Origin: Achromobacter dolens
Lineage (GTDB): Bacteria > Pseudomonadota > Gammaproteobacteria > Burkholderiales > Burkholderiaceae_B
Assembly: GCF_902859745.1 (NCBI RefSeq)
Contig: NZ_CADIJW010000008.1
Location: 1-64,000 of the forward strand
Length of the DNA: 64,000 nt
Reading direction: 5' to 3'
Position numbers and translations under genes: made by a program. Shown piece after piece: positions 1-64,000 of this stretch. The notes under the pieces were generated by a model that saw only the letters and a list, made by a program, of their open reading frames with translations, was not told the origin of the DNA and did not search any database. How positions within the stretch are numbered: position 1 is the stretch's first letter; every line of letters starts with the position of its first letter.

Positions 1-345
1 TTCCCGCATGGTGTGGGCGACCTCGATGCCGGCCAGCACGCCGATGATGCCGTCGAAGCGGCCGCCGCTCATCACGGTGTCGCAGTGCGAGCCGGTGGCG
101 ATGGGCTTGCGGTGCGCATTGCGGCCGGCGCGCGTGCCGATGAGGTTGCCGCCGGCGTCCAGGCGGGTGGCCAGGCCGGCGGCCTCGAACTCGCCGCGCA
201 GCCACTCGCGCGCTTGCAGGAACAGCGGCGAAAAGGCGCGCCGGGTCCAGGGTTGGTCGGGCAGGGTGTAGCGCGACAGGGTCTCGACGCGCGACCACAG
301 GCGCTCAGCGTTCAACGGCGGAAAGGACATGGCCATGCCGTTCAT
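1..345 (-). CDS. Zn-dependent amidohydrolase, M20 family (N-carbamoyl-amino acid hydrolase / allantoate amidohydrolase type), C-terminus cut off by window
   Basis: The minus strand encodes the first ~115 residues of an M20-type hydrolase; the rest lies beyond position 1. The motif GSHCDTV carries the His and Asp expected to bind the di-metal centre, followed by GGRFDGIIGVLAGIE, typical of HyuC/AllC-like enzymes that hydrolyse N-carbamoyl or ureido groups. Three in-frame ATGs exist (345, 336, 330). The first is chosen because it overlaps the stop of the upstream amidohydrolase as ATGA, which implies translational coupling. With that ring-opening enzyme it makes a plausible two-step ring-opening and decarbamoylation pathway. 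The exact substrate (allantoate, carbamoyl amino acid or related) cannot be read from the fragment. Confidence 0.82.
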   Translation of the reverse strand, partial: MNGMAMSFPPLNAERLWSRVETLSRYTLPDQPWTRRAFSPLFLQAREWLRGEFEAAGLATRLDAGGNLIGTRAGRNAHRKPIATGSHCDTVMSGGRFDGIIGVLAGIEVAHTMRE

Positions 346-1697
346 GCCTTGCGCGGGCGCAGGAAGCGGCCGTCGCCCGGGTTGTTGACGATGCGGCGGC
401 CGTCATAGACCTGCTGGCCGCGGCACCACGTGCCCGCCACGCGCACGGTGAACTCGCGGCCCTCGAACGAACTCCATTGCACCGCCGACAGGCTGGTGGA
501 CGGATCGTAGGTATGGCGTTCCGGCGTCAGGATGACGATGTCGGCGTCCTTGCCGACCTCCAGCGTGCCCTTGCGGTCTTCCAGCAGGAAGTGGCGCGCG
601 GGGTTGTCGCACAACTGGCGCACCACCATCGATGGCGAGATGCCGTGTTCCTCGCAACCGGTCCAGAAGGCCGGCAGCAGCGTTTCCAGGCCCGGACCGC
701 CGGACGAGTTCTTGAAGACGTTGGGGTTCTGCTTGCGCTCCAGGCCCCAACTGACGTGATCCGACGACACGAAGGTGCATTCGTCGTTGGCGATGTGGGT
801 CCACAGCAGGTCGACCTCGGCCTTGGGGCGGATCGGCGGGTAATGCTTGGTCTTGGCGCCGAAGCGGCGCGTGTGTTCCTCGTGGTTCAGCATCAGGTAC
901 TGCACGCATGTCTCGATGCTGGCGCGGTGGCCGTTGCGGCGGTACATGTTGCAGATCTCGAAACCGCGCGAGGTCGAGACGTGCACCGCGTGGGCGCGGG
1001 CGCCGGTCTCGGCGCCGATCTCGTAGATCAGCGCGGTGGCCAGGTTCTCGATCAGCGGCGTATGGGCGCGCATGAAGGCATCCCAGCCGGTGTCGTCGGC
1101 CTCGATCAGGCGGGCGATGTTCTTGCGCGTCATCTCCTGCATCTGGTTGTGCACGCCGCACACCAGGCCGGACGGCGCGATCAGGCGGAAGGCCTCGTAC
1201 AGGTCGTCTTCCTCGATACGCGGGAAGCGGCCCGGGGTGGCTTCGAAGGTCGAGAACTTGAAGGCACAGACGCCGCCTTCGATCAGGCCGGCGGCGGCCG
1301 CCAGGCCGTGTTCCTTGTTCAGGGTGCCGAACAGCCCCACGTCGACGTGGCAGTCGCGCTCGATCTCGGCGATCTTGGCGTCCAGGTGCGGGCGCGAGGC
1401 GACCGGCTCGGGATCGTCGTAGGGCATGTCGACCATGACCGTGACGCCGCCGGCGGCGGCCGCGCGCGAGGCCCAGCCCAGGCCTTCCTGGTTGGCCTGG
1501 CTGCCGGAGTGCACCTGGCCGTCGACCACGCCGGGAATGATCCACTGCCCGCTGGCGTCGACGCTGTCGCGCGCCGCGGGGGGCGCGCCGATGCCGCGCG
1601 CGGCGATCCTGCCGTCCCGCACGGCCAGCCAGCCGTTTTCCACGATACCGTGCGGATCGACGATATTGCCGCGCACCACCCAATCGAAATCGCTCAT
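342..1697 (-). CDS. Dihydroorotase/allantoinase-like cyclic amidohydrolase with QxH metal motif
   Basis: This 451-residue protein belongs to the dihydroorotase/hydantoinase/allantoinase branch of the amidohydrolase superfamily, which opens cyclic amides at a binuclear metal site. Visible ligands by alignment of motifs are K147 (CAFKFST, the carboxylated Lys), H183 (CGVHNQ), H239 (AHAVHVS) and D313 (SSDHVSW). The usual HxH after PG(V/I)(V/I)D is Q61-V-H63, so the first metal His is Gln. The start at 1697 is preferred over a codon at 1709 because GGAAGG lies just upstream. It is transcribed with the M20 hydrolase and diverges from a LysR gene. Substrate is unknown; allantoin, hydantoins or related rings are all possible. 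Confidence 0.85.
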   Translation of the reverse strand: MSDFDWVVRGNIVDPHGIVENGWLAVRDGRIAARGIGAPPAARDSVDASGQWIIPGVVDGQVHSGSQANQEGLGWASRAAAAGGVTVMVDMPYDDPEPVASRPHLDAKIAEIERDCHVDVGLFGTLNKEHGLAAAAGLIEGGVCAFKFSTFEATPGRFPRIEEDDLYEAFRLIAPSGLVCGVHNQMQEMTRKNIARLIEADDTGWDAFMRAHTPLIENLATALIYEIGAETGARAHAVHVSTSRGFEICNMYRRNGHRASIETCVQYLMLNHEEHTRRFGAKTKHYPPIRPKAEVDLLWTHIANDECTFVSSDHVSWGLERKQNPNVFKNSSGGPGLETLLPAFWTGCEEHGISPSMVVRQLCDNPARHFLLEDRKGTLEVGKDADIVILTPERHTYDPSTSLSAVQWSSFEGREFTVRVAGTWCRGQQVYDGRRIVNNPGDGRFLRPRKA

Positions 1698-1756
1698 GAC
1701 CCCTTCCATCCAATGAAGAACTGTAGGGCAGTGTAGTAAGCGCGATTCAAAACGTC

Positions 1757-1799
1757 TTATGCTTATATGTGCATGGGAATTAACATCAGGTTAAGCATA
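1757..1799. promoter_or_regulatory. Candidate LysR-type binding region between divergent genes
   Basis: TATGCTTA at 1758-1765 and its exact reverse complement TAAGCATA at 1792-1799 flank an AT-rich spacer, and ATGC/GCAT arms occur at 1759-1762 and 1771-1774. The site overlaps the LysR start codon and lies in the divergent promoter of the amidohydrolase operon, as expected for an autoregulating LysR protein. Function is inferred from position and symmetry only. Confidence 0.5.
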
Positions 1800-2695
1800 T
1801 GAAATTGAATCTGCGCCAGATCGAGGTCTTCCGCGCCATCATGTTGAGCGGCTCGATCAGCGGCGCTTCCAAGCTGCTGTTCGTGTCCCAGCCGGCCGTC
1901 AGCCGGCTGATCGCCTACACCGAGCAGCGCCTGGGCCTGATGCTGTTCGAGCGCATCAAGGGGCGGCTCTACCCCACGCCGGAGGCGCGTCGGCTGTTCG
2001 TCGAAGTGACCGCGCTTTACCAGAACGTGCAGCGCGTCAACGAGGTGGCCGACAACCTGGCCGAGAACCGCGAGGGCCAATTGCGCCTGGCCTGTAGCCC
2101 GAGCCTGGGCCAGTCGCTGCTGCCGCGCGCCATCGCCCGTTTTCGCCAACTGCATCCGGAAATCCGCATCGTGCTGCAGACGCAGATTCCGGCGGCGATG
2201 GAACAGTCGCTGCTGACCCAGCAGGTCGAGCTGGGCGTGGCCTACATGCCCGTGAACCATCCCAGCCTGGCGACCCGGCCGCTGTACGAGAACCGCATCG
2301 TCGCGGTGCTGCCCGCCGGCCATCCGCTGGCCGGACGCCGCCAGGTCACCGCCGCCGAACTGGCGCGCGAGCCGCTGATCGGCTACAGCGCCGATATTCC
2401 CTTCGGCATGCTGGTGCACAAGCTGTTTGGCGCCGAGGACGCGCAGCCCGAGCCGCGCATCGAGGTGCAGCAGGCGCACGTCGCCTGCGCCCTGGTGCAG
2501 GCCGGCGCCGGCGTGGCGCTGGCGGACGAGATCACCGTGGCCGGGCCGATCTGGTCGGATGTGGTGACGGTGCCGATCGCCGACACGGTCAACGCGCCGG
2601 TCAACGTGTTCCACCTGCAATTGCAGCCGCTGTCGCGGTTGGCGCAGGCCTTCATCGACGTGCTGGTGACACTGGATCTGCCTGCCGGCGCCTGA
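1799..2695 (+). CDS. LysR-family transcriptional regulator
   Basis: The 298-residue protein has the LysR layout: an N-terminal winged helix-turn-helix (residues ~1-60, with SGSISGASKLLFVSQPAVSR as the recognition region) followed by an effector-binding domain. It is divergently transcribed from the amidohydrolase/M20 pair and sits just upstream of the DUF917/MHS pair, so it is the likely regulator of this catabolic island. The start ATG at 1799 lies inside an inverted repeat, consistent with autorepression. The inducer is unknown; an intermediate of the adjacent pathway is the usual case for the family. Confidence 0.92.
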   Translation: MKLNLRQIEVFRAIMLSGSISGASKLLFVSQPAVSRLIAYTEQRLGLMLFERIKGRLYPTPEARRLFVEVTALYQNVQRVNEVADNLAENREGQLRLACSPSLGQSLLPRAIARFRQLHPEIRIVLQTQIPAAMEQSLLTQQVELGVAYMPVNHPSLATRPLYENRIVAVLPAGHPLAGRRQVTAAELAREPLIGYSADIPFGMLVHKLFGAEDAQPEPRIEVQQAHVACALVQAGAGVALADEITVAGPIWSDVVTVPIADTVNAPVNVFHLQLQPLSRLAQAFIDVLVTLDLPAGA

Positions 2696-2787
2696 TCTTC
2701 CCCCTGCCGCCGCCTGGGGATATCCCTAGGTCCGTTCCGTCCCGGGATTGCCCCTTGCCCGGGGCGCGCCCCACCGTTAACCCGATG

Positions 2788-2804
2788 TTATGAACAAGGC
2801 ATAA
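2788..2804. promoter_or_regulatory. Candidate LysR operator TTATG-N7-CATAA
   Basis: An exact inverted repeat (TTATG at 2788-2792, CATAA at 2800-2804) lies about 105 bases before the DUF917 start. Its TTATGC half-site (minus strand, 2799-2804) also occurs at 1757-1762 in the LysR/amidohydrolase promoter, suggesting one regulator controls both. A 14-codon frame (2837-2881) follows and could be a leader, but nothing supports its translation. Confidence 0.4.
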
Positions 2805-2908
2805 AAGGTAATACGACATTAAAGGGATTGGTTCCTATGATGCGCTCGTCTGTCCAGCGCGCGCGCCGCTGGCGCTGCTAACGCAATCGGGAAAGGAAGG
2901 GTGCAGCA

Positions 2909-4048
2909 ATGGGAAGAATCTTGACGATGCGGGACGTCGAGGCCGCGGTCAGGGGCGGCTCGGTATTCGCCTGTGGCGGGGGCGGCTGGGCCGAGCATGG
3001 CCGCGAACTGGGATCGCTGGCCGTGACCATCGGCCGGCCCGAGCTGGTGTCGATGGACGAAGTGCCCGATGACGCCTGGATCGCCACCGCCGCCGCCATT
3101 GGCGCGCCGGGCGGCCTGACCGACTGGCAGATGCTGGGCATCGACTACGTCAAGGCGGCCGAGCGCCTGCAGGATGCGCTGGGCGAGCGCCTGTATGGCC
3201 TCATCATCGGCCAGAACGGCATGTCCAGCACGCTCAACGGCTGGTTGCCGTCGGCGGTGCTGGGCACCAAGGTGGTGGACGCGGTGGGCGATATCCGCGC
3301 CCATCCCACCGGCGACATGGGCTCGCTGGGCCTGGCCGGCAGCCCCGAGCCGATGATCCAGTGCGCCGTGGGCGGCAACCGCGCCAACAATGCCTATATG
3401 GAGCTGACCGTGCATGGCGCCACCGGCAAGGTGTCGCCGGTGTTGCGCCGCGCCGCCGACATGGCCGGCGGCTTCATCGCCAGTTGCCGCAACCCGATCC
3501 GCGCGTCCTACGTGCGGCGCCACGCCGCGCTGGGCGGCATCAGCCGCGCGCTGGCGCTGGGCGAGGCGATCCTGGCGGCGCAGCCCAAGGGCGGCAGCGC
3601 CATCATCGAGGCCATCTGCAAGGCCACGCAGGGCGAGATCATCGGTTCGGGCAAGGTGGCGCGCAACACGCTCAAGTACACCGAGGAAGCCTTCGACATC
3701 GGCACCATCGAAATCGGCGATGGCGCGGGCAAGCGCGTCATCCACGTCATGAACGAACACATGGCCGTGACCGACGCGCAGGGCGTGCGCATCGCCTGCT
3801 ATCCGGACGTGATCACCACGCTGGACGCCGACGGCAGTCCGGTCAGCGCCGGCAAGCTGCGCGAGGGCCTGCAGGTGTCCATCCTGCACGTGTCCAAGCA
3901 GCACATCCCGCTGTCATCGAGTGTCACCGACGCGTCGGTCTACCCCATCGTCGAGAAGGCGCTGGGCATGGACTTCACCGGCTACGCGCTGGGCGGAGTC
4001 GGCAAGAAGGACATCGACCGCATCGACACGATGGCGACGCGGGTTTGA
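2909..4048 (+). CDS. DUF917-family protein (S-methyl-thiohydantoin desulfurase-like)
   Basis: The 379-residue protein fits the DUF917 family, whose characterised member removes sulfur from (S-methyl-)thiohydantoin during ergothioneine-type catabolism. Supporting features are the N-terminal FACGGGGW glycine cluster, PTGDMGSLGLAG near residue 132, and the C-terminal SSVTDASVYPIVEKALG segment. GGAAGGG before the ATG gives a good ribosome site. An MHS transporter follows 50 bases later, and hydantoinase-type genes lie upstream, so the neighbourhood handles hydantoin-like rings. Whether the substrate is a thiohydantoin or only a similar ring is not decided by sequence. Confidence 0.8.
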   Translation: MGRILTMRDVEAAVRGGSVFACGGGGWAEHGRELGSLAVTIGRPELVSMDEVPDDAWIATAAAIGAPGGLTDWQMLGIDYVKAAERLQDALGERLYGLIIGQNGMSSTLNGWLPSAVLGTKVVDAVGDIRAHPTGDMGSLGLAGSPEPMIQCAVGGNRANNAYMELTVHGATGKVSPVLRRAADMAGGFIASCRNPIRASYVRRHAALGGISRALALGEAILAAQPKGGSAIIEAICKATQGEIIGSGKVARNTLKYTEEAFDIGTIEIGDGAGKRVIHVMNEHMAVTDAQGVRIACYPDVITTLDADGSPVSAGKLREGLQVSILHVSKQHIPLSSSVTDASVYPIVEKALGMDFTGYALGGVGKKDIDRIDTMATRV

Positions 4049-4098
4049 AAGGCAACACATAACAGCCCCGGACACGGGGCGAATCAACGGGAACGTCA

Positions 4099-5439
4099 AT
4101 GAAAAACATCGCAATCAACCCGGGCGCGGGGATGGCGGGGGGCAATGCCGCCCACGCGGGCGCCGACGAGCACAAGGGCGCCAAGAAGGCGGTCATCGCC
4201 GCCTCCATCGGCAACGCGCTGGAGTGGTACGACTTTTCGGTCTACGCGCTATTCGCGGTGTATATCGGGCAGAACTTCTTCCACAATGCCGATCCGACGG
4301 TGCAACTGATGGCCTCGTTCCTGGCCTTCGGGCTGGGCTTCGTGGTGCGGCCGCTGGGCGCGCTGGTGCTGGGGGCCTATGGCGACCGCGCCGGCCGCAA
4401 GGCGGCGCTGACCATGACCATCATGCTGATGGCGCTGGGCACGCTGCTGATCGCCATCGCGCCGCCGTACGCCGCCATCGGCGTGGGCGCGCCGTTGCTG
4501 ATCGTCTGCGGCCGCATGCTGCAGGGCTTCTCGGCCGGCGGCGAAGTGGGCGGCGCCACCGCCTTCCTGGTCGAGCACGCGCCCGCCGGCAAGCGTGGCC
4601 AGTATGCCTCGTGGCTGCAGGCCAGCATGGGCATCTCCAACCTGCTGGGCGCGCTGGTCGCCACGCTGGTCACGACGCTGCTGACGGAAGACCAGGTGGG
4701 CGAATGGGGCTGGCGCATTCCGTTCATCGTCGGCCTGTCGATCGCGCCGGTGGGCCTGTGGATGCGCCGCACGCTGGACGAGACGCCGCATTTCCGCGAG
4801 GAACAGCAGCGCCAGGCCGCCAGCGGCAAGCCCGTCAAGGCGCCGCTGTTGAGTGTGCTGCGCGATTATCCGCGCGAGCTGTTCACCGGCCTGTGCATGT
4901 CGGTGCTGTGGGCCATCGGTCCCTACGCGCTGATCATCTTCATGCCGATCTACGTGCAAAAGAGCATGGGTTTCACCAGCTCTCAGGCCTTCCTGGGCGC
5001 GCTGATCGGCAACCTTTTCCTGATCGGCGGCTGCTTCTTCTCGGGCACGCTGTCCGACCGCTACGGCCGCCGCGCCGTGCTGCGCGCCTCGGCGCTGTTG
5101 CTGCTGATCGCGGTGTATCCGCTGATGATGTGGCTGCAGGCCAACCACACGCAGCTCGCGCTGATCGTGGTGCAGTCGTCGTTCTGCCTGCTGGTGGCGC
5201 TGTACGTCGGCACCGCGCCGTCGGCGCTGTCGGAGGTGTTCCCGACGGCGGTGCGCTCGTCCGGCATGTCCCTGGCCTACAACACCGCGGTGACGGTGCT
5301 GGGCGGCTTCGCGCCGGCCATCCTGACCTGGATCACCTACACCACCGGCGTGGCCTTCGCGCCGGCGCTGTATGTGATGGGCGCCTGCGTGGTGGCGCTG
5401 GTGGCCTTGACCGTGCTGCCGCAGAAGAACCACGCCTGA
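4099..5439 (+). CDS. MHS-family MFS proton symporter
   Basis: This 446-residue, 12-helix transporter belongs to the metabolite:H+ symporter branch of the major facilitator superfamily. Diagnostic motifs are GNALEWYDF (residues 38-46) in helix 1, GDRAGRK in the 2-3 loop and RMLQGFSAGGE in helix 4. Family members import organic acids, betaines and related compounds across the inner membrane. It follows the DUF917 gene in the same direction and probably imports the substrate of that pathway. A short GCCCCG/CGGGGC hairpin (4065-4080) lies between the two genes but has no T-run. Confidence 0.88.
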   Translation: MKNIAINPGAGMAGGNAAHAGADEHKGAKKAVIAASIGNALEWYDFSVYALFAVYIGQNFFHNADPTVQLMASFLAFGLGFVVRPLGALVLGAYGDRAGRKAALTMTIMLMALGTLLIAIAPPYAAIGVGAPLLIVCGRMLQGFSAGGEVGGATAFLVEHAPAGKRGQYASWLQASMGISNLLGALVATLVTTLLTEDQVGEWGWRIPFIVGLSIAPVGLWMRRTLDETPHFREEQQRQAASGKPVKAPLLSVLRDYPRELFTGLCMSVLWAIGPYALIIFMPIYVQKSMGFTSSQAFLGALIGNLFLIGGCFFSGTLSDRYGRRAVLRASALLLLIAVYPLMMWLQANHTQLALIVVQSSFCLLVALYVGTAPSALSEVFPTAVRSSGMSLAYNTAVTVLGGFAPAILTWITYTTGVAFAPALYVMGACVVALVALTVLPQKNHA

Positions 5440-5714
5440 GGCCGACGCGCCGGGCGCGGCCGTGGATGCCGTGGCCGCGCGCTGCCCGGGGCGTGGGGGA
5501 GCAGGCTGCCGCCTTCGCCGCGTGGGCCGCTGACAGTGCGCTTTCCGCTGGAACACTGTGTTGCGCCGTGGGGTGCCCGCGACGCGGCCGGCGGGCGTTT
5601 GCTTGCGGGCGATTTGCGCTACATTTGCCCGACGCGCGCGGGGCGCCAGCCAGGCGTCCCGCCTGTCACGATCGTCATCCCTTACCGCCACCGGATCTCC
5701 AGGAGCTCCCCCGC

Positions 5715-6413
5715 ATGTCCTCCCTCGACGCGTTCGCCATCACCCGGAAATGGCCGGCCCAGCATCCCGACCGCATCCAGTTGTATTCGCTGCCCACGCC
5801 CAACGGCGTCAAGGTGTCGATCCTGCTGGAAGAGCTGGGCCTGCCCTATGAGCCGCATCGGGTCAGTTTCGACTCGCAGGACCAGTTCTCGCCGGAATTC
5901 CTGTCGCTCAGCCCGAACAACAAGATCCCGGCCATCCTCGACCCCAACGGCCCGGACGGCAAGCCGCTGGCGCTGTTCGAGTCCGGCGCCATCCTGGTGT
6001 ACCTGGCCAGCAAGACCGGCCAGTTCATCCCGGCCGACACCGCCGGCCGCTACGAGACCCTGCAATGGGTGATGTTCCAGATGGGCGGCATCGGCCCGAT
6101 GTTCGGCCAGTTGGGCTTCTTCCACAAGTTCGCCGGCAAGGACTACGAGGACAAGCGTCCGCGCGACCGCTACGTGGCCGAATCCAAGCGCCTGCTGGGC
6201 GTGCTGGACAAGCGCCTGGAAGGGCGCGACTGGGTCATGGGCGAGCAATACACCATTGCCGATATCGCCATCCTGCCTTGGGTGCGCAACCTGGTCGGTT
6301 TCTATGGCGCCGGCGATCTGGTCGAGTTCTCGCAGTTCAAGAACGTCGCCCGCGTGCTGGAGGCGTTCGTGGCGCGTCCGGCGGTGGCCAAGGGCCTGAC
6401 GATCCCGGCCTGA
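5715..6413 (+). CDS. Glutathione S-transferase family protein (YfcG-like)
   Basis: The 232-residue protein shows the GST layout: a thioredoxin-like N-terminal domain with SPNNKIPAI (cis-Pro glutathione site) and FESGAILVYLA, then an all-helical C-terminal domain ending in TIADIAILPW. It resembles E. coli YfcG/YghU-type enzymes, which act as glutathione-dependent disulfide reductases more than classic transferases. AGGAG at 5701-5705 fixes the ATG at 5715; the open frame extends far upstream but that part is out-of-frame overlap with the MFS gene. The 5440-5714 interval shows no other gene. Physiological substrate is unknown. Confidence 0.88.
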   Translation: MSSLDAFAITRKWPAQHPDRIQLYSLPTPNGVKVSILLEELGLPYEPHRVSFDSQDQFSPEFLSLSPNNKIPAILDPNGPDGKPLALFESGAILVYLASKTGQFIPADTAGRYETLQWVMFQMGGIGPMFGQLGFFHKFAGKDYEDKRPRDRYVAESKRLLGVLDKRLEGRDWVMGEQYTIADIAILPWVRNLVGFYGAGDLVEFSQFKNVARVLEAFVARPAVAKGLTIPA

Positions 6414-6559
6414 CGGCGGTCATTGGCGCGGGTCGGCGCGGCCGCCAGGTCCGCCGCTCCCGCCCCAAATCAGACCGTTTTCCGATTCTTGCCCTGTTAA
6501 TGAGTCGGAGGACGCGCCGTGGTTTGCGCCCCGTCAAACAACCCCGATCCTTTCATGCT

Positions 6560-6585
6560 TTTCGGTAATATGGTTATTACTGAAA
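6560..6585. promoter_or_regulatory. Long inverted-repeat operator upstream of cytochrome genes
   Basis: Arms TTTCGGTAATA (6560-6570) and TATTACTGAAA (6575-6585) are reverse complements with one mismatch across 11 positions, separated by TGGT. The inner GTAATA/TATTAC is perfect. It lies 83 bases before the cytochrome start. A dimeric repressor or activator site is likely; no regulator family can be assigned. Confidence 0.6.
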
Positions 6586-6667
6586 GGCGTAAGCTGCCTC
6601 CATAAGCTGGACGACGCAGTACGAACCCCCGACGTGCGCGCTGCCCGGCACGCAACGGAGGGTCAGA

Positions 6668-8020
6668 ATGAAGCATTTCGGGATCAAGGCGGTGGCGCTG
6701 GTGGCGCTGCTGGGAATAGGCGGCGGCATCGGCGGCGCGCACCTGTTGACCGCCATCCGCAAGACGGACGCCACCGCCGCCGTCGATCCGCAGGATCGCC
6801 GGCTGGCCGAAGCCGGCGCCTACCTCGCGCGCACGGCCGACTGTGTCGCCTGTCACAGCGTGCCGGGCGACAAGCCCTTCGCGGGTGGCCTGGCGATGCA
6901 GACGCCGGTCGGCACTATCTACTCTTCCAATATCACGCCCGACAAGGCCAGCGGCATCGGCGCCTACAGCTACGCCGATTTCAAGAACGCGGTGCAGTAC
7001 GGCATCCGCAAGGACGGCGCGGCGCTCTATCCGGCCATGCCGTATCCGTCGTACGCCATCATGCCCGACCGCGACATCCAGGCGCTCTATGCCTACTTCA
7101 TGTCGCAGGTCGAACCCGTGGACAAACCCAGCGCCGACTCCACCATCCCGTGGCCCCTGAACATGCGCTGGCCCATGGCCTGGTGGCAACTGCTGTTCGC
7201 CGGCAAGCGCGACTTCGCCGCGCCAGCGGGCGCCGACGAGCAGGTCAGGCGCGGCGCCTACCTGGTGGAAGGCCCGGGCCACTGCGGCGCCTGCCACACG
7301 CCGCGCGGCCTGGCCTACCAGGAAAAGGCGCTGTCCATGGCCGACGGCGACGCCTTCCTGTCGGGCGCCGTGATCGACGGCTGGCGCGCCAAGAGCCTGC
7401 GCGGCGAGGCCCGCGGCCTGGCCTCCTGGAGCGCGGCCGACATCGCCCTGTTCCTGAAGACCGGCCGCACCGACCGGGTGGCGGTGTTCGGCGCCATGGC
7501 CGACGTGGTCGAGCACAGCACGCGCTATTTCACCGACGACGACCTGGCCAGCATCGCCGCTTACCTGAAGCAGTTGCCGCCGGTGCCCGGCAAGGCGCCG
7601 GTGTTCCCGGCCAAGGCGGACGACACCACGGCGTCGCTGCTGGCCGGCCGTTACGACTCGCGCGGCGCGGTGATCTACATGGAGCATTGCGTCATCTGCC
7701 ACCGCGCCGATGGCCAGGGCATGCCGCGCATCTTCCCGGCCCTGGCGGGCAACTCGGCCATCTTCGCGCAGAACCCCCAGTCCATCATCCAGATCACGCT
7801 GGAAGGCGGCAGGATGCCCGCCAATGGCCATGACGCCATGGCCTTTGCGATGCCGCGCTTCAACCACCTGAGCGACCAGGACATCACCGACGTCATCAAC
7901 TTCATCCGCACGGCCTGGACCAACCAGGCGCCGCCGATCGCCAGCGACGAGGTCGCGCACATCCGTGGTTTCCTGGCCAGCAAGAAGCCGAACATCGTGT
8001 CGGGAGGCAAGCATGAGTAA
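6668..8020 (+). CDS. Triheme cytochrome c, membrane-anchored or periplasmic
   Basis: The 450-residue protein carries three CxxCH heme c motifs, CVACH (59-63), CGACH (206-210) and CVICH (341-345), spaced like three fused monoheme cytochrome domains. A hydrophobic N-terminal segment (residues 7-26) is a signal peptide or anchor. The layout matches the cytochrome subunits of alcohol/gluconate-type dehydrogenases, but no such dehydrogenase is adjacent. The downstream TsdA-like gene starts 8 bases before its stop, so the two are translationally coupled. It probably relays electrons from that protein to the respiratory chain, as TsdB-type partners do. This role is inferred. Confidence 0.85.
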   Translation: MKHFGIKAVALVALLGIGGGIGGAHLLTAIRKTDATAAVDPQDRRLAEAGAYLARTADCVACHSVPGDKPFAGGLAMQTPVGTIYSSNITPDKASGIGAYSYADFKNAVQYGIRKDGAALYPAMPYPSYAIMPDRDIQALYAYFMSQVEPVDKPSADSTIPWPLNMRWPMAWWQLLFAGKRDFAAPAGADEQVRRGAYLVEGPGHCGACHTPRGLAYQEKALSMADGDAFLSGAVIDGWRAKSLRGEARGLASWSAADIALFLKTGRTDRVAVFGAMADVVEHSTRYFTDDDLASIAAYLKQLPPVPGKAPVFPAKADDTTASLLAGRYDSRGAVIYMEHCVICHRADGQGMPRIFPALAGNSAIFAQNPQSIIQITLEGGRMPANGHDAMAFAMPRFNHLSDQDITDVINFIRTAWTNQAPPIASDEVAHIRGFLASKKPNIVSGGKHE

Positions 8021-8912
8021 GCTCTACAAGATCGCCGCCGCGGTGGCGCTGGTGGCCGGGGGCGGCCTGGCGGCGCTGGCGGCGCCGCCGGCGCCGGCCG
8101 GCGAAACCAGGACCTTCGCCGTGCTCGACAAAGACGGCAAGCGGCTGCCCGACTACACCATTCCGTCCGACACCCTGATCGACAAGGCGCCCAACGCCGA
8201 GCAGATCCGCTACGGCCAGCGCCTGCTCAACGAGACCCGCCGGCTGCTGCCGGACAATACCGGCGCCAGCCTCAATTGCAGTAGCTGCCATGTACAGCAG
8301 GGCAAGAAGCCGCTGGGCGCGCCCTACATCAATTCGGTCAATTCGTTCCCGCAGTTCAATCCGCGCGCGGGCCGCGAAGTGACGCTGGCGGACCGCATCA
8401 ACGGCTGTTTCCAACGCTCGATGAACGGCAAGCCGCTGGACAAGGAGTCGCCGGAAATGCTGGCGATGCTGGCCTACATGAAGTGGCTGGCGCAGGACGT
8501 GCCGCACGGCGCCCAGGTGCAGATCAAGAATGCCTGGCCCATCGACACCAAGCTGGTGCCCGATGCGGCGCGCGGCAAGACCCTGTACGCGGCGCAATGC
8601 GCCGCCTGCCACGGCGCCAATGGCGAAGGCAAGCGCGACGGCGCCGGCAATATCGTGTTCCCGCCGTTGTGGGGCGAGGAATCGTTCAACATCGGCGCCG
8701 GACTGGCCCGCACCTACAAGGCGGCGGCCTTCATCCGCAACAGCATGCCGATGGGCGTGAATACCCATGGCAACTGGGGCGAGGGCAAGGTGCTGTCCGA
8801 CCAGGACGCGGTCGACGTGGCCGAGTACTTCACCCACATGCCGCGGCCGGACTTTCCGCCCAAGGACAAGGACTGGCCGGACGGCAAGAAGCCCAAGGAC
8901 GCGCGCTATTGA
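8013..8912 (+). CDS. TsdA-like diheme cytochrome c (thiosulfate dehydrogenase family)
   Basis: The 299-residue exported protein has two heme motifs, CSSCH (89-93) and CAACH (196-200). Between them INGCFQRSMNGKPL (129-142) matches the TsdA signature in which a Cys (here Cys132) is the unusual distal ligand of the first heme. The segment with Met245/Met247 could ligate the second heme. TsdA enzymes couple two thiosulfates to tetrathionate in the periplasm, or run in reverse. Residues 1-25 are a signal peptide. The start is fixed by GGAGG at 8002-8006; it overlaps the triheme gene. Activity on thiosulfate is a family-based inference. Confidence 0.75.
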   Translation: MSKLYKIAAAVALVAGGGLAALAAPPAPAGETRTFAVLDKDGKRLPDYTIPSDTLIDKAPNAEQIRYGQRLLNETRRLLPDNTGASLNCSSCHVQQGKKPLGAPYINSVNSFPQFNPRAGREVTLADRINGCFQRSMNGKPLDKESPEMLAMLAYMKWLAQDVPHGAQVQIKNAWPIDTKLVPDAARGKTLYAAQCAACHGANGEGKRDGAGNIVFPPLWGEESFNIGAGLARTYKAAAFIRNSMPMGVNTHGNWGEGKVLSDQDAVDVAEYFTHMPRPDFPPKDKDWPDGKKPKDARY

Positions 8913-9032
8913 GCAACCGAGCCGGACGCGCGGGCCTGTCCCGTCCGGGGCGGCCCGGATCCGGGCAGGGGGATGGCGCGCTCCACGCCCTACAATCGGC
9001 GAGTCTTCCCTCGTGATCGTCCCGGGCCCGCC

Positions 9033-9959
9033 ATGGAACTGCGCCAGCTTCGTTATTTCGTTCGCGTCGTCGAAGCCGGCAGCATCGGCCGCGCGGCCAT
9101 GTCGCTGGGCATGGTGACGTCGGCGCTCAGCCAGCAGATCAGCCGGCTCGAAGGCGAGCTGGCCACCCGACTGCTGCAACGCAGCGCCAGCGGCGTGGTG
9201 CCCACCGATGCCGGGCTGGCGTTTTTCCGCCAGGCACAGCTCGCGCTGCGCCATGCCGACGACGCCGTCCATGCCGCGCAGCAGGCGCGCCTGGCCGGCC
9301 ACGTCAGCGTCGGCCTGTCGTCCACGACCGCCTCCATCCTGGGGGCGCCGTTCGTGCAGGCCATGAACGCGCGCTATCCGGACATCCGCCTGCACCTGGT
9401 CGAGGCGTTGTCGGGCCACCTGGCCGACATGCTCAACGGCCGCCAGCTCGACCTGGCCATCGTGTTCCATGCCGAAGCGGCGCGCCGCTGGAGCGTGACG
9501 CCGTTGCTGGACGAGCCCCTGTACCTGTGCGCCGGGCGCGGCATGACGGGCCTGCCCGCCGGCCCCGCCACCCGCCTGGAGGAGATCGCGGGCCTGCCGC
9601 TGGTGCTGCCCAGCGGCCGCCACGGGCTGCGCGCCCTGGTCAGCCGGGGATTCCAGCAGCGCGGGTTGACGCCCCGCGTGGTGGCCGAAGTCGATGGCCT
9701 GGCCTTGTTGATGGAGGTGGTGCAACTGGGCTACGCCGCCACCATCCAGCCCAGTTCCGCCACCGCCCGCATCGCGCCGGGGCAGTTGGCCATGGCGCGG
9801 ATCGACGACGCCGACCTGTTCCGGCCCAACCTGCTGGCCAGCCTGTCGGACGACGAATTGTCGCCGGCGGCGCTGGCCGCGCGGCTGGTGCTGGCCGACG
9901 TCTCGCGCACCCTGGCGCGCGACGGCAAATGGGCGGTGACCGCGCTGCATGCGTCTTGA
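9033..9959 (+). CDS. tcuR: LysR-family regulator, probably of tcuAB
   Basis: The 308-residue protein has an N-terminal LysR helix-turn-helix (AGSIGRAAMSLGMVTSALSQ) and a co-inducer domain. It lies directly upstream of tcuA in the same direction, the arrangement seen for TcuR, which activates tricarballylate use in Salmonella. The interval to tcuA holds an inverted repeat at 10015-10029 that could be its site. The symbol rests on this context; a citrate-responsive variant is equally possible. Confidence 0.75.
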   Translation: MELRQLRYFVRVVEAGSIGRAAMSLGMVTSALSQQISRLEGELATRLLQRSASGVVPTDAGLAFFRQAQLALRHADDAVHAAQQARLAGHVSVGLSSTTASILGAPFVQAMNARYPDIRLHLVEALSGHLADMLNGRQLDLAIVFHAEAARRWSVTPLLDEPLYLCAGRGMTGLPAGPATRLEEIAGLPLVLPSGRHGLRALVSRGFQQRGLTPRVVAEVDGLALLMEVVQLGYAATIQPSSATARIAPGQLAMARIDDADLFRPNLLASLSDDELSPAALAARLVLADVSRTLARDGKWAVTALHAS

Positions 9960-10014
9960 GCGGGCGGCGCTTGCTGCCCATGAGCGGTACTCACACAGTG
10001 GCGGAATACCGCCC

Positions 10015-10029
10015 TTCACGAATCATGAA
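10015..10029. promoter_or_regulatory. Candidate LysR box upstream of tcuA
   Basis: TTCA (10015-10018) and TGAA (10026-10029) form a T-N13-A inverted repeat 77 bases before the tcuA start. Position suits a LysR-type activator such as the neighbouring TcuR-like protein. GGCGG/CCGCC arms also occur just upstream at about 10000-10013. Confidence 0.35.
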
Positions 10030-10105
10030 GACCCGTTGACGGCGCGCTGATATCGCGGCGCGCGTCGTCGGCCTACAGTCCGTTCCTTGATCCGGGAACG
10101 ATGAC

Positions 10106-11521
10106 ATGGTCGATGTATTGGTGATAGGCGGAGGCAACGCGGCGCTGTGCGCGGCCCTGATGGCGCGCGAGGCGGGCGCCAGCGTGTTGCTGCTGGAGGC
10201 CGCGCCGCGCGAATGGCGCGGCGGCAATTCGCAGCACACGCGCAACCTGCGCTGCATGCACGACGCGCCGCAGGACGTGCTGGTGGACGCCTATCCGGAA
10301 GAGGAATACTGGCAGGACCTGCTCAAGGTCACCGGCGGCCAGACCGACGAGAAACTGGCGCGGCTGGTGATCCGCGAATCCGCCACCTGTCGCGACTGGA
10401 TGCGGCGCCATGGCGTCAATTTCCAGCCGCCGCTGTCGGGCGCGCTGCACGTGGCCCGCACCAACGCCTTCTTCATGGGCGGCGGCAAGGCGCTGGTCAA
10501 TGCCTATTACCGCAGCGCCGAGGCCCTGGGCGTGCGCATCCGCTACGACGCGCCGGTGGACGCGCTGGAACTGCGGGACGGCCGCTTCAAGGCCGCCCGC
10601 ATCGGCGCCGAGCGCATCGAGGCGCGCGCCTGCGTGCTGGCGGCGGGCGGCTTCGAGTCCAACCGTGACTGGCTGCGCGAGGCCTGGGGCCGCAACGAGC
10701 GCGGCGAATGGCCGGCCGACAATTTCCTCATCCGCGGCACCCGCTACAACCAGGGCGTGCTGCTCAAGTTCATGCTGGACGCCGGCGCCGACCGCATCGG
10801 CGATCCGTCGCAGTCGCATTGCGTGGCCATCGACGCGCGCGCGCCGCTGTACGACGGCGGCATCTGCACCCGCATCGACTGCGTCTCGCTGGGCGTGGTG
10901 GTCAACCGCGACGCGCAACGCTTCTACGACGAGGGCGAGGATTTCTGGCCCAAGCGCTACGCCATCTGGGGCCGCCTGACGGCCATGCAGCCGGGGCAGA
11001 TCGCCTACTCCATCATCGACGCCAAGGCCGTGGGCCGTTTCATGCCGCCGGTGTTTCCCGGCGTCACCGCCGATTCCGTGGCGGAACTGGGGCGGCGACT
11101 GGGACTGGACCCGGTGGCGTTCGAGCACACCATCCGCGCATACAACCAGGCCTGTAGGACCGGCACCTTCGACCATACGACACTGGACGACTGCCGCACC
11201 GAGGGCCTGGCGCCCGCCAAGACCCACTGGGCCCGGCCCATCGACACCGCGCCGTTCTACGGCTACGCGCTGCGGCCCGGCATCACCTTCACCTATCTGG
11301 GCCTGAAGGTGGACGAGACCGCCGCGGTCCGCTTCAACGGCGTTCCCAGCGACAACCTGTTCGTGGCCGGCGAGATGATGGCGGGCAACGTGCTGGGCAA
11401 GGGCTACACGGCGGGCGTCGGCATGTCCATCGGCACCGCGTTCGGCCGGATTGCCGGCACGCGCGCCGCGGCCGCCGCGCGCCAATCGCATCACGCAGGA
11501 GCACAGCATGCGGCAGCTTGA
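10106..11521 (+). CDS. tcuA: FAD-dependent tricarballylate dehydrogenase
   Basis: The 471-residue flavoprotein opens with the Rossmann motif [15 protein letters not shown] and has the fumarate-reductase/succinate-dehydrogenase fold, including the C-terminal substrate-gate segment [20 protein letters not shown]. TcuA oxidises tricarballylate to cis-aconitate so it can enter the TCA cycle. Pairing with the TcuB-like iron-sulfur membrane protein, whose start overlaps this stop by 14 bases, is the strongest support. Other four-carbon or six-carbon acids cannot be excluded as substrate. Confidence 0.85.
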
Positions 11522-12710
11522 AACCCTGGCCCGCGAGGCCCAATCGTTCCCGCAGGCCGCGCCGGCGATGGTCGAACAGCCGGTGCGCTGGCATGGCCGT
11601 GGCGCCGCGCTCAGCACCGACGAAGCCGAAGTGGCGCGCGTCATGCAGATCTGCAATGCCTGCCGCTATTGCGAAGGCTTTTGCGCCGTCTTCCCGGCCA
11701 TGACCCGGCGCCTGGAATTCGGCAAGGCCGACCTGAACTACCTGGCCAACCTGTGCCACAACTGCGGCGCCTGTCTGCACGCCTGTCAGTACGCGCCGCC
11801 GCACGAGTTCGCGGTGAACGTGCCGCAGGCCATGGCCAAGGTGCGGCTGCAGACCTACACCGAGTACGCGTTTCCGGCCGTGCTGGGCAAACTGTACCGG
11901 CGCAACGGGCTGGCGCTATCGCTGGCCACGGCGGCGGGACTGGCATTGTTTCTGGCATTGACGGTGATGCTGACGGGCGGGCTGTTCCACGCGCCCATGG
12001 CGGGCAATTTCTATGCGGTGTTCCCGCACAACACGCTGGCGCTGATGTTCGGCGCGGTGTTCGGCTTTGCCATGCTGGCGTTGGGCATCGGCGCGGCGCG
12101 CTTCTGGCGCGACGTCAGCCCAGGCGCGGCCAGCGGCGCGGCGGTGGCCGAGGCCGCGCACGATGCGCTGCGCCTGCGCTACCTGGACGGCGGCCATGGC
12201 AAGGGCTGCAACAACGCCGACGATGCCTTCACCCTGTGGCGCCGGCGCTTCCACCATTTCACGTTCTACGGCTTCATGCTGTGCTTTGCCGCGACCTGCG
12301 TGGCCACGCTGTATCACTACCTGCTGGGACAGCAGGCGCCGTATCCGTTCTGGAGCGCGCCGGTGCTGCTGGGCACGGCGGGCGGCATCGGCCTGTTGAT
12401 CGGGCCGGCGGGCCTGCTGTGGCTGAACCTGAAGCGCCATCCGCTGCAGGGCGACGCGGCGCAGAAGCCGATGGACCGGGGTTTCATCGCCTTGCTGCTG
12501 CTGACCAGCGCCACCGGCCTGGCGCTGCTGGCCGGCCGCGATACCGGCGCCATGGCCCTGCTGCTGGCAGTGCACCTGGGCGTGGTGATGGCGCTGTTCC
12601 TGACCTTGCCCTACGGCAAATTCGCCCATGGCGTCTATCGCTCGGCCGCGCTGTTGAAGTGGTCGATCGAGAAGCGGCAGCCCGACAAGTTGCGGTTGGG
12701 CGCCGATTGA
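11508..12710 (+). CDS. tcuB: TcuB iron-sulfur membrane oxidoreductase
   Basis: The 400-residue protein carries two [4Fe-4S]-type clusters: C49-C52-C55-C59 ([11 protein letters not shown]) and C83-C86-C89-C93 ([11 protein letters not shown]), followed by several membrane helices from about residue 130. TcuB reoxidises the FADH2 of TcuA and passes electrons to the quinone pool. The ATG at 11508 follows CAGGAGCA and overlaps the end of tcuA, so the pair is translationally coupled. A strong hairpin follows immediately downstream. Confidence 0.87.
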
Positions 12711-12713
12711 GCC

Positions 12714-12742
12714 GCGGAGCGGCCGCCCGCCGGCCGCTCCGC
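12714..12742 (+). other. Intercistronic stem-loop between tcuB and Bug receptor
   Basis: An 11-bp perfect stem (GCGGAGCGGCC at 12714-12724, reverse complement at 12732-12742) with a 7-base loop. There is no T-run, so it is more likely an mRNA-stabilising or processing hairpin than a full terminator. It could set different levels of tcuAB and the receptor mRNA. Confidence 0.5.
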
Positions 12743-12796
12743 GCATGACGGCGTCCTCGAAGACGCCGCGATCCCAATATTCCCCAGGAGACTTGC

Positions 12797-13774
12797 ATGA
12801 TCCCTCATCGCCTTGCCCGCGCGGCATTCGCCGCCGCCTGTCTGCTGCCGGCGCTGCCGGCCGCGCACGCGCAGACCTTTCCCGCCAAGCCCATCACGCT
12901 GGTCGTGCCGCATTCGGCCGGCGGCACCTCCGACATCCTGGCGCGCACGGTGGCGGCCGAGGCGGCGAAGACGCTGGGGCAGACCATCGTGATCGACAAC
13001 AAGGGCGGCGCCAACGGCACCATCGCCGCCAAGCAGGTGGCATCGGCCGCGCCCGACGGCTATACGCTGCTGCTGGCGACCGCCAGCACGCATGGCATCA
13101 ACCCGTCGCTGTATTCGCGCATCTCGTATGACGCGGTCAAGGACTTCGCGCCGATCACGCTGCTGGCCACCGTGCCCAACGTGCTGGTGGTCGGTCCCAA
13201 CGTGAAGGCCGCGACCGTGTCCGACCTGATCGCCTACGTCAAGGCGCAGGGCGATCGCAGCAACATGGGTTCTGCCGGGGCGGGGACGCCGGGCCACCTG
13301 GCCGGCGAGATGTTCAAACGGGCCGCCGGCCTGCAGTTCACGCATGTGCCGTACAAGGGCGGCAGTCCGGCCATCACTGACCTGATCGGCGGTCAGATCG
13401 ACTTCATGTTCACCACCATTCCTGGCGTGCTGCCGCACGTCAAGGCGGGCACGCTGCGCGCGCTGGCGGTGACCTCGCCGCAGCGCTCGCCGGCATTGCC
13501 CGAGATTCCGACCATGGCGGAGTCGGGCCTGGCGGGGTTCCAGGCGCTGTCGTGGCACGGCGTGGTGGCGCCGGCGGGCACGCCGGACGCGGTCGTGGCG
13601 CGCTTGAACGAAGCCTTGGGCGGGGCCTTGGCCGCGCCGACGGTCCGGCAGCGCCTGATGGAAGAGGGGGCGCAGGCATCGACCCTGCATACGGCCGCAT
13701 TCGGCGCATTCATCGACCGGGAGATCGCGGCCTGGGCGCAGGCCGTGAAGGATTCCGGCGCCACCGCGAACTGA
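12797..13774 (+). CDS. Bug/TctC-family periplasmic tricarboxylate-binding protein
   Basis: The 325-residue protein has a Sec signal peptide (cleavage near AHA|QTFP, residue 25) and the Bug/TctC fold, shown by PITLVVPHSAGGTSDILAR, NKGGANGTIAAKQVA and the ILPHVKAGTLRALAVT-like segment. These receptors bind carboxylates for tripartite tricarboxylate transporters and are greatly expanded in Bordetella and Achromobacter. TctA/TctB membrane partners are not nearby, as is common for Bug genes. It takes the place of the TcuC permease in this tcu cluster, so tricarballylate or citrate is the likely ligand. AGGAG lies 10 bases before the ATG. Confidence 0.9.
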   Translation: MIPHRLARAAFAAACLLPALPAAHAQTFPAKPITLVVPHSAGGTSDILARTVAAEAAKTLGQTIVIDNKGGANGTIAAKQVASAAPDGYTLLLATASTHGINPSLYSRISYDAVKDFAPITLLATVPNVLVVGPNVKAATVSDLIAYVKAQGDRSNMGSAGAGTPGHLAGEMFKRAAGLQFTHVPYKGGSPAITDLIGGQIDFMFTTIPGVLPHVKAGTLRALAVTSPQRSPALPEIPTMAESGLAGFQALSWHGVVAPAGTPDAVVARLNEALGGALAAPTVRQRLMEEGAQASTLHTAAFGAFIDREIAAWAQAVKDSGATAN

Positions 13775-13813
13775 GCGCGTTGCGCGGCGGCGTCCCGCCT
13801 CAGCGGTGAGGCT

Positions 13814-14290
13814 TCAACCCGCCTGGTAGGCGTCGCACAGGGCCAGGTATTCGTCGCCGCTGATCGCCAGCGCCATGGCCGGGATCAGCACGCGCTTGCG
13901 ATCCGGCAGCGAGGTCTTAAGCTGGATCTGGCGGCCGATCGGAATGCCGACGTAGGTCTGGTTGACGTAGGTGTTCTCGTTGATGGCGCGCCACGGGATG
14001 AGCGTGCCGTCCGTCACGCGCAGGCCTTCGCGGGTGAAGGTGATGACGGGCTTGGGGGCGCCGAACGCGCGCATCAGGCAGCGGATCACCAGCCACACGC
14101 CGATGGCCGCGATGGCGGCGAAGAACGCCATGCCGCCCAGATTGCCGCGGGCGCGCGCGGCCAGCGCGCCGAATGCCACCGCGGCCACTGTCCAGATGAC
14201 GGCGCCGGCGATGAGGCGGTTGCGCGAGTGGTAGACCGGGCGATCGGCCAGGGTCTGGGCTTGGTGCGAGGCGGAGCTGTAGATTTCCAT
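13814..14290 (-). CDS. Hypothetical two-helix membrane protein
   Basis: The 158-residue protein has two hydrophobic segments (about residues 27-45 and 51-70) and a soluble C-terminal part with GLRVTDGTLIPWRAINENTY, reminiscent of bacterial PH-like membrane proteins. I do not recognise a named family. It follows a similarly built protein by 52 bases on the same strand, and both share a (G-x-x-)IPW segment, so the pair may be diverged duplicates. No function is assigned. Confidence 0.7.
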   Translation of the reverse strand: MEIYSSASHQAQTLADRPVYHSRNRLIAGAVIWTVAAVAFGALAARARGNLGGMAFFAAIAAIGVWLVIRCLMRAFGAPKPVITFTREGLRVTDGTLIPWRAINENTYVNQTYVGIPIGRQIQLKTSLPDRKRVLIPAMALAISGDEYLALCDAYQAG

Positions 14291-14342
14291 GTCTGGGTTG
14301 AAGGGCTAAGGGTGAATGGCCGCCATGCGGGCGGGCGTTGAA

Positions 14343-15062
14343 TCAGGCGGGCAGGTAATGCCGCAGGCAGGCCAGCAGCACCGGCTCGTTGTCGATGCCG
14401 GAGCGGTCGACCTTGTGGGTCTTGCCGCGCGCGACGATGATCAGCGTCTCGTCGGTCTCCATGCCTTCGCTGTCGGATTGCGTGCGGATGGTGTCGATGC
14501 TGGCCCACGGGATCGGCCGGCCCTTGTGGACCAGGCCGGCCGCGTTCATGCCCAGCGCGCCGAAGGAGACGGTGGCGCCGGCATCGATGCGGCGCCGGAC
14601 GTCGGCTTCGAGATGGCCGCCCACGCGCGCGTCCAGCAGGTCGAGCAATGCGTCGGCATGGTCCCAGATCGCCAGCCGCAGCCGCACGCGCCGGCCATTG
14701 CCCAGCGTCAGCAGCAGGTGATCGCGGTTGTGCCGATGGCGCATCGAAGCGACGTCGCCGTAGGGCACCGTGAGCGCGCCCAGATGCAGCGCCCGCTCAT
14801 CCAGCGTCAGCGTGGCGGGCGCGCGCCACCAGGCGACCAGGTCCGAGCCGCGCCACAACAGGTAGCCCACGGTCGGCAGGGTCAGGAAGAAGATCAGCCA
14901 CATGGCGCGATAACGCAGCATCTCGACCAGCAGCCGGCGCGGCAGCAGCCAGATGTCGACGGTGGCCAGCAGTTGCGCGGCGAACAGGTAGAGCAGCGCA
15001 GCCGCGCCGAGGTAGCAGCCAAGCGCGTAGCGCGGCAGGATGCGAGGAAAGGAAGCCGTCAT
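14343..15062 (-). CDS. Hypothetical membrane protein paired with its smaller neighbour
   Basis: The 239-residue protein has two N-terminal membrane helices (about 12-34 and 53-70) and a cytoplasmic region rich in short beta-like segments. GLVHKGRPIPWASIDTIRT (near residues 176-194) resembles the IPW-containing stretch of the next gene. An Arg/His-rich patch (MRHRHNRDH) lies near residue 110. No catalytic motif is visible. It is probably co-transcribed with the 13814-14290 gene. Confidence 0.7.
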   Translation of the reverse strand: MTASFPRILPRYALGCYLGAAALLYLFAAQLLATVDIWLLPRRLLVEMLRYRAMWLIFFLTLPTVGYLLWRGSDLVAWWRAPATLTLDERALHLGALTVPYGDVASMRHRHNRDHLLLTLGNGRRVRLRLAIWDHADALLDLLDARVGGHLEADVRRRIDAGATVSFGALGMNAAGLVHKGRPIPWASIDTIRTQSDSEGMETDETLIIVARGKTHKVDRSGIDNEPVLLACLRHYLPA

Positions 15063-15209
15063 GCGAGCAGCGGGCCGCGACGCGGCACCGTCCTGAACTT
15101 TGAAGGCTTGGCACTCTAAGGCGATGTCCGGCGGGCCGGGGTTTCCATCTGTATCAATATCGCGTATTTCATGTCGCCACCGGCTTGCCCGGCCCAGGCG
15201 CGGAGCGGT

Positions 15210-16103
15210 TCAAAAGAACTCGCCCCGCCGCACCGCCAGCGCCGCCGCCGCCGCGCGCGTTTCCACGCCAAGCTTGACGTAGAGGTGCTCCAGGTGTTTG
15301 TTCACCGTCCGTGGCGCCATGCCCAGGATCTCGGCGATATCCCGATTGGTCTTGCCCTTGGCCAACCAGCGCAGCACATCGGCCTCGCGCGGCGTCAGGC
15401 CGTAGGCCGCGGCCAACGGCGCCGTCTCCTGCAATAGCAGCAAGGTCTCGCCGCTACGGCGCGATGCCGACAGACTCAGGGTCAGGCGTCCCCCCGCGCG
15501 GGTGATCACCAGGGGTTCAGCCGCCGGCCCGGCCGCCAGATTGCCCGCCACCCAATCCGCCAAGGGCGCCGGCAGCTCCGTCGCATCCTCGGCGCAACCG
15601 TAATACGCCGCCAGCCAGAGCCGCGCCTTGCCGGTCTTCCAGATCGGCAGCCCGCGAGCGTCCAGCGCCACCACCGCTCGCGCCGCCGCATCGATCGCGT
15701 CAAAGGCCGCCGACAGGCTGCGCGCATTGCGCAAATGCGTCTGCAGCCTGGCTACCACCACATCCGGATCCAGCGGCTTGGTCACGTAATCCACGCCGCC
15801 CACCCGAAACCCCTTCAACACGTGCTCGGGCTCGGTCAGGCCCGTCATGAACACCACCGGCACCTCCCCGGCCGCCGGATGCGCTTTCAGGCGCGCGCAG
15901 GTCTCGAACCCGTCCATTCCCGGCATCACCGCGTCGAGCAGCACGATGTCCGGCACCACGAAATCCACCCGTTCTATGGCCGACTGGCCGTCGGTTGCCA
16001 CCAGCACCTGATACCCCGCTTCATCCAATGCGGTGGAGAGCATTTTCAGATTGTCCGGGGCGTCATCGACCAGCATGACGAGGTTCTTATCGGGCGTGGG
16101 CAT
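15210..16103 (-). CDS. LuxR/NarL-type response regulator paired with the permease-kinase
   Basis: The 297-residue protein has a receiver domain (phosphoacceptor Asp57 in VLLDAVMPGMDG, Lys in YVTKPLDPD), a middle PAS-like linker (ARAVVALDARGLPIWK) and a C-terminal LuxR helix-turn-helix (LTPREADVLRWLAKGKTNRD). Its ATG at 16103 lies inside the end of the kinase gene, overlapping by 17 bases; a start at 16118 is also possible. It is the obvious output of the hybrid kinase and the best candidate to bind the paired palindromes before the amide-uptake operon. Confidence 0.9.
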   Translation of the reverse strand: MPTPDKNLVMLVDDAPDNLKMLSTALDEAGYQVLVATDGQSAIERVDFVVPDIVLLDAVMPGMDGFETCARLKAHPAAGEVPVVFMTGLTEPEHVLKGFRVGGVDYVTKPLDPDVVVARLQTHLRNARSLSAAFDAIDAAARAVVALDARGLPIWKTGKARLWLAAYYGCAEDATELPAPLADWVAGNLAAGPAAEPLVITRAGGRLTLSLSASRRSGETLLLLQETAPLAAAYGLTPREADVLRWLAKGKTNRDIAEILGMAPRTVNKHLEHLYVKLGVETRAAAAALAVRRGEFF

Positions 16104-19100
16104 GGTGACGCTGTACATGGTGTTTAAGCACTTGATTGAATTCGCTCAGTTGAAATTCGCCGGCCAGCATCCGCAGATGCGCCGTCAAATCCCGCGCTTC
16201 GGCCCGGCGGCCCTGTATTTCTTCCAGCTTCGCCTGTATGCCCTTGATGTAGCCCATGGCCCCCAGCTCCAGCAGCGCTTCGGCATCCTCGCGCTCCAGC
16301 GCCACCCGGTGCAGATCCCCTGCCGGCAGGGCCGCTTCCACCTGCGCCACCTGCCAGTCCAGCCTGAGCAGACGGCCCAACTGGCTCAGCAGGTCCTCGT
16401 ATATCACGGGCTTGGCAATGAACGCGTCATGCCCGCTCTGCGTCGGATCTTTCGGATCCAGCCCCAGGATATTGGCCGACAGCATCACAATCGGCACGGC
16501 CACGCCTTCATCCCGCAAGCGCCGCAGCGCCTCCCATCCGGTCATCTCCGGCATCGAGACGTCCATCAATATCAGGGCCGGCCGCAGCGTATGCACGCAG
16601 GCCAGGCAGGCCGCGCCATGCGGCGCTTCGTGCACCTCGAAGCCCAGGGGCTCGAGCAGGTCGCGCACCAGCCGCCGCTGTGACGGCTGGTCGTCCACCG
16701 TCAGGATCCGCAGCCGCTCGCCGCGATAACCCACCACCAGTCCCGACGGCCTGGCGTCGCTGCGGGGCGAGCGCACTTCCGGCAGAAACAGCTTGAGCGT
16801 GAACACACTGCCGCGGCCGACGGCGCTGCGCACCGTCAGCTCGCCGCCCATGATGCCGGTCAGCATGCGGCAGATGGTCAGGCCCAGGCCCGTGCCGGAT
16901 TCCGCCTCTTCCGCCGCCGCCCAACTGCGCTCGAAGGGCAGAAAGATGCGTTCCAGATCCTTGGCCGGTATGCCTCGTCCACTGTCCTGCACTTCGAACA
17001 GCACCATGTCCGCGGCAGACTTTACGCGCATCGACACCTGCCCGGCCGAGGTGAATTTCAGCGCATTGCTCAGCAGGTTGATCAGGATCTGCCGCAGCCG
17101 CTTCTCGTCGATATGCACGATGGAAGGCAATTCCGTCGCCTCATAGCGGAAGGCCAGCCCTTTGAGGGCGCTCTGCGGCCGGAACATCTGCACGATCTGC
17201 TCCAGAAACTCCGGCAGGCGCAGTTCGCTGTTCTCCAGCCGCAGCCTGCCCGCCTCGATGCGCGCGATGTCCAGCAGGCCATCGATCAGGCCGATCAAAT
17301 GCTTGCCGCTGCGATGAATCACGTCGATGGCCTCGCGCCGCGCGGGCGGCAAGCCCGGGTCGCGCTGCAGAATCTGCGCATAGCCCATCATGCTGTTCAG
17401 CGGCGCGCGCAATTCATGGCTCAGGCCGCCCATGAAGCGGCTCTTGGCCAGATTGGCGCTTTCAGCCGCTTCCTTGGCCTGCTGCAACTGCGCGTCGGTC
17501 TGTTTGTGCGCCTCGATCTCGCGCAGCAGCAAATGCGTCTGGCGATCCGATTCCTCTTGCGCCACGCGCCGGCTTTCATGGGCCAGCACCAGCCACCAGG
17601 CCAACACGCCGCCGATCAGCGACAACGCGGCGTAGAGTTTTAAGAAGGTGGGCCGCAAGCCCGAGGGGTCCAGGCCGGCCCGCATGTGGCTGGCGTACTC
17701 CTGGTAGTAGATCAGGCCCAGGATGCCCGCCAGCAGCGTCCCCATCCCCGCCACGATCAAGAGGTAGTGGCCCAGGCGGCTATGCAGCAGCGGCGTGACC
17801 CGCGCCGGCAACAGTCGGCCCAGGACCGCCTGCACCTGGTCCTTCAGCCGTCCCTGCTGCTTGCAGCGATCCTGGCAGCGGGCATCCAGCGTGCAGCACA
17901 AGGAACAGATGGGCCCGTTGTAGGCCGGGCAGTGCGCCATGTCGGGCTGTTCAAAACGGTTGGCGCAGATCACGCAGACATGATCCGAACCCGCCACGTC
18001 GACCGGCTTGCGCGCCAGGTTGTAGCGTCCCCGCGTGCGCCAGGCGATGACAGGCGCGCAGACGAACGCCGCCAGCAACGCCACAAAAGGCGACAATGCC
18101 TGCGCCAGCGCGCCCGCCGTGCCGGGGAACACGCCGGCGAAAGCCAGCAGGCCCAGCGTCATGGCGATCAGCATGCTGCCCACGCCGACCGGATTGATGT
18201 CGTACAAATAGGCGCGGCGGAACTCGATCCGCTTCGGCGACAGCCCCAGGGGCTTGTTGATCACCAGGTCGGCCACCAGCGCGCCGATCCAGGCCAGCGC
18301 AACGTGCGAGAACACCGCCAGCACATGCTCCAGCGCGCCAAACACGCCCATCTCCATCAGGACCACGGCGATCAGCACGTTGAACACCAGCCACACCACC
18401 CGGCCCGGATGGCTGTGCGTGATGCGGGCAAAGAAGTTGGACCAGGCCAGCGAGCCGGCATAGGCATTGGTCACATTGATCTTGACCTGCGAGACCACCA
18501 CAAAAGCGGTGACCAGCGCCAGCGCCAGGCCGGGATCGCTGACGACATAGGTGTAGGCCGCCAGATACATGTGGGTCGGGTCGCCGGCCTTGTCGGCTGG
18601 CGCGCCCCGGGACAGCGCCAGCCAGGCCAGGAAGGCCCCGCCCAGAATCTTGGCCGCGCCCGGCAGGATCCAGCCCGGGCCCGCGCAGACCAGGGCGAGC
18701 CACCAGCGCCGGCGGTTGGCCGCCGTGCGTTCGGGCAGAAAGCGCAGGAAGTCGACCTGTTCGCCGATCTGCGTCACCAGCGAAGCGGCCACCGCCACCG
18801 CCGAGCCGAACATCAGCAGATTGAAACCGCCGCCCCGGCCGTCATGGCCCGGAAACCGCAGGAACTCCTGCAACGTGCCCGGGTCGCGGAAGGCGACGAA
18901 GGCATAGGGCAGGAGCAGCAGCACCAGCCATATCGGCTGAGTCCATGACTGCAGCCGGCTGATGAAGGTGATGCCATAGGCCACCATGGGCAGGATGACC
19001 ACGGCGCACAGGAGGTAGCCGATGGACAGCGGCAGGCCGGTGGCCAGCTCGATGGCCAGCGCCATGATGGCCGCCTCCAGCGCAAAGAAGATGAAGGTGA

Positions 19101-19479
19101 ATGAGGCGTAGATCAGCGAGGTGATGGTCGAGCCGATATAGCCGAAGCCGGCCCCCCGCGTCAGCAGGTCCATGTCCAGGCCATGGCGCGCCGCGTAATA
19201 GGCGATCGGCAGGCCGGTCAGAAAGGTGACCAGGGCCACGGCGATGATGGCCCAGAAGGCATTGATGAACCCATAGTTCAGCGCCAGCGCGCCGCCGATG
19301 GCTTCCAGCGCCAGGAAGGACACTGCGCCCAGGGCGGTATTGGCGACGCGGAATTCCGACCATTTGCGAAACGACACCGGCGTGAAACGCAGGGCATAGT
19401 CTTCCAGCGTCTCATTGGCGACCCAGGTGTTGTAGTCACGGCGGATCTTGACGATGCGTTGGGGCGCGCTGGCGGACAA
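16087..19479 (-). CDS. NCS1-like permease / Cys-rich / histidine kinase / receiver fusion protein
   Basis: This 1130-residue protein fuses four modules. Residues ~1-480 form a polytopic domain resembling cytosine/purine/hydantoin (NCS1) permeases. Residues 502-539 hold eight Cys (502, 505, 517, 525, 528, 529, 535, 539) suited to binding zinc or an iron-sulfur cluster. Two more membrane helices (~570-590, 612-633) lead into HisKA with SHELRAPLN (phosphoacceptor His688) and an HATPase (N804, DSGRGIP 832-838, GTGLGLTI). A receiver follows (Asp973, Lys1023). A TTG start at 19479 with GGAG upstream fits best. It diverges from the amide ABC importer and overlaps the response regulator, so it likely senses amide or flux through the permease, by analogy to CbrA-type transporter-kinases. 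Confidence 0.85.
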   Translation of the reverse strand: MSASAPQRIVKIRRDYNTWVANETLEDYALRFTPVSFRKWSEFRVANTALGAVSFLALEAIGGALALNYGFINAFWAIIAVALVTFLTGLPIAYYAARHGLDMDLLTRGAGFGYIGSTITSLIYASFTFIFFALEAAIMALAIELATGLPLSIGYLLCAVVILPMVAYGITFISRLQSWTQPIWLVLLLLPYAFVAFRDPGTLQEFLRFPGHDGRGGGFNLLMFGSAVAVAASLVTQIGEQVDFLRFLPERTAANRRRWWLALVCAGPGWILPGAAKILGGAFLAWLALSRGAPADKAGDPTHMYLAAYTYVVSDPGLALALVTAFVVVSQVKINVTNAYAGSLAWSNFFARITHSHPGRVVWLVFNVLIAVVLMEMGVFGALEHVLAVFSHVALAWIGALVADLVINKPLGLSPKRIEFRRAYLYDINPVGVGSMLIAMTLGLLAFAGVFPGTAGALAQALSPFVALLAAFVCAPVIAWRTRGRYNLARKPVDVAGSDHVCVICANRFEQPDMAHCPAYNGPICSLCCTLDARCQDRCKQQGRLKDQVQAVLGRLLPARVTPLLHSRLGHYLLIVAGMGTLLAGILGLIYYQEYASHMRAGLDPSGLRPTFLKLYAALSLIGGVLAWWLVLAHESRRVAQEESDRQTHLLLREIEAHKQTDAQLQQAKEAAESANLAKSRFMGGLSHELRAPLNSMMGYAQILQRDPGLPPARREAIDVIHRSGKHLIGLIDGLLDIARIEAGRLRLENSELRLPEFLEQIVQMFRPQSALKGLAFRYEATELPSIVHIDEKRLRQILINLLSNALKFTSAGQVSMRVKSAADMVLFEVQDSGRGIPAKDLERIFLPFERSWAAAEEAESGTGLGLTICRMLTGIMGGELTVRSAVGRGSVFTLKLFLPEVRSPRSDARPSGLVVGYRGERLRILTVDDQPSQRRLVRDLLEPLGFEVHEAPHGAACLACVHTLRPALILMDVSMPEMTGWEALRRLRDEGVAVPIVMLSANILGLDPKDPTQSGHDAFIAKPVIYEDLLSQLGRLLRLDWQVAQVEAALPAGDLHRVALEREDAEALLELGAMGYIKGIQAKLEEIQGRRAEARDLTAHLRMLAGEFQLSEFNQVLKHHVQRHHAHAR

Positions 19480-19505
19480 GTCGGGCTCCGGGGGGGGGTA
19501 GGGGA

Positions 19506-19521
19506 TACGTCATTGAACGTA
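19506..19521. promoter_or_regulatory. Distal TACGT-N6-ACGTA palindrome
   Basis: TACGT at 19506-19510 and ACGTA at 19517-19521 form a perfect inverted repeat. A second copy lies 51 bases further on, nearly five helical turns away. The site lies in the divergent region between the permease-kinase and the amide importer and likely binds the LuxR-type response regulator. Confidence 0.65.
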
Positions 19522-19556
19522 GTTGCCGTTGTAACGCCCGGGGGCGGGCCTGCCTG

Positions 19557-19572
19557 TACGTCAATCAACGTA
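19557..19572. promoter_or_regulatory. Proximal TACGT-N6-ACGTA palindrome
   Basis: TACGT (19557-19561) and ACGTA (19568-19572) repeat the distal site, also sharing CA after the first arm and A before the second. Its centre is about 43 bases before the predicted start of the importer transcript, a position typical of class II activation. Confidence 0.65.
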
Positions 19573-19574
19573 TG

Positions 19575-19601
19575 TTGCGCTGCGTCATGGGCTCCTAGTA
19601 T
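19575..19601 (+). promoter_or_regulatory. Possible sigma70 promoter of the amide-uptake operon
   Basis: TTGCGC (19575-19580) and TAGTAT (19596-19601) are 15 bases apart, a suboptimal spacing that would suit an activated promoter. The proximal palindrome ends two bases upstream of the -35 element. Start of transcription would be near 19608. Confidence 0.4.
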
Positions 19602-19676
19602 GCCTTCACCCGCCGGGCCGCGGCATGCGCCGCGCATGCTCGGTTTCCCTGGTCGTGATCCATTGAGGAGTCATCG

Positions 19677-20939
19677 ATGTCTGGCAAACCCCCTTTTGAC
19701 ACCGCGCCGGAACTGCCCTCGCGCCGGCGCCTGGCCCTGGCTTTTGCCTCCCTGCCGTTGTTGGGCATACCGGCCCTGTCGCGCGCGGCCGCCCCGGCCA
19801 CCTCGGCCATCAACAGCACCGGCCTGGCCATTACCGACACCGAAGTCACGGTGGGCCAGTTGCACTCGGCGACCGGCACCATGGCCATCAGCGAAACGGG
19901 GTCGATTCAATCCGAGCGCCTGGCCATCGAGCAGATCAATGCCATGGGCGGCATTCTGGGCCGCAAGATCAAGATCATCCAGGAAGACGGCGCCTCCGAT
20001 TGGCCGACCTTTGCCGAGAAGGCGCGAAAACTGCTGGTCAGCGACAAGGTCGCCACCGTGTTCGGCTGCTGGACCTCGGCCTCGCGCAAGGCGGTGCTGC
20101 CGGTGTTCGAGAAGGAAAACGGCCTGCTCTACTATCCGACCTTCTATGAAGGCCTGGAGCAGTCCAAGAACGTCTTCTACACCGGCCAGGAGGCCACGCA
20201 GCAGATCCTGTCCAGCCTGGACTGGCTGGCGCGCGAGAAGAAGGCGCGCTCCTTCTACCTGATCGGCTCCGACTACATCTGGCCGCGCACCTCCAACAAG
20301 ATCGCCCGCAAGCATATCGAGAACGTGCTCAAGGGCGAAGTGGTGGGCGAGGAATACTACCCGCTGGGCCACACGCAGTTCGGTTCGCTGATCAACAAGA
20401 TCAAACTGAAAAAGCCCGACGTCGTCTTCGCCGTGGTGGTGGGCGGCAGCAATGTGTCGTTCTACAAGCAGCTCAAGGCGGCCGGCGTCACCAGCGGCAA
20501 GCAAAAACTCCTGACCATCTCGGTGACCGAAGATGAACTGCTGGGCATCGGCGGGGAAAACGCCGAGGGCTTCTGGTCCTGCATGAAGTATTTCCAGAGC
20601 CTGGACAACGCCAACAACAAGAAATTCGTCGAGGCGTTCAAGGCCAGGTACGGCGCCAATGCCGTGATCGGCGACGTGACCCAGGCGGCCTACCTGGGCC
20701 CCTGGCTGTGGAAGATGGCGGTGGAGAAGGCCGGCAGCTTCGATGTCGACAAGGTGGTCGCCGCCTCGGCCGGGCTGGAGTTCAAGGAAGCGCCCGAAGG
20801 CTACGTCAAGATCGATCCCAATCATCACCTGTGGAGCAAGACCCGCATCGGCCAGATCCGCAAGGACGGCCAGTTCGACGTGATCTTCGAAACCCCGGAA
20901 CTGATCAAGCCCGATCCCTTCCCCAAGGGTTATCAGTAA
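19677..20939 (+). CDS. Amide/urea ABC transporter substrate-binding protein (FmdD/UrtA-like)
   Basis: The 420-residue receptor has a twin-arginine-like signal (SRRRLALAFASLPLLGIPAL, residues ~16-35) with cleavage near ALSRAA. The mature part shows UrtA/FmdD features: GQLHSATGTMAISETGS, VFGCWTSASRKAVLPVFE and LLYYPTFYEG. UrtA binds urea and FmdD binds formamide and short amides. The adjacent formamidase favours formamide. GAGGAG precedes the ATG. A perfect 20-base palindrome follows the stop, separating this abundant component from the membrane subunits. Confidence 0.9.
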   Translation: MSGKPPFDTAPELPSRRRLALAFASLPLLGIPALSRAAAPATSAINSTGLAITDTEVTVGQLHSATGTMAISETGSIQSERLAIEQINAMGGILGRKIKIIQEDGASDWPTFAEKARKLLVSDKVATVFGCWTSASRKAVLPVFEKENGLLYYPTFYEGLEQSKNVFYTGQEATQQILSSLDWLAREKKARSFYLIGSDYIWPRTSNKIARKHIENVLKGEVVGEEYYPLGHTQFGSLINKIKLKKPDVVFAVVVGGSNVSFYKQLKAAGVTSGKQKLLTISVTEDELLGIGGENAEGFWSCMKYFQSLDNANNKKFVEAFKARYGANAVIGDVTQAAYLGPWLWKMAVEKAGSFDVDKVVAASAGLEFKEAPEGYVKIDPNHHLWSKTRIGQIRKDGQFDVIFETPELIKPDPFPKGYQ

Positions 20940-20951
20940 TCCCCTCGATCC

Positions 20952-20971
20952 GGGCGCCGCGCGCGGCGCCC
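20952..20971 (+). other. GC-rich hairpin after the substrate-binding protein gene
   Basis: A 20-base perfect palindrome centred at 20961/20962 can fold into an 8-bp stem with a 4-base loop. There is no T-run. Such hairpins often protect the mRNA of the binding protein and lower expression of the permease genes downstream. Confidence 0.55.
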
Positions 20972-20993
20972 TTGCCACTGCCGGGAGCCATCC

Positions 20994-21911
20994 ATGGAAT
21001 CCTTCTCCGATCTCGGGGCCATCCTGCTGATGCAGGGCTTCAACGGTCTATCGGTCTTCAGCGTGTTGCTGCTGATGGCCTTGGGCCTGGCGATCATCTT
21101 CGGCCAGATGGGCGTCATCAACATGGCCCATGGCGAGTTCCTGGCGGTGGGCGCCTATTGCACTTACCTCTGTTCCGAGCTGGTGCAGCAATACGCGCCC
21201 GGCCTGATGCCGGCCTATTTCTTCATCGCCATCCTGCTGGCCTTTGCCGTGACCTTCGGCCTGGGCTGGCTGGTCGAGTGGTTGATGATCCGCCATCTCT
21301 ACCGCCGGCCACTGGACACGCTGCTGGCGACCTGGGGCTTGTCGCTGGTGCTGCAGCAGACGCTGCGCTCGCTGTTCGGTCCGCGTGAAGTCAGCCCCAC
21401 GCTGCCCGACTGGCTGATGGGCTCCTGGCAGCCGCTGGACGGCGTGGATATCCCCATCAACGGCCTGTTCGTCATGTCCATCAGCATCCTGCTGACCGGC
21501 GCGCTGCTGCTGGCGCTGTTCCGCTCGACCTGGGGCCTGCACGTGCGCGCCACGGTGCAGAACCGGGCCATGAGCGGCGCGGTCGGCATCGACACCAAGC
21601 GCGTGGACCGTGTGACGTTCTCGCTGGGCTGCGGTATCGCCGGCATTGCCGGCGCGGCCTTCACCACCATCGGCTCCACCGGGCCCACCAGCGGCTCGCT
21701 CTACATCGTCGACACCTTCCTGACCGTGGTGTTCGGCGGCGCGGCCAGCCTTTTCGGCACCATCGCATCGGCCTTCGTCATTGCGCAGACGCAATCGATC
21801 TCGGAGTTCTTCATGACCGGCTCGATGGCGAAAGTGCTGACCCTGTCGGCCATCGTGATCATTCTGATGCTGCGCCCGCAAGGCCTGTTCAGCATCAAGG
21901 TACGCAAGTAG
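20994..21911 (+). CDS. Branched-chain/urea-type ABC transporter permease 1 (FmdE/UrtB-like)
   Basis: The 305-residue protein has about eight membrane helices and the LivH/UrtB hallmark FGQMGVINMAHGEFLAVGAY near residues 37-56. The segment SGAVGIDTKRVDRVTFSLG is the cytoplasmic coupling region. It forms the import pore with the next gene. Shorter than E. coli-type UrtB with its extra periplasmic N-terminal domain, it matches FmdE-like members. The start follows GGGAGCC. Confidence 0.88.
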   Translation: MESFSDLGAILLMQGFNGLSVFSVLLLMALGLAIIFGQMGVINMAHGEFLAVGAYCTYLCSELVQQYAPGLMPAYFFIAILLAFAVTFGLGWLVEWLMIRHLYRRPLDTLLATWGLSLVLQQTLRSLFGPREVSPTLPDWLMGSWQPLDGVDIPINGLFVMSISILLTGALLLALFRSTWGLHVRATVQNRAMSGAVGIDTKRVDRVTFSLGCGIAGIAGAAFTTIGSTGPTSGSLYIVDTFLTVVFGGAASLFGTIASAFVIAQTQSISEFFMTGSMAKVLTLSAIVIILMLRPQGLFSIKVRK

Positions 21912-21920
21912 GGGCGCATC

Positions 21921-23042
21921 ATGCAGAAATTCTTCCGCAATGTCGTGGGCGGGCGCGAAGGGCTGGCCGGACTGGCGATCCTGGCGCTGCTGCTTTTCGT
22001 GGTGTTTCCGCTGGCCCTGGACGTCTTCCGGCTCAATCTCATCGGCAAATACCTGTCCTATGCCTTTGTCGCGCTGGGGCTGGTGCTGTGCTGGGGCTAT
22101 GGCGGCATCCTGAGCCTGGGCCAGGGCGTGTTCTTCGGCCTGGGCGGCTATTGCATGGCCATGTTCCTGAAGCTGGAAGCTTCCACGCCGGACGCCACCA
22201 AAATCCAGTCCACGCCCGGCATCCCGGACTTCATGGACTGGAACCAGCTAACCTCGCTTCCCTGGTTCTGGGTGCCCTTCAAGAGCTTCTGGTTCACCTT
22301 GTTGGCGGTGCCGGTGTTGCCTTGCCTGCTGGCGTTGATCCTGGGCGCGGCGATGTTCAAGCGCCGCGTGGGCGACACCTACTTCGCCATCGTGACGCAG
22401 GCCGTGGCCCTGATTCTCTCGGTGCTCATCATCGGCCAGCAAGGGTGGACCGGGGGCGTCAACGGCATCACCGATCTGAAGACGCTGCTGGGCTGGGACA
22501 TCCGCACGGACAACGCCCGGCTGGCGTTGTACTTCATCAACGGCGCGCTGCTGTTTGCCTGCATCCTGTTCGGCCGCTACCTGCTCTCCTCCAAGCTGGG
22601 CAAGCTCCTGATGGCGATGCGCGACAAGGAAGAGCGCGTGCGCTTCTCGGGCTATGACGTCGCCAGCTTCAAGGTGTTTGTGTTCTGCGTGGCCGCCGTC
22701 TTCTCGGCCATCGGCGGAGCCATGTTCACCTTGCAGGTGGGCTTCATGTCGCCGTCGTTCGTGGGCATCGTGCCTTCCATTGAAATGGTCATCTTCGCCG
22801 CGGTCGGCGGCCGCCTGTCCCTGCTGGGCGCGGTCTACGGCACGCTGCTGGTCAACTTCGGCAAAAGCTATTTCTCCGAGAGTTTTCCGCAGCTCTGGCT
22901 GTTCCTGATGGGCGGGCTGTTCATTGCCGTCGTGATGGCGTTCCCCAACGGGCTGGCCGGCCTGTACAACCAATACATCCAGAAACGCCTGGCGCGCAGA
23001 ACCTCGCGGCGCGAGGCGGATGGCGCCACGGAGGCAGCATGA
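21921..23042 (+). CDS. Branched-chain/urea-type ABC transporter permease 2 (FmdF/UrtC-like)
   Basis: The 373-residue LivM/UrtC-type permease shows GILSLGQGVFFGLGGYCMAM near residues 58-77 and the coupling segment MAMRDKEERVRFSGYDVASF. The large insertion with PGIPDFMDWNQLTSLPWFW is typical of UrtC/FmdF members. It lies 9 bases after permease 1 and its stop overlaps the next start as ATGA. Confidence 0.88.
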   Translation: MQKFFRNVVGGREGLAGLAILALLLFVVFPLALDVFRLNLIGKYLSYAFVALGLVLCWGYGGILSLGQGVFFGLGGYCMAMFLKLEASTPDATKIQSTPGIPDFMDWNQLTSLPWFWVPFKSFWFTLLAVPVLPCLLALILGAAMFKRRVGDTYFAIVTQAVALILSVLIIGQQGWTGGVNGITDLKTLLGWDIRTDNARLALYFINGALLFACILFGRYLLSSKLGKLLMAMRDKEERVRFSGYDVASFKVFVFCVAAVFSAIGGAMFTLQVGFMSPSFVGIVPSIEMVIFAAVGGRLSLLGAVYGTLLVNFGKSYFSESFPQLWLFLMGGLFIAVVMAFPNGLAGLYNQYIQKRLARRTSRREADGATEAA

Positions 23043-23782
23043 ACCCCTCAGCGTTCGCCCTGTACATCGAAGGCCTGACCGTCTCGTTCAATGGCTTTGT
23101 CGCCGTCAATGACCTCAACCTGTATGTCGACCAGGGAGAGCTGCGCGTGGTCATCGGCCCCAATGGCGCCGGCAAGACCACGCTGCTGGATCTGATCTGC
23201 GGCCGCACCAAGGCCACCAGCGGCTCGATCCGCTTCAAGGACACGGAGCTGACCGGCCTGGCCGAGTACGAAATCGTGCGCGCCGGCGTGGGCCGCAAGT
23301 TCCAGACCCCCTCCATCTACGAAACCCTGTCCGTGCGCGAAAACCTGGAAGTGTCGTATCCGGCCGGGCGCAGCGTGCTGGGCGCGTTGACCTTCAGGCG
23401 CAGTCCGGCGGTGCTTGAACGGGTCGAGCAGGTGGCCGAAGATATCTTCCTGGCGGACCAGCTCGACCGCTCGGCGGAGTTGCTCTCGCACGGCCAGAAG
23501 CAATGGCTGGAGATCGGCATGCTGTTGATGCAGGAGCCCGAGCTGATGATGCTGGACGAACCGGTGGCCGGCATGAGCGTGTCCGAACGCGAGCGCACCG
23601 CCGAACTGCTCAATCGGATCAGCCGCAACCGATCGCTCATCGTGATCGAGCATGACATGGAATTCGTCAAGAACATCGCGCACAAGGTCACGGTGCTGCA
23701 CCAGGGCCGTGTGCTGGCCGAGGGCAGCATGGACAAGGTGCAGTCCGATCCGCGCGTGGTTGAAGTCTATCTGGGTCATTGA
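23039..23782 (+). CDS. ABC transporter ATPase 1 (UrtD-like)
   Basis: The 247-residue ATPase has Walker A GPNGAGKTT (40-48), a degenerate signature LSHGQKQWLEIGM and Walker B LMMLDEPVAGM. The SHGQKQWLEIGMLL sequence is characteristic of UrtD, as opposed to LivG. It energises amide import together with the following ATPase. Its start overlaps the stop of permease 2. Confidence 0.9.
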   Translation: MNPSAFALYIEGLTVSFNGFVAVNDLNLYVDQGELRVVIGPNGAGKTTLLDLICGRTKATSGSIRFKDTELTGLAEYEIVRAGVGRKFQTPSIYETLSVRENLEVSYPAGRSVLGALTFRRSPAVLERVEQVAEDIFLADQLDRSAELLSHGQKQWLEIGMLLMQEPELMMLDEPVAGMSVSERERTAELLNRISRNRSLIVIEHDMEFVKNIAHKVTVLHQGRVLAEGSMDKVQSDPRVVEVYLGH

Positions 23783-23796
23783 AGCCGGGAGGCAAC

Positions 23797-24489
23797 ATGT
23801 TCAATATCGCTGGCCTGGTGTCAGGCTATGGCCAAAGCAAAGTCATCCATGGCGTCGACCTTGCGGTGGCGGCCGGTGAAATCGTCGCCGTCATGGGCCG
23901 CAACGGCATGGGCAAGACCACGCTATTCAAGACCATGATGGGCCTGCTGCCCGCCATGCAGGGCTCGATCTCGCTGGAGGGCAAGGCGCTCGAGCGCCTG
24001 GAGAGCCATCAGCGCGTGCGCAGCGGGGTGGCCTACGTGCCGCAGGGCCGCATGATCTTCCCGACGCTGACCGTGGAAGAGAACATCCGCACCGGCATGC
24101 GCGGGCGGGCGCTGCGCGACACCATCCCGGAAGACATCTACGCCCTGTTTCCGGTGCTGCACGAAATGCGCGGCCGGCGCGGCGGCGATCTGTCGGGCGG
24201 CCAGCAACAGCAGCTTGCCATCGCCCGCGCCCTGGTCACCAACCCGCGCGTGCTGCTGCTGGACGAGCCCACCGAGGGCATACAGCCGTCCATCATCAAG
24301 GAAATCGCCCGCAGCCTGCTGGAGATCCGCAAGCTGCGCAACCTGGCCATCGTGGTGTCCGAGCAGGTCTTGAGTTTCACCATGCAAATCGCCGACCGCC
24401 TCATCGTGATCGACAAGGGCCGCTTCGTGCACGAAGACCCGCGCGAGCGCGTTGATGAACAGACGATCAGCAAATACCTGTCTGTCTGA
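23797..24489 (+). CDS. ABC transporter ATPase 2 (UrtE-like)
   Basis: The 230-residue ATPase has Walker A GRNGMGKT (34-41), signature LSGGQQQQLAIARAL and Walker B LLLLDEPTEGIQPSII, matching UrtE/LivF subunits. The ATG at 23797, with GGGAGG before it, is preferred over upstream in-frame codons. It lies 14 bases after the first ATPase. The importer is complete with this gene. Confidence 0.9.
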   Translation: MFNIAGLVSGYGQSKVIHGVDLAVAAGEIVAVMGRNGMGKTTLFKTMMGLLPAMQGSISLEGKALERLESHQRVRSGVAYVPQGRMIFPTLTVEENIRTGMRGRALRDTIPEDIYALFPVLHEMRGRRGGDLSGGQQQQLAIARALVTNPRVLLLDEPTEGIQPSIIKEIARSLLEIRKLRNLAIVVSEQVLSFTMQIADRLIVIDKGRFVHEDPRERVDEQTISKYLSV

Positions 24490-24518
24490 ATTCATTGTCC
24501 ATCTCAAAGGAGCATGAC

Positions 24519-25748
24519 ATGCCTGAAACCCTGATCAAGGTCGACCTGGCCCAATCCCCCTACGAAAACGAAGGCGTGCACAATCGCTGGCATCCCGACA
24601 TCCCCATGGCGACGTGGGTCAGGCCGGGCGATGACTTCGTGCTCGAAACCTACGACTGGACCGGCGGCGCGATCAAGAACGATGACGATGCCTCCGATGT
24701 GCGCGATGTGGACCTGTCCACGGTGCACTTCCTGTCCGGCCCGGTCGGCGTCGAAGGCGCCGAACCCGGCGACCTGCTGGTGGTGGACTTGCTCGATATC
24801 GGCGCCAAGCCGGAGAGCCTGTGGGGCTTCAATGGCTTTTTCAGCAAGAACAATGGCGGCGGCTTTCTGACCGAGCACTTCCCGTCGGCGCAAAAGTCGA
24901 TCTGGGATTTCGAAGGCATGTTCACCACCTCGCGCCATATCCCGGGCGTGCGCTTCGCCGGCCTGATCCATCCGGGCCTGATCGGCTGCCTGCCCGACCA
25001 GGCGCTGCTGGACAAATGGAATGCGCGCGAGCAGAAGCTGATCGACAGCGACCCCGAGCGCGTGCCGCCCCTGGCCAATCCGCCGGCGCCCAAGACGGCG
25101 CACATGGGCAAGCTCAAGGGAGCCGAGCGCGATCGCGCGGCCGCCACCGGCGCGCGCACCGTGCCGCCGCGCGAGCATGGCGGCAATTGCGACATCAAGG
25201 ACCTGTCGCGCGGGTCCCGGGTGTTCTTTCCGGTCTACGTCAAGGGCGGCGGCCTGTCGGTCGGCGACCTGCACTTTTCGCAGGGCGATGGCGAGATCAC
25301 CTTCTGCGGCGCCATCGAAATGGCCGGCTGGGTGCATATGCGGGTGTCGCTCATCAAGGGCGGCATGGCCAAGTACGGCATCCGCAATCCCATCTTCAAG
25401 CCCAGCCCCATCACGCCCAACTACAAGGACTACCTGATCTTCGAGGGCATTTCGGTCGATGAAGGCGGCAAGCAGCACTATCTGGACGTGCACATCGCCT
25501 ATCGCCAGGCCTGCCTGAACGGCATCGAATACCTGAAGAAGTTCGGTTACTCGGGGGCGCAGGCGTATTCGATCCTGGGCACGGCGCCGGTGCAGGGGCA
25601 CATCAGCGGCGTGGTGGACATTCCCAACGCCTGCGCCACGCTGTGGCTGCCCACCGAGATCTTCGACATCGACATCCAGCCCAACGCGCTGGGCGACGTG
25701 CCGCAGATAGCGCGCGGCATGGACATGCCCATCGCCAAAGACCTGTGA
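24519..25748 (+). CDS. fmdA: Formamidase
   Basis: The 409-residue enzyme matches the FmdA/acetamidase family in length and motifs: the N-terminal DLAQSPYENEGVHNRWHPD, HGGNCDIKDLSRGS near residue 225, and FSQGDGEITFCGAIEMAG. It hydrolyses formamide to formate and ammonia in the cytoplasm. Genes for an amide importer precede it and fmdB follows, the same grouping as in Methylophilus methylotrophus. AAAGGAG before the ATG gives a strong ribosome site. This is the key evidence that the transporter and the sensor kinase serve formamide or short amides. Confidence 0.92.
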   Translation: MPETLIKVDLAQSPYENEGVHNRWHPDIPMATWVRPGDDFVLETYDWTGGAIKNDDDASDVRDVDLSTVHFLSGPVGVEGAEPGDLLVVDLLDIGAKPESLWGFNGFFSKNNGGGFLTEHFPSAQKSIWDFEGMFTTSRHIPGVRFAGLIHPGLIGCLPDQALLDKWNAREQKLIDSDPERVPPLANPPAPKTAHMGKLKGAERDRAAATGARTVPPREHGGNCDIKDLSRGSRVFFPVYVKGGGLSVGDLHFSQGDGEITFCGAIEMAGWVHMRVSLIKGGMAKYGIRNPIFKPSPITPNYKDYLIFEGISVDEGGKQHYLDVHIAYRQACLNGIEYLKKFGYSGAQAYSILGTAPVQGHISGVVDIPNACATLWLPTEIFDIDIQPNALGDVPQIARGMDMPIAKDL

Positions 25749-25757
25749 GGAGCCGCC

Positions 25758-26090
25758 ATGCCGCTCTATGACTACCGCTGCCAGGACTGCGGCGAGTTCT
25801 CCGTGCTGAGACCTTTGTCGCAATGGCGCGACCCCGCGCCTTGCCCCGAATGTGGCGGCGCCTGCGAGCGTTTCGTCAGCGGCGCGCCGGCGGTCTCGGC
25901 GCTGTCCTCGGCCATGAACCGCGCCCGCGCCGCCAACGAACGCGCCGCCCACGAGCCGCGCAGCACCCGTGGCGGTCACGGCATGGGTTGCGGTTGCTGC
26001 GCCGGCGCCAAGGCCGCCGGCCGGACCCGCCAGACGGCCGGCGGCGGCAAGACCTTCGCCGGCGCGCGGCCGTGGATGATCAGTCACTGA
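25758..26090 (+). CDS. fmdB: FmdB-family zinc-ribbon protein
   Basis: The 110-residue protein opens with MPLYDYRCQDCGEF and CPECGG, the four-Cys zinc ribbon of the FmdB family, followed by a flexible tail containing GCGCCAG. FmdB was named as a putative regulator of formamidase; its mechanism is unknown. It begins 9 bases after fmdA with GAGGAG upstream. The next gene is convergent and no clear terminator is visible in 26091-26172. Confidence 0.88.
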   Translation: MPLYDYRCQDCGEFSVLRPLSQWRDPAPCPECGGACERFVSGAPAVSALSSAMNRARAANERAAHEPRSTRGGHGMGCGCCAGAKAAGRTRQTAGGGKTFAGARPWMISH

Positions 26091-26172
26091 AAGCGGGCGG
26101 CGGGCGTCGCGGGTTCCGAAAGGGAGCGGCGGGCCATCGGCATGGGCCCGCAACGCCAGCCGCGCGCGCCCG

Positions 26173-27582
26173 TCATGTCGCCATCAGCTTGCCCAGCGTC
26201 GCCATGCCTTGCTCCATCGCCTCGTTCCAGGGATGGCCGCAGTTCAGCCGCAGGAAGTTGCCGAACGCGCCTGAGCTGGAGAACAACGGCCCCGGCGCGA
26301 TGCTGATGCCATGGTCGAGCGCGGCGCGGTGCAGGCGCAGGGTGTCGATGCGCGCCGGAAGCTCGACCCAGGTGAAGTAGCCGCCCAGCGGCCGCGTGGC
26401 GCGCGTGCCCTTGGGGAAGTAGCGCGCCACCGCCTGCAGCATCTCGCCCTGCTGCAAGGCCAGCGTCTGGCGGAACTGGCGCAGGTGGCGGTCGTAGCCG
26501 CCCTGCGCCAGATAGGCGGCAATCGCCGCCTGCGTCGGCGCGGCGGTGGCCAGGCTGGTGGTGAGCTTGTTGCGCATGATGGCGCGGGTGTAGCGCCCGG
26601 CCGCGACCCAGCCGACGCGATAGCCCGGCGCCAGCGTCTTGGAGAACGACGAGCAGTGCATCACCATGCCCTCGGTGTCGAAGGCCTTGGCGGGACGCGG
26701 CCGCGTGGCGCCGAAGTACAGTTCGCCGTAGACGTCGTCCTCGATCAGCGCCACGCCGTGGCGCGTCAGCAGCCTGACCAGCGCTTCCTTCTTGGCCTCG
26801 GGCATGAGGCTGCCGAGCGGATTCTGGAAGGTCGTCATCAGCCAGCAGGCGCGCGGCTGGTGCTGCACGATGGCCCGCTCCAGCGCCTGCAGGTCGATGC
26901 CTTCGCGAGGATGCGTGGCCACCTCGATGGCGTGCAACTGGTTGCGTTCGAGCGACTGCAGGGCGGCGTAGAACGTCGGCGATTCGACGATCACCGCGTC
27001 ACCCGGCCGCGTGACCGCGCTCAGGCACAGATTGAGCGCGTCGAGCGCGCCGTTGGTGATGATGATGTCGTCCACCGGCACCGTCAGTCCGTCGGCCAGG
27101 TAACGCAGCGCGATGGCGCGGCGCAGCGCGGGGTCGCCGGGGCTGAGATCGTCGATCGACCCCCACGGGTCCAGTTGCTGCACCGTGGTCGCCATGTAGC
27201 GCGCCAGCCGGCCGTAGGGCAGCAGCGACGGGCTGGGAAAGGCCGAGCCGAACGGCAGCATGTCGCGCCGCAGGGTGGCGTTGAGCACTTGCAGCACGTT
27301 GTCGCTGACATCGACCGGATGGCGGCCGGCGGCGGCGCTGGACAGGCCGTCGGGCTCGGGCAGCGCGGCCTGCGAGGCGCGCAGCACATAGTATCCCGAG
27401 CGGTCGCGTGCGCGGATCAGGCCGCGCGCTTCCAGCAGGTAATAGGCCTTGAACACCGTCGACGGGCTGACGCCACGGCTGGCGCTGGTCTGGCGCACCG
27501 AGGGCAGCCGGTCGCCCGCCTGCAGCAGGCCCGACAGGATCGAGGCGGTGATTTCTTCGGTCAGCCGTTCATAGCGCTTCAT
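26173..27582 (-). CDS. MocR-like GntR/aminotransferase regulator
   Basis: The 469-residue protein joins an N-terminal GntR winged helix (residues ~1-68, SRGVSPSTVFKAYYLLEARG) to a fold-type I aminotransferase domain. The PLP Lys is K315 in SSFSKTLAPGYRVGW, with NPLG near 254 and EDDVYGEL near 281. Such proteins are PLP-dependent transcription factors. It begins 25 bases after the DUF2474 gene on the same strand, with a weak ribosome site, so it may be read through from the oxidase operon or have its own promoter inside it. Target genes are unknown. Confidence 0.88.
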   Translation of the reverse strand: MKRYERLTEEITASILSGLLQAGDRLPSVRQTSASRGVSPSTVFKAYYLLEARGLIRARDRSGYYVLRASQAALPEPDGLSSAAAGRHPVDVSDNVLQVLNATLRRDMLPFGSAFPSPSLLPYGRLARYMATTVQQLDPWGSIDDLSPGDPALRRAIALRYLADGLTVPVDDIIITNGALDALNLCLSAVTRPGDAVIVESPTFYAALQSLERNQLHAIEVATHPREGIDLQALERAIVQHQPRACWLMTTFQNPLGSLMPEAKKEALVRLLTRHGVALIEDDVYGELYFGATRPRPAKAFDTEGMVMHCSSFSKTLAPGYRVGWVAAGRYTRAIMRNKLTTSLATAAPTQAAIAAYLAQGGYDRHLRQFRQTLALQQGEMLQAVARYFPKGTRATRPLGGYFTWVELPARIDTLRLHRAALDHGISIAPGPLFSSSGAFGNFLRLNCGHPWNEAMEQGMATLGKLMAT

Positions 27583-27607
27583 GGGGGGATCCGTGGAGGA
27601 CTGCGGT

Positions 27608-27748
27608 TCAGGTCGACATGCCGATGGCGCGCATCACCAGCCGCAGCGCGCCGGCGGCCAGGCCCAGCGACGCCACGCCGCCGGCCCAGATCAACAGCAG
27701 CCACAGCAGCCGGCTGCGCCAGGAGGGCAGGGAGGTCGGCGCGGCCAT
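27608..27748 (-). CDS. DUF2474-type small membrane subunit of the bd-type oxidase
   Basis: A 46-codon gene encodes MAAPTSLPSWRSR followed by one membrane helix (LLWLLLIWAGGVASLGLAAG). DUF2474 proteins of this size follow cioAB genes in many proteobacteria and are analogous in position to CydX. The stop of the subunit II gene and this start share a base (TGATG), so translation is coupled. Role as an assembly or stability subunit is inferred from context. Confidence 0.75.
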   Translation of the reverse strand: MAAPTSLPSWRSRLLWLLLIWAGGVASLGLAAGALRLVMRAIGMST

Positions 27749-28755
27749 CAGTGAAACGCCTCGCCGGTGCGCACCTTGCCGCGGAACACGTAATAGGACC
27801 AGGCGGTGTACATCAGGATAATCGGAATGATGGCGAGCGCGCCGACCAGGGCGAAGCCCAGGCTCTGCGGCGGCGCGGCCGCGGTCCAGATCGACACGTC
27901 GGGCGGGATCACGGCCGGCCAGATGCTGATGCCCAGGCCGCTGTAGCCCAGGAACACCAGGCACAGCGCCAGCACGAACGGCCCCGCGGCGGGCGCGCCG
28001 CGCACGCGGCGCATCAGGTCGATGCCGGCGGCCGCCACCAGTAGCGGCACCGGCAGGAACCAGAACATGTTGGGCAGGCTGAACCAGCGCTGGGCGATAT
28101 GCGGCTGCGCCAGCGGCGTCCACACGCTGAGCGCGGCGATCACCGCCAGCAGCGCCAGCGTCAGCGGCCGCGCCAGCGCGCACATGTGGCGATGCAGGCG
28201 GCCCTCGGTCTTCATGATGAGCCAGGTGCAGCCCAGCAGCGCATACGCCACCACCAGGCCCGCGCCGGTGAACAGCGAGAACGGGCTGATCCAGTGCCAC
28301 GGCCCGCCCTGGTAGACGCGGTCGACCACCGGGATGCCTTCGATGTAGGCGCCCAGCGTCACGCCCTGGAAGAAGGTGGCGCAGAGCGAGCCGAGCACGA
28401 AAGCGCGGTCCCATAGCGCGCGGTGGCGCGGGTCGGCCTTGAAGCGGAACTCGAACGCCACGCCGCGGAAGATCAGGCCCAGCAGCATGAACACCAGCGG
28501 CAGGTGCAGCGCGCTCAGGATCACCGAATACGCCAGCGGAAACGCGGCCAGCAGTCCCGCGCCGCCCAGCACCAGCCAGGTCTCGTTGCCGTCCCACACG
28601 GGGGCGACGGTGTTGACCATGGCGTCGCGTTCCTCGGCGTCGCCGATCAGCGGAAAGAGGATGCCGATGCCCAGGTCGAAGCCGTCCATCACCACGTACA
28701 TCATCACGCCGAACAGGATGATGACGGCCCATATCAATGCAAGGTCGATGCCCAT
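27748..28755 (-). CDS. cioB: Cytochrome bd-type (cyanide-insensitive) oxidase subunit II
   Basis: The 335-residue protein is the CydB/CioB subunit: YVVMDGFDLGIGILFP near the N-terminus, WDGNETWLVLGGAGL, and about eight helices. It pairs with subunit I to oxidise quinol and reduce O2 without pumping protons. It lies 4 bases after the subunit I gene. The Cio assignment follows from the subunit I sequence and the DUF2474 partner. Confidence 0.9.
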   Translation of the reverse strand: MGIDLALIWAVIILFGVMMYVVMDGFDLGIGILFPLIGDAEERDAMVNTVAPVWDGNETWLVLGGAGLLAAFPLAYSVILSALHLPLVFMLLGLIFRGVAFEFRFKADPRHRALWDRAFVLGSLCATFFQGVTLGAYIEGIPVVDRVYQGGPWHWISPFSLFTGAGLVVAYALLGCTWLIMKTEGRLHRHMCALARPLTLALLAVIAALSVWTPLAQPHIAQRWFSLPNMFWFLPVPLLVAAAGIDLMRRVRGAPAAGPFVLALCLVFLGYSGLGISIWPAVIPPDVSIWTAAAPPQSLGFALVGALAIIPIILMYTAWSYYVFRGKVRTGEAFH

Positions 28756-28759
28756 GGCC

Positions 28760-30196
28760 TCAGGCTCCTTTGAATCCAGGTTGCGCGGACGGGGCGTCCG
28801 CCGAGGTGGAGGCGGCCGACAGCGGCCGCGACGGCTGGCGCGGTTCGCCCGGGCCGCCGGACAGCGGCGCGTGGCCGGGCGCCGGGGTCGGGCCCATGCG
28901 GATCAGGCGCAGCATGTACGACACGCCGGCGCCGAACACGAACAGGTACACCACCACGAACAGCGCCAGCGTCAGCGTCAATTCGCCCAGGCCGTGGCGG
29001 GTGGCGGCGTCGGCGGTGCGCATCACGCCATAGACGACCCACGGCTGGCGGCCGATCTCGGTCACGTACCAGCCGGCCAGGATCGCCACCAGCCCCGACG
29101 GCCCCATCCACAGCGCGAAACGCTGCAGCGCGCGCGACTGGTACAGCCGTCCGCGCCAGCGCGCCCACAGCGCCCAGCCGGCCAGCAGGATCATCAGCAT
29201 GCCCAGCCCCGCCATCACGCGGAACGACCAGAACACCACGGTGGCATTGGGGCGGTCTTCGGGCGGATACGACTTCAGGCCGGGGAACTGGCCGTCCCAG
29301 CTATGCGTGAGGATCAGGCTGCCCAGGCGCGGCACGTTGAGCGCGTAGCGGGTCTCTTCGCGCTCCATGTCGGGAATGCCGAACAGCGTCAGCGGCACGC
29401 CCGCGCCCGGCTCGTTTTCCCAATGGCCTTCGATCGCGGCGATCTTGGCGGGCTGGTGCTTGAGCGTGTTCAGGCCATGGAAGTCGCCCACCACCGCCTG
29501 CAGCGGCGCCGAGATTGCCAGCATGGTCATCGCCATCGCGAACATCTTTTTCACCGCCGGGCTGCGGTCGCCGCGCAGCAGATGCCAGGCGCCGGACGCG
29601 CCCACCATCAGCGCGGTGGCCAGGAACGCCGCGATGCCCATGTGCGCCAACCGGTAGGGGAACGAGGGATTGAAGATCACCGCCAGCCAGTCGGTCGGCA
29701 CCACGCGGCCGTCCAGGATCTCGTAGCCCGCGGGGGTCTGCATCCAACTGTTGGACGCCAGGATCCAGGTGGCCGACACCAGCGTGCCCAGCGCCACCAT
29801 GATGGTCGAGAAGAAGTGCAGCCCCGGGCCCACGCGCGACCAGCCGAACAGCATCACGCCGAGAAAGCCGGCTTCCAGGAAGAAGGCCGTCAGCACCTCG
29901 TAGGCCAGCAGGGGCCCGGTGACGCTGCCGGCAAAATCGGAAAAGAAGCTCCAGTTGGTGCCGAACTGGTACGCCATCACCAGTCCGGACACCACGCCCA
30001 TGCCGAAATTGACGGCGAAGATCTTGGTCCAGAAGTGATAGAGATCGCGGTAGACGGTGTTGCGGGTGCGCAGCCAGCAGCCTTCGAGCACGGCCAGGTA
30101 GCTGGCCAGGCCGATGGTGATGGCCGGAAAGATGATGTGGAAGGAAATGGTGAATCCGAACTGTATTCGGGCAAGCAGTAGCGCGTCGCTATCCAT
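28760..30196 (-). CDS. cioA: Cytochrome bd-type (cyanide-insensitive) oxidase subunit I
   Basis: The 478-residue CydA/CioA subunit carries the heme ligand His19 (TISFHIIFP), a second His in RLAHMG, and GWYVTEIGRQPW near the Q-site helices. The quinol loop is short, as in CioA-type enzymes rather than E. coli CydA. The enzyme sits in the inner membrane. A Ser/Pro/Ala-rich C-terminal tail follows the last helix. No FNR-type box is visible in the 230 bases before it. Confidence 0.92.
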   Translation of the reverse strand: MDSDALLLARIQFGFTISFHIIFPAITIGLASYLAVLEGCWLRTRNTVYRDLYHFWTKIFAVNFGMGVVSGLVMAYQFGTNWSFFSDFAGSVTGPLLAYEVLTAFFLEAGFLGVMLFGWSRVGPGLHFFSTIMVALGTLVSATWILASNSWMQTPAGYEILDGRVVPTDWLAVIFNPSFPYRLAHMGIAAFLATALMVGASGAWHLLRGDRSPAVKKMFAMAMTMLAISAPLQAVVGDFHGLNTLKHQPAKIAAIEGHWENEPGAGVPLTLFGIPDMEREETRYALNVPRLGSLILTHSWDGQFPGLKSYPPEDRPNATVVFWSFRVMAGLGMLMILLAGWALWARWRGRLYQSRALQRFALWMGPSGLVAILAGWYVTEIGRQPWVVYGVMRTADAATRHGLGELTLTLALFVVVYLFVFGAGVSYMLRLIRMGPTPAPGHAPLSGGPGEPRQPSRPLSAASTSADAPSAQPGFKGA

Positions 30197-30422
30197 GGCG
30201 GGTGATTCCTGACTTCAAGGCCCGCGCGTTCCTGCCGCCACCGGGCGGCGCGCGCGGACAGGCTGGTGCCTGTAGCGTCAAGATAGGCCGGCCCTGCTGA
30301 GCAGTACAGATTCAGAAGGCGGCGAAAAAAGCGGATCAGTTTGGCGAGCGTCGACGTGGAAATGGCGCGCCGCCATAGGGAAGACCGGCCGTTTTCATGA
30401 AAAGGGCCAGATCCGGCCGTTA
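30197..30422. other. Upstream region of cioA, no gene
   Basis: This stretch holds the ribosome site of cioA and a run of A at 30325-30330. I looked for TTGAT-N4-ATCAA and other symmetric boxes and saw none convincing. The bases beyond it to 30529 hold only a terminator. Confidence 0.5.
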
Positions 30423-30455
30423 CAAAAAAAACAGCACAGCGGGACCGCTGTGCTG
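30423..30455 (-). terminator. Intrinsic terminator of the tautomerase transcript
   Basis: A perfect 11-bp stem (30432-30442 with 30445-30455) is preceded on the + strand by eight A, which becomes the U-run for minus-strand RNA. It lies 75 bases after the tautomerase stop and separates that gene from the cio operon. Confidence 0.9.
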
Positions 30456-30529
30456 CCTGATCCTGCCGCCGGGGCAGGGCAAAGGGCATTCGTGTTCAGC
30501 CGCTCGCCGCTTTGCGGCGCGGGAGACGT

Positions 30530-30748
30530 CTATGTCGAACGCGTGGCGCGCTGGCGCTGGCGCAAGACGGTGACGGTTTCGCCGGCCACGCCCCAATTGT
30601 CGGTATCGACTTCCTCGATGACGACAAACGTGGCTTGCGGGTCCTTGCCGAGCACTCGCACCACCAGGTCGGTGGCGCCGCGGATCAGTTCGGCTTTCTG
30701 CTCGCGCGTGGCGCCTTCGCGGGTGATCTGGATGTTGATGTAAGGCAT
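30530..30748 (-). CDS. 4-oxalocrotonate tautomerase family protein
   Basis: The 72-residue protein starts MPYINIQITREG, so after Met removal Pro1 would be the catalytic base of the tautomerase superfamily. KAELIRGATDLVVRVLGKDPQ is the usual helix. Homologues isomerise keto/enol acids in aromatic catabolism, but no such pathway is adjacent. The start at 30748 is set by the Pro1 requirement; an in-frame upstream codon would remove it. It probably shares a transcript with the SDR gene upstream. Confidence 0.88.
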   Translation of the reverse strand: MPYINIQITREGATREQKAELIRGATDLVVRVLGKDPQATFVVIEEVDTDNWGVAGETVTVLRQRQRATRST

Positions 30749-30811
30749 GTCTGTTCCTTGGCGGTTGGCAGCCGGCGCGCGCGCGCCGGCCAAAAGGCGT
30801 TGCCTTGCGGA

Positions 30812-31549
30812 TTACCACCGGCCGGCAGTGGCTCCGCCATCGACGGGGATCACGGCCCCCGAGGTGAATGACGAGTCGGTCAGGTACAGCACCGCATCGA
30901 CCACGTCCCCGGTGTCGCCGCGCCGCCCGGAGGGCGAAAGCCGGTTCAGGAAATCCGCGTCGCCGTTTTCATGCATCGGCGTTTGGATGATACCCGGGGC
31001 CACCGCGTTGACCCGGACGCGGTGCGGCGCCAATTCCAGGGCCAGTGCCTTGGTGGCCTGGTTCAGGCCGCCCTTGACCAGGACGGGAAGCAGCGCGGGC
31101 ACTTGTTGCAGCGGTTGCATGGCGATGCTGGCGGTGATGTTGACGATGTGCCCGCCGCCATGGGCGGCCATATGCGCCGCTGCGAGTTGCGACGGATAGA
31201 AGAAGCCCTTGAGGTTGGTACTGAACAATTGGTCGACGTCGTCGGCGGTGTAGTCGCCCACCGGCTTGGCGATGAAGATGCCGGCGTTGTTGACCAGCAC
31301 GTCGACCTTGCCGAAGGCCTGCGTAGCGCGTTCGAACAGGGCGCGCGCGGTGTCGGGATCGCCGATGTCGCCGGGCACGCCGATGAAGCGAGGCGGATTG
31401 CCCAGTTGGCGCGCTGCCTGGGCCAGGCGCTCGGCGCCGCGGGCATTGCCGACGACATTGTCGCCGCGCTCCAGGTAGGCGCGGGCAATGGCCAGGCCGA
31501 TGCCGCTGGAGGCGCCGGTCACGATGATGGTTTTGGCGGGATGGGTCAT
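30812..31549 (-). CDS. SDR-family protein lacking the catalytic Tyr
   Basis: The 245-residue protein has the SDR Rossmann motif TGASSGIG (11-18), NNAG (87-90), Asn112 and Ser141 (NITASIA). At the YxxxK position it reads P155-V-L-V-K159, so the catalytic Tyr is replaced by Pro while Lys stays. The following APHRVRVNAVAPGIIQTPMH is intact. It may be a specialised subfamily with another acid/base, or a non-reducing binding protein. It diverges from a LysR gene that probably controls it. Confidence 0.85.
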   Translation of the reverse strand: MTHPAKTIIVTGASSGIGLAIARAYLERGDNVVGNARGAERLAQAARQLGNPPRFIGVPGDIGDPDTARALFERATQAFGKVDVLVNNAGIFIAKPVGDYTADDVDQLFSTNLKGFFYPSQLAAAHMAAHGGGHIVNITASIAMQPLQQVPALLPVLVKGGLNQATKALALELAPHRVRVNAVAPGIIQTPMHENGDADFLNRLSPSGRRGDTGDVVDAVLYLTDSSFTSGAVIPVDGGATAGRW

Positions 31550-31686
31550 GTCTGGACTCCGGATAAGAAGGGGTAGCGCCACTCTACTTATGACCCGAAA
31601 CGTGATAAACACCTCAAAGATCAAATCTATGCATACATCATGTAATGAGTCTGGCGGGCTCCGCCAGGCCAGCCAGGACGCCATTC

Positions 31687-32598
31687 ATGCAACGTCGCTT
31701 CGAAGACCTGATGCTCGGCAGCGTGGAGCTGTTCTGCCTGGCAGCCGAACTGCAGAGCTTTACCGCCGCCGCCAATGCGGCCGGCGTGACGCCGGCCGCC
31801 GTCAGCCGCTCGGTGTCGCGGCTGGAAGAGCGCCTCGGCGTCCGCCTGTTCGTGCGCACCACACGCCAGATCCGCCTGACCGCGGCGGGCCTGCGCTACA
31901 TGGAGCAGTGCCGTTCTGCCCTGGCGTTGCTGACCGAGGCCGAACGCGAGGTCACCGGGCAGCAGGCCGAGCCCGCGGGCAAGCTGCGCATCAGCATGCC
32001 CACGCCGTATGCCCATCACCGCGTGCTGCCATTGCTGGGCGAGTTCCGCCAGCGGTACCCGCAGGTGCAGGTCGATGTGCACATCAGCAACCGCAATGTC
32101 GACTTCGCCGAAGAAGGCTACGACCTTGCCATTCGCGGCCGGCTGCCGCCGGACTCGAATCTGGTGGCGCGCAAGCTGGAAGACGCGGAACTGGTGCTGG
32201 TGGCGGCCCCGGGCTATCTGCGGCGCGCGGGCACGCCGCGCACCCTGGAGGATCTCGACGGGCACGACTGCATCCAGTTCGAGTTGCCCAGCACCGGTCG
32301 CAACATCCCATGGATATTCATGCGTGACGGCCGGCAGATCGACGTGCCGACCCATGGCGGCACCAGTTGCTCGGGCGATGTGCTGGGCGGCGTCAGTTTG
32401 GCGCGCCATGGCGCGGGGTTGTTCCAGGCGTACCGCTTCACCGTGCAGGAGGATCTGCGGCGCGGCGATCTGGTGGAGGTGTTGCCGCGCTTTGGCGGCG
32501 CCACGCGGCCATTCACTTTGCTCTACCCGCACGTGCGCCATGTGTCGTTGCGGGTGAGGACATTTGCCGACTTCCTGCTGGAGCGCCTGCGACGCTAG
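31687..32598 (+). CDS. LysR-family transcriptional regulator
   Basis: The 303-residue protein has a LysR helix-turn-helix (LQSFTAAANAAGVTPAAVSR) and an effector domain ending VRTFADFLLERL, like the CrgA/DmlR branch. The ATG at 31687 follows CAGGACGCC; upstream in-frame codons add residues with no similarity to the family start. It diverges from the atypical SDR gene and is probably its regulator. The 3' end faces the phaB gene, with a 116-base gap. Confidence 0.88.
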   Translation: MQRRFEDLMLGSVELFCLAAELQSFTAAANAAGVTPAAVSRSVSRLEERLGVRLFVRTTRQIRLTAAGLRYMEQCRSALALLTEAEREVTGQQAEPAGKLRISMPTPYAHHRVLPLLGEFRQRYPQVQVDVHISNRNVDFAEEGYDLAIRGRLPPDSNLVARKLEDAELVLVAAPGYLRRAGTPRTLEDLDGHDCIQFELPSTGRNIPWIFMRDGRQIDVPTHGGTSCSGDVLGGVSLARHGAGLFQAYRFTVQEDLRRGDLVEVLPRFGGATRPFTLLYPHVRHVSLRVRTFADFLLERLRR

Positions 32599-32714
32599 CC
32601 GCCGTGCCGCGGATCAGGCGCCCATGTCCCCGAGCCTGGCGCTGGACCGGCATCTGGCGGATGGCCGCATCGACCTCGTCCAGGGGGGCGATGCGGCCAT
32701 CCGTGGCGGAGGCG

Positions 32715-33461
32715 TCAGTACATGTGCTGCCCGCCGTTCATGGCGACATTGCTGCCGGTCATGAACGCCGCCGCGTCGCTGCAGATGAACGCCACCAGCG
32801 CGGCGATCTCGTCGGGCTGGCCCAGCCGGCCCAGCGGAATCTGCGGCAGGATCTTCTCCTTGAGCACCTCCTGCGGCACCGCCTCGACCATGCGTGTGGC
32901 CAGGTAGCCCGGCGACACGGTGTTGACCGTGACGCCTTTCCTGGCCAGCTCCAGCGCCAACGACTTGGTGAAGCCGTGGATGCCGGCCTTCGAGGCGGCG
33001 TAGTTGGTCTGCCCGAAGGCGCCCTTGGATCCGTTCACCGACGAGATGTTGACGATGCGTCCCCAGCCACGGTCGGCCATCGGCCCGCACAGCGGTTGCG
33101 TCATGTTGAACATCGAATCGAGATTGCTGCGCAGCACGTCGTTCCAGTCCGCGTAGCTCATCTTGCGCAGGCTGGCGTCGCGGGTGATGCCGGCGTTGTT
33201 GACCAGGATGTCGATCTGGCGGCCCTCGTCCGCCAGGCGCCGGGCCAACGCCTGGCACGAGTCGTAGTCGGCCACGTCGACCTTGGCCATGTCGTAGCGG
33301 CGGCCGGCGGCCGCCTCCTCGTCGAGCCATTCGCGCGTGGCCGCTTCGCTGGAGTGGCATGTGACGATGACGTCGTGGCCGGCATCGAGCAGGGCCCGGG
33401 CGATGGCGCGGCCCAGGCACCCGGCGCCGCCGGTGATGAGCGCGGTGCGTTTAGTCGCCAT
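32715..33461 (-). CDS. phaB: Acetoacetyl-CoA reductase
   Basis: The 248-residue SDR matches PhaB: GRIVNISSVNGSKGAFGQTN with Tyr in TNYAASKAG, then VTVNTVSPGYLATRMV, and the end MNGGQHMY. PhaB reduces acetoacetyl-CoA to (R)-3-hydroxybutyryl-CoA with NADPH, the monomer for PHB. It is the last gene of a seven-gene operon and its start overlaps the phasin stop by 11 bases. A start at 33473 would add four residues. No phaA thiolase is present in the window. Confidence 0.9.
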   Translation of the reverse strand: MATKRTALITGGAGCLGRAIARALLDAGHDVIVTCHSSEAATREWLDEEAAAGRRYDMAKVDVADYDSCQALARRLADEGRQIDILVNNAGITRDASLRKMSYADWNDVLRSNLDSMFNMTQPLCGPMADRGWGRIVNISSVNGSKGAFGQTNYAASKAGIHGFTKSLALELARKGVTVNTVSPGYLATRMVEAVPQEVLKEKILPQIPLGRLGQPDEIAALVAFICSDAAAFMTGSNVAMNGGQHMY

Positions 33462-33924
33462 GGCGCGCTCCAAACTGGCTGGCCTCGCGCATGGCCGAGC
33501 AGGCCGAGGTCATCTGGTCGCAATACGACGACCACATGCGCGTCAACGGCGAATCGGCCAGGCCGCCGCTGGCCGCGGCCGAGGCGTTGCGCAGCCAGCC
33601 GCTCACGGCTTCGCTGACGCCGGCGGCCATCGCCGCCTGGTCTTCCAGCGCGGCGTGGGTGATGGCCTGGCTGGCTTCGAGTTGGCACTGCCATTGCTTG
33701 CGCGTGAGCTCGCCCAGCGCCGGGGCGATGTTCTGCCAGTTGCCGTCGAGCTTGAGCGGCGCCAGCGTCGACAGGTACTGGCCGGTGCCGTCACTGGCCA
33801 GGCGCTGGCCCAGTTGCAGCCAGCGCTGCTGGCTTTCGCGCGCCAGTTCGCCCAGTCGTTGGCAATAGGCGGCGTAGGCGCCAGCGAGGTCCGGGGGCGT
33901 GGGGGCGTTTGTCTTCTTCATCAT
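33451..33924 (-). CDS. Phasin-like granule-associated protein
   Basis: The 157-residue protein is alpha-helical and rich in Ala, Gln and Leu, without a signal peptide. The pattern of amphipathic helices (WLQLGQRLASD, KQWQCQLEASQAITHAALED) fits phasins, which coat PHB granules. Its place between the ABC permease and phaB in an operon headed by phaC supports this. Sequence alone is only moderately specific, so a general helical accessory protein remains possible. Confidence 0.6.
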   Translation of the reverse strand: MMKKTNAPTPPDLAGAYAAYCQRLGELARESQQRWLQLGQRLASDGTGQYLSTLAPLKLDGNWQNIAPALGELTRKQWQCQLEASQAITHAALEDQAAMAAGVSEAVSGWLRNASAAASGGLADSPLTRMWSSYCDQMTSACSAMREASQFGARHGD

Positions 33925-33968
33925 GCGTCCTTTTAAGAGAGTGGTAAGGGGCAACGAATGCACATGCC

Positions 33969-35096
33969 TCACGCCATCTGGCTGAGGGTCTTGCGGAAAC
34001 GGGTCAACGAGAAGGCGAACAGGACGCTGCCGATCAGCGCCAGCGCCAGGAACGGTTGCCATACGACGCCAAGGCCGGCGCCACGAAAGAGAATTGCCTG
34101 GCCGAGTTCCACGAAATGGGTGGTGGGCGCGGCCAGCATGATGTTCTGCACGAAGTCCGGCATGCTCTCGCGCGGCGTGGTGCCGCCGGACAGCATCTGC
34201 AGCGGCAGCAGCACCAGCACCAGCAGCATGCCGAATTGCGGCATGCTGCGCGCGAGGGTGGCCATGAAGATGCCCATGGAGGTGGTCGCGAACAGGTGCA
34301 GCGCCACCCCGGCCAGGAACAGCGCCACCGATCCCTCGATCGGCACCTGCAGCAGGCCACGCACGACGAATGTCAACGATAGCGCAGCCGACACCAGGAC
34401 GACCAGCCCCATGGACCAGACTTTCGCCAGCATGATCTCGGTCGGCGTAACCGGCATGACCAGCAGGTGCTCGATGGTGCCATGCTCGCGCTCGCGGATC
34501 AGCGCCGCGCCGGTCAGGATGATGGACAGCATCGTGACGTTGTTGATGATTTCCATCAGGCTGCCGAACCAGGCCTGCGTCAGGTTGGGGTTGAAGCGCA
34601 TGCGCACCGCCAGGTCCACCGGCAGCTCGGTCGGCTTGCGGTAGCGCTTGACGAATTCGTTGATCTCGTCGGTGATGATCTGCTGGATGTAACTGCTGCC
34701 GGTGAACGCCTGGCTCATGCGGGTGGCGTCCACGTTCAACTGGATCTCGGCCGGCCTGCCGGCCAGCACGTCGCGCTGGAAGTTCGGCGGCACGTTGACC
34801 ACGAAGGTGTAGCGCCCGGCGTCCATGCCGGCGTCGGCCTCGGCCGAGGTGACCATCGCCGGTCGCGTGAAGTGCGGCGGGTAGAACGCCGAGGTGATGC
34901 GCGCGGACAGCGGCGAGACGTCCTCGTCCACGACCGCGATGGCCGCGTTGTGCAGCGACTCGGGCACGGCGGTGGCGGCGGTGTAGATCATCAGCGTGAA
35001 CGACACGAAGATCAGGACCAGCATCATCGGATCGCGCGCCAGGCTCCACAGCTCCTTGACGCCCAGGCGGAAAATATTGGCGGCATGTCGCGGCAT
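33969..35096 (-). CDS. ABC-2 type permease (YhhJ-like)
   Basis: The 375-residue protein has the ABC-2 export permease layout: one N-terminal helix (~24-44), a large periplasmic domain (~45-180) and five C-terminal helices with REREHGTIEHLLVMPVTPTE before helix 3. It resembles YhhJ/YbhR-type subunits that pair with a double-ATPase partner. It starts 3 bases after that partner's stop. With the HlyD and outer-membrane genes it forms a tripartite exporter. Cargo is unknown. Confidence 0.88.
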   Translation of the reverse strand: MPRHAANIFRLGVKELWSLARDPMMLVLIFVSFTLMIYTAATAVPESLHNAAIAVVDEDVSPLSARITSAFYPPHFTRPAMVTSAEADAGMDAGRYTFVVNVPPNFQRDVLAGRPAEIQLNVDATRMSQAFTGSSYIQQIITDEINEFVKRYRKPTELPVDLAVRMRFNPNLTQAWFGSLMEIINNVTMLSIILTGAALIREREHGTIEHLLVMPVTPTEIMLAKVWSMGLVVLVSAALSLTFVVRGLLQVPIEGSVALFLAGVALHLFATTSMGIFMATLARSMPQFGMLLVLVLLPLQMLSGGTTPRESMPDFVQNIMLAAPTTHFVELGQAILFRGAGLGVVWQPFLALALIGSVLFAFSLTRFRKTLSQMA

Positions 35097-35099
35097 GGT

Positions 35100-37853
35100 T
35101 CAGGTCTCCTGCTTTCTCAGAAGCAGCACCGACGCGCCCAGGATCACGGGGATCGCGACGATCAGGGGCCAGAACGACCCCTGCAGGTTGGAGAAATCCA
35201 GCGCCTTGCTGAACACGCCGCGGCTGATGGTGAGCATGTGGGTGGCGGGGTAGACCTGCCCGATCAGCTTGCCGCCGCCTTCCAGCGACGACACCGGGTT
35301 GAGCAGGCCGGCGAACTGCACCGCCGGCACCAGCGTGCCGATCATGGTGAAGAACAGCGCCGCGATCTGGCTGCGGGTGAAGGTCGAGGCCAGCAGGCCG
35401 ATGGCGGTGGCCACCACGTTGTAGATCAGCGCGGCCGCCAGCAACGTGAGGAAGCTGCCGGTGATCGGCACGCCGAACAGCGTCACCGCCAGCAGCGTCA
35501 TCAGCAGGAAGTTCAGCATCGCCAGCGCCACGTAGGGCGCCTGCTTGCCCAGCAGGAATTCCAGCCGCGTCACCGGCGTGACGTACAGGTTGATGATCGA
35601 ACCCAGCTCCTTTTCGCGCACCACCGCCAGCGCGGTCAGCATGGCCGGCATCATCAGCAACAGCAGCGGGATCACGGCCGGCACCATGGCCGGCAGGCTG
35701 CGCACGTCGGGGTTGTAGCGAAAGCGCGTCTCGATGCCGACCTGCTGCGTGGCGCCGGCGCCCAGCCGTTCGCGCGCCTGCTGTTGCAGCCAGCCCTGGT
35801 GCATGCCCAGCACGTAGCCGCGGATGGTCTCGGCGCGCTGCGGCATGGCGCCGTCGATCCAGACGCCGATCTGGGCATCGCGGCCGCGCGCGGCGTCGCG
35901 CGCGAAACCCTGCGGAATCTCGATCGCCAGCGACAGTTCGCCGCTGCGCATGCGCGCATCCATATCCTGGTAGCTGGTGATCGGCGGCTGCTCGATGAAG
36001 TAGCGCGAGCCGGCCAGGTTCAGGCTGTAGTTCTGGCTCAGCGCGGTCTGGTCACGGTCCATCACCGCGTAGCGCAGGTCTTCCACGTCCAGGCTGATGC
36101 CAAAGCCGATCACGAACATCAGCAGCAGCGAGCCGGCCAGCGCCAGCGTGGCGCGCACCGGATCGCGGCGCAGTTCCAGCGCCTCGCGCCACATGTAGCT
36201 GAACATGCGCTGCAGGCTGAAGCCGCGCGGCGCGTGCACCGGTTCCGGCGCTTGCGCGACGGGCGCCTGTTCGATCGCCGGCGACGCGTCGGGCGCGGTG
36301 CCCGCGCCCGCGTCGATCAGGTAGGCGATGAAGGCTTCCTCCAGCGTCTTCGCGCCGCGCATCCGGGTGATTTCGTCGGGGGCGGCGCTCACCAGCACCT
36401 TGCCGGCGTGCATCAGCGACATGCGGTCGCAGCGCTGCGCCTCGTTCATGAAATGGGTCGAGATGAAGATGGTGACCTGGTCCTGCCGCGCCAGCGCGAT
36501 CAGCAGGCGCCAGAAGTTGTCGCGCGCCACCGGGTCCACGCCCGAGGTCGGCTCGTCCAGGATCAGCAGCTCGGGCTTGTGCACCATGGCTACCGCCAGC
36601 GACAGGCGCTGGCGCACGCCCATCGGCAGCTTCTCGGGCAGATCGTCCAGCGCTTCGCCCAGCTCGAAGCGCGCCACCATTTCGTCCACGCGGCCGGGGA
36701 TGTCCGCTTCGGGCACGTGGAACAGGCGCGCGTGCAGCACCAGGTTCTGGCGCACGGTCAGCTCGCCGTACAGCGAAAACGCCTGCGACATGTAGCCGAC
36801 CCGGCGGCGCGTGTCGAGGTTGCGCGGATCGACTTCTGCGCCGAACAGCCAGGCCTGGCCTTCGCTGGCCGGCAACAGACCGGTCAGCATCTTCATGGTG
36901 GTGGACTTGCCGCAGCCGTTGGAACCCAGAAAACCGAAGATCTCGCCCTTGCGGATGCGGAAGTTGACATGGTCCACGGCGACGAAATCACCGAAGCGCA
37001 TGGTCAGGTCGCGCGCCTCGATGGCGATGGGCGCGTCATCGCCCAGCGCCAGCGGCGTGATCTCGACGGGCTTGTGCCCGCGCCGCTTCTCTTCGGGCAG
37101 CAGCGCGATGAAGGCGGCCTCCAGCGAGTCGGCCCCGGTCCGCTGGCGCAATTCGTCGGGCGTGCCGGTGGCCAGCACCCGGCCGTCGTCCATGGCGATG
37201 AGCCAGTCGAAGCGTTGCGCCTCGTCCATGTAGGCGGTGGCGACAATCACGCTCATGCCCGGGCGTTCGCGCCGGATCTGATTGATCAGGTCCCAGAACT
37301 GGGCCCGCGCCAGCGGGTCGACGCCGGTGGTGGGTTCGTCCAGGATCAACAGGTCGGGGTCGTGGATCAGCGCGCAGCACAGGCCCAGCTTCTGCTTCAT
37401 GCCGCCGGACAGCTTGCCCGCCGGGCGCGACAGGAACGCGGCCATGCCGGTGCTGCGCGTCAGGCTGTCGATGCGGCGGCGGCGCTCGGCCTCCCCATGG
37501 CCGAACAGGCGGCCGAAGAATTGCAGGTTCTCCTCCACCGACAGGGTGGGGTAGAGATTCTTGCCCAGGCCTTGCGGCATGTAGGCGATGCGCGGGCAGA
37601 CGTCATCGCGGTGGTGCTTGTCGACCATGTCGCCGCCCAGCACCTCGACGGCGCCTTCCTGCACCGCGCGCGATCCCGCGATCAGCGCCAGCAGGCTCGA
37701 CTTGCCCACGCCGTCCGGGCCAATCAGGCCGACCATGCGGCCGGCGGGGATGTCCAGCGAAATGGCGTCCAGCGCCAGCGTCTTGCCGTAGCGCAGCGAT
37801 ACCCCCGACAGCTTGACCACCGGAGCGGGGGAGGCCGTCGTGGTCGCGGCCAT
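35100..37853 (-). CDS. Fused double-ATPase ABC-2 transporter (RbbA/YhiH-like)
   Basis: The 917-residue protein has two nucleotide-binding domains and a C-terminal ABC-2 membrane domain (~580-917). Walker A sites are GPDGVGKSS (45-53) and GSNGCGKST (310-318). Domain 1 has signature LSGGMKQKL and [13 protein letters not shown]; domain 2 has a degenerate signature LPMGVRQRL with [13 protein letters not shown]. The layout matches E. coli YhiH/RbbA. The ATG at 37853 overlaps the HlyD stop as TGATG. E. coli RbbA is also reported to bind ribosomes; here exporter context is stronger. Confidence 0.9.
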
Positions 37854-38920
37854 CACGGCACCTTGACTTTAAGGTTGGCGGGCCACTGCGCGTCGGCATC
37901 CAGTTTCAGCCAGGCCACGCCGGGCAGGCCGGTCTTGACCTGTTGCAGGTGCTGGCGCAGCAGTTCGGGAGCGATCTGCGCCTTGACGCGGAACATCAGC
38001 TTCTGCCGCTCGGTGGCGGTCTCGACGGTCTTGGGGGTGAACTGCGCGGTGCTGGCCACGAACGACACCTTGGCGGGAATCACGTACTGCGGCGCCGCGT
38101 CCAGCACGATGCGCACGTCCTGGCCCAGCGCGACGCGGCCGGCCGCCTGTTCCGGCAGGAAGAAGGTCATGTAGACATCGGCCAGGTCGACCATGTTCAG
38201 CACCTTGCCGCCCGCGCCCAGCACTTCGCCGGCCTGCGCCACGCGGTACTGCACCCGGCCGTCGCGCGGGGCGCGCAGTTCGCTGTCGGCGATGTCGGCC
38301 TCGATGCGGGCGATGGTGGCCAGCGCCGCGTTGACCGCCGACTGGGCGCCCACCTGCGCCGCCTTGGCGGCGTCGATGGCCGCCTGCGCCGCCTTGACCT
38401 GGGCGCGCGCGGCGTTGACGGCGGCCTGCGCGCTGCGCATGCGGGCGCGGTCGTCATCCAGTTCCTGGATCGACGAGGCGCCCTCCCTGGACAGGGTCTC
38501 GGAGCGCGCCAGGCGCCGGCGCGCGGCGTCCAGCTCGCTTTCGCGCTGCGCCACCACGGCCTCGGCGGCCAGCTTGTCGCTCTCGCGCTGCGCGATCTGG
38601 GCGCTGGCGCTGGCGGCGTTGTTGATGGCCTGCTGGTGTTGGGCGCGCGCTTCCTCGCGCTGGGCCTGCAGCGTGTCGATCTGCATGCGGGCCAGCGGCT
38701 GGCCGGCGCTGACGAAATCGCCCTCGGCCACCAGCACGTCCTGGACCCGTCCGGCCAGCTTGGTGGCGACGTCGACCTCGGTGGCCTCGATGCGGCCATT
38801 GCCGCTGACGAAGCCCGCGCCGGGGCCGGTGTCGGACAGCAGGCGCCAGCCGTAGTAGCCGGCGGCAGCCACGGCTACGATCGCGAGCAGGGGAATCAGT
38901 TTTCGGGTGGGCAACTTCAT
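37853..38920 (-). CDS. HlyD-family periplasmic adaptor
   Basis: The 355-residue adaptor has an N-terminal anchor helix (residues 7-24), a biotinyl-lipoyl half motif ([20 protein letters not shown]), a long coiled coil rich in Ala, Gln and Glu (~95-200), and the second lipoyl half [19 protein letters not shown]. It resembles YhiI. Such proteins bridge an inner-membrane ABC exporter and an outer-membrane channel. Starts and stops on both sides overlap (ATGA, TGATG). Confidence 0.9.
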
Positions 38921-40416
38921 GATGCGGATCCTGTGTTGAGCGGCAGGGGGCCAGGCGGGGTCGCGGGCTGGGCGGCGGCGCGCGCCTGCGTGCCGCCGCC
39001 CAGCGCGGCATACAGGCCGACGCGGGCAGACAGCAGCGCGCGGCGGGTCTGCACCAGCGTCTGCTGCGCGGCCAGCAGGTCGCGCTGCGCGTCCAGGACC
39101 TCCAGATAGGGCGAGGCGCCGTGGTCGTAGCGCAGCTTGGCCAGGCGCGCGCGTTCGGCCTGCGCGTCCACGGTGGCGCGCAATACCTGGACCTGTTCGG
39201 CCAGCCACCGGCGCGCCGACAGGGCGTCGGCAACGTCCTTGAAGGCGCCCTGGATGGCGCGCTCGTAGCTGGCCACGGCCTGATCGCGCCGGACTTCGGC
39301 CAGGTCGAGATTGGCGCCGCGGCGTCCGGCGTCGAAGATCGGCAGGTCGATGCTGGGCGCGAAATTCCAGGCGCGGCTGCCGCTGCCGAACAGGCCATCC
39401 AGCTCGGCGCTGGCGGTGCCGAACGCGCCGGTCAGCGTGATGCGCGGAAAGAAGGCGGCGCGGGCCGCGCCGATGTTGGCGTTGGCCGCGCGCAGTTGGT
39501 GTTCGGCGGCGACGATGTCGGGCCGGTTGGTCAGCAGGTCGGACGGCAGTCCCGCCGGCAGGTCGCGCATGACGCTGTCGTCGTCCAGGCCGGCGCGCGG
39601 CAACGGCAGCGTCAGGGGCTGGCCGGTCAGCAGTTCCAGCGCGTGGGCCTGGGTGGCGCGGGCCTGTTCCAGATCGGCGCCCAGCGCCCGGGCCTGCTGC
39701 CACAGCGTCTCGACCTGCGTCAGGTCCAGCTTCGAGATCGAGCCGACTTCGTAGCGCCGGCGGAATATGCGCAGCGACTCCTCGCGCGAGGCGATCGTCG
39801 CGCGCGTCAGCGCCAGTCGCTCATCCAGTTCGCGCAGCGACAGATAGCTGTCGGCAACCTGCGCGATCAGGGTCAGCGTGGCGGCTTCGGCGGCGGCGTC
39901 GGACGCCAGGTAGTTCTCCAGCGCGGCGTCCTTGAGGCTGCGCACGCGGCCCCAGAAGTCCAGCTCCCATGCCGCCATGCCGACGCCGGCCTGGTATTGG
40001 CTGGCCACTTGCGGCTGGCCGGTGACGTTCAGGTCGCCCGGGGTGCGGGCGCGGGTGCCGTCCGCGCGCAGGCCGATGGTGGGAAACTGGTCGGCGCGTT
40101 GAATGCCATAGAGCGCGCGCGCCTCCTCGACGCGCAGCAGGGCCACGCGCAGGTCGCGGTTGTGCGCCAGGGCGTCGCCGATCAGCCCTTGCAGCACGGG
40201 GTCGGTGAAGTAGCCGCGCCAGTCGATCCGGGCCGCGCTCAGCGCCGCGCCGCCGGCCGTGGCTGCCTGATCGGGGTAGGTGGAGGCCACCGGCGCCGCG
40301 GGCCGCGCGTATTGCGGCGCCATCGACACGCAGCCCTGCGCCAGCAGCACGGCCAGGGCGGCCGGCGCCAGCCGGGCGGCGCGCCATCGCGAAAGGGAGC
40401 GGCGGGTCATGCTCAT
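38917..40416 (-). CDS. NodT-family outer-membrane efflux lipoprotein
   Basis: The 499-residue protein has a lipoprotein signal ending LLAQG|C (Cys about residue 27) and two OEP repeats typical of TolC/OprM-type channels, with [20 protein letters not shown] and [13 protein letters not shown]. It would complete the tripartite exporter through the outer membrane. Its ATG overlaps the phaC stop as ATGA, so channel and polymer synthase are translationally coupled. Confidence 0.92.
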
Positions 40417-41933
40417 TTCTCCATCACATAAGCGCCGGGCGCGTCGTCCAGCGCGGGATAGCCTTTGCGCGCGGCGCCCAGCGCGGGGGGGCGGACCGGC
40501 TGGCCGGACAGCGCGTCGAGCCAACCGCGCCAGTGCGGCCACCACGAGCCTTCATGGGGCGTGGCCGCCGCCAGCCAGGCCTCCGGGGTCAGCGCGGGCT
40601 GTCCCGCCGCGCGCAGCAGGCTGCGAAAGCGCCGCCGCGGATGGCCCGGTTCGCTGACGATGCCGGCGTTGTGGCCGCCGCTGGTCAGCACGAACGTCAG
40701 CGGGGCCGGCGACAGGCCGTGCAGCTTGTAGACCGAACGCCACGGCGCCACATGGTCCGTCTCGGTGCCGACGCAGAAGATCGGCAGGCTCAGGTCCTTC
40801 AATCGCACCGGACGGCCGTCCACGGCGAAGCGGCCGGCGGCCAGGTCGTTGTCCAGGTACAGGTGGCGCAGGTACTGGCCGTGCATGCGCGCTGGCATGC
40901 GGGTGGCGTCGGCGTTCCAGGCCTGCAGGTCGGTCATGGGGCGGCGCTGGCCCAGCAGGTATTCGCTGGTCATGCGCGACCACACCAACTGGCGTGCGCG
41001 CAACAGTTGGAACGCGCCGCTCATCTGGCGCGCCGGGAAATAGCCCAGCGCCGTCATTTCGGCCTCCATCAGCGCAACCTGGAAGGCATCGATGAACAGG
41101 CCCAGCTCGCCGGGTTCGCTGAAGTCGGTCTGTGCCGCCAGCAGGCTCAGGCTGGCCAGGCGGCGGTCGCCGTCGCTCGCCATGGCGCTGGCGGCCATGG
41201 CGAGCAGGGTGCCGCCCAGGCAATAGCCCGCCGCGTGTACCCTGGCGCCGGGCACGATGGCCTCGATCGCCGCCAGCGGTTCGCGCACGCCCAGGCGCAG
41301 ATAATCCTCCAGGCCCAGATCGCGATCGGCCGCGGTGGGGTTCTTCCATGACACGCAGAACACCGTGTAGCCCTGGCCGACCAGATAGCGGATCAGCGAG
41401 TTGTGGGGCGACAGATCGAGCACGTAGTACTTCATGATCCAGGCCGGCACGATGAGGATCGGCTCGGGCCGCACCCGGCCGGTCGTGGGCCGGTACTGGA
41501 TCAGTTCGGCCAGGTGATTGCGCAGCACCACCTTGCCTGGGGTGGCGGCAACCTCGTGGCCAGGGCGGAAGTGTTCGGCGCCGGCGGGCGGCAGCCCGGC
41601 CCACTGGCGCAGGCCGTCCTCCCAGGCGTGGCAGGCGCCGCGCAGCAGGTTGGCGCCGCTTTCCTCCAGCGTCTGGCGCCACACCAGGGGGTTGGTATAG
41701 GGATTGTTGTCGGGCGCCAGCGGTTCCAGCCACTGGCGCGCGGCGAAGGCCGCCAGCGCGCGCTGGTGCGGATCGGCCAGGGGCAGGGCGCGGGCAAACG
41801 TGTCCCAGCCCTGCTCGGCCTGCATGAAGCCCTGGCACCACAGCGCAAAGGGCCACTGCCGCCAGGCGTCGTCATCGAACCGGCCTGCGTGCGCCGCAGT
41901 CTGCTGGGGGGCTGGCGGGGGCGTGATCGGCAT
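40413..41933 (-). CDS. phaC: Poly(3-hydroxyalkanoate) synthase, class I-like, short N-terminus
   Basis: The 506-residue protein carries the PHA synthase lipase-like box GYCLGG (236-241, nucleophile Cys238), Asp393 (GTETDHVAPW) and His421 (SGGHNAG). The 155- and 28-residue spacings are close to the Cys-Asp-His triad of Ralstonia PhaC. The N-terminal region is about 80 residues shorter than that enzyme. It polymerises hydroxyacyl-CoA. The ATG at 41933 is favoured by GGAG just upstream. It heads the seven-gene operon and diverges from tetR. Confidence 0.85.
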   Translation of the reverse strand: MPITPPPAPQQTAAHAGRFDDDAWRQWPFALWCQGFMQAEQGWDTFARALPLADPHQRALAAFAARQWLEPLAPDNNPYTNPLVWRQTLEESGANLLRGACHAWEDGLRQWAGLPPAGAEHFRPGHEVAATPGKVVLRNHLAELIQYRPTTGRVRPEPILIVPAWIMKYYVLDLSPHNSLIRYLVGQGYTVFCVSWKNPTAADRDLGLEDYLRLGVREPLAAIEAIVPGARVHAAGYCLGGTLLAMAASAMASDGDRRLASLSLLAAQTDFSEPGELGLFIDAFQVALMEAEMTALGYFPARQMSGAFQLLRARQLVWSRMTSEYLLGQRRPMTDLQAWNADATRMPARMHGQYLRHLYLDNDLAAGRFAVDGRPVRLKDLSLPIFCVGTETDHVAPWRSVYKLHGLSPAPLTFVLTSGGHNAGIVSEPGHPRRRFRSLLRAAGQPALTPEAWLAAATPHEGSWWPHWRGWLDALSGQPVRPPALGAARKGYPALDDAPGAYVMEK

Positions 41934-42035
41934 GAGGGCTCCGGGGCGCACGGGGGCGGGATTGCCTCGCGTGGGGACGGATCGTCGCGCAACCGGGCTT
42001 GTGGCCTGGCGTCGGACAAATCCGACTTCGGAACC

Positions 42036-42041
42036 ATTGTG
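42036..42041 (-). promoter_or_regulatory. Possible -10 element of the phaC operon
   Basis: CACAAT on the minus strand would place transcription start near 42029, exactly 41.5 bases from the centre of the FNR-type box. This is the class II activation distance. The hexamer was chosen by eye, so the match is suggestive only. Confidence 0.35.
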
Positions 42042-42053
42042 CCGCCGCTGGTC

Positions 42054-42077
42054 TGATCAATCCTTGATCAGGATCAA
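42054..42077. promoter_or_regulatory. FNR/ANR-type box within a TTGATC repeat cluster
   Basis: TTGAT (42064-42068) and ATCAA (42073-42077) with a 4-base gap match the FNR/ANR consensus perfectly. TGATCAA (42054-42060) and TTGATCA (42064-42070) make an overlapping second palindrome, so three related half-sites are packed here. Site lies between phaC and tetR. A second protein using TTGATC half-sites is an alternative. Confidence 0.65.
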
Positions 42078-42084
42078 GCTAACG

Positions 42085-42098
42085 ACTGACCGGTCGGT
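42085..42098. promoter_or_regulatory. Candidate TetR operator
   Basis: A GACCGGTC core (42088-42095) with imperfect flanks resembles operators of many TetR repressors. It lies 63 bases before the tetR start and next to the FNR-type box, so it could control both tetR and the phaC operon. Confidence 0.55.
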
Positions 42099-42160
42099 TT
42101 TTAATGGAGCGGTTGGCCGGCGGTGCGTCCGCGCGCCAATTCGCACAGGGAGCAGTGGTG

Positions 42161-42763
42161 ATGAGCACGCAACGTCTGCGTCTCCCTCCGACCGTGCGCG
42201 TCGGGCAGATCCTCGACGCCGCGCTGCAGGAGTTCTCGGCCGCCGGCTATGCCGGCGCCCGCATGGATGACATCGCCTTGCGCGCGGGGTTGTCCAAGGG
42301 AGGCCTGTACGCGCACTTCGCCAGCAAGGAAGAGGTCTTCGAGGCGCTGCTGGCGCGCTACCTCTGTCCGCCCCGTCTCGACGCCCGCGCCCTGGTCGAA
42401 GGCTCGGCCAGCCCCCGCCACCTGGCCGAGCGGCTCGTCAACCATCTCTACGCCAGCCTCGCCAACCCCGCCATGATCGCCGCCATGCGCCTGCTGCTGG
42501 CCGAAAGCCTGCGCGTGCCGCACCTGGCGCGCCGCTGGCGCGAACAGACCGCCGATGCCCACCAGGCCGACATCGCGCAATTGCTGGAACTGGCCCGCGC
42601 GCGCGGCCTTTGCGGTGACGGCGCCGCGTTGCGGCACCCGTGGCTGCTGCTGTCGCCGGTGGTCCACGCCATCTTCATGGCGATCCTGCTGGGACCGGAT
42701 GAACGCCTCAACCTGCCGCAGCGGCGCGAGGCGCATGTGGCGCTGATCTGCGACCTGCTGTAG
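42161..42763 (+). CDS. TetR-family transcriptional regulator
   Basis: The 200-residue protein has an N-terminal TetR helix-turn-helix (MDDIALRAGLSKGGLYAHFA) and a helical ligand domain. The ATG at 42161, after AGGGAG, is preferred to 42104, whose extra residues overlap the operator region. It diverges from the phaC operon and probably represses it and itself. The ligand is unknown. Its stop is 7 bases from the convergent TonB receptor gene. Confidence 0.9.
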   Translation: MSTQRLRLPPTVRVGQILDAALQEFSAAGYAGARMDDIALRAGLSKGGLYAHFASKEEVFEALLARYLCPPRLDARALVEGSASPRHLAERLVNHLYASLANPAMIAAMRLLLAESLRVPHLARRWREQTADAHQADIAQLLELARARGLCGDGAALRHPWLLLSPVVHAIFMAILLGPDERLNLPQRREAHVALICDLL

Positions 42764-42770
42764 CCCGTCA

Positions 42771-45149
42771 CTACCAACGGTAGCTGGCGGTGGCGATTAC
42801 GGTGCGAGGATCGCCGTAATAGCAATTGCCGTAGCCGCAGTTGGCGAAATAGGTCTTGTTGGTCAGGTTGCGAGCGTTCAGCGCCAGGCTCCAGCGGTCG
42901 ATGTCATAGCCGATCATTGCGTCGAACAGCACGAACGACGGCACCTGTTTGGGGGCCTGGCTGCCATCACCGTAGTTGGCGCCGGTGAAGCGCGCGCCCA
43001 CACCTACCTTGATACGCGATTCGAAGCGGTAGTCGACCCACAGCGAGGCCCGGTTCCGCGGCACGGCGGTGGCCTGCCTGCCGATTTCATCGGGGTTGCT
43101 GCTGGCCGTGACCGCGGCTTTGGGTGTCCACGAATACGCGGCGATCACGTTCAGGCGCGGAATCGGCTGCACGGTGGCCTCGAATTCGACGCCACGCACC
43201 GTGACCTCGCCGGTTTGCCGGGGAATGGAGTCGGCGTCGTAGGTAATGTAGTTGCGGCGCCGCAGGTCGAACGCCGCCACGCTGTAGCTGTCCTTGGTGC
43301 CGGGAGGCTGGTAGCGCAGTCCGGCCTCGTACTGGCGGCTGGTCTCCGGCTTGAATGGCTTGCGCTGCGAGGAGTCGACGGTGGCGGTGGGAATGAAGGA
43401 CTCGCCATAGCTGACGTACGGCGCCCAGCCGGTCGGATCCACGTAGACCAGGCCGGCGCGGCTGGTGAACTTGTGGCTGCTGATGCGGGTGGTGGTGCCG
43501 TCCTGGCGGTCCCGCAGCTTGTTGTCGGCGCTGTCATAGCGGCCGCCCAGGGTGGCGACCCAGCGCTCGTTCCATTTGATCTGATCCTGCAGGTACACCC
43601 CCGTCTGCGCCAGCGTCAGGTCCGCATCCATCCAGGGCTTGGCGCGCGTGATCGGCCCCTGGCGGTACTTCGGGTCGTTGATGTCCAGCGGGGGCGCCTT
43701 GCCACCGCTGAAGCTGACCTGGTCGATGCGGTTGCGCTGGTAGTCCACGCCCACCAGGATGCGGTGGTGCCAATTGCCCAGACTCAGGTCGGTCTGGACC
43801 TGGTTGTCCACGTTGAAGCTGGCGATATGTTCGCGGCTGCCGAACGCCGAGCGCCGCAACACCTGGTAGTTGGCAGGATCCGTGACGTCGTCATTGACGC
43901 TGGCATAGCCGCTGGCTTGCACCGCCGAATAATCGAGGTCCAGGTGGCCGTAGCGCAGGTTCTGGCGCAGCGTCAGCGCATCGCTGACGCGGTGTTCCAA
44001 TTCGTAGCCGGCCATCCACTGGGTCTGGTTGAAGTAGTCATAGCCGGGTTCGCCGACGAACAGCGATGCCGGGATGTGCGTGCCGGCCGGCGTCGGCACC
44101 AGCGAGCCTACGGCCGGGCGGGCCCGCGTGTAGGTGCCGCCGCGCTTGGTCGCGTACTGCGTCAGCAACGTCAGGGTGGTGTCCGTCGACGGCCGCCAGG
44201 TCAGCGATGGGGCCAGGTACAGCCTGTCGTTGTCGATGCCATGGGCAGGCAGTTCGGAGTCCAGGCCCATGCCGACGAAACGGTACAGCCACTTGCCGTC
44301 TTCATCCATCGGGCCGGTGAAGTCGGCGGCGAGGCGGCGGCGCTGATGGTCGCCCACCTGCGCCTGCAACTCGCGCAGCGGCTCCTCCTGCGGGCGCTTG
44401 CTCACCACGTTGATCAGGCCGCCGGGGCCCGTCTGCCCGAACAGCACCGATGCCGGTCCTCGCAGCAGTTCGATGCGCTCCGCGCCGTAGTTTTCGGTCT
44501 GCCAGATGCCCCAGTTGCCGTTGTTGCGCAAGGGCAGCCCGTCCAGGTAGAAGCCGGGCGTATAGGCGTCGAAGCCGCGCAGCGACACCCAGTCGTAGCG
44601 CGAGTCCGAGCCATAGGTCGTGGTGGAGACGCCGGGCGTGTAGGCCAGGGCGTCCTTGATGTTGGTGGCGCCCAGCGTGTTGTAGCGGTCCGCGGTGATG
44701 ACCGAGATCGACTGCGGTGTCTCGATGATGGGCGTGTCGGTCTTGGTCGCGGTGGCGCTGCGACGCGCCACGTAGCCCTGCACCGGGCCCCAGGCGTTCT
44801 CGGCGGCGCCGGTGACGCTGATCGGCGTGAGTATCGGCACCGCCTGTGCATTGCGCTTGAATGTGAGCGCCCCGCCGGGCAGTGCCACGGGCTCCAGTCC
44901 CGAACCGGCGGTCACGTGGCGCAGCGCCTCGTCCAGCGTATAGCTGCCATGCAGCGCTGGCGCGTCCAGGCCCCGCATCAACGCCGGGTCCACTGACAGC
45001 ACGCGGTCATTCTGTACCGCGATGCGGTTGAGCGTGGTGGCTAACGGCGCGGCAGGCAGGTCGTAGACCAGTCGCGCCGGTTGCGCGAAGGCGGCGGGGG
45101 CGGTCAACGCGGCCGTCAAGAGCAGACTGGCGCGGGAGAGGCGGGGCAT
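42771..45149 (-). CDS. TonB-dependent siderophore receptor with STN signalling domain
   Basis: The 792-residue receptor has a signal peptide (cut near AFA|Q, residue 22), an N-terminal STN domain (~30-95, PLATTLNRIAVQND) used in surface signalling, a plug domain with IIETPQSISVITADRYNTLG and GLINVVSK, and a 22-strand barrel ending in TASYRW with terminal aromatic Trp. It imports an iron chelate, probably a hydroxamate or similar siderophore. The FecI/FecR pair lies just upstream in the same direction. The ATG at 45149 follows a GGAG. Confidence 0.92.
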   Translation of the reverse strand: MPRLSRASLLLTAALTAPAAFAQPARLVYDLPAAPLATTLNRIAVQNDRVLSVDPALMRGLDAPALHGSYTLDEALRHVTAGSGLEPVALPGGALTFKRNAQAVPILTPISVTGAAENAWGPVQGYVARRSATATKTDTPIIETPQSISVITADRYNTLGATNIKDALAYTPGVSTTTYGSDSRYDWVSLRGFDAYTPGFYLDGLPLRNNGNWGIWQTENYGAERIELLRGPASVLFGQTGPGGLINVVSKRPQEEPLRELQAQVGDHQRRRLAADFTGPMDEDGKWLYRFVGMGLDSELPAHGIDNDRLYLAPSLTWRPSTDTTLTLLTQYATKRGGTYTRARPAVGSLVPTPAGTHIPASLFVGEPGYDYFNQTQWMAGYELEHRVSDALTLRQNLRYGHLDLDYSAVQASGYASVNDDVTDPANYQVLRRSAFGSREHIASFNVDNQVQTDLSLGNWHHRILVGVDYQRNRIDQVSFSGGKAPPLDINDPKYRQGPITRAKPWMDADLTLAQTGVYLQDQIKWNERWVATLGGRYDSADNKLRDRQDGTTTRISSHKFTSRAGLVYVDPTGWAPYVSYGESFIPTATVDSSQRKPFKPETSRQYEAGLRYQPPGTKDSYSVAAFDLRRRNYITYDADSIPRQTGEVTVRGVEFEATVQPIPRLNVIAAYSWTPKAAVTASSNPDEIGRQATAVPRNRASLWVDYRFESRIKVGVGARFTGANYGDGSQAPKQVPSFVLFDAMIGYDIDRWSLALNARNLTNKTYFANCGYGNCYYGDPRTVIATASYRW

Positions 45150-45263
45150 GTCGGGGGATCTCCGGGAGAGCACAAGTGGGTGGATTTACCCGGAGGTGTA
45201 TCGGCGGCGAAAAACCGGACACGCAATTTGTAATTAGTTGTTTTCAACGCGGCGGGGACCGCG

Positions 45264-46211
45264 TCATGCCTGATCGACCCACGTCAGCCAGCCGCCATAG
45301 CGGGTGATCTTGAGTCGCAGCGTCGCGGCCAGCGCCGCCCAGGCCTGTTCCGGACGATCGAGCGAAAAAACGCCTTGCACCCGCAGGACGGCGGCGCGTT
45401 CGGAAAGGTGCAGCGCGCCGGGCATGTAGGGCCGCAGTGCATCGGCTACCGCGGCCAGCGGCGCGTCCAGGACCTCGAGCCGTCCCTCACGCCATGCCGC
45501 CAGGGAGGCAGCGCGCTCCGCCGCCAGCGGGCGGATGCCGCTGGCGTCATAGCGGGCCACCTGGCCTTGGGCCAGGTCGAGTTGGTGGCCGGCGCGGGTG
45601 GTGATGCGGATCTCGTGCGCCAGCACTGCCGCGACACTGTGGTCGGCTTCTTTGCGTACCATGTACTCGGTTCCGCGGGCCCAGGCGTTGCCATCGTCGG
45701 TGGTGACGCAGAACGGACGGTGGGCATCAGGGGCGATGGCAGCGACCACCGCGCCCCGCAGCAAGCGCACACGCCGTACCTGGGGGCTGAATTCGAGCCG
45801 GATCTTGCTGCGGGCATCGAGCTCCAGCCGGCTGCCGTCGTCCAGCGAGATCGACAGACGCTGTGCAGTGTCGGTGTGCCAGTCGCCGCGATCCCGCCAG
45901 AGGCGGGCACCGAGCCACGCGCCACCGACGCCCACCCCGGCTAGCGCCAGTGTCTTGCCCAGAAACTGGCGGCGGGACGGGCCGCGCGCCAGCAAGTCGC
46001 GCACGGCCGAGCCCGGCGTGGCCGACAGGCCGGCCGCGCGTAGCGCCTGCAGCGGCTGGCCGACGCCGGCCTGCAGCGCCTGCCATGCGTCCGCATGCGC
46101 GGGCGCCGCCTCACGCCACTGCCGAAAGCGGCTGTGGTCGGCGGCGCTGGCGGTGCCGGAACTGAGCAGCACCATCCATTGCACTGCCTGGCGATCGGCT
46201 TCGCGGGTCAT
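45264..46211 (-). CDS. fecR: FecR-family anti-sigma/signal-transfer protein with Tat-like anchor
   Basis: The 315-residue protein has the N-terminal FecR_N domain (DRQAVQWMVLLSSG), an anchor with SRRQFLGK (residues 79-86) before a hydrophobic stretch, and the periplasmic FecR domain (ARGTEYMVRK near 175-184). The S-R-R-x-F-L-x-K pattern is a twin-arginine signal; Tat export of FecR proteins is known. It passes the receptor STN signal to the sigma factor. Its start overlaps the sigma stop as ATGA. Confidence 0.9.
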   Translation of the reverse strand: MTREADRQAVQWMVLLSSGTASAADHSRFRQWREAAPAHADAWQALQAGVGQPLQALRAAGLSATPGSAVRDLLARGPSRRQFLGKTLALAGVGVGGAWLGARLWRDRGDWHTDTAQRLSISLDDGSRLELDARSKIRLEFSPQVRRVRLLRGAVVAAIAPDAHRPFCVTTDDGNAWARGTEYMVRKEADHSVAAVLAHEIRITTRAGHQLDLAQGQVARYDASGIRPLAAERAASLAAWREGRLEVLDAPLAAVADALRPYMPGALHLSERAAVLRVQGVFSLDRPEQAWAALAATLRLKITRYGGWLTWVDQA

Positions 46212-46720
46212 GCGCGTTCCTCGCGTTGCACCCGCAGGCAGCGTTCCAGCGCCTGCGCGAAGTGGCGCTGCACTGTGCGTACCGACAGGCCCATGCGCAG
46301 GCCGATCTCGGCGTAGGTCAAGCCGTCCAACTGGCTGTACAGAAACACCGCGCGCACGGCGGGCGGCAGGCCGGCCAGCATGGTGTCGACGCGCAGCAGC
46401 GTTTCCACCGCCAGGGCCTGGGACTCGGGCGAGGGGGCGCTGTCGGCTGCGTGCAGCGTCAGCCATTGCAGATAGGCTTGCTCCAGTTCGCGGCGCCGCC
46501 AGAAGTGGAACAGGAGACGTCGCGCGATGGTGGACAGGTAGGCCTTGGGCTCGGCGATCGGAACCGGTTCTCGGACCGAGGCGACCTGCAGGAAGGTTTC
46601 CGAGGCGAGGTCTTCGGCGTCGGCATGATTGCGCAGGCGAAAGCGCAGCCGATCCACCAGCCACGGGCGATAGTCCACATACAGGGAAGCGAGGACGGAG
46701 AAGGCGGACGGCTTTCCCAT
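46208..46720 (-). CDS. fecI: FecI-type ECF sigma factor
   Basis: The 170-residue protein has sigma region 2 (DAEDLASETFLQVAS) and region 4 (LDGLTYAEIGLRMGLSVRTV). It would direct transcription of the downstream TonB receptor gene. The ATG at 46720 is 12 bases from a Fur-type palindrome, and TATACT (minus strand, 46755-46760) could be its -10. Confidence 0.92.
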   Translation of the reverse strand: MGKPSAFSVLASLYVDYRPWLVDRLRFRLRNHADAEDLASETFLQVASVREPVPIAEPKAYLSTIARRLLFHFWRRRELEQAYLQWLTLHAADSAPSPESQALAVETLLRVDTMLAGLPPAVRAVFLYSQLDGLTYAEIGLRMGLSVRTVQRHFAQALERCLRVQREERA

Positions 46721-46731
46721 GGGACATACCA

Positions 46732-46753
46732 AATGATAATAATAAGTATCATT
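46732..46753. promoter_or_regulatory. Fur box
   Basis: AATGATA (46732-46738) and TATCATT (46747-46753) are perfect inverted arms around an AT-rich centre, close to the Fur consensus. It lies between fecI and the divergent EAL gene, overlapping the likely fecI promoter. Confidence 0.85.
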
Positions 46754-46860
46754 CAGTATATGGGAAAAACATCCATTCGAGCTATTGCGGCGCACTCGCG
46801 CGCCGGGCCGCGCCTGCCTGTATCCTTGCGTCTCCCCATGACTGACGTTGCGAGGACGAT

Positions 46861-48444
46861 GTGCCCACTTCAGGAATGACGGTCCGCGTGCCGTCCTGGC
46901 GCTATTTCCCGGTGGCGCTGGCCCTGGTGCTGCCCGTGCTCGGCTGCATCGGCTGGACCTGGCTGCACGCGTTGAGCACCGAACGCGCCGAGGCCGCCAC
47001 GGCGGGGCGGATCGTGCGCGTGCAGACCGAGCAGATCCTGGCCCGCGCCCTCGATATCCTGCCGCGCGTCACGGCCCTGTCGGCGCAGCCCTGCCAGACC
47101 GCGCGCGCCGACCTGTACCGCTGGGGCACGCTCAATCCGTATTTCCGCTCGCTGTTGCTGGTCAAGCAAGAACACATCTATTGCTCGTCGGCCCTGGGCG
47201 AGGTGGACTATGAGACCGGCGCGTTCCACCGCTGGCCTGTCGGTACGCCGCCGACGCAATGGTTCGTCAGCGTGGCCGGCACACCGCTGGCGCCCGACCG
47301 TTCGGCCCTGTTGCTGGGCATGGCCGGCGAGGACGGCCGGGGCGGCGTGGTGGTGGTCGACGGGCGCTACGTGCAAGACCTGCTCAACGCGGTGTCGTCG
47401 CTGGGGGCTTACCAGATGGAGGTCACGTTGGGCGGCGGCGCGCCCATCCGCAACGACGCATGGGGCGGGGCCGCCGTCGAGCGCTTGTTCGAGTCGGCCG
47501 AGCCGGTCGCCGGTCGCGGCGACCTGGTCGTCAGCGTGATGGCGCCGGCCGAAACCGTGGTGGAGGCCTGGCAGCAGTTGCTGGTGGGTTATCTGCCGGT
47601 GGCCCTGCTGTGCGGCGCGTTGCTGGCGTTCGGCGCCTATCGCCTGCAGGTGAGCCGGCAATCATTCAAGGAGCAACTGCGCCGCGCGATGGCGGCCGAC
47701 GAATTCCATGTCGAATACCAGCCGGTGTACGGTAACCGCAGCGGCCGTTGCGAGGGCGTCGAGGCGTTGATGCGCTGGACCCGCCCGGGCGTCGGTCCGG
47801 TGCGGCCCGACATCTTCATCGCGGCGGCCGAGGCCGACGACATGATCGTGCCGCTGACGCAGCATCTGCTCAGGCTGATCCAGCGCGACATGCAGGGCTG
47901 GACCACGCCGCCGGATTTTCACGTCGCCGTGAACGTGGCGCCGGAGCATCTCTCCAGCCCGTCGCTGGTGGCGGATGTACAGGCTTTCCGCGGCGCCATC
48001 CGGCCTTCGCTGATCGTGCTGGAGATCACCGAACGCAGCCTGATCTCGGACGGCGGGCAGGCCCGAAGGAATATCGACACGTTGCGCGAGCGGGGCGTTT
48101 TCGTGGCCATCGACGATTTCGGCACGGGGCATTGTTCACTGTCGTACCTGCAGAAATTCCCGGTCGATTACCTCAAGATCGACAAAGGATTCGTGCACGC
48201 GATTGAACCCGGCGGCGAGGAAACGCCCGTGCTCGACGTGATCATCACGCTGTCGCACCGGCTGGGCCTGGCGGTGGTGGCCGAAGGCGTCGAGATGCCG
48301 GAGCAGTTCACCTACCTGACGGCGCGCGGTGTGGCATACATCCAGGGCTACCTGTTTGCGCGGCCGATGCGCTCGGCCGACTTCGTCCGTTGGTATGCCG
48401 AGAACGCGGCGCGGCCGCCCGTCACGTTATCGGGCAACGTCTAA
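46861..48444 (+). CDS. CSS-motif EAL-domain c-di-GMP phosphodiesterase
   Basis: The 527-residue protein has a membrane helix (~16-38), a periplasmic CSS-motif sensor (Cys78 and C108-S-S, GEVD) and a second helix (~244-262), then an EAL domain. Catalytic residues look intact: E301, N358, E388, D418, D419, K439, E475 and Q495. It degrades c-di-GMP; CSS sensors respond to periplasmic thiol redox state. A GTG start at 46861 with GAGGA upstream is chosen; ATG at 46876 is possible. Fur box upstream could link it to iron. Confidence 0.88.
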   Translation: MPTSGMTVRVPSWRYFPVALALVLPVLGCIGWTWLHALSTERAEAATAGRIVRVQTEQILARALDILPRVTALSAQPCQTARADLYRWGTLNPYFRSLLLVKQEHIYCSSALGEVDYETGAFHRWPVGTPPTQWFVSVAGTPLAPDRSALLLGMAGEDGRGGVVVVDGRYVQDLLNAVSSLGAYQMEVTLGGGAPIRNDAWGGAAVERLFESAEPVAGRGDLVVSVMAPAETVVEAWQQLLVGYLPVALLCGALLAFGAYRLQVSRQSFKEQLRRAMAADEFHVEYQPVYGNRSGRCEGVEALMRWTRPGVGPVRPDIFIAAAEADDMIVPLTQHLLRLIQRDMQGWTTPPDFHVAVNVAPEHLSSPSLVADVQAFRGAIRPSLIVLEITERSLISDGGQARRNIDTLRERGVFVAIDDFGTGHCSLSYLQKFPVDYLKIDKGFVHAIEPGGEETPVLDVIITLSHRLGLAVVAEGVEMPEQFTYLTARGVAYIQGYLFARPMRSADFVRWYAENAARPPVTLSGNV

Positions 48445-48507
48445 CGTTGCGGCTAGCGCGCAGGGGGCGGCGGGCCTGTAGCCGCGCCATCGCCGCAAGG
48501 GGCGGCC

Positions 48508-49743
48508 TCAGCCGGCCTTGGCCTGCGGCGCGGCTTTGGCGAAGAACAGCTCGGTGATCGACTGGCTGTCCAGCGGCTCGCCATTGATGGCGCGAGTGAG
48601 CAGCTCGGCGCCGAGCAATTGCACCGAGAACACCAGGTCCGGCTGCACCCGGCGGATTTTCTCCAGGTGTTTGCTGGTGTTGACCAGGGCCACGGTCTTG
48701 GCGCCCTGGTCGCCGGTGGCTTCCTTGGCGGCCAGCACGATGAAGGCATTCTCGGCGTCGTCCTCGCGCAACGCCAGCACGTAGCGCGCGCGGGCCACGC
48801 CCGCGCTGCGCAGCACCTCGACGCTGGACGGGTCGCCTTCGATCAGGTCGGTGGCGGGCGGGTATTCCTGCGGCGTACCGGGCGGCACGATGACCGTGAC
48901 CTCATCGCCTCGACGGCGCAGGCCGTCGTAGACGCTCATGGCCAGGGGAGTGGCGCCGGCGATGATGATGTGGTTTTTTCTCATGGCGTTGGAAAACCGG
49001 CCCTTGACCAGCCGTTTCAGGTTGCCGCCGATCACCGGGCCGGCGATCGCGCTGATGGAGGTGGCGAAGACGGTGATGCCAAGGATGATAATCGACGCGG
49101 TGAACAGCCGCGCCGCGTTGCTGTGCGGCGTGATGTCGCCATAGCCCACCGTCGACATCGAGACGATCGAGAAGTACAGGGCGGTGGCCGCGTCCCTGAT
49201 CGGCGGATTGAATTCCTCGCCCATGTAGAGCGTGCCGAAGACCGCGTAGATCAGCAGCGACACCATGCTGACCAGCGCGAACAGCGAGCCCGCGGTGACG
49301 CTGGCGCGGTCGAAGCGGCGCCAGTACGCGATCAGCGCGACCACCAGCACCAGCGTATAGATGCCCAGCCCGGCTCGGCCGTCGTGGCCCAGGATGGCGA
49401 AGGTGCCGATGCCGATCAGCAGCACCAGCGAGAACGCCCAGGCGATGCGCGCCTTCAGGATCAGTCCGAGCGCGATGATCTGCAGGCCCACGCCCAGCAC
49501 CAGCCGCGGGATCTCCAGCAGGCCGACTACCCGCATGACGTCATGCCAGTTGTCGAGCGCGAGCCAGAAGGAATACTCGCGGGCGCGCACTTCGCGCAGC
49601 ACCGGATGCATGAAGGCATATCCATCCAGCGCCACCAGGATGGCGAGGCACCAGTTGGGCGGAACGAGGGCGATGGTGCGGCGCAATCTGCGCGCGGCGC
49701 GGGTCAGCAGAGGGGGCATGGCGGGGGCGTCCTTTGACGGCAT
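48508..49743 (-). CDS. Potassium-channel-like protein with RCK (TrkA-N) domain
   Basis: The 411-residue protein has several N-terminal helices, a pore loop with filter TVGYGD (198-203) and a C-terminal RCK-like domain starting near residue 256. The nucleotide motif there (IIIAGATPLA) is degenerate compared with GxGxxG. It resembles E. coli Kch in layout. A second start at 49719 would remove eight residues; neither has a clear ribosome site. It is convergent with the EAL gene. Confidence 0.85.
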   Translation of the reverse strand: MPSKDAPAMPPLLTRAARRLRRTIALVPPNWCLAILVALDGYAFMHPVLREVRAREYSFWLALDNWHDVMRVVGLLEIPRLVLGVGLQIIALGLILKARIAWAFSLVLLIGIGTFAILGHDGRAGLGIYTLVLVVALIAYWRRFDRASVTAGSLFALVSMVSLLIYAVFGTLYMGEEFNPPIRDAATALYFSIVSMSTVGYGDITPHSNAARLFTASIIILGITVFATSISAIAGPVIGGNLKRLVKGRFSNAMRKNHIIIAGATPLAMSVYDGLRRRGDEVTVIVPPGTPQEYPPATDLIEGDPSSVEVLRSAGVARARYVLALREDDAENAFIVLAAKEATGDQGAKTVALVNTSKHLEKIRRVQPDLVFSVQLLGAELLTRAINGEPLDSQSITELFFAKAAPQAKAG

Positions 49744-49805
49744 TCTATCGGCCTGGGCGCGAGGCTCGCTATATCCAATATGTATAGAAGGCTATCAACA
49801 AAGAA

Positions 49806-49835
49806 TTACTTGAATTGCGGCCGACGTCCTAAACT
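49806..49835 (+). promoter_or_regulatory. Possible promoter of the 49.9-kb RNA
   Basis: TTACTT (49806-49811) and TAAACT (49830-49835) are 18 bases apart, preceded by an AT-rich stretch (49770-49805) like an UP element. A start near 49842 would give a transcript of about 275 bases ending at the terminator. Confidence 0.4.
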
Positions 49836-49841
49836 TCGTTC

Positions 49842-50118
49842 ATCACGCGGCTATCCGAAAGGAACGCCGCTGATACGGGCGACTAGCCCGCCAGCTGCTA
49901 GGGCGGACGAAATCCCCGGGCGTTAATCACGCTGCAGCTTGGGCGGGGACTAGAGACCCCAACCGGGCTCACGGCTAGCCCGTGCGTGAGTTGTACGAGG
50001 CACGAATGTTGGAATCGCGTGATCTAGGTAGAAGGCATCAGTGCCGGCTGATGACTCCAGGCTCACGTGTTGTTTTAGCGCGGCGTCTTACCTTCGGGGC
50101 AGCGCCGCGTTTTTTTCG
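49842..50118 (+). ncRNA. Candidate structured RNA, family not recognised
   Basis: A 400-base interval without a credible gene ends in a clear + strand terminator although no + strand CDS precedes it. The sequence folds well locally: GGGG/CCCC around ACTAGAGA, CGGGCT/AGCCCG, and CATCAG/CTGATG (50036-50041, 50048-50053). CTAG, normally rare in such genomes, occurs five times, as in structural RNAs. I compared it by memory with tmRNA, 6S, RNase P and SRP RNA and saw none of their hallmarks. It may be a new RNA family or a lineage-specific one. Confidence 0.6.
50078..50116 (+). terminator. UUCG-capped intrinsic terminator
   Basis: CGCGGCG (50079-50085) pairs with CGCCGCG (50103-50109), enclosing a UUCG loop, and seven T follow (50110-50116). 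The minus strand lacks a U-run, so it serves only + strand RNA. Confidence 0.88.
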
Positions 50119-50148
50119 CCTGGCGCCAGCCGCCTGGCCCGTAGCGTA

Positions 50149-50964
50149 TCAGTAAGAGGGCGCGTTCGCATCCAGCGTGTAGCGGCGCCAGTCTCCCTGT
50201 CCTTCCGGACGACCTTCCTCTCCCCCCTCCCGCGGTTCCAGTTCCAGCGTGATGTCCGCCGCGAACATATAGCCCCAGCCATGCACGGCGCGGATCGGCA
50301 GCGTCATGTGATTGGCGGCCGCCTTGCGCCGCAGCCGGCTGATCATGACGTCGACGAAGCGGCGCCGCGTGATGGCGCCGTCGGCGTCCTCGGCGCCGTC
50401 CGGATAGAACGCATCGCGGCTGACCTTGCGGTCTGGCGCATTCACCAGTCGGGTCAGAAAATCGCGTTCTCCCGTGGTCAGCCCGAGGCTGTAGCCCCTC
50501 GGGCTGATCAGCGTCCAGCCCTTGTTGACCAGCCGCCAGGCTTCCTGCTGCGGCTCGTCGGCGGCGCTGTCGGCCATATGGTCGGACATGTCCAGGCCCA
50601 CCGCGCGCCGCACCAGCGCCTGCAGCACGGCCGCCAGTTCCAGGCCGGTGACATCGGGCGGCAGGCAGGCATCGGCGCCACAGAGCAGGGTGCGGATGCG
50701 GCTTTCTTCGCTGCCGAAGGGCGCAATCGCAACGATCCCCAGGCCGCGGTCGATGGCGCGCAGCCGCACGGCGGCATTGTGGATGTCGGGCAGCGGCGCT
50801 TCCAGGATGATCAGCGGGCTCGGGCGCCGGGAATAGCGGTCGTAGACGTCGGCCAGGTCATGGCAGCGGCGCACGCTGAATCCAAGGTGCGACAGGGCTT
50901 CGACCAGCCGGGCATGCCTGGCGTCTTCCAGGCCGAGAAAGATGACGTCCAGCGTATTGTTCAT
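50149..50964 (-). CDS. OmpR-type DNA-binding regulator with atypical receiver
   Basis: The 271-residue protein has a receiver-like N-terminal domain (~1-115) and a C-terminal OmpR winged helix (GLTTGERDFLTRL to RAVHGWGYMFA). The expected phosphoacceptor region reads LIILEAPLPDIH, with Glu in place of the usual Asp, so it may not be phosphorylated. No kinase is next to it. The ATG at 50964 is chosen; upstream in-frame codons add an Arg-rich stretch with no family support. Function unknown. Confidence 0.75.
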   Translation of the reverse strand: MNNTLDVIFLGLEDARHARLVEALSHLGFSVRRCHDLADVYDRYSRRPSPLIILEAPLPDIHNAAVRLRAIDRGLGIVAIAPFGSEESRIRTLLCGADACLPPDVTGLELAAVLQALVRRAVGLDMSDHMADSAADEPQQEAWRLVNKGWTLISPRGYSLGLTTGERDFLTRLVNAPDRKVSRDAFYPDGAEDADGAITRRRFVDVMISRLRRKAAANHMTLPIRAVHGWGYMFAADITLELEPREGGEEGRPEGQGDWRRYTLDANAPSY

Positions 50965-51183
50965 GGATGCCCGCCTGCGCCTGCGTTGCGTGTCATGCCC
51001 CTCTCCCTCTGCTGCGCCATGATGTGGCGGCATCTGGCGATGTTGTCTGATGGCGGGCGAAGGTCTGAACTGTTGATCCGTGCCGGGGCCACGGCCCGCT
51101 GAGGCTACGGTCGGGGTCTGAGACGGCGCCTGGCTTGAGCGCGCTGCGCGCAGGCCGCCGATGATCCGATTCCGCATGGAAGT

Positions 51184-51221
51184 CACGCCCGTGTTTCATT
51201 TAAACACGGGCGTGTTTTTTT
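51184..51221 (+). terminator. Strong + strand terminator without an obvious gene
   Basis: A perfect 13-bp stem (51184-51196 with 51202-51214) with a 5-base loop is followed by seven T. The nearest upstream gene is on the minus strand, so it must end an unseen + strand RNA, or protect from readthrough. Confidence 0.85.
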
Positions 51222-51642
51222 GTGAAGATACGTTTCTGTAGTTTCTGCTGGTAACAGTGGTCTCGCCGCATAACCCCGCGAAGCCCTTGAAACACTGTTT
51301 TTTTATGCAGTTGCGACAATAAAATATTAAGTATTACCGATACATTATTTTCTATTTTTAATCGGTGAATACCCATAAACTCGGGCCGGCTTTTAATCCC
51401 CGGCCTGGCGGTTGCGGACCTTGGAGGAGGCGGGCGGGAGCGGGGGCGACGCCAGCGCGCAAACCGATGATAGCAAGGGGTTTTTTTGATCCGCCGCAGG
51501 TCCTGGCGCTGGCCGCGGGTGGCGCGCCGCAACGGGCGGCGGAGCGCGCAGCGATTTACGGATTAGCCCCGGAATTGGGGTGTAATCCCTTTCTTTGGCG
51601 GCAGTATTGAGATGTTTTAATCAAATAAATAAATTCATATTA
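51222..51642. other. AT-rich gene-free interval before the XRE gene
   Basis: Much of this stretch is far below the GC of its neighbours, notably 51300-51380 and 51600-51645. AACAGTG (51253-51259) and CACTGTT (51293-51299) followed by seven T (51298-51304) could be a second, weaker terminator or small RNA end. GGCCGG/CCGGCC arms flank an AT-rich loop around 51386-51407. No credible protein gene is seen. Confidence 0.45.
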
Positions 51643-52038
51643 ATGTCTCAGGTTGATCGATTGGACACGTTTAGCCATCGTCTGCGCACTGCAAGAATGC
51701 TTCAGGGATGGACACAGAAAGACTTGGCGGTCGCGAGCAACCTGTCGCAAAGCGCTATCGGCAACTATGAGAGCGGCCAACGCCAGCAGCCCTCCAGCGA
51801 CGCGCTCATCAAGCTGACGCGAGCGCTGCGGGTCAATCCCATGTGGCTCAGCACCGGCGAAGGGCCGATGCTCAACCCCGGTTATGCCGAGCCCGCCATG
51901 AATGCGAGCAATCATCCCGAGCAGCCGCCCTGGCCGTTCGAGACGGTGTCGTACGCGACCTATGCGCGCCTGAGCCAACAGGAAAAGCGCCAGATCGAAC
52001 AGGTGCTGGCGGCCTACATCAAGGCGCGCGGCGAATAG
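51643..52038 (+). CDS. XRE-family helix-turn-helix regulator
   Basis: The 131-residue protein has a Cro/CI-type helix-turn-helix (TQKDLAVASNLSQSAIGNYE, residues ~24-43) and a short C-terminal tail that ends RQIEQVLAAYIKARGE, with no peptidase domain. The ATG at 51643 is chosen over an earlier in-frame codon because it lies after the AT-rich leader. The upstream AT-rich DNA suggests acquired DNA or an operator cluster. It overlaps the convergent acyltransferase by 20 bases. Confidence 0.85.
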   Translation: MSQVDRLDTFSHRLRTARMLQGWTQKDLAVASNLSQSAIGNYESGQRQQPSSDALIKLTRALRVNPMWLSTGEGPMLNPGYAEPAMNASNHPEQPPWPFETVSYATYARLSQQEKRQIEQVLAAYIKARGE

Positions 52039-53188
52039 TCCCCACGGCGGTGGCGGCGGCGCGCCGTCGCGGCGTTTTCCTGCGCGCCGCTTCGGGCGCG
52101 TTGCCCGCGTCCGTCGCCGCTGGCGGCTGCGTCGTGCGCAGGCGCCGGCGCAGGCGTTCCACCGGATCGGCGATCAGGCTGTTGAGCAACGCGGCAAAGC
52201 CGATACAGCCGGTCACCACCAGGGCCGTGAACATGGCGGGCTGGCGCAGTTGCGCGCCGTCGAGCAGCCAGCCGAAAAAAAGAATGACCAGCGCGTGGCC
52301 AATGTAGATCGGGTAGCTGAGTTCGCCGATGGCCTTGTCCAGCCGATGGCGCGCCTGGAACAGGAAGGCCAGCGGCAGCAGCGCCGCGAACAGCAGCACC
52401 GCGAGGCCGTCGCGCAGCGTATGCGGCATGCCGATCGAAAAATGCACCAGCACGTACAGCGTCAGCAGGCCGGTGCCCAGCTCGGGCAGCCAGGCGACGC
52501 GGCGGCTCCAGGCCTGCCAGCGCGGCAGCAGCATCTGGTGCGACAGCGATCCAGCCAGGAACAGCGCCAGTTCCGTGGGGAAAAAGCGGTAGGTCCACGG
52601 GTCGCTCAGGCCGATGCCGCTGGCGATCAGCGCCACGCGCAGCGCCAGGGACGCCGCCAGCAGGACCAGCAGGCGCCGGGGCGAATGCAGCACGAAGGGG
52701 GCGATCAGGTAGAAGCTCATCTCGACGCCCAGCGTCCAGGCCTGCGGCACCAGCAGGCCCTGGTACAGCGGCACGTCGCTGCGGGCGAAGCTGCCGGTGA
52801 AGGCCAGCGCGCCGTGGTCGATGCCGAAGAACATCAGCCAGTCCTGGCCCAGGATCAACAGATTCGACAGCGCCAGGAACAGCGTGGCGGCCAGCGGCAG
52901 GCCGTCGTAAACGCGCCAGAACCCCTCGCCGCCGACGGCATAGGCCAGCAGCGTCAATACGGCCACGGCCAGGTAGATCGGGTACAGGCGCAGCGCGCGG
53001 TTGGCGTAGAACCGGCCGGGCGCGTCGCGGTAGTGGTCAGTGGCGGTCAGCACATAGGAGATCAGAAAGCCCGATATCACGTAGAAAAGCTGCACGGCGA
53101 GGCGCCCGCCCACCAGCCAGTCGGTCGCGCCGCCGCCCAGGTGATCCAGGACGACGGACAGCGCCAGCAAAGTTCTCAGCATGCCCAT
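52019..53188 (-). CDS. Acyltransferase 3 family membrane protein
   Basis: The 389-residue protein has about ten membrane helices and the acyltransferase-3 pattern: LSVVLDHLGG near the N-terminus, LAVQLFYVISGFLISY, RFYANRALRLYPIY and the later LSYPIYIGH. The His in the LDHLGG motif is the likely catalytic residue. Such enzymes acylate surface glycans such as O-antigen. A basic Arg/Pro-rich tail ends the protein. No glycan genes adjoin it, so the acceptor is unknown. Confidence 0.85.
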   Translation of the reverse strand: MGMLRTLLALSVVLDHLGGGATDWLVGGRLAVQLFYVISGFLISYVLTATDHYRDAPGRFYANRALRLYPIYLAVAVLTLLAYAVGGEGFWRVYDGLPLAATLFLALSNLLILGQDWLMFFGIDHGALAFTGSFARSDVPLYQGLLVPQAWTLGVEMSFYLIAPFVLHSPRRLLVLLAASLALRVALIASGIGLSDPWTYRFFPTELALFLAGSLSHQMLLPRWQAWSRRVAWLPELGTGLLTLYVLVHFSIGMPHTLRDGLAVLLFAALLPLAFLFQARHRLDKAIGELSYPIYIGHALVILFFGWLLDGAQLRQPAMFTALVVTGCIGFAALLNSLIADPVERLRRRLRTTQPPAATDAGNAPEAARRKTPRRRAAATAVGTIRRAP

Positions 53189-53436
53189 CGCCGTGTCTCC
53201 GGAAATTGTCTTGGTCGTCAGCCGGGCCGTTGCCGGCCGGGCGCGAGGCGTCAGCCGATTCTGCGCGCCACGGCGGCCCGCCGCCATGCGGCATACGATG
53301 CACCCCCTTCCAGCGCGCGGCGTAACGCGCCTCGCCCCGCGTGCAGCTTTGGGATTCGGCTGTCGGGAGGAGGGCACGGGACGTGCTGAGCCCATGCGGT
53401 TACAGTCGAGGCTGTGTCTTTTCAGGAGTGCTGTCC

Positions 53437-53967
53437 ATGTTTACCTTCCTGTCTACGCCTTGCCGCCTGGTCGGCGCCGGAATGCTGGCCATGGCGCTGG
53501 CCGGCTGCGCCGGATCGACCGGAGGCGCGCGCGCCGAGGGCGCCGCCGCCGCCAACGCGGCCAGCAGCGCGGATTCACTGGCCCAGACCAGTTGGGAGCT
53601 GGTGCGCTGGACGCAGTCCGGCGGCGCCCTGCGCGAGATTCCGCATGGCGACAACGGCGAGCCGATCCGCCTGACCTTCCTGGCGCAGGGCAAGCAATAC
53701 CGGGTCGAAGGCTTTTCGGGCTGCAATCGCTACATGGGCAGCTACAAGCTGCAAAGCGGCAAGCTGGCGATCGACGCGCCCGCCGCCACGCGCATGGCGT
53801 GCGTGCCGGCGGCCCGCGCCGCGCTCGAAAGCGACTACCTGCGCGGGCTGGGCGCGATCGACACGTTCACGCTGGACAGCGGCGGCGCGCCGCGCCACCT
53901 GACCTTCAACCTGCGTGGCGGCGACGTGCTGGAATTCGAGCGGCGCCAGGACCCGCCGACGCCCTGA
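53437..53967 (+). CDS. META-domain lipoprotein 1
   Basis: The 176-residue protein has a lipobox (LAGC, Cys about residue 24) and one META/HslJ-like domain with [18 protein letters not shown] and FSGCNRYMGSYKL. It is anchored in an envelope membrane. HslJ-type proteins are linked to stress and novobiocin tolerance. It shares [18 protein letters not shown] with the next gene, which marks a tandem duplication. Confidence 0.85.
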   Translation: MFTFLSTPCRLVGAGMLAMALAGCAGSTGGARAEGAAAANAASSADSLAQTSWELVRWTQSGGALREIPHGDNGEPIRLTFLAQGKQYRVEGFSGCNRYMGSYKLQSGKLAIDAPAATRMACVPAARAALESDYLRGLGAIDTFTLDSGGAPRHLTFNLRGGDVLEFERRQDPPTP

Positions 53968-54185
53968 CGCCGGATCCCGTGCGTGGCGCCCGTCCAGGAC
54001 GTGGATTGCGCCCCGGAGCGGACCGAGGCAACCGCGCCCTTCCGTGACCTCCAGGGAATGTGCAGGTGTTTCAGTATGTTTTCCGGCGCCGGGCGGGCGG
54101 CCGTGCCGCGCCTACAATTGGCGCTGCCGGCCGTCCGGCGGGCGCGCCGCGGCGCGCATCCTGGTTTCTTGCGGGAGAGATTTGC

Positions 54186-54980
54186 ATGTCCTTGTCCACT
54201 TCCTGGCGCTGGATCGCGCCTTGCGCGCTTGGCCTGACGCTGGCGGCCTGCGCGGCGCCGCCACGCACCGCCGACGGACGCGACCCGCGCTTCCAGCCGG
54301 CCGCCGCCTCCGACGTGCTGGCGCAGACCAACTGGGACCTGGCGCGCTGGACCCGCCCCGGCGGCGCGCTGCGCGAGATCCCGCATCCGTCCTCCAATTC
54401 GGTGCCGCTGACCATCGGCTTCATCCATGACCAGGGCGCCACGCGGGCCACCGGTTTCGCCGGCTGCAATACCTACAGCGCGCCCTACACCGTCGCCAAC
54501 GGCCAGTTGCTCATCCCGTCCAACCCCGTGGCGACGATGAAGGCCTGCGCGCCGGTCAACATGAAGCTCGAACAGGAATTCCTGGCCAGCCTGACGCGCA
54601 TCACCGCCACCTCGTTCGACAACACCAGCAATCCGCAGCGCATGACCTGGGCCTTGAGCAACGGCGACACGCTGGATTTTGGCCGCCGTCTCGATCCGGT
54701 CGCCGGCGGCCAGGTGGGCGCGACCAAGCTGGTCTACGTCAACGCCGAACGCGTGCCGTGCAACGCCGGCGCCGGCCGCGCCATGTGCTACCAGGTGCGC
54801 GACACGCCGACGCAGCCGTGGCAGCTCTGGTACGGCGACATCACCGGCTTCAATTTCCAGCCCGGCATCCGCTATCGCCTGCGCGTGGTCGAGGTCCGGG
54901 ACCCGAATCCGCCGGCCGACGCCTCGGGCCTGCGCTGGGTGCTGGATACGGTGGTGGAACAGGAAATCGTGCGGCGCTGA
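54186..54980 (+). CDS. META-domain lipoprotein 2 with DUF4377-like tail
   Basis: The 264-residue lipoprotein (lipobox LAAC near residue 21) has a META domain with [19 protein letters not shown] and [13 protein letters not shown], then an extra C-terminal DUF4377-like domain ([11 protein letters not shown] to [12 protein letters not shown]). It is a longer paralogue of the gene 219 bases upstream. AGGAG-like GGGAGAG precedes the ATG. Confidence 0.85.
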
Positions 54981-55077
54981 GCCGGGAGGGCGGGGCCCGC
55001 GCTTGACCCGCGACAAGCGGGCCGCGCGGGGCAGCGATTACTATTACGGCCTTCGCCGTTTTTTGCCCCGCTTTGCC

Positions 55078-55815
55078 ATGTCTTCCGTCGTCAATATCGC
55101 CGCCTACAAATTCGTCTCGCTGGAGGCGCTGCCCGAGCTGCGCGCCCGGCTATTGGCCGAGGCCGGGGCGGCGGGCCTGAAGGGCACCATCCTGCTGGCG
55201 GAGGAAGGCATCAACCTGTTCCTGGCGGGCGCGGTCGATGGCATCGACACCTTCCTGCGCGGCTTGCGCGGCGACGCCCGCTTCGCCGACCTGGAAGTGA
55301 AGTTCAGCCACAGTGCGCAAGTGCCGTTCCGCAAGCTGCTGGTGAAGATCAAGCGCGAAATCATCCGCATGAACCACCCGGCGATCCGGCCCGAGGCCGG
55401 CCGCGCGCCGGGTGTGGATGCGAAGACGCTGGCGCGCTGGCTGGAGCAGGGGACCGACGACAGCGGCCGTCCGGTGGTCATGCTGGATACGCGCAATGCC
55501 TTTGAAGTCGACGAGGGCACCTTTCGCGACGCCATCGACTGGCGCATCGACCGCTTCACGCAGTTCCCGGCGGCGGTGCAGGCGCATCGCGCCGAGCTGG
55601 AAGGCAAGACCGTGGTCAGCTTCTGCACAGGCGGCATCCGCTGCGAGAAGGCCGCCATCTACATGAACGAAGCCGGCATCGACAACGTCTACCAGCTCGA
55701 CGGCGGCATCCTCAAGTACTTCGAGGAAACCGGCGGCCCGGGGTTCGACGGCAAGTGCTTCGTGTTCGACGAACGTATTTCGCTCGACCCGGCGCTGGCG
55801 CCGAGCAAGGATTGA
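55078..55815 (+). CDS. trhO: tRNA uridine hydroxylase, rhodanese family
   Basis: The 245-residue protein has an N-terminal alpha/beta domain ([18 protein letters not shown]) and a rhodanese domain with active-site Cys183 in [13 protein letters not shown]. It matches TrhO (YceA), which makes 5-hydroxyuridine at position 34 of some tRNAs. It is followed by a bidirectional terminator shared with metG. Confidence 0.9.
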
Positions 55816-55852
55816 TTCCGTCCCGCGAGGACCGGCGCGCCGCCGCCGCATG

Positions 55853-55882
55853 AAAAAAAGCCCGCAGATTGCGGGCTTTTTC
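55853..55882. terminator. Bidirectional intrinsic terminator
   Basis: An 8-bp stem (AGCCCGCA at 55859-55866, reverse complement at 55870-55877) with A-run on the left and T-run on the right serves both trhO and the convergent metG. Confidence 0.92.
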
Positions 55883-55902
55883 GCATGGCTCGGGTGTGCG
55901 GA

Positions 55903-57969
55903 TCAGCGCACGCGCATGCCGGGCTTGGCGCCGGGGAACGGCTCCAGCACGTAGATGCCGGCGTCCACCGCCTCGTCGGCATGACTGGCGGCCAGCACCA
56001 TGCCTTCCGAGACGCCGAACTTCATCTTGCGCGGCGCCAGGTTGGCGACCATGACGGTCAGCTTGCCGATCAGGTCTTCGGGCTGGTAGGCCGACTTGAT
56101 GCCGGAGAAGACGTTGCGGTGGCGGCCTTCGCCCACGTCCAGCGTCAGGCGCAGCAGCTTGGTCGAGCCTTCGACGTGCTCGCAGTTGACGATCTGCGCG
56201 ATGCGCAGGTCGACGCGGGCGAAGTCGTCGATCGAGATGGTCTCGGCCAGCGGCTCGCCGCCGGGGATCACGGCGGGGGCGGCGGGCGGCTCGAACAGGT
56301 CTTCCAGCATCTGCGGCTCGACGCGCTGCATCAGGTGCTTGAACGGCGCCACGCGCTGCGGCAGCACGGCGGCGTCGGCCCAGGTGAAGTCGGCCTCGGC
56401 GGCGAACAGCTCGCGCGCGACGCGCTCGGCCAGGGCCGGCAGCACCGGCGCCAGCATCACCGACAGGGCCTTGAAGCCGGCCAGCGAACGCGAGCAGATG
56501 TCCTGCAGCGCGGCCTTCTGCGCCCCGTCGGCGGTGGCGATGCCCTTGGCCAACACCCACGGCTGGGCCGTGTCGAACGCCTGGTTGATGCGGTCGGCGT
56601 AGGCCATGATCTCGCGGATGGCGCGGTTGTACTCGCGCGCCTCGAAGGCGGCGCGGATCGACTCGGCCTGCGCGGCGTATTCGGCCGACAGCGCGGCGGT
56701 GTCGCCCGCATAGGCCAGCTTGCCGTCGAAGTGCTTGGTGATGAAGCTGGCGGCGCGGCTGGCGATGTTGACGTACTTGCCGACCAGGTCGCTGTTGACG
56801 CGGGCGATGAAGTCCTCGGGGTTGAAGTCCATGTCCTCGACCCGGGCGTTCAGCTTGGCGGCGATGTAATAGCGCATCCACTCGGCGTTCATGCCGAGTT
56901 CCAGGTAGCGCAGCGGCGAGATGCCGGTGCCGCGGCTCTTGGACATCTTTTCGCCGCTGACGGTGATGAAGCCGTGCACATTGACCGCGTCCGGCGTCTT
57001 GCGGCCGGCGAACTTCAGCATCGCGGGCCAGAACAGCGCGTGGAAATAGACGATGTCCTTGCCGATGAAGTGGACCTGCTCCGTGCTGCCGGCCGGGTCG
57101 AGCAGGGCGTCGAAGTCCAGCCCTTTGACCGCGCAGTACGACTTCAGCGAGGCCAGGTAGCCCACCGGCGCGTCCAGCCAGACGTAGAAGTACTTGCCCG
57201 GCGCGTCCGGGATCTCGATGCCGAAATAGGGCGCGTCGCGCGAGATGTCCCAGTCGCCCAGCTTGGCCTCGCCGTCCTCGGCGCCCAGCCATTCGCGGGT
57301 CTTGGCCAGCATTTCGGGCTGCAGGTGCTTGCCGCCGTGGGCGTTGCTGCCGGTGGTCCATTGCTGCAGGAATTCGACGCAGCGTGGATCCGACAGCTTG
57401 AAGAAGAAGTGATCCGACGACTTCAGCACCGGCGTGGCGCCGGTCAGGGCCGAGTACGGATTGATCAGGTCGGTGGGCGCGTAGACGGCGCCGCAGACCT
57501 CGCACGAATCGCCGTACTGGTCCTTGGCGTGGCACTTGGGGCATTCGCCCTTGATGTAGCGGTCGGCCAGGAACATGCCCTTGACCGGGTCGTAGAACTG
57601 CTCGATGGAGCGGGTCTCGATCAGGTCTTGCGCCTTGAGCGCGCGGTAGATGTCCTGCGACAGCGCGACGTTCTCGGGCGAATCGGTGGTGTGCCAGTGG
57701 TCGAAGCGGATGTGGAAGCCGTTCAGGTACTGCGGGCGCTCGGCGGCGTAGCGCGCCACCAGGGCCTGCGGCGTGATGCCTTCTTTCTCGGCCTTCAGCA
57801 TGATCGGCGCGCCGTGCGCGTCGTCGGCGCCCACGAAGTGCACCGTGTGGCCCGCCATTCGCATCGAACGAACCCAGATGTCGGCCTGGATGTACTCCAT
57901 GATGTGGCCGATGTGGAAGGATCCGTTGGCGTAGGGCAGCGCAGTGGTGACAAAGAGGGTGCGAGACAT
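55903..57969 (-). CDS. metG: Methionyl-tRNA synthetase
   Basis: The 688-residue enzyme has the HIGH motif (19-22), KMSKS (341-345), a zinc knuckle (C143, C146, C156, C159) and a C-terminal tRNA-binding domain ([17 protein letters not shown]). It charges tRNA-Met. Full length compares with E. coli MetG at about 677 residues. It is convergent with trhO. Confidence 0.97.
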
Positions 57970-58190
57970 GGTTGTCGGTCGAGGTTGAGGGGAAAAATGG
58001 GTTGGCCGGCCATTTTAGGGCAATGGCGGCGATGCGCCCGCAGGGCGGGGGACGGGCCCCTTGAAACGACACAACCCGCCGGTCGCGCACGCGGGCGCCA
58101 GGCGGGTTGGGGAACAGCGAGCCGGTCGTTCGGCCACGAGTGCGCGGCGCGGGCCGCCGCGGGAGGCGGCGGGCGCCGGCGATGCCGCGC

Positions 58191-58466
58191 TCAGCGGATC
58201 TCGCGGGCCTCGACGTCGATCACGTCGCCGCGCGGCTGCGTGGCGAACGGGGCGGTGGCGGACTGGAACGGGCCCGGACGGGCACCCTGGCGCTGGCTCC
58301 AGTAGGCGCGCACGCCGAAAGGCTTGCCGCGCACCTTGGCGACCACGTACAGGATCGCCACGGCGATCGCCGTGGACAGCATGAAGACCAGCGCCATTGC
58401 CATGCCGATCAGGGCCAGGGCGGCGAATAAGACGGCTCGGAAGAAGCGGATAAGAGTATTGGTCAT
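58191..58466 (-). CDS. Hypothetical small membrane protein
   Basis: The 91-residue protein has two membrane helices (about 5-26 and 28-45) and a basic tail with GKPFGVRAYWSQRQGARPG. The ATG at 58466 is preferred over a TTG at 58481. It diverges from mrp. No family is recognised. Confidence 0.7.
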   Translation of the reverse strand: MTNTLIRFFRAVLFAALALIGMAMALVFMLSTAIAVAILYVVAKVRGKPFGVRAYWSQRQGARPGPFQSATAPFATQPRGDVIDVEAREIR

Positions 58467-58567
58467 GTAGGTCGGATGCAAAACGCAGCGAAAGGTTCCC
58501 GTGTATCCGCTATCCTTTAGGGGATGGCGGCCCGCAGACGCCGCGCTGCCTACGGAACCATAGTGAC

Positions 58568-59656
58568 ATGAGTATAACGATAGAACACCTGCGCGCCGCC
58601 CTGCGCGCCGCGCACGACCCCAATACCGGCCTGGACCTGGGTGTATCTGTAAGAGATCGTGACATCCAGATCGATGGCGGCCGCGTCGCCGTGGCGCTGG
58701 AACTGGGCTATCCGGCCGACGCCGTCCGCGACCAGGTGCGCGAGATCGCCGTGGCGGCGCTGGCCGCCGCCGGCGCGCCCGGCGCCCAGGTGAGCGTGTC
58801 CTGGAAGGTGGCCGCGCATGCCGTGCAGAAGGGGCTCAAGCCGCTGCCCAATGTGCGCAACATTATTGCGGTCGCCTCCGGCAAGGGCGGCGTGGGCAAG
58901 AGCACCACGGCCGTGAACCTCGCGCTGGCCCTGGCCGCCGAGGGCGCCAAGGTCGGCCTGCTGGACGCCGACATCTACGGCCCCAGCGTGCCGACCATGC
59001 TGGGCGTCTCGGGCCGTCCCGAGAGCCTGGACAACAAAAGCATGGAGCCCCTGACCGGCCATGGCCTGCAGGCCAACTCCATCGGTTTCCTGATCGATGC
59101 CGACTCGCCCGCCATCTGGCGCGGCCCGATGGTGACCCAGGCGCTCGAACAATTGCTGCGCCAGACCAACTGGCGCGACCTGGACTACCTGATCGTCGAC
59201 ATGCCGCCGGGCACCGGCGACGTGGCGCTGACGCTGGCGCAGAAGGTGCCGGTGGTGGGCGCGGTCATCGTCACCACGCCGCAGGACGTCGCGCTGCTGG
59301 ACGCGCGCAAGGGCCTGCGCATGTTCCAGAAGGTCGAGGTGCCGATCCTGGGCGTGGTCGAGAACATGGCCATTCACATCTGCTCGCAATGCGGCCATGC
59401 CGAGCACATCTTCGGCGAAGGCGGCGGCCAGCGCATGGCCGAGCAGTACGGCACGCCCTGGCTGGGCAGCCTGCCGTTGACGCTGGCGATCCGCGAGCAG
59501 ACCGACGCCGGCACCCCCACCGTGGTGGCCGATCCTGGCAGCGAAGCGGCGGGCCTGTACCGCGCCATCGCCCGTAAACTCGCGGCCGGCGTTGCGGCGC
59601 TGCCCCGTGACATGGCCGGGAAATTCCCGTCCATCGTCGTGCAGCAGCCGTCGTAA
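58568..59656 (+). CDS. apbC: Mrp/ApbC-type iron-sulfur carrier P-loop ATPase
   Basis: The 362-residue protein has an N-terminal MIP18-like domain (~1-90), a deviant Walker A GKGGVGKST (105-113) and the C272-x-x-C275 pair that binds a bridging [4Fe-4S]. It delivers iron-sulfur clusters to apoproteins. It is 3 bases before tamA. Confidence 0.93.
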   Translation: MSITIEHLRAALRAAHDPNTGLDLGVSVRDRDIQIDGGRVAVALELGYPADAVRDQVREIAVAALAAAGAPGAQVSVSWKVAAHAVQKGLKPLPNVRNIIAVASGKGGVGKSTTAVNLALALAAEGAKVGLLDADIYGPSVPTMLGVSGRPESLDNKSMEPLTGHGLQANSIGFLIDADSPAIWRGPMVTQALEQLLRQTNWRDLDYLIVDMPPGTGDVALTLAQKVPVVGAVIVTTPQDVALLDARKGLRMFQKVEVPILGVVENMAIHICSQCGHAEHIFGEGGGQRMAEQYGTPWLGSLPLTLAIREQTDAGTPTVVADPGSEAAGLYRAIARKLAAGVAALPRDMAGKFPSIVVQQPS

Positions 59657-59659
59657 CGC

Positions 59660-61552
59660 ATGCGGTGGGCGGCCCGGGCCTTCTTGGCTGGACTTTGCGT
59701 AGTGGCGGGCGAGGCGGTGGCCAAGCGCCCGGAAATCATCGTGGACCCCGGCGGCGTGCCGCCGGCGGCGCTGCAGGCGATCACCGAGGCGGTGGGCGCC
59801 ATCGCGCGCCTGGCTGAAGACCAGGACGGCGGCGAAATCAACCGCCTGCGGCGCCGCGCCCGCGACGCCACGCTGGCCGCGCTGGCCACCCAGGGCTACT
59901 TCTCGCCCACCGTCACGCTCGAGGCAGGGACCGACATCGGCGGCGAAACCTGGGACATCGGCATCGTGCCGGGCAAGCGCACCACGGTGTCGTCGGTCGA
60001 CCTGACCTTCACCGGCCGCATCACGCGGCCGGAATACGCGCAGCGCGTGCAGAAGCTGCGCGACGACTGGCTGCTCAAACCGGGCCAGCCGTTCATCAAC
60101 GCCGACTGGAACAAGGCCAAGTCCACCCTGTTGGACGAGACCTCGGTGCGCGACTTCATGCTGGCCCGCATGACGGCCTCCGAGGCCGACGTGCAGGCCG
60201 ACACGGCCTCGGCCGCCCTGCGCGTCACCATCGACAGCGGGCCGCAGGTGCGCATGGGCGAACTGAGCACCGAGGGCCTGGAGCGGGTGCCGCCCAAGCT
60301 CATCACCCGCTACGTGCGCTATTCGCCGGGTTCGCCCTATGACCAGAACCGCCTGGACGAATGGCAGCAGGACCTGCAGTCCACGGCCTTTTTTCGCGGC
60401 GCCTTCGTGGCGTTGCGGCAGCCGGGCAGCGACGCGCAGACGACGGAGCCGTTGTCCGACCGGGCCCGCGCGCCGGGCGCGGCCAACGCCGCCGAGGCCG
60501 CGCCTGCGGGCGATCCGGTGGTGTCCGGCGCCATGCCGCCGGCGCCGCCCGCCTACGATTCCGACGGCGAGGTGACGCTGCCGGTGCAGGTGCGCGTGGT
60601 CGAGGCGCCGCCCAAGCGTTTCTCGGCCTCGATCGGCGTCGACGACGAAGCCGGCGTGCGGCTGGAATCACTCTACCGCCAGAACGTGGTGTTCGGCCAG
60701 CCTGTGACAATGGAGTCGGGGTTCAGCGTGGACCGGCTGCAGCAGCGCGTCTACACCGACATCCTGCTGCCCCCGACCGAGCGCGGCTACAAGGATTCCG
60801 TCGGGGTGCTGGCGCAGCATTCCGACATCCAGGGCCTGGCGGTGACCCGCTATGCCCTGGGCGCCACCCGCAGCCAGGAGCGCCAGGGCGCCGGCGACAG
60901 CCGGGTCACCTACGAAACCCGCTGGGGCCTGCTGCTGGCGCACGATGACGTCAAGATCGACGGCGGCGACGAATATTCGCTGCCCACGCTGACCGCCACC
61001 GGCGAGTGGCTGCGGCGCGACGTGGACAACAAGTACGATCCGCGCGAGGGCAACCTGATCGCGCTGGGCGGCGGCGTGGGCGTGACGCTGGATACCGGCG
61101 AGCCCTACACCCGAGCGCGTTTCCGTGCCCAGAAGTGGTGGCCGATCGGCAAGCTGGACGTGCTGACCGTGCGCGGCGAGGTCGGCCGCGTCTGGGCCAA
61201 CGGCAATGTCCAGGTGCCGGACGACTTCGGCTTCCGCACCGGCGGCGCGCGTTCGATACGCGGCTACAAGTACCAGAGCATCGGCCTCAAGCGCGACAAG
61301 GCCATCGTGGGGGCGCCCACGCTGGTGGTCGGCAGCATCGAGTACGACCATTACTTCAACGAACGCTGGGGCATGGGCGTGTTCGTCGATGCGGGCGACG
61401 CGGCGCAGTCGTTCGGCGACATGTCGCTGGCGGTCGGCTACGGCGTGGGCGCGCGGGTGCGCACGCCGGCCGGCCCGCTGTTCCTGGACGTGGCCTACGG
61501 CCAGCGCGAGCGCGACCTGCGCCTGCACTTCTCGCTGGGGATCGCGTTTTGA
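59660..61552 (+). CDS. tamA: Translocation and assembly module protein TamA
   Basis: The 630-residue Omp85 protein has a signal peptide (~1-21), POTRA domains and a C-terminal barrel with RTGGARSIRGYKYQSIG and end FSLGIAF. With TamB it inserts outer-membrane proteins or moves lipids. A Pro/Ala-rich insert of about 40 residues (60445-60560) lies between POTRA and barrel. Confidence 0.92.
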   Translation: MRWAARAFLAGLCVVAGEAVAKRPEIIVDPGGVPPAALQAITEAVGAIARLAEDQDGGEINRLRRRARDATLAALATQGYFSPTVTLEAGTDIGGETWDIGIVPGKRTTVSSVDLTFTGRITRPEYAQRVQKLRDDWLLKPGQPFINADWNKAKSTLLDETSVRDFMLARMTASEADVQADTASAALRVTIDSGPQVRMGELSTEGLERVPPKLITRYVRYSPGSPYDQNRLDEWQQDLQSTAFFRGAFVALRQPGSDAQTTEPLSDRARAPGAANAAEAAPAGDPVVSGAMPPAPPAYDSDGEVTLPVQVRVVEAPPKRFSASIGVDDEAGVRLESLYRQNVVFGQPVTMESGFSVDRLQQRVYTDILLPPTERGYKDSVGVLAQHSDIQGLAVTRYALGATRSQERQGAGDSRVTYETRWGLLLAHDDVKIDGGDEYSLPTLTATGEWLRRDVDNKYDPREGNLIALGGGVGVTLDTGEPYTRARFRAQKWWPIGKLDVLTVRGEVGRVWANGNVQVPDDFGFRTGGARSIRGYKYQSIGLKRDKAIVGAPTLVVGSIEYDHYFNERWGMGVFVDAGDAAQSFGDMSLAVGYGVGARVRTPAGPLFLDVAYGQRERDLRLHFSLGIAF

Positions 61553-64000
61553 CGGGGCTGCGCCGGTTCCTGCGCCATGTGCTGGTCTGGTGGTTGCCCG
61601 GGCTGGCGATGCTGGCCGTGCTGGCCTGCAGCTTCGTGTTCTGGCTGCTGGCCTCGCAGACCGGATCGCGCCTGCTGCTGACCACCGCCGCCCAGCAACT
61701 GGACGGCCAGGCGCTGGACGTGCGCGGCTCGGTCCTGCGCGGGCTGGATGTCGGGCGGCTCGACTTGAACATCAGCGGCACCCGTATCGGCATCAGCGAC
61801 CTGCGCCTGAGCGTGCATTGGCGCGCGCTGGGCAACCGGCTGCTGCATGTGCGCGAACTCTCGGCCACGAATGTCGAGATCGGCCTGACCGCCAGCGAGG
61901 ACGCGCCGGCCAATGACAAGCCCGAAGAACCCTTCAGCCTGCCGGCGCTGCCGGTGGACATTGCGGTGGACCGGTTGGCGCTGGGTGAATTCCATCTGCT
62001 GCAGGACGGCCAACCGCTGCCGGTCGAACTGGGCGACCTGAGCGCCACGTTCGCGGCCGGCAAACAGGGCGCGCAGCTACGCATCGCCAATCTGCGCGTG
62101 GGCCATGAGATCGGCCAGGCGCAGTTGAGCGGGCAAGCCGAACTGCAGGGCCTGGCCGACCCCTGGCCGTTCGCCGCGCGGCTGGACGTGATGGCGCGCG
62201 GATCGGGGTCGGCGTCGCCGCTGTGCCAGGCCGACCAGTTGAGCGGCAAGTTCGCGCCACCCGCGAAACCGCAAGAGGAGCGGCCCAAGGCGTCCGAGGC
62301 GGCCAAGCCCCGGGCCGGCAAGGCCAAGGGGGAAACCGCCAAGGCCGCCGCCGCAGGCGCCAAGCCGTCCTCCGCCACGCCGCCTGAGGGCGCCCCGGCC
62401 AAGACCACGGATGCGTTCGTCGGCCCGCCGGCGCCGGCCTGCCAGGTGATGTTGCAGGCCGATGCGGCGGGCTCGCTGGACGGCATCCAGGCCAAGCTGG
62501 ATGGCACCGGCGCCGGCCTGGCGTTGGAGGTGATGGCCGATCTGGCGCCGCGCACGCCGCTGGTGCTGCGCAGCGCGCGGGCCGAGGCGCGGCTGCCGGA
62601 CCAGTCGACGCTGTCGGCGCGCCTGGACCTGCGGGCGGTGGACGGCCAGCCGGGCCGCGACCGCATCGTCGGCACCGTGGGGGCCCGGCGCCTGGACCTG
62701 TCGCCCTGGCTGGGTGACGCGATTCCGCCGGCGATCGTCAGCGCCAGCGCGCAGTTGAGCGCCGAGTTCGAGAACCTCAGCCAGTTGCGCCAGGCCGCGA
62801 TCGACCTGCGCTTCGAAGACGGCGCGCGCTGGAACAAGCAGGCGCTGGCGGGCGCGGTCAAGGCCCAGGTGGATATCGCCGCGCCCGCCGCCGGCCCGCA
62901 GGCCAGCGCCAGCGCCGTGGCGTCGGGCCCAGATGCCGCGCCGGGAGCCCCCGATGCCGCGGTCAGGCCCGCCGCCGATGCGCCCGATGCGCCCGATGCC
63001 GCCGTCAAGCCCGACGCCGCTACACCCGCCGCGGATCTGCTGGCCGGACTGCGCATCCACGGCCTGGACGTCGATCTCAAGCTCGGCGCCAACCGGATCC
63101 GGGCGCAGGGCGAGATAGGCGGGGCCGACGGCGCGCTGACGCTGGACGCGCAGGCGCCGCAATTGGATGCATTCTGGCCCGGCATTCCGGGCGGCGCCGA
63201 CCTCAAGGGCAAGCTCGGCGGCACCATCGCCGCCCATAAGGCCGAGATCACCGCCGGCTACAACCCGCCCAAGCCGCGCCCCGGCGTGTTGGGCGAATCG
63301 CGGGCCCAGGCCACGCTCGCCTTCGCTGGCGGTTGGGGCAAAGGCGCGGCGGGGGCGGCCGACGCCGCCCTGACCGGTTGGCGCGGCACGGTTTCGCGCC
63401 TGACGGCCGACAGCGCCGGCTTCACCGTTTCGGTCGACCGGCCCGTGACGCTGTCTTACCTGCCGGCGGCGGTGGCGCCGCAATGGCAGTGGCAGGTGGG
63501 GCAGACCGTGCTGGGGGTGGCCCTGCCGGGCAAGGAAAAACTGGCGATCGCGCACAAGGGCTCGCGCGGCGACGCCAAGCGCTGGGAAACCGCCGGCCAG
63601 GCCGACAACCTGGTCATCACCGCCGCGATGGCGCGGCAGGTGATCGCCGCCGTCGACCCGGAGGCCGCAGCCAAGATGAACAAGGGACCGAAGCGCGTCA
63701 ATGCTACGGTGGCGGAAAGCCAGCGCCGCATCGCGCTGGACGCGTCCTGGGACCTGAAATTCGACGGCCGCCTGGCCGGCCGCGCCCGCATCGCGCGGCG
63801 CGATGGCGATCTGCTGATTCCGGGCGATCCGCCGGTGCCGCTGGGGGTGAAGGCGCTGGTGCTGGACCTGACCGCCACGCCGACCTCGGCCAACGCCAGC
63901 CGGCTGGACGCCAAGCTGGACCTGGCCACCGACAAGATGGGCAAGATCGCCGGCAATGGCACGGCGGTGCTGGCGGTGGACGCCAAGGGCGGCATGGCGC
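61549..64000 (+). CDS. tamB: Translocation and assembly module protein TamB, 3' end cut by window
   Basis: Only the first ~817 codons are present. One N-terminal helix (LVWWLPGLAMLAVLACSFVF) anchors it in the inner membrane, followed by repetitive beta-rich AsmA-like sequence (RGLDVGRLDLNISGTRIGI). The first in-frame start is TTG at 61549, which overlaps the tamA stop. Two low-complexity inserts rich in Ala, Lys and Pro lie at about 62256-62440 and 62881-63040. The frame stays open to the window end. Confidence 0.9.
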   Translation, partial: MTGLRRFLRHVLVWWLPGLAMLAVLACSFVFWLLASQTGSRLLLTTAAQQLDGQALDVRGSVLRGLDVGRLDLNISGTRIGISDLRLSVHWRALGNRLLHVRELSATNVEIGLTASEDAPANDKPEEPFSLPALPVDIAVDRLALGEFHLLQDGQPLPVELGDLSATFAAGKQGAQLRIANLRVGHEIGQAQLSGQAELQGLADPWPFAARLDVMARGSGSASPLCQADQLSGKFAPPAKPQEERPKASEAAKPRAGKAKGETAKAAAAGAKPSSATPPEGAPAKTTDAFVGPPAPACQVMLQADAAGSLDGIQAKLDGTGAGLALEVMADLAPRTPLVLRSARAEARLPDQSTLSARLDLRAVDGQPGRDRIVGTVGARRLDLSPWLGDAIPPAIVSASAQLSAEFENLSQLRQAAIDLRFEDGARWNKQALAGAVKAQVDIAAPAAGPQASASAVASGPDAAPGAPDAAVRPAADAPDAPDAAVKPDAATPAADLLAGLRIHGLDVDLKLGANRIRAQGEIGGADGALTLDAQAPQLDAFWPGIPGGADLKGKLGGTIAAHKAEITAGYNPPKPRPGVLGESRAQATLAFAGGWGKGAAGAADAALTGWRGTVSRLTADSAGFTVSVDRPVTLSYLPAAVAPQWQWQVGQTVLGVALPGKEKLAIAHKGSRGDAKRWETAGQADNLVITAAMARQVIAAVDPEAAAKMNKGPKRVNATVAESQRRIALDASWDLKFDGRLAGRARIARRDGDLLIPGDPPVPLGVKALVLDLTATPTSANASRLDAKLDLATDKMGKIAGNGTAVLAVDAKGGMA

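Follow-up and report, generated by a model that had tools for sequence, protein, structure and literature searches.

Organization of the kinase locus

Examination of the window, namely, the entire stretch of 64,000 nucleotides of Achromobacter dolens DNA considered here, revealed a gene encoding a protein, P0001, in which a 12-TM domain is followed by an eight-Cys segment, two further TMs, and HisKA, HATPase_c and REC domains (Table 1). The last three, all found by Pfam and including the His of HisKA and the Asp of REC, define P0001 as a hybrid histidine kinase, as had been reported in the initial annotation, where a complete hybrid kinase in a single protein was described. Pfam detected no PAS domain, nor anything above cut-off, between residues 490 and 678, and, in P0001 as a whole, found no domain for cytosolic sensing, be it PAS, GAF or another kind.

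The kinase gene is overlapped by 32 bases by a gene encoding a protein with Response_reg (residues 14-125) and GerE (residues 241-295) Pfam domains, i.e., a NarL/FixJ (LuxR-type) response regulator, confirming the overlapping LuxR-type regulator noted earlier. Opposite the kinase, positions 19677-26090 encode UrtABCDE-like proteins, FmdA and FmdB, in agreement with the previous description of a Urt-like importer, formamidase and fmdB facing the kinase. Each of the UrtA to UrtE sequences scored over the cut-off of the curated Urt models, and together they are predicted to form an amide/urea importer (Urt/FmdDEF). A search of the host genome returned no match to urease alpha, so that urea would not serve as a nutrient in this host by the urease route.

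Table 1. Coordinates of features at the P0001 locus (positions in the window; residues are those of P0001).
Feature	Position	Strand	Basis
Partner response regulator, REC + GerE (LuxR/NarL-type output)	15210..16118	-	Pfam
P0001, NCS1-Cys8-TM2-HisKA-HATPase_c-REC hybrid kinase, 1130 aa, TTG start	16087..19479	-	ORF + Pfam
Receiver domain (Response_reg), residues 925-1033, Asp973	16381..16707	-	Pfam
HATPase_c, residues 791-899	16783..17109	-	Pfam
HisKA, residues 678-744, phospho-acceptor His688	17248..17448	-	Pfam
TM13-TM14 hairpin, residues 574-628, running into the kinase	17596..17760	-	
Eight-Cys segment, residues 502-539, predicted treble-clef-like, two putative metal sites	17863..17976	-	
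NCS1 transporter-like domain, residues 8-490	18010..19458	-	NCBIfam, hhalign, Foldseek
Lys333, Lys in 121/121 rows, aligned with a Na2 hydroxyl ligand in most readings	18481..18483	-	
Candidate operator 1, TACGTCATTGAACGTA, inverted repeat	19506..19521	.	
Candidate operator 2, TACGTCAATCAACGTA, centre 112 bases before urtA start	19557..19572	.	
fmd-type UrtA, substrate-binding protein	19677..20939	+	
UrtB-like permease	20994..21911	+	
UrtC-like permease	21921..23042	+	
UrtD-like ATPase	23039..23782	+	
UrtE-like ATPase	23779..24489	+	
Formamidase FmdA (start codon as listed)	24495..25748	+	NF045496, E 4.8e-229
FmdB-family zinc ribbon protein	25758..26090	+	

P0001 belongs to a conserved family linked to amide and urea genes

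P0001 is a member of a conserved family. Because 80 nearly full-length relatives were found, for example in Bordetella, Herbaspirillum, Bradyrhizobium, Methylotenera and Nevskia, the domain fusion is not a chance event. The family alignment comprised 121 rows, corresponding to 80 named and 41 sampled loci (a smaller set comprised 81 rows). The loci are mutually related, and all family counts are raw, with no correction for kinship. His688 is kept in all 121 rows and Asp973 in 119, the remaining two rows having no REC. Conservation is highest in the Cys segment and next highest in the NCS1 domain, where the commonest residue accounts on average for 81% and 75% of rows, respectively, as compared to 73% for HisKA, 68% for HATPase_c and 58% for REC.

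A LuxR-type response regulator adjoins the kinase in 119 of the 121 loci (80/80 named; 39/41 sampled). Genes for fmd-type UrtA and/or FmdA lie near the kinase in 58/80 named and 29/41 sampled loci. A further 20/80 and 9/41 have urease genes or a urea-type UrtD alone, and neither type was found in 2/80 and 3/41. Among 299 sampled genomes, the kinase was found in 38, and these include all 29 genomes that encode an fmd-type UrtA (at least 72% identity). No pyrimidine genes were recognised among the kinase neighbours looked at. A standalone NCS1 relative sits together with a carbon-nitrogen hydrolase (amidase), an AmiC-like protein and AmiR/ANTAR. In many bacteria, the genes around the kinase suggest a role for it in turning on the import and degradation of urea and of small amides, formamide included, although synteny and co-occurrence identify no ligand.

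The N-terminal domain belongs to the NCS1 transporter family

The permease portion of P0001 had been described as NCS1-like rather than SSS, and comparison with NCS1 and SSS profiles had been set beforehand as the check. When aligned using hhalign, the N-terminus scored 99.7% against 26 PF02133 (NCS1) proteins (E 2.6e-24, 394 columns), as opposed to 0.3% and 5.6% against 29 SSS (PF00474) proteins. With UrtB and UrtC, which served as control, the score did not exceed 0.4%. The transporter family matched is, accordingly, NCS1, and an SSS/SLC5 identity was rejected. Likewise, when an AlphaFold model was submitted to Foldseek, ranks 1-5 were taken by Mhp1 and CodB (E 2.9e-10 to 3.3e-8), the first match thereafter having an E of 5.4e-6. 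The P0001 N-terminus thus belongs to NCS1 (TC 2.A.39) and has a LeuT fold nearest Mhp1/CodB. Profile-profile and fold comparisons were needed here, since other searches were weak or empty. Single-sequence Pfam assigned the N-terminus to no transporter family (PF02133 included), a single-sequence PDB search (phmmer) returned no transporter, the A1 profile yielded zero matches to PDB sequences, and hhalign against CodB of E. coli as a lone sequence reached 40% in local but 0.1% in global alignment. The NCBIfam cytosine permease model did match this region (about residues 8-495; E 2.3e-8), although its score of only 33 bits falls below the model cut-off of 326.

Candidate ligand-site and Na2-site residues

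Six polar residues of the transporter domain, namely, Glu135, Gln237, Glu240, Gln241, Lys333 and Asn338, are invariant in the family alignment (121/121 rows), and Glu135, Asn338 and Lys333 appear to map onto the ligand and Na2 sites in the alignment to NCS1. The alignment to Mhp1/CodB is at about 20% identity, with the TM6 and TM8 register being uncertain. Of four readings of the alignment, three put Lys333 at a Na2 hydroxyl position in TM8 and the fourth put it at CodB Asn280. If the former placement is right, the canonical Na+ site would be altered in P0001.

A Phe or Trp in TM6 that stacks is reportedly retained among NCS1 proteins. In P0001, the TM3 stacking position is Phe131 (Phe in 103 and Leu in 18 of the 121 rows), whereas the TM6 stacking position is Leu234 in an ungapped reading and is placed in a gap by hhalign. 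P0001 presents no aromatic residue at positions 225-243 of TM6, and no family row presents one at positions 233-242. Phe does, however, occupy position 232 in 77 of the 121 rows, P0001 not among them, and this weakens the argument against a ring ligand.

Four lineages of the urea type, covering 24 of 25 rows (L019 was left out), were compared with fmd-type rows in search of residues that change according to the kind of operon. None of the named site residues behaved in this manner. Positions 168, 233 and 485 share one majority residue across the four urea-type lineages that is in the minority in fmd-type rows. Residue 233, beside Leu234, is Ala in these four lineages, whereas 66% of fmd-type rows have Ser there, and may reflect a small change in specificity.

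The eight-Cys segment

The CxxC-rich segment, earlier counted as eight Cys in 38 residues, holds Cys at positions 502, 505, 517, 525, 528, 529, 535 and 539, each of which is kept in 121/121 aligned rows (81/81 in the smaller set). The model of this segment (pLDDT 76.6) comprises a hairpin and a helix. Many of its top Foldseek matches are RING, PHD and FYVE structures, with the best E being 0.49 and none being significant. Across the 299 genomes, the 42 strong matches to the segment, from among at most 23 candidates scored per genome, were all in the P0001 family. As judged from the Cys spacing and the model, a linker with two zinc sites is a more probable role for the segment than that of a sensor in its own right, with a metal or redox input via the Cys cluster, as raised in the initial annotation, being possible.

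A candidate operator between the kinase gene and urtA

The core TACG-N8-CGTA was present in 56 of 59 kinase-urtA intergenic regions, as compared to a mean of 0.22 matches over all 59 upon shuffling, and is a probable operator. Of 115 core matches in 2.49 Mb scanned, 97 fall between -1000 and +100 of a kinase start. The strict form occurs twice in the 6.29 Mb host genome, both times at the kinase-urtA locus. Near the kinase, 10 of 87 fmd-type loci lack the core, as do all but 5 of 29 urea-type loci. The strict palindrome occurs somewhere in 104 of the 299 genomes. A consensus promoter scan of the kinase-urtA intergenic region found nothing.

In one genome, a second fmd-type urtA presents no box and was, for this reason, not counted in the regulon. 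Of the extra strict palindromes in other genomes, five were followed up, four of them lying inside script-called ORFs and one between ORFs. As no amide or urea genes, judged by eye, follow them, these five were treated as chance occurrences.

A proposed mechanism and competing explanations

It is probable, if far from certain, that P0001 is an NCS1 'transceptor', a receptor for urea and short amides that drives the neighboring regulator and urtABCDE-fmdAB. In such a scheme, a small amide would bind the old transport site, this being formamide or a similar short amide here and urea in urease-linked relatives. Upon such binding, with or without transport, movement of the transporter halves would reach a dimeric kinase by way of the eight-Cys module in the cytosol and the TM13-TM14 hairpin. 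Phosphate would then move from His688 to Asp973 and finally to the neighboring LuxR-type regulator. The regulator would bind the TACG-N8-CGTA boxes and turn on the divergent urtABCDE-fmdAB genes, and perhaps also its own operon.

The initial annotation had proposed that amide or pyrimidine flux is read directly. The amide half of this proposal is supported by synteny, phyletic co-occurrence, the conserved candidate operator and the amidase/AmiC-like/AmiR locus of the standalone NCS1 relative. The pyrimidine half is disfavored by the TM6 sequence of P0001 and by the neighbors recognised, albeit not decisively, given Phe232 in other rows. Binding without transport could equally well be what is sensed, rather than flux.

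Other explanations were considered. The NCS1 domain could be mainly an anchor or an independent transporter, with the kinase responding to a cue inside the cytosol, for instance nitrogen status, ammonium or the redox state. The CbrA kinase is reported still to signal without its transporter domain, and an intracellular signal has been proposed (PMC7918813). In P0001, however, Pfam detected no cytosolic sensor domain, the transporter domain is better conserved than are the kinase domains, and the polar site residues are invariant; this explanation is considered unlikely. Still less likely is that the eight-Cys segment, with its eight invariant Cys, is the main sensor of a metal (e.g., nickel for urease, or zinc) or of redox, with the transporter only setting basal activity. 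This would fit with the segment being the most conserved part of P0001, with the confinement of its strong matches, among the candidates scored, to the family, and with some family members adjoining urease, a nickel enzyme, yet the spacing and model resemble a structural treble-clef pair of zinc sites, if with no significant PDB match, and all eight Cys are retained beside formamidase and urease alike. NCS1 membership itself could point to a ring compound as ligand, be it a nucleobase, a hydantoin or another, as for known NCS1 transporters, with induction of the amide operon then being a downstream nitrogen-scavenging response. In the 77 rows that have it, Phe232 could stack were the TM6 register shifted, but with the stretches of TM6 noted above being free of aromatic residues and the recognised neighbors being amide and urea genes, a ring ligand is considered the least likely, and a very improbable, option.

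Comparison with known systems

CrbS (MxtR)/CrbR (ErdR) and PrlS/PrlR, like P0001 and its partner, combine a hybrid kinase with a transporter-like N-terminus and a separate response regulator, CrbR being of the LuxR family. The kinases of these pairs differ from P0001 in presenting an SSS domain, with STAC and PAS domains in MxtR, and in responding to acetate or ionic strength rather than amides. PrlR is assigned to the LuxR family in PMC7918813. In CbrA/CbrB of Pseudomonas, a LeuT-superfamily transporter is similarly fused N-terminally to a histidine kinase. The CbrA transporter is, however, of the SLC5/SSS type rather than NCS1, and CbrA contains STAC and PAS domains where P0001 contains the eight-Cys segment and TM hairpin. 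Moreover, CbrA has no REC (PMC7918813), unlike P0001. CbrA K196 occupies the Na2 site (PMC13022988); its P0001 counterpart is probably Lys333. If so, and if P0001 is indeed a transceptor, two transporter families would have converged on Lys at Na2 on becoming kinase sensors. CodB and Mhp1 share fold and family with P0001 residues 8-490, but are standalone Na+-coupled transporters, whereas in P0001 the probable Na2 position is taken by Lys333, and the residue that aligns with the TM6 aromatic (Leu234) is not a conserved aromatic.

For the fmd cluster of Methylophilus methylotrophus, the available text describes a putative positive regulator encoded within the cluster but no inducer sensor, whereas here a kinase-regulator pair faces the cluster. 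Formamide and urea are reported to induce a bacterial fmd cluster for which no inducer sensor is described in the accessible part of the report (PMC10781810). The P0001 family offers a candidate inducer sensor, for which a partner regulator, putative boxes and specific residues can be named, and, if the transceptor proposal is true, would be the missing inducer sensor of fmd and of many urea/urease operons in Pseudomonadota. Searches of the open-licence PMC literature showed no NCS1-kinase fusion. It is close to an even call, falling slightly short, that P0001 represents an undescribed transceptor class, combining an NCS1 domain in which Lys takes the Na2 site and which acts as urea/short-amide receptor, a two-zinc treble-clef module with a TM hairpin, and a hybrid kinase. 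In Ks-Amt5 of Kuenenia (PMC5764959), a nitrogen-nutrient transporter was likewise made the sensory domain of a kinase, although this is an ammonium transporter (Amt) domain rather than NCS1. With P0001, a further transporter family joins SLC5 and Amt for the study of how receptors arise from transporters.

The N-Terminal Region of the Kinase Is an NCS1 Transporter Domain

P0001, the kinase of the window, comprises 1130 residues and is encoded on the minus strand (16087-19479); the kinase of A. ruhlandii is 99% identical. The initial annotation had described its N-terminal part as an NCS1-like permease. Single-sequence searches of Pfam and PDB with residues 1-497 revealed no transporter, the A1 profile matched no PDB sequence, and comparison with the single sequence of Escherichia coli CodB by hhalign gave only 40% (local) or 0.1% (global). 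The NCBIfam cytosine permease model matched the N-terminus (E 2.3e-8) with a score far under the model cut-off. When a profile of 40 homologues was compared with 26 PF02133 proteins, hhalign returned 99.7% (E 2.6e-24; 394 columns). By contrast, the same profile gave 0.3% (global) and 5.6% (local) against 29 SSS proteins (one of 27 NCS1 rows and two of 31 SSS rows were left out as too short). Control profiles of UrtB and UrtC reached at most 0.4% against the NCS1-domain profile. Mhp1 and CodB occupied Foldseek ranks 1-5 for the AlphaFold model of residues 8-665 (mean pLDDT 82; pTM 0.80). As such, both profile and fold assign the region to a transporter family, namely NCS1 and not SSS, as originally proposed, and the refuting outcome named in the initial annotation, an N-terminus matching no transporter family, did not arise.

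Kinases fused to SSS transporters or to an ammonium transporter have been described (PMC7918813; PMC5764959; PMC8534201), while searches of an open-licence literature library revealed no fusion of an NCS1 transporter to a kinase.

Hydropathy averaged over the family revealed eleven main hydrophobic stretches up to residue 477, with that at 121-171 being long enough for two transmembrane segments, and two further stretches at 574-591 and 610-628. On this pattern, the eight-Cys segment (502-539) should be cytosolic, lying between a 12-TM transporter and a terminal TM hairpin.

Features considered in this analysis
Feature	Position	Location	Details
HisKA	residues 678-744	P0001	Pfam
HATPase_c	residues 791-899	P0001	Pfam
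Receiver	residues 925-1033	P0001	Pfam
Candidate operator 1	19506-19521	window	exact in window; exact in 3/8 records, one mismatch in other 5
Candidate operator 2	19557-19572	window	exact in window; exact in 8/8 records
Kinase-less relative, genome G193	L234:9449-14481		neighbors: carbon-nitrogen hydrolase, Peripla_BP_5 protein, AmiR_N/ANTAR protein
Kinase-less relative, contig C30	L256:3481-9264	host genome	neighbors: LamB/YcsF, biotin carboxylase, CT_A_B genes

The NCS1 Domain and the Eight-Cys Segment Travel Together

From a single contig scan, the best 80 of 581 confirmed loci were taken as named loci. Sequence alignment involved 121 rows, comprising the window protein together with 80 named and 40 sampled members; since L046 and L228 are identical, 120 of the rows are distinct. 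Neighborhoods were considered in 121 loci (80 named and 41 sampled). Each of the eight Cys was present in all 121 rows. By the mean share of the commonest residue, the Cys segment ranks first (81%), followed by the NCS1 domain (75%), HisKA (73%), HATPase_c (68%) and the receiver (58%). In L002 and L006, a long insertion rich in Gly and Ala and containing additional Cys separates the transporter domain from the eight-Cys segment, lying immediately ahead of the latter.

In 299 Pseudomonadota genomes, the Cys-segment and NCS1-domain profiles each yielded 42 strong places, distributed over the identical 38 genomes. Those of the Cys-segment profile (E no higher than 2.1e-17) all lie in frames of at least 894 residues, and those of the NCS1-domain profile have E values no higher than 1.5e-172. 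At most 23 and five candidates, respectively, were scored per genome, such that remoter relatives may be missed. Three additional weak, partial Cys-profile matches were taken as chance. The NCS1 profile also matched more weakly in G193 (a frame of 552 residues), in G236 (a fragment) and at C30 of the host's own genome (a further frame). Two members, of 894 and 899 residues and both near fmdA, contain no receiver. Given the shared genomes and these receiver-less members, the NCS1 domain and Cys segment form a unit that can drive kinase ends of more than one kind.

The receiver-less members (L126:2502-5183 and L127:3666-6362; same proteins in L253 and L254) carry a different HisKA/HATPase end. 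In L254, the gene next to that of the kinase encodes REC-HisKA-HATPase, and beyond it, on the opposite strand, lies an OmpR-type regulator (REC and Trans_reg_C).

Modeled in isolation (pLDDT 76.6), the Cys segment adopts a knuckle, a hairpin and a helix, with a CxxC at the helix start. Foldseek returned no significant match to this model (best E 0.49), although RING, PHD and FYVE domains accounted for many of the top matches. The eight Cys may form two zinc sites, paired as 502/505/525/528 and 517/529/535/539.

Small Amides Are the Proposed Ligands

Site residues were mapped by hhalign to the NCS1 rows and CodB, and through an alignment of the L137 member with Mhp1. Phe131 corresponds to CodB Trp108, Glu135 to Mhp1 Gln121 and Asn338 to Mhp1 Asn318. 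The readings differ for Lys333 (TM8), which falls on CodB Thr278 when ungapped, on CodB Asn280 with the hhalign gap, and, via L137, on Mhp1 Thr313 or Ser312, both Na2 ligands; three of the four readings set Lys333 on an Na2 hydroxyl position. CodB Phe204 (TM6) aligns with Leu234 when ungapped and with a gap in hhalign. Glu135, Lys333 and Asn338 are found in all 121 rows, Leu234 in 120 and Phe131 in 103. The roles of CodB Trp108, Phe204 and Thr278/279 and of Mhp1 Gln121 and Asn318 are those given in PMC9379551.

No Phe, Trp, Tyr or His occurs at positions 233-242 in any of the 121 rows, nor any aromatic residue at 225-243 of P0001; because Phe232 is present in 77 of the 121 rows, loss of the TM6 aromatic is clear for some members only. 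Such a site would accept a small, non-ring ligand and would be Na+-independent. In CbrA, the SLC5-fused kinase of Pseudomonas, the Na2 site is also occupied by a Lys, K196, which is tied there to proton coupling (PMC13022988); Lys333 of P0001 is at the probable Na2 position.

No named site residue switches between fmd-type loci (those with fmd-type UrtA and/or FmdA) and urea-type loci (those with only urease genes or urea-type UrtD), a pattern consistent with one class of ligand, H2N-CO-X, serving the two types. Position 233 may vary with operon type. As no urease alpha match was detected in the host genome, the nutritional signal in this host is more likely to be formamide or some other short amide.

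Both kinase-less relatives favor amides over nucleobases. The G193 frame matches PF02133 (E 3.6e-9) in a locus that is amidase-like, where the Peripla_BP_5 protein would stand in the place of AmiC, a name assigned by inference. The C30 permease is divergent and NCS1-like, without a Pfam match, and by eye presents Arg at the position of Lys333; its neighbors are those that constitute a 5-oxoprolinase (lactam) operon. The standalone G193 protein, which is related to the sensor domain, is a candidate amide transporter.

The Kinase Is Accompanied by a Response Regulator and by Fmd- or Urea-Type Genes

A response regulator gene directly follows the kinase gene in all 80 named loci (the best 80 of 581) and in 39 of the 41 sampled, with only the two receiver-less members lacking it; a stricter script requiring half-length matches retained 78 and 38, respectively. 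By the latter script, fmd-type UrtA and/or FmdA lie near 58 of the named loci (two with urease genes as well) and 29 of the sampled. Another 20 and nine are urea-type, a boundary that is not sharp, as five Methylophilaceae loci counted as such (L050, L058, L065, L069 and L077) are mixed, combining urease genes with Urt genes that share 60-77% identity with those of the window. Neither gene type was seen at two named and three sampled loci; of the latter, L132 and L241 run into contig ends and the UrtA of L250 shows 39% identity. The FmdB-family protein of the window (25758-26090) also scores above the cut-off for NCBIfam RPWMISH_prot (E 4.5e-40).

Of four genomes with two kinase copies, three pair an fmd-type with a urea-type locus (L128 and L227 in G246; L130 and L131 in G158; L129 and L226 in G225), while in G091 both copies lie near fmdA. 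A quick tree was built from 91 rows, namely 89 members below 95% identity and two outgroups. On it, label F required seven changes of operon type (shuffled mean 25.6), label U six (22.1) and F versus U alone five, with several branches being weak and close relatives inflating the contrast with the shuffles. UrtA of the fmd type (at least 72% identity) was found in 29 of the 299 genomes, all within the 38 kinase genomes; two genomes with UrtA of just 43-45% contain no kinase.

A Candidate Operator Lies between the Kinase and urtA Genes

Alignment of eight Achromobacter/Bordetella records revealed two inverted repeats in the kinase-urtA intergenic region. Their halves match the heptamer TACGTYN in a 7-2-7 layout, which resembles NarL sites. 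The host genome (6.29 Mb) contains exactly two copies of the strict form, TACGT-N6-ACGTA, namely these two repeats. Of 59 intergenic regions (the window and 58 named), 56 contain the core, TACG-N8-CGTA, as compared to a base-shuffled mean of 0.22 matches over all 59. Across the 121 mutually related loci, 97 of 115 core matches fall between -1000 and +100 relative to the kinase start, and the core occurs in this interval in 77 of 87 fmd-type, five of 29 urea-type and one of five unassigned loci. Counting against an operator role are the ten of 87 fmd-type loci without a core near the kinase and the presence of the strict palindrome somewhere in 104 of the 299 genomes; moreover, these counts treat related loci as separate. 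In G028, a second fmd-type urtA near ureA, ureC and ureG (L259:8219-13726) is found without the core.

In four loci of family f45 (L238, L240, L249 and L250), the box lies 131 to 170 bases ahead of the aligned UrtA start, including those in which 2 to 6 kb separate UrtA and the kinase. In seven Oxalobacteraceae loci (L017, L022, L028, L041, L044, L052 and L072), the box is 1.2 to 1.3 kb ahead of UrtA.
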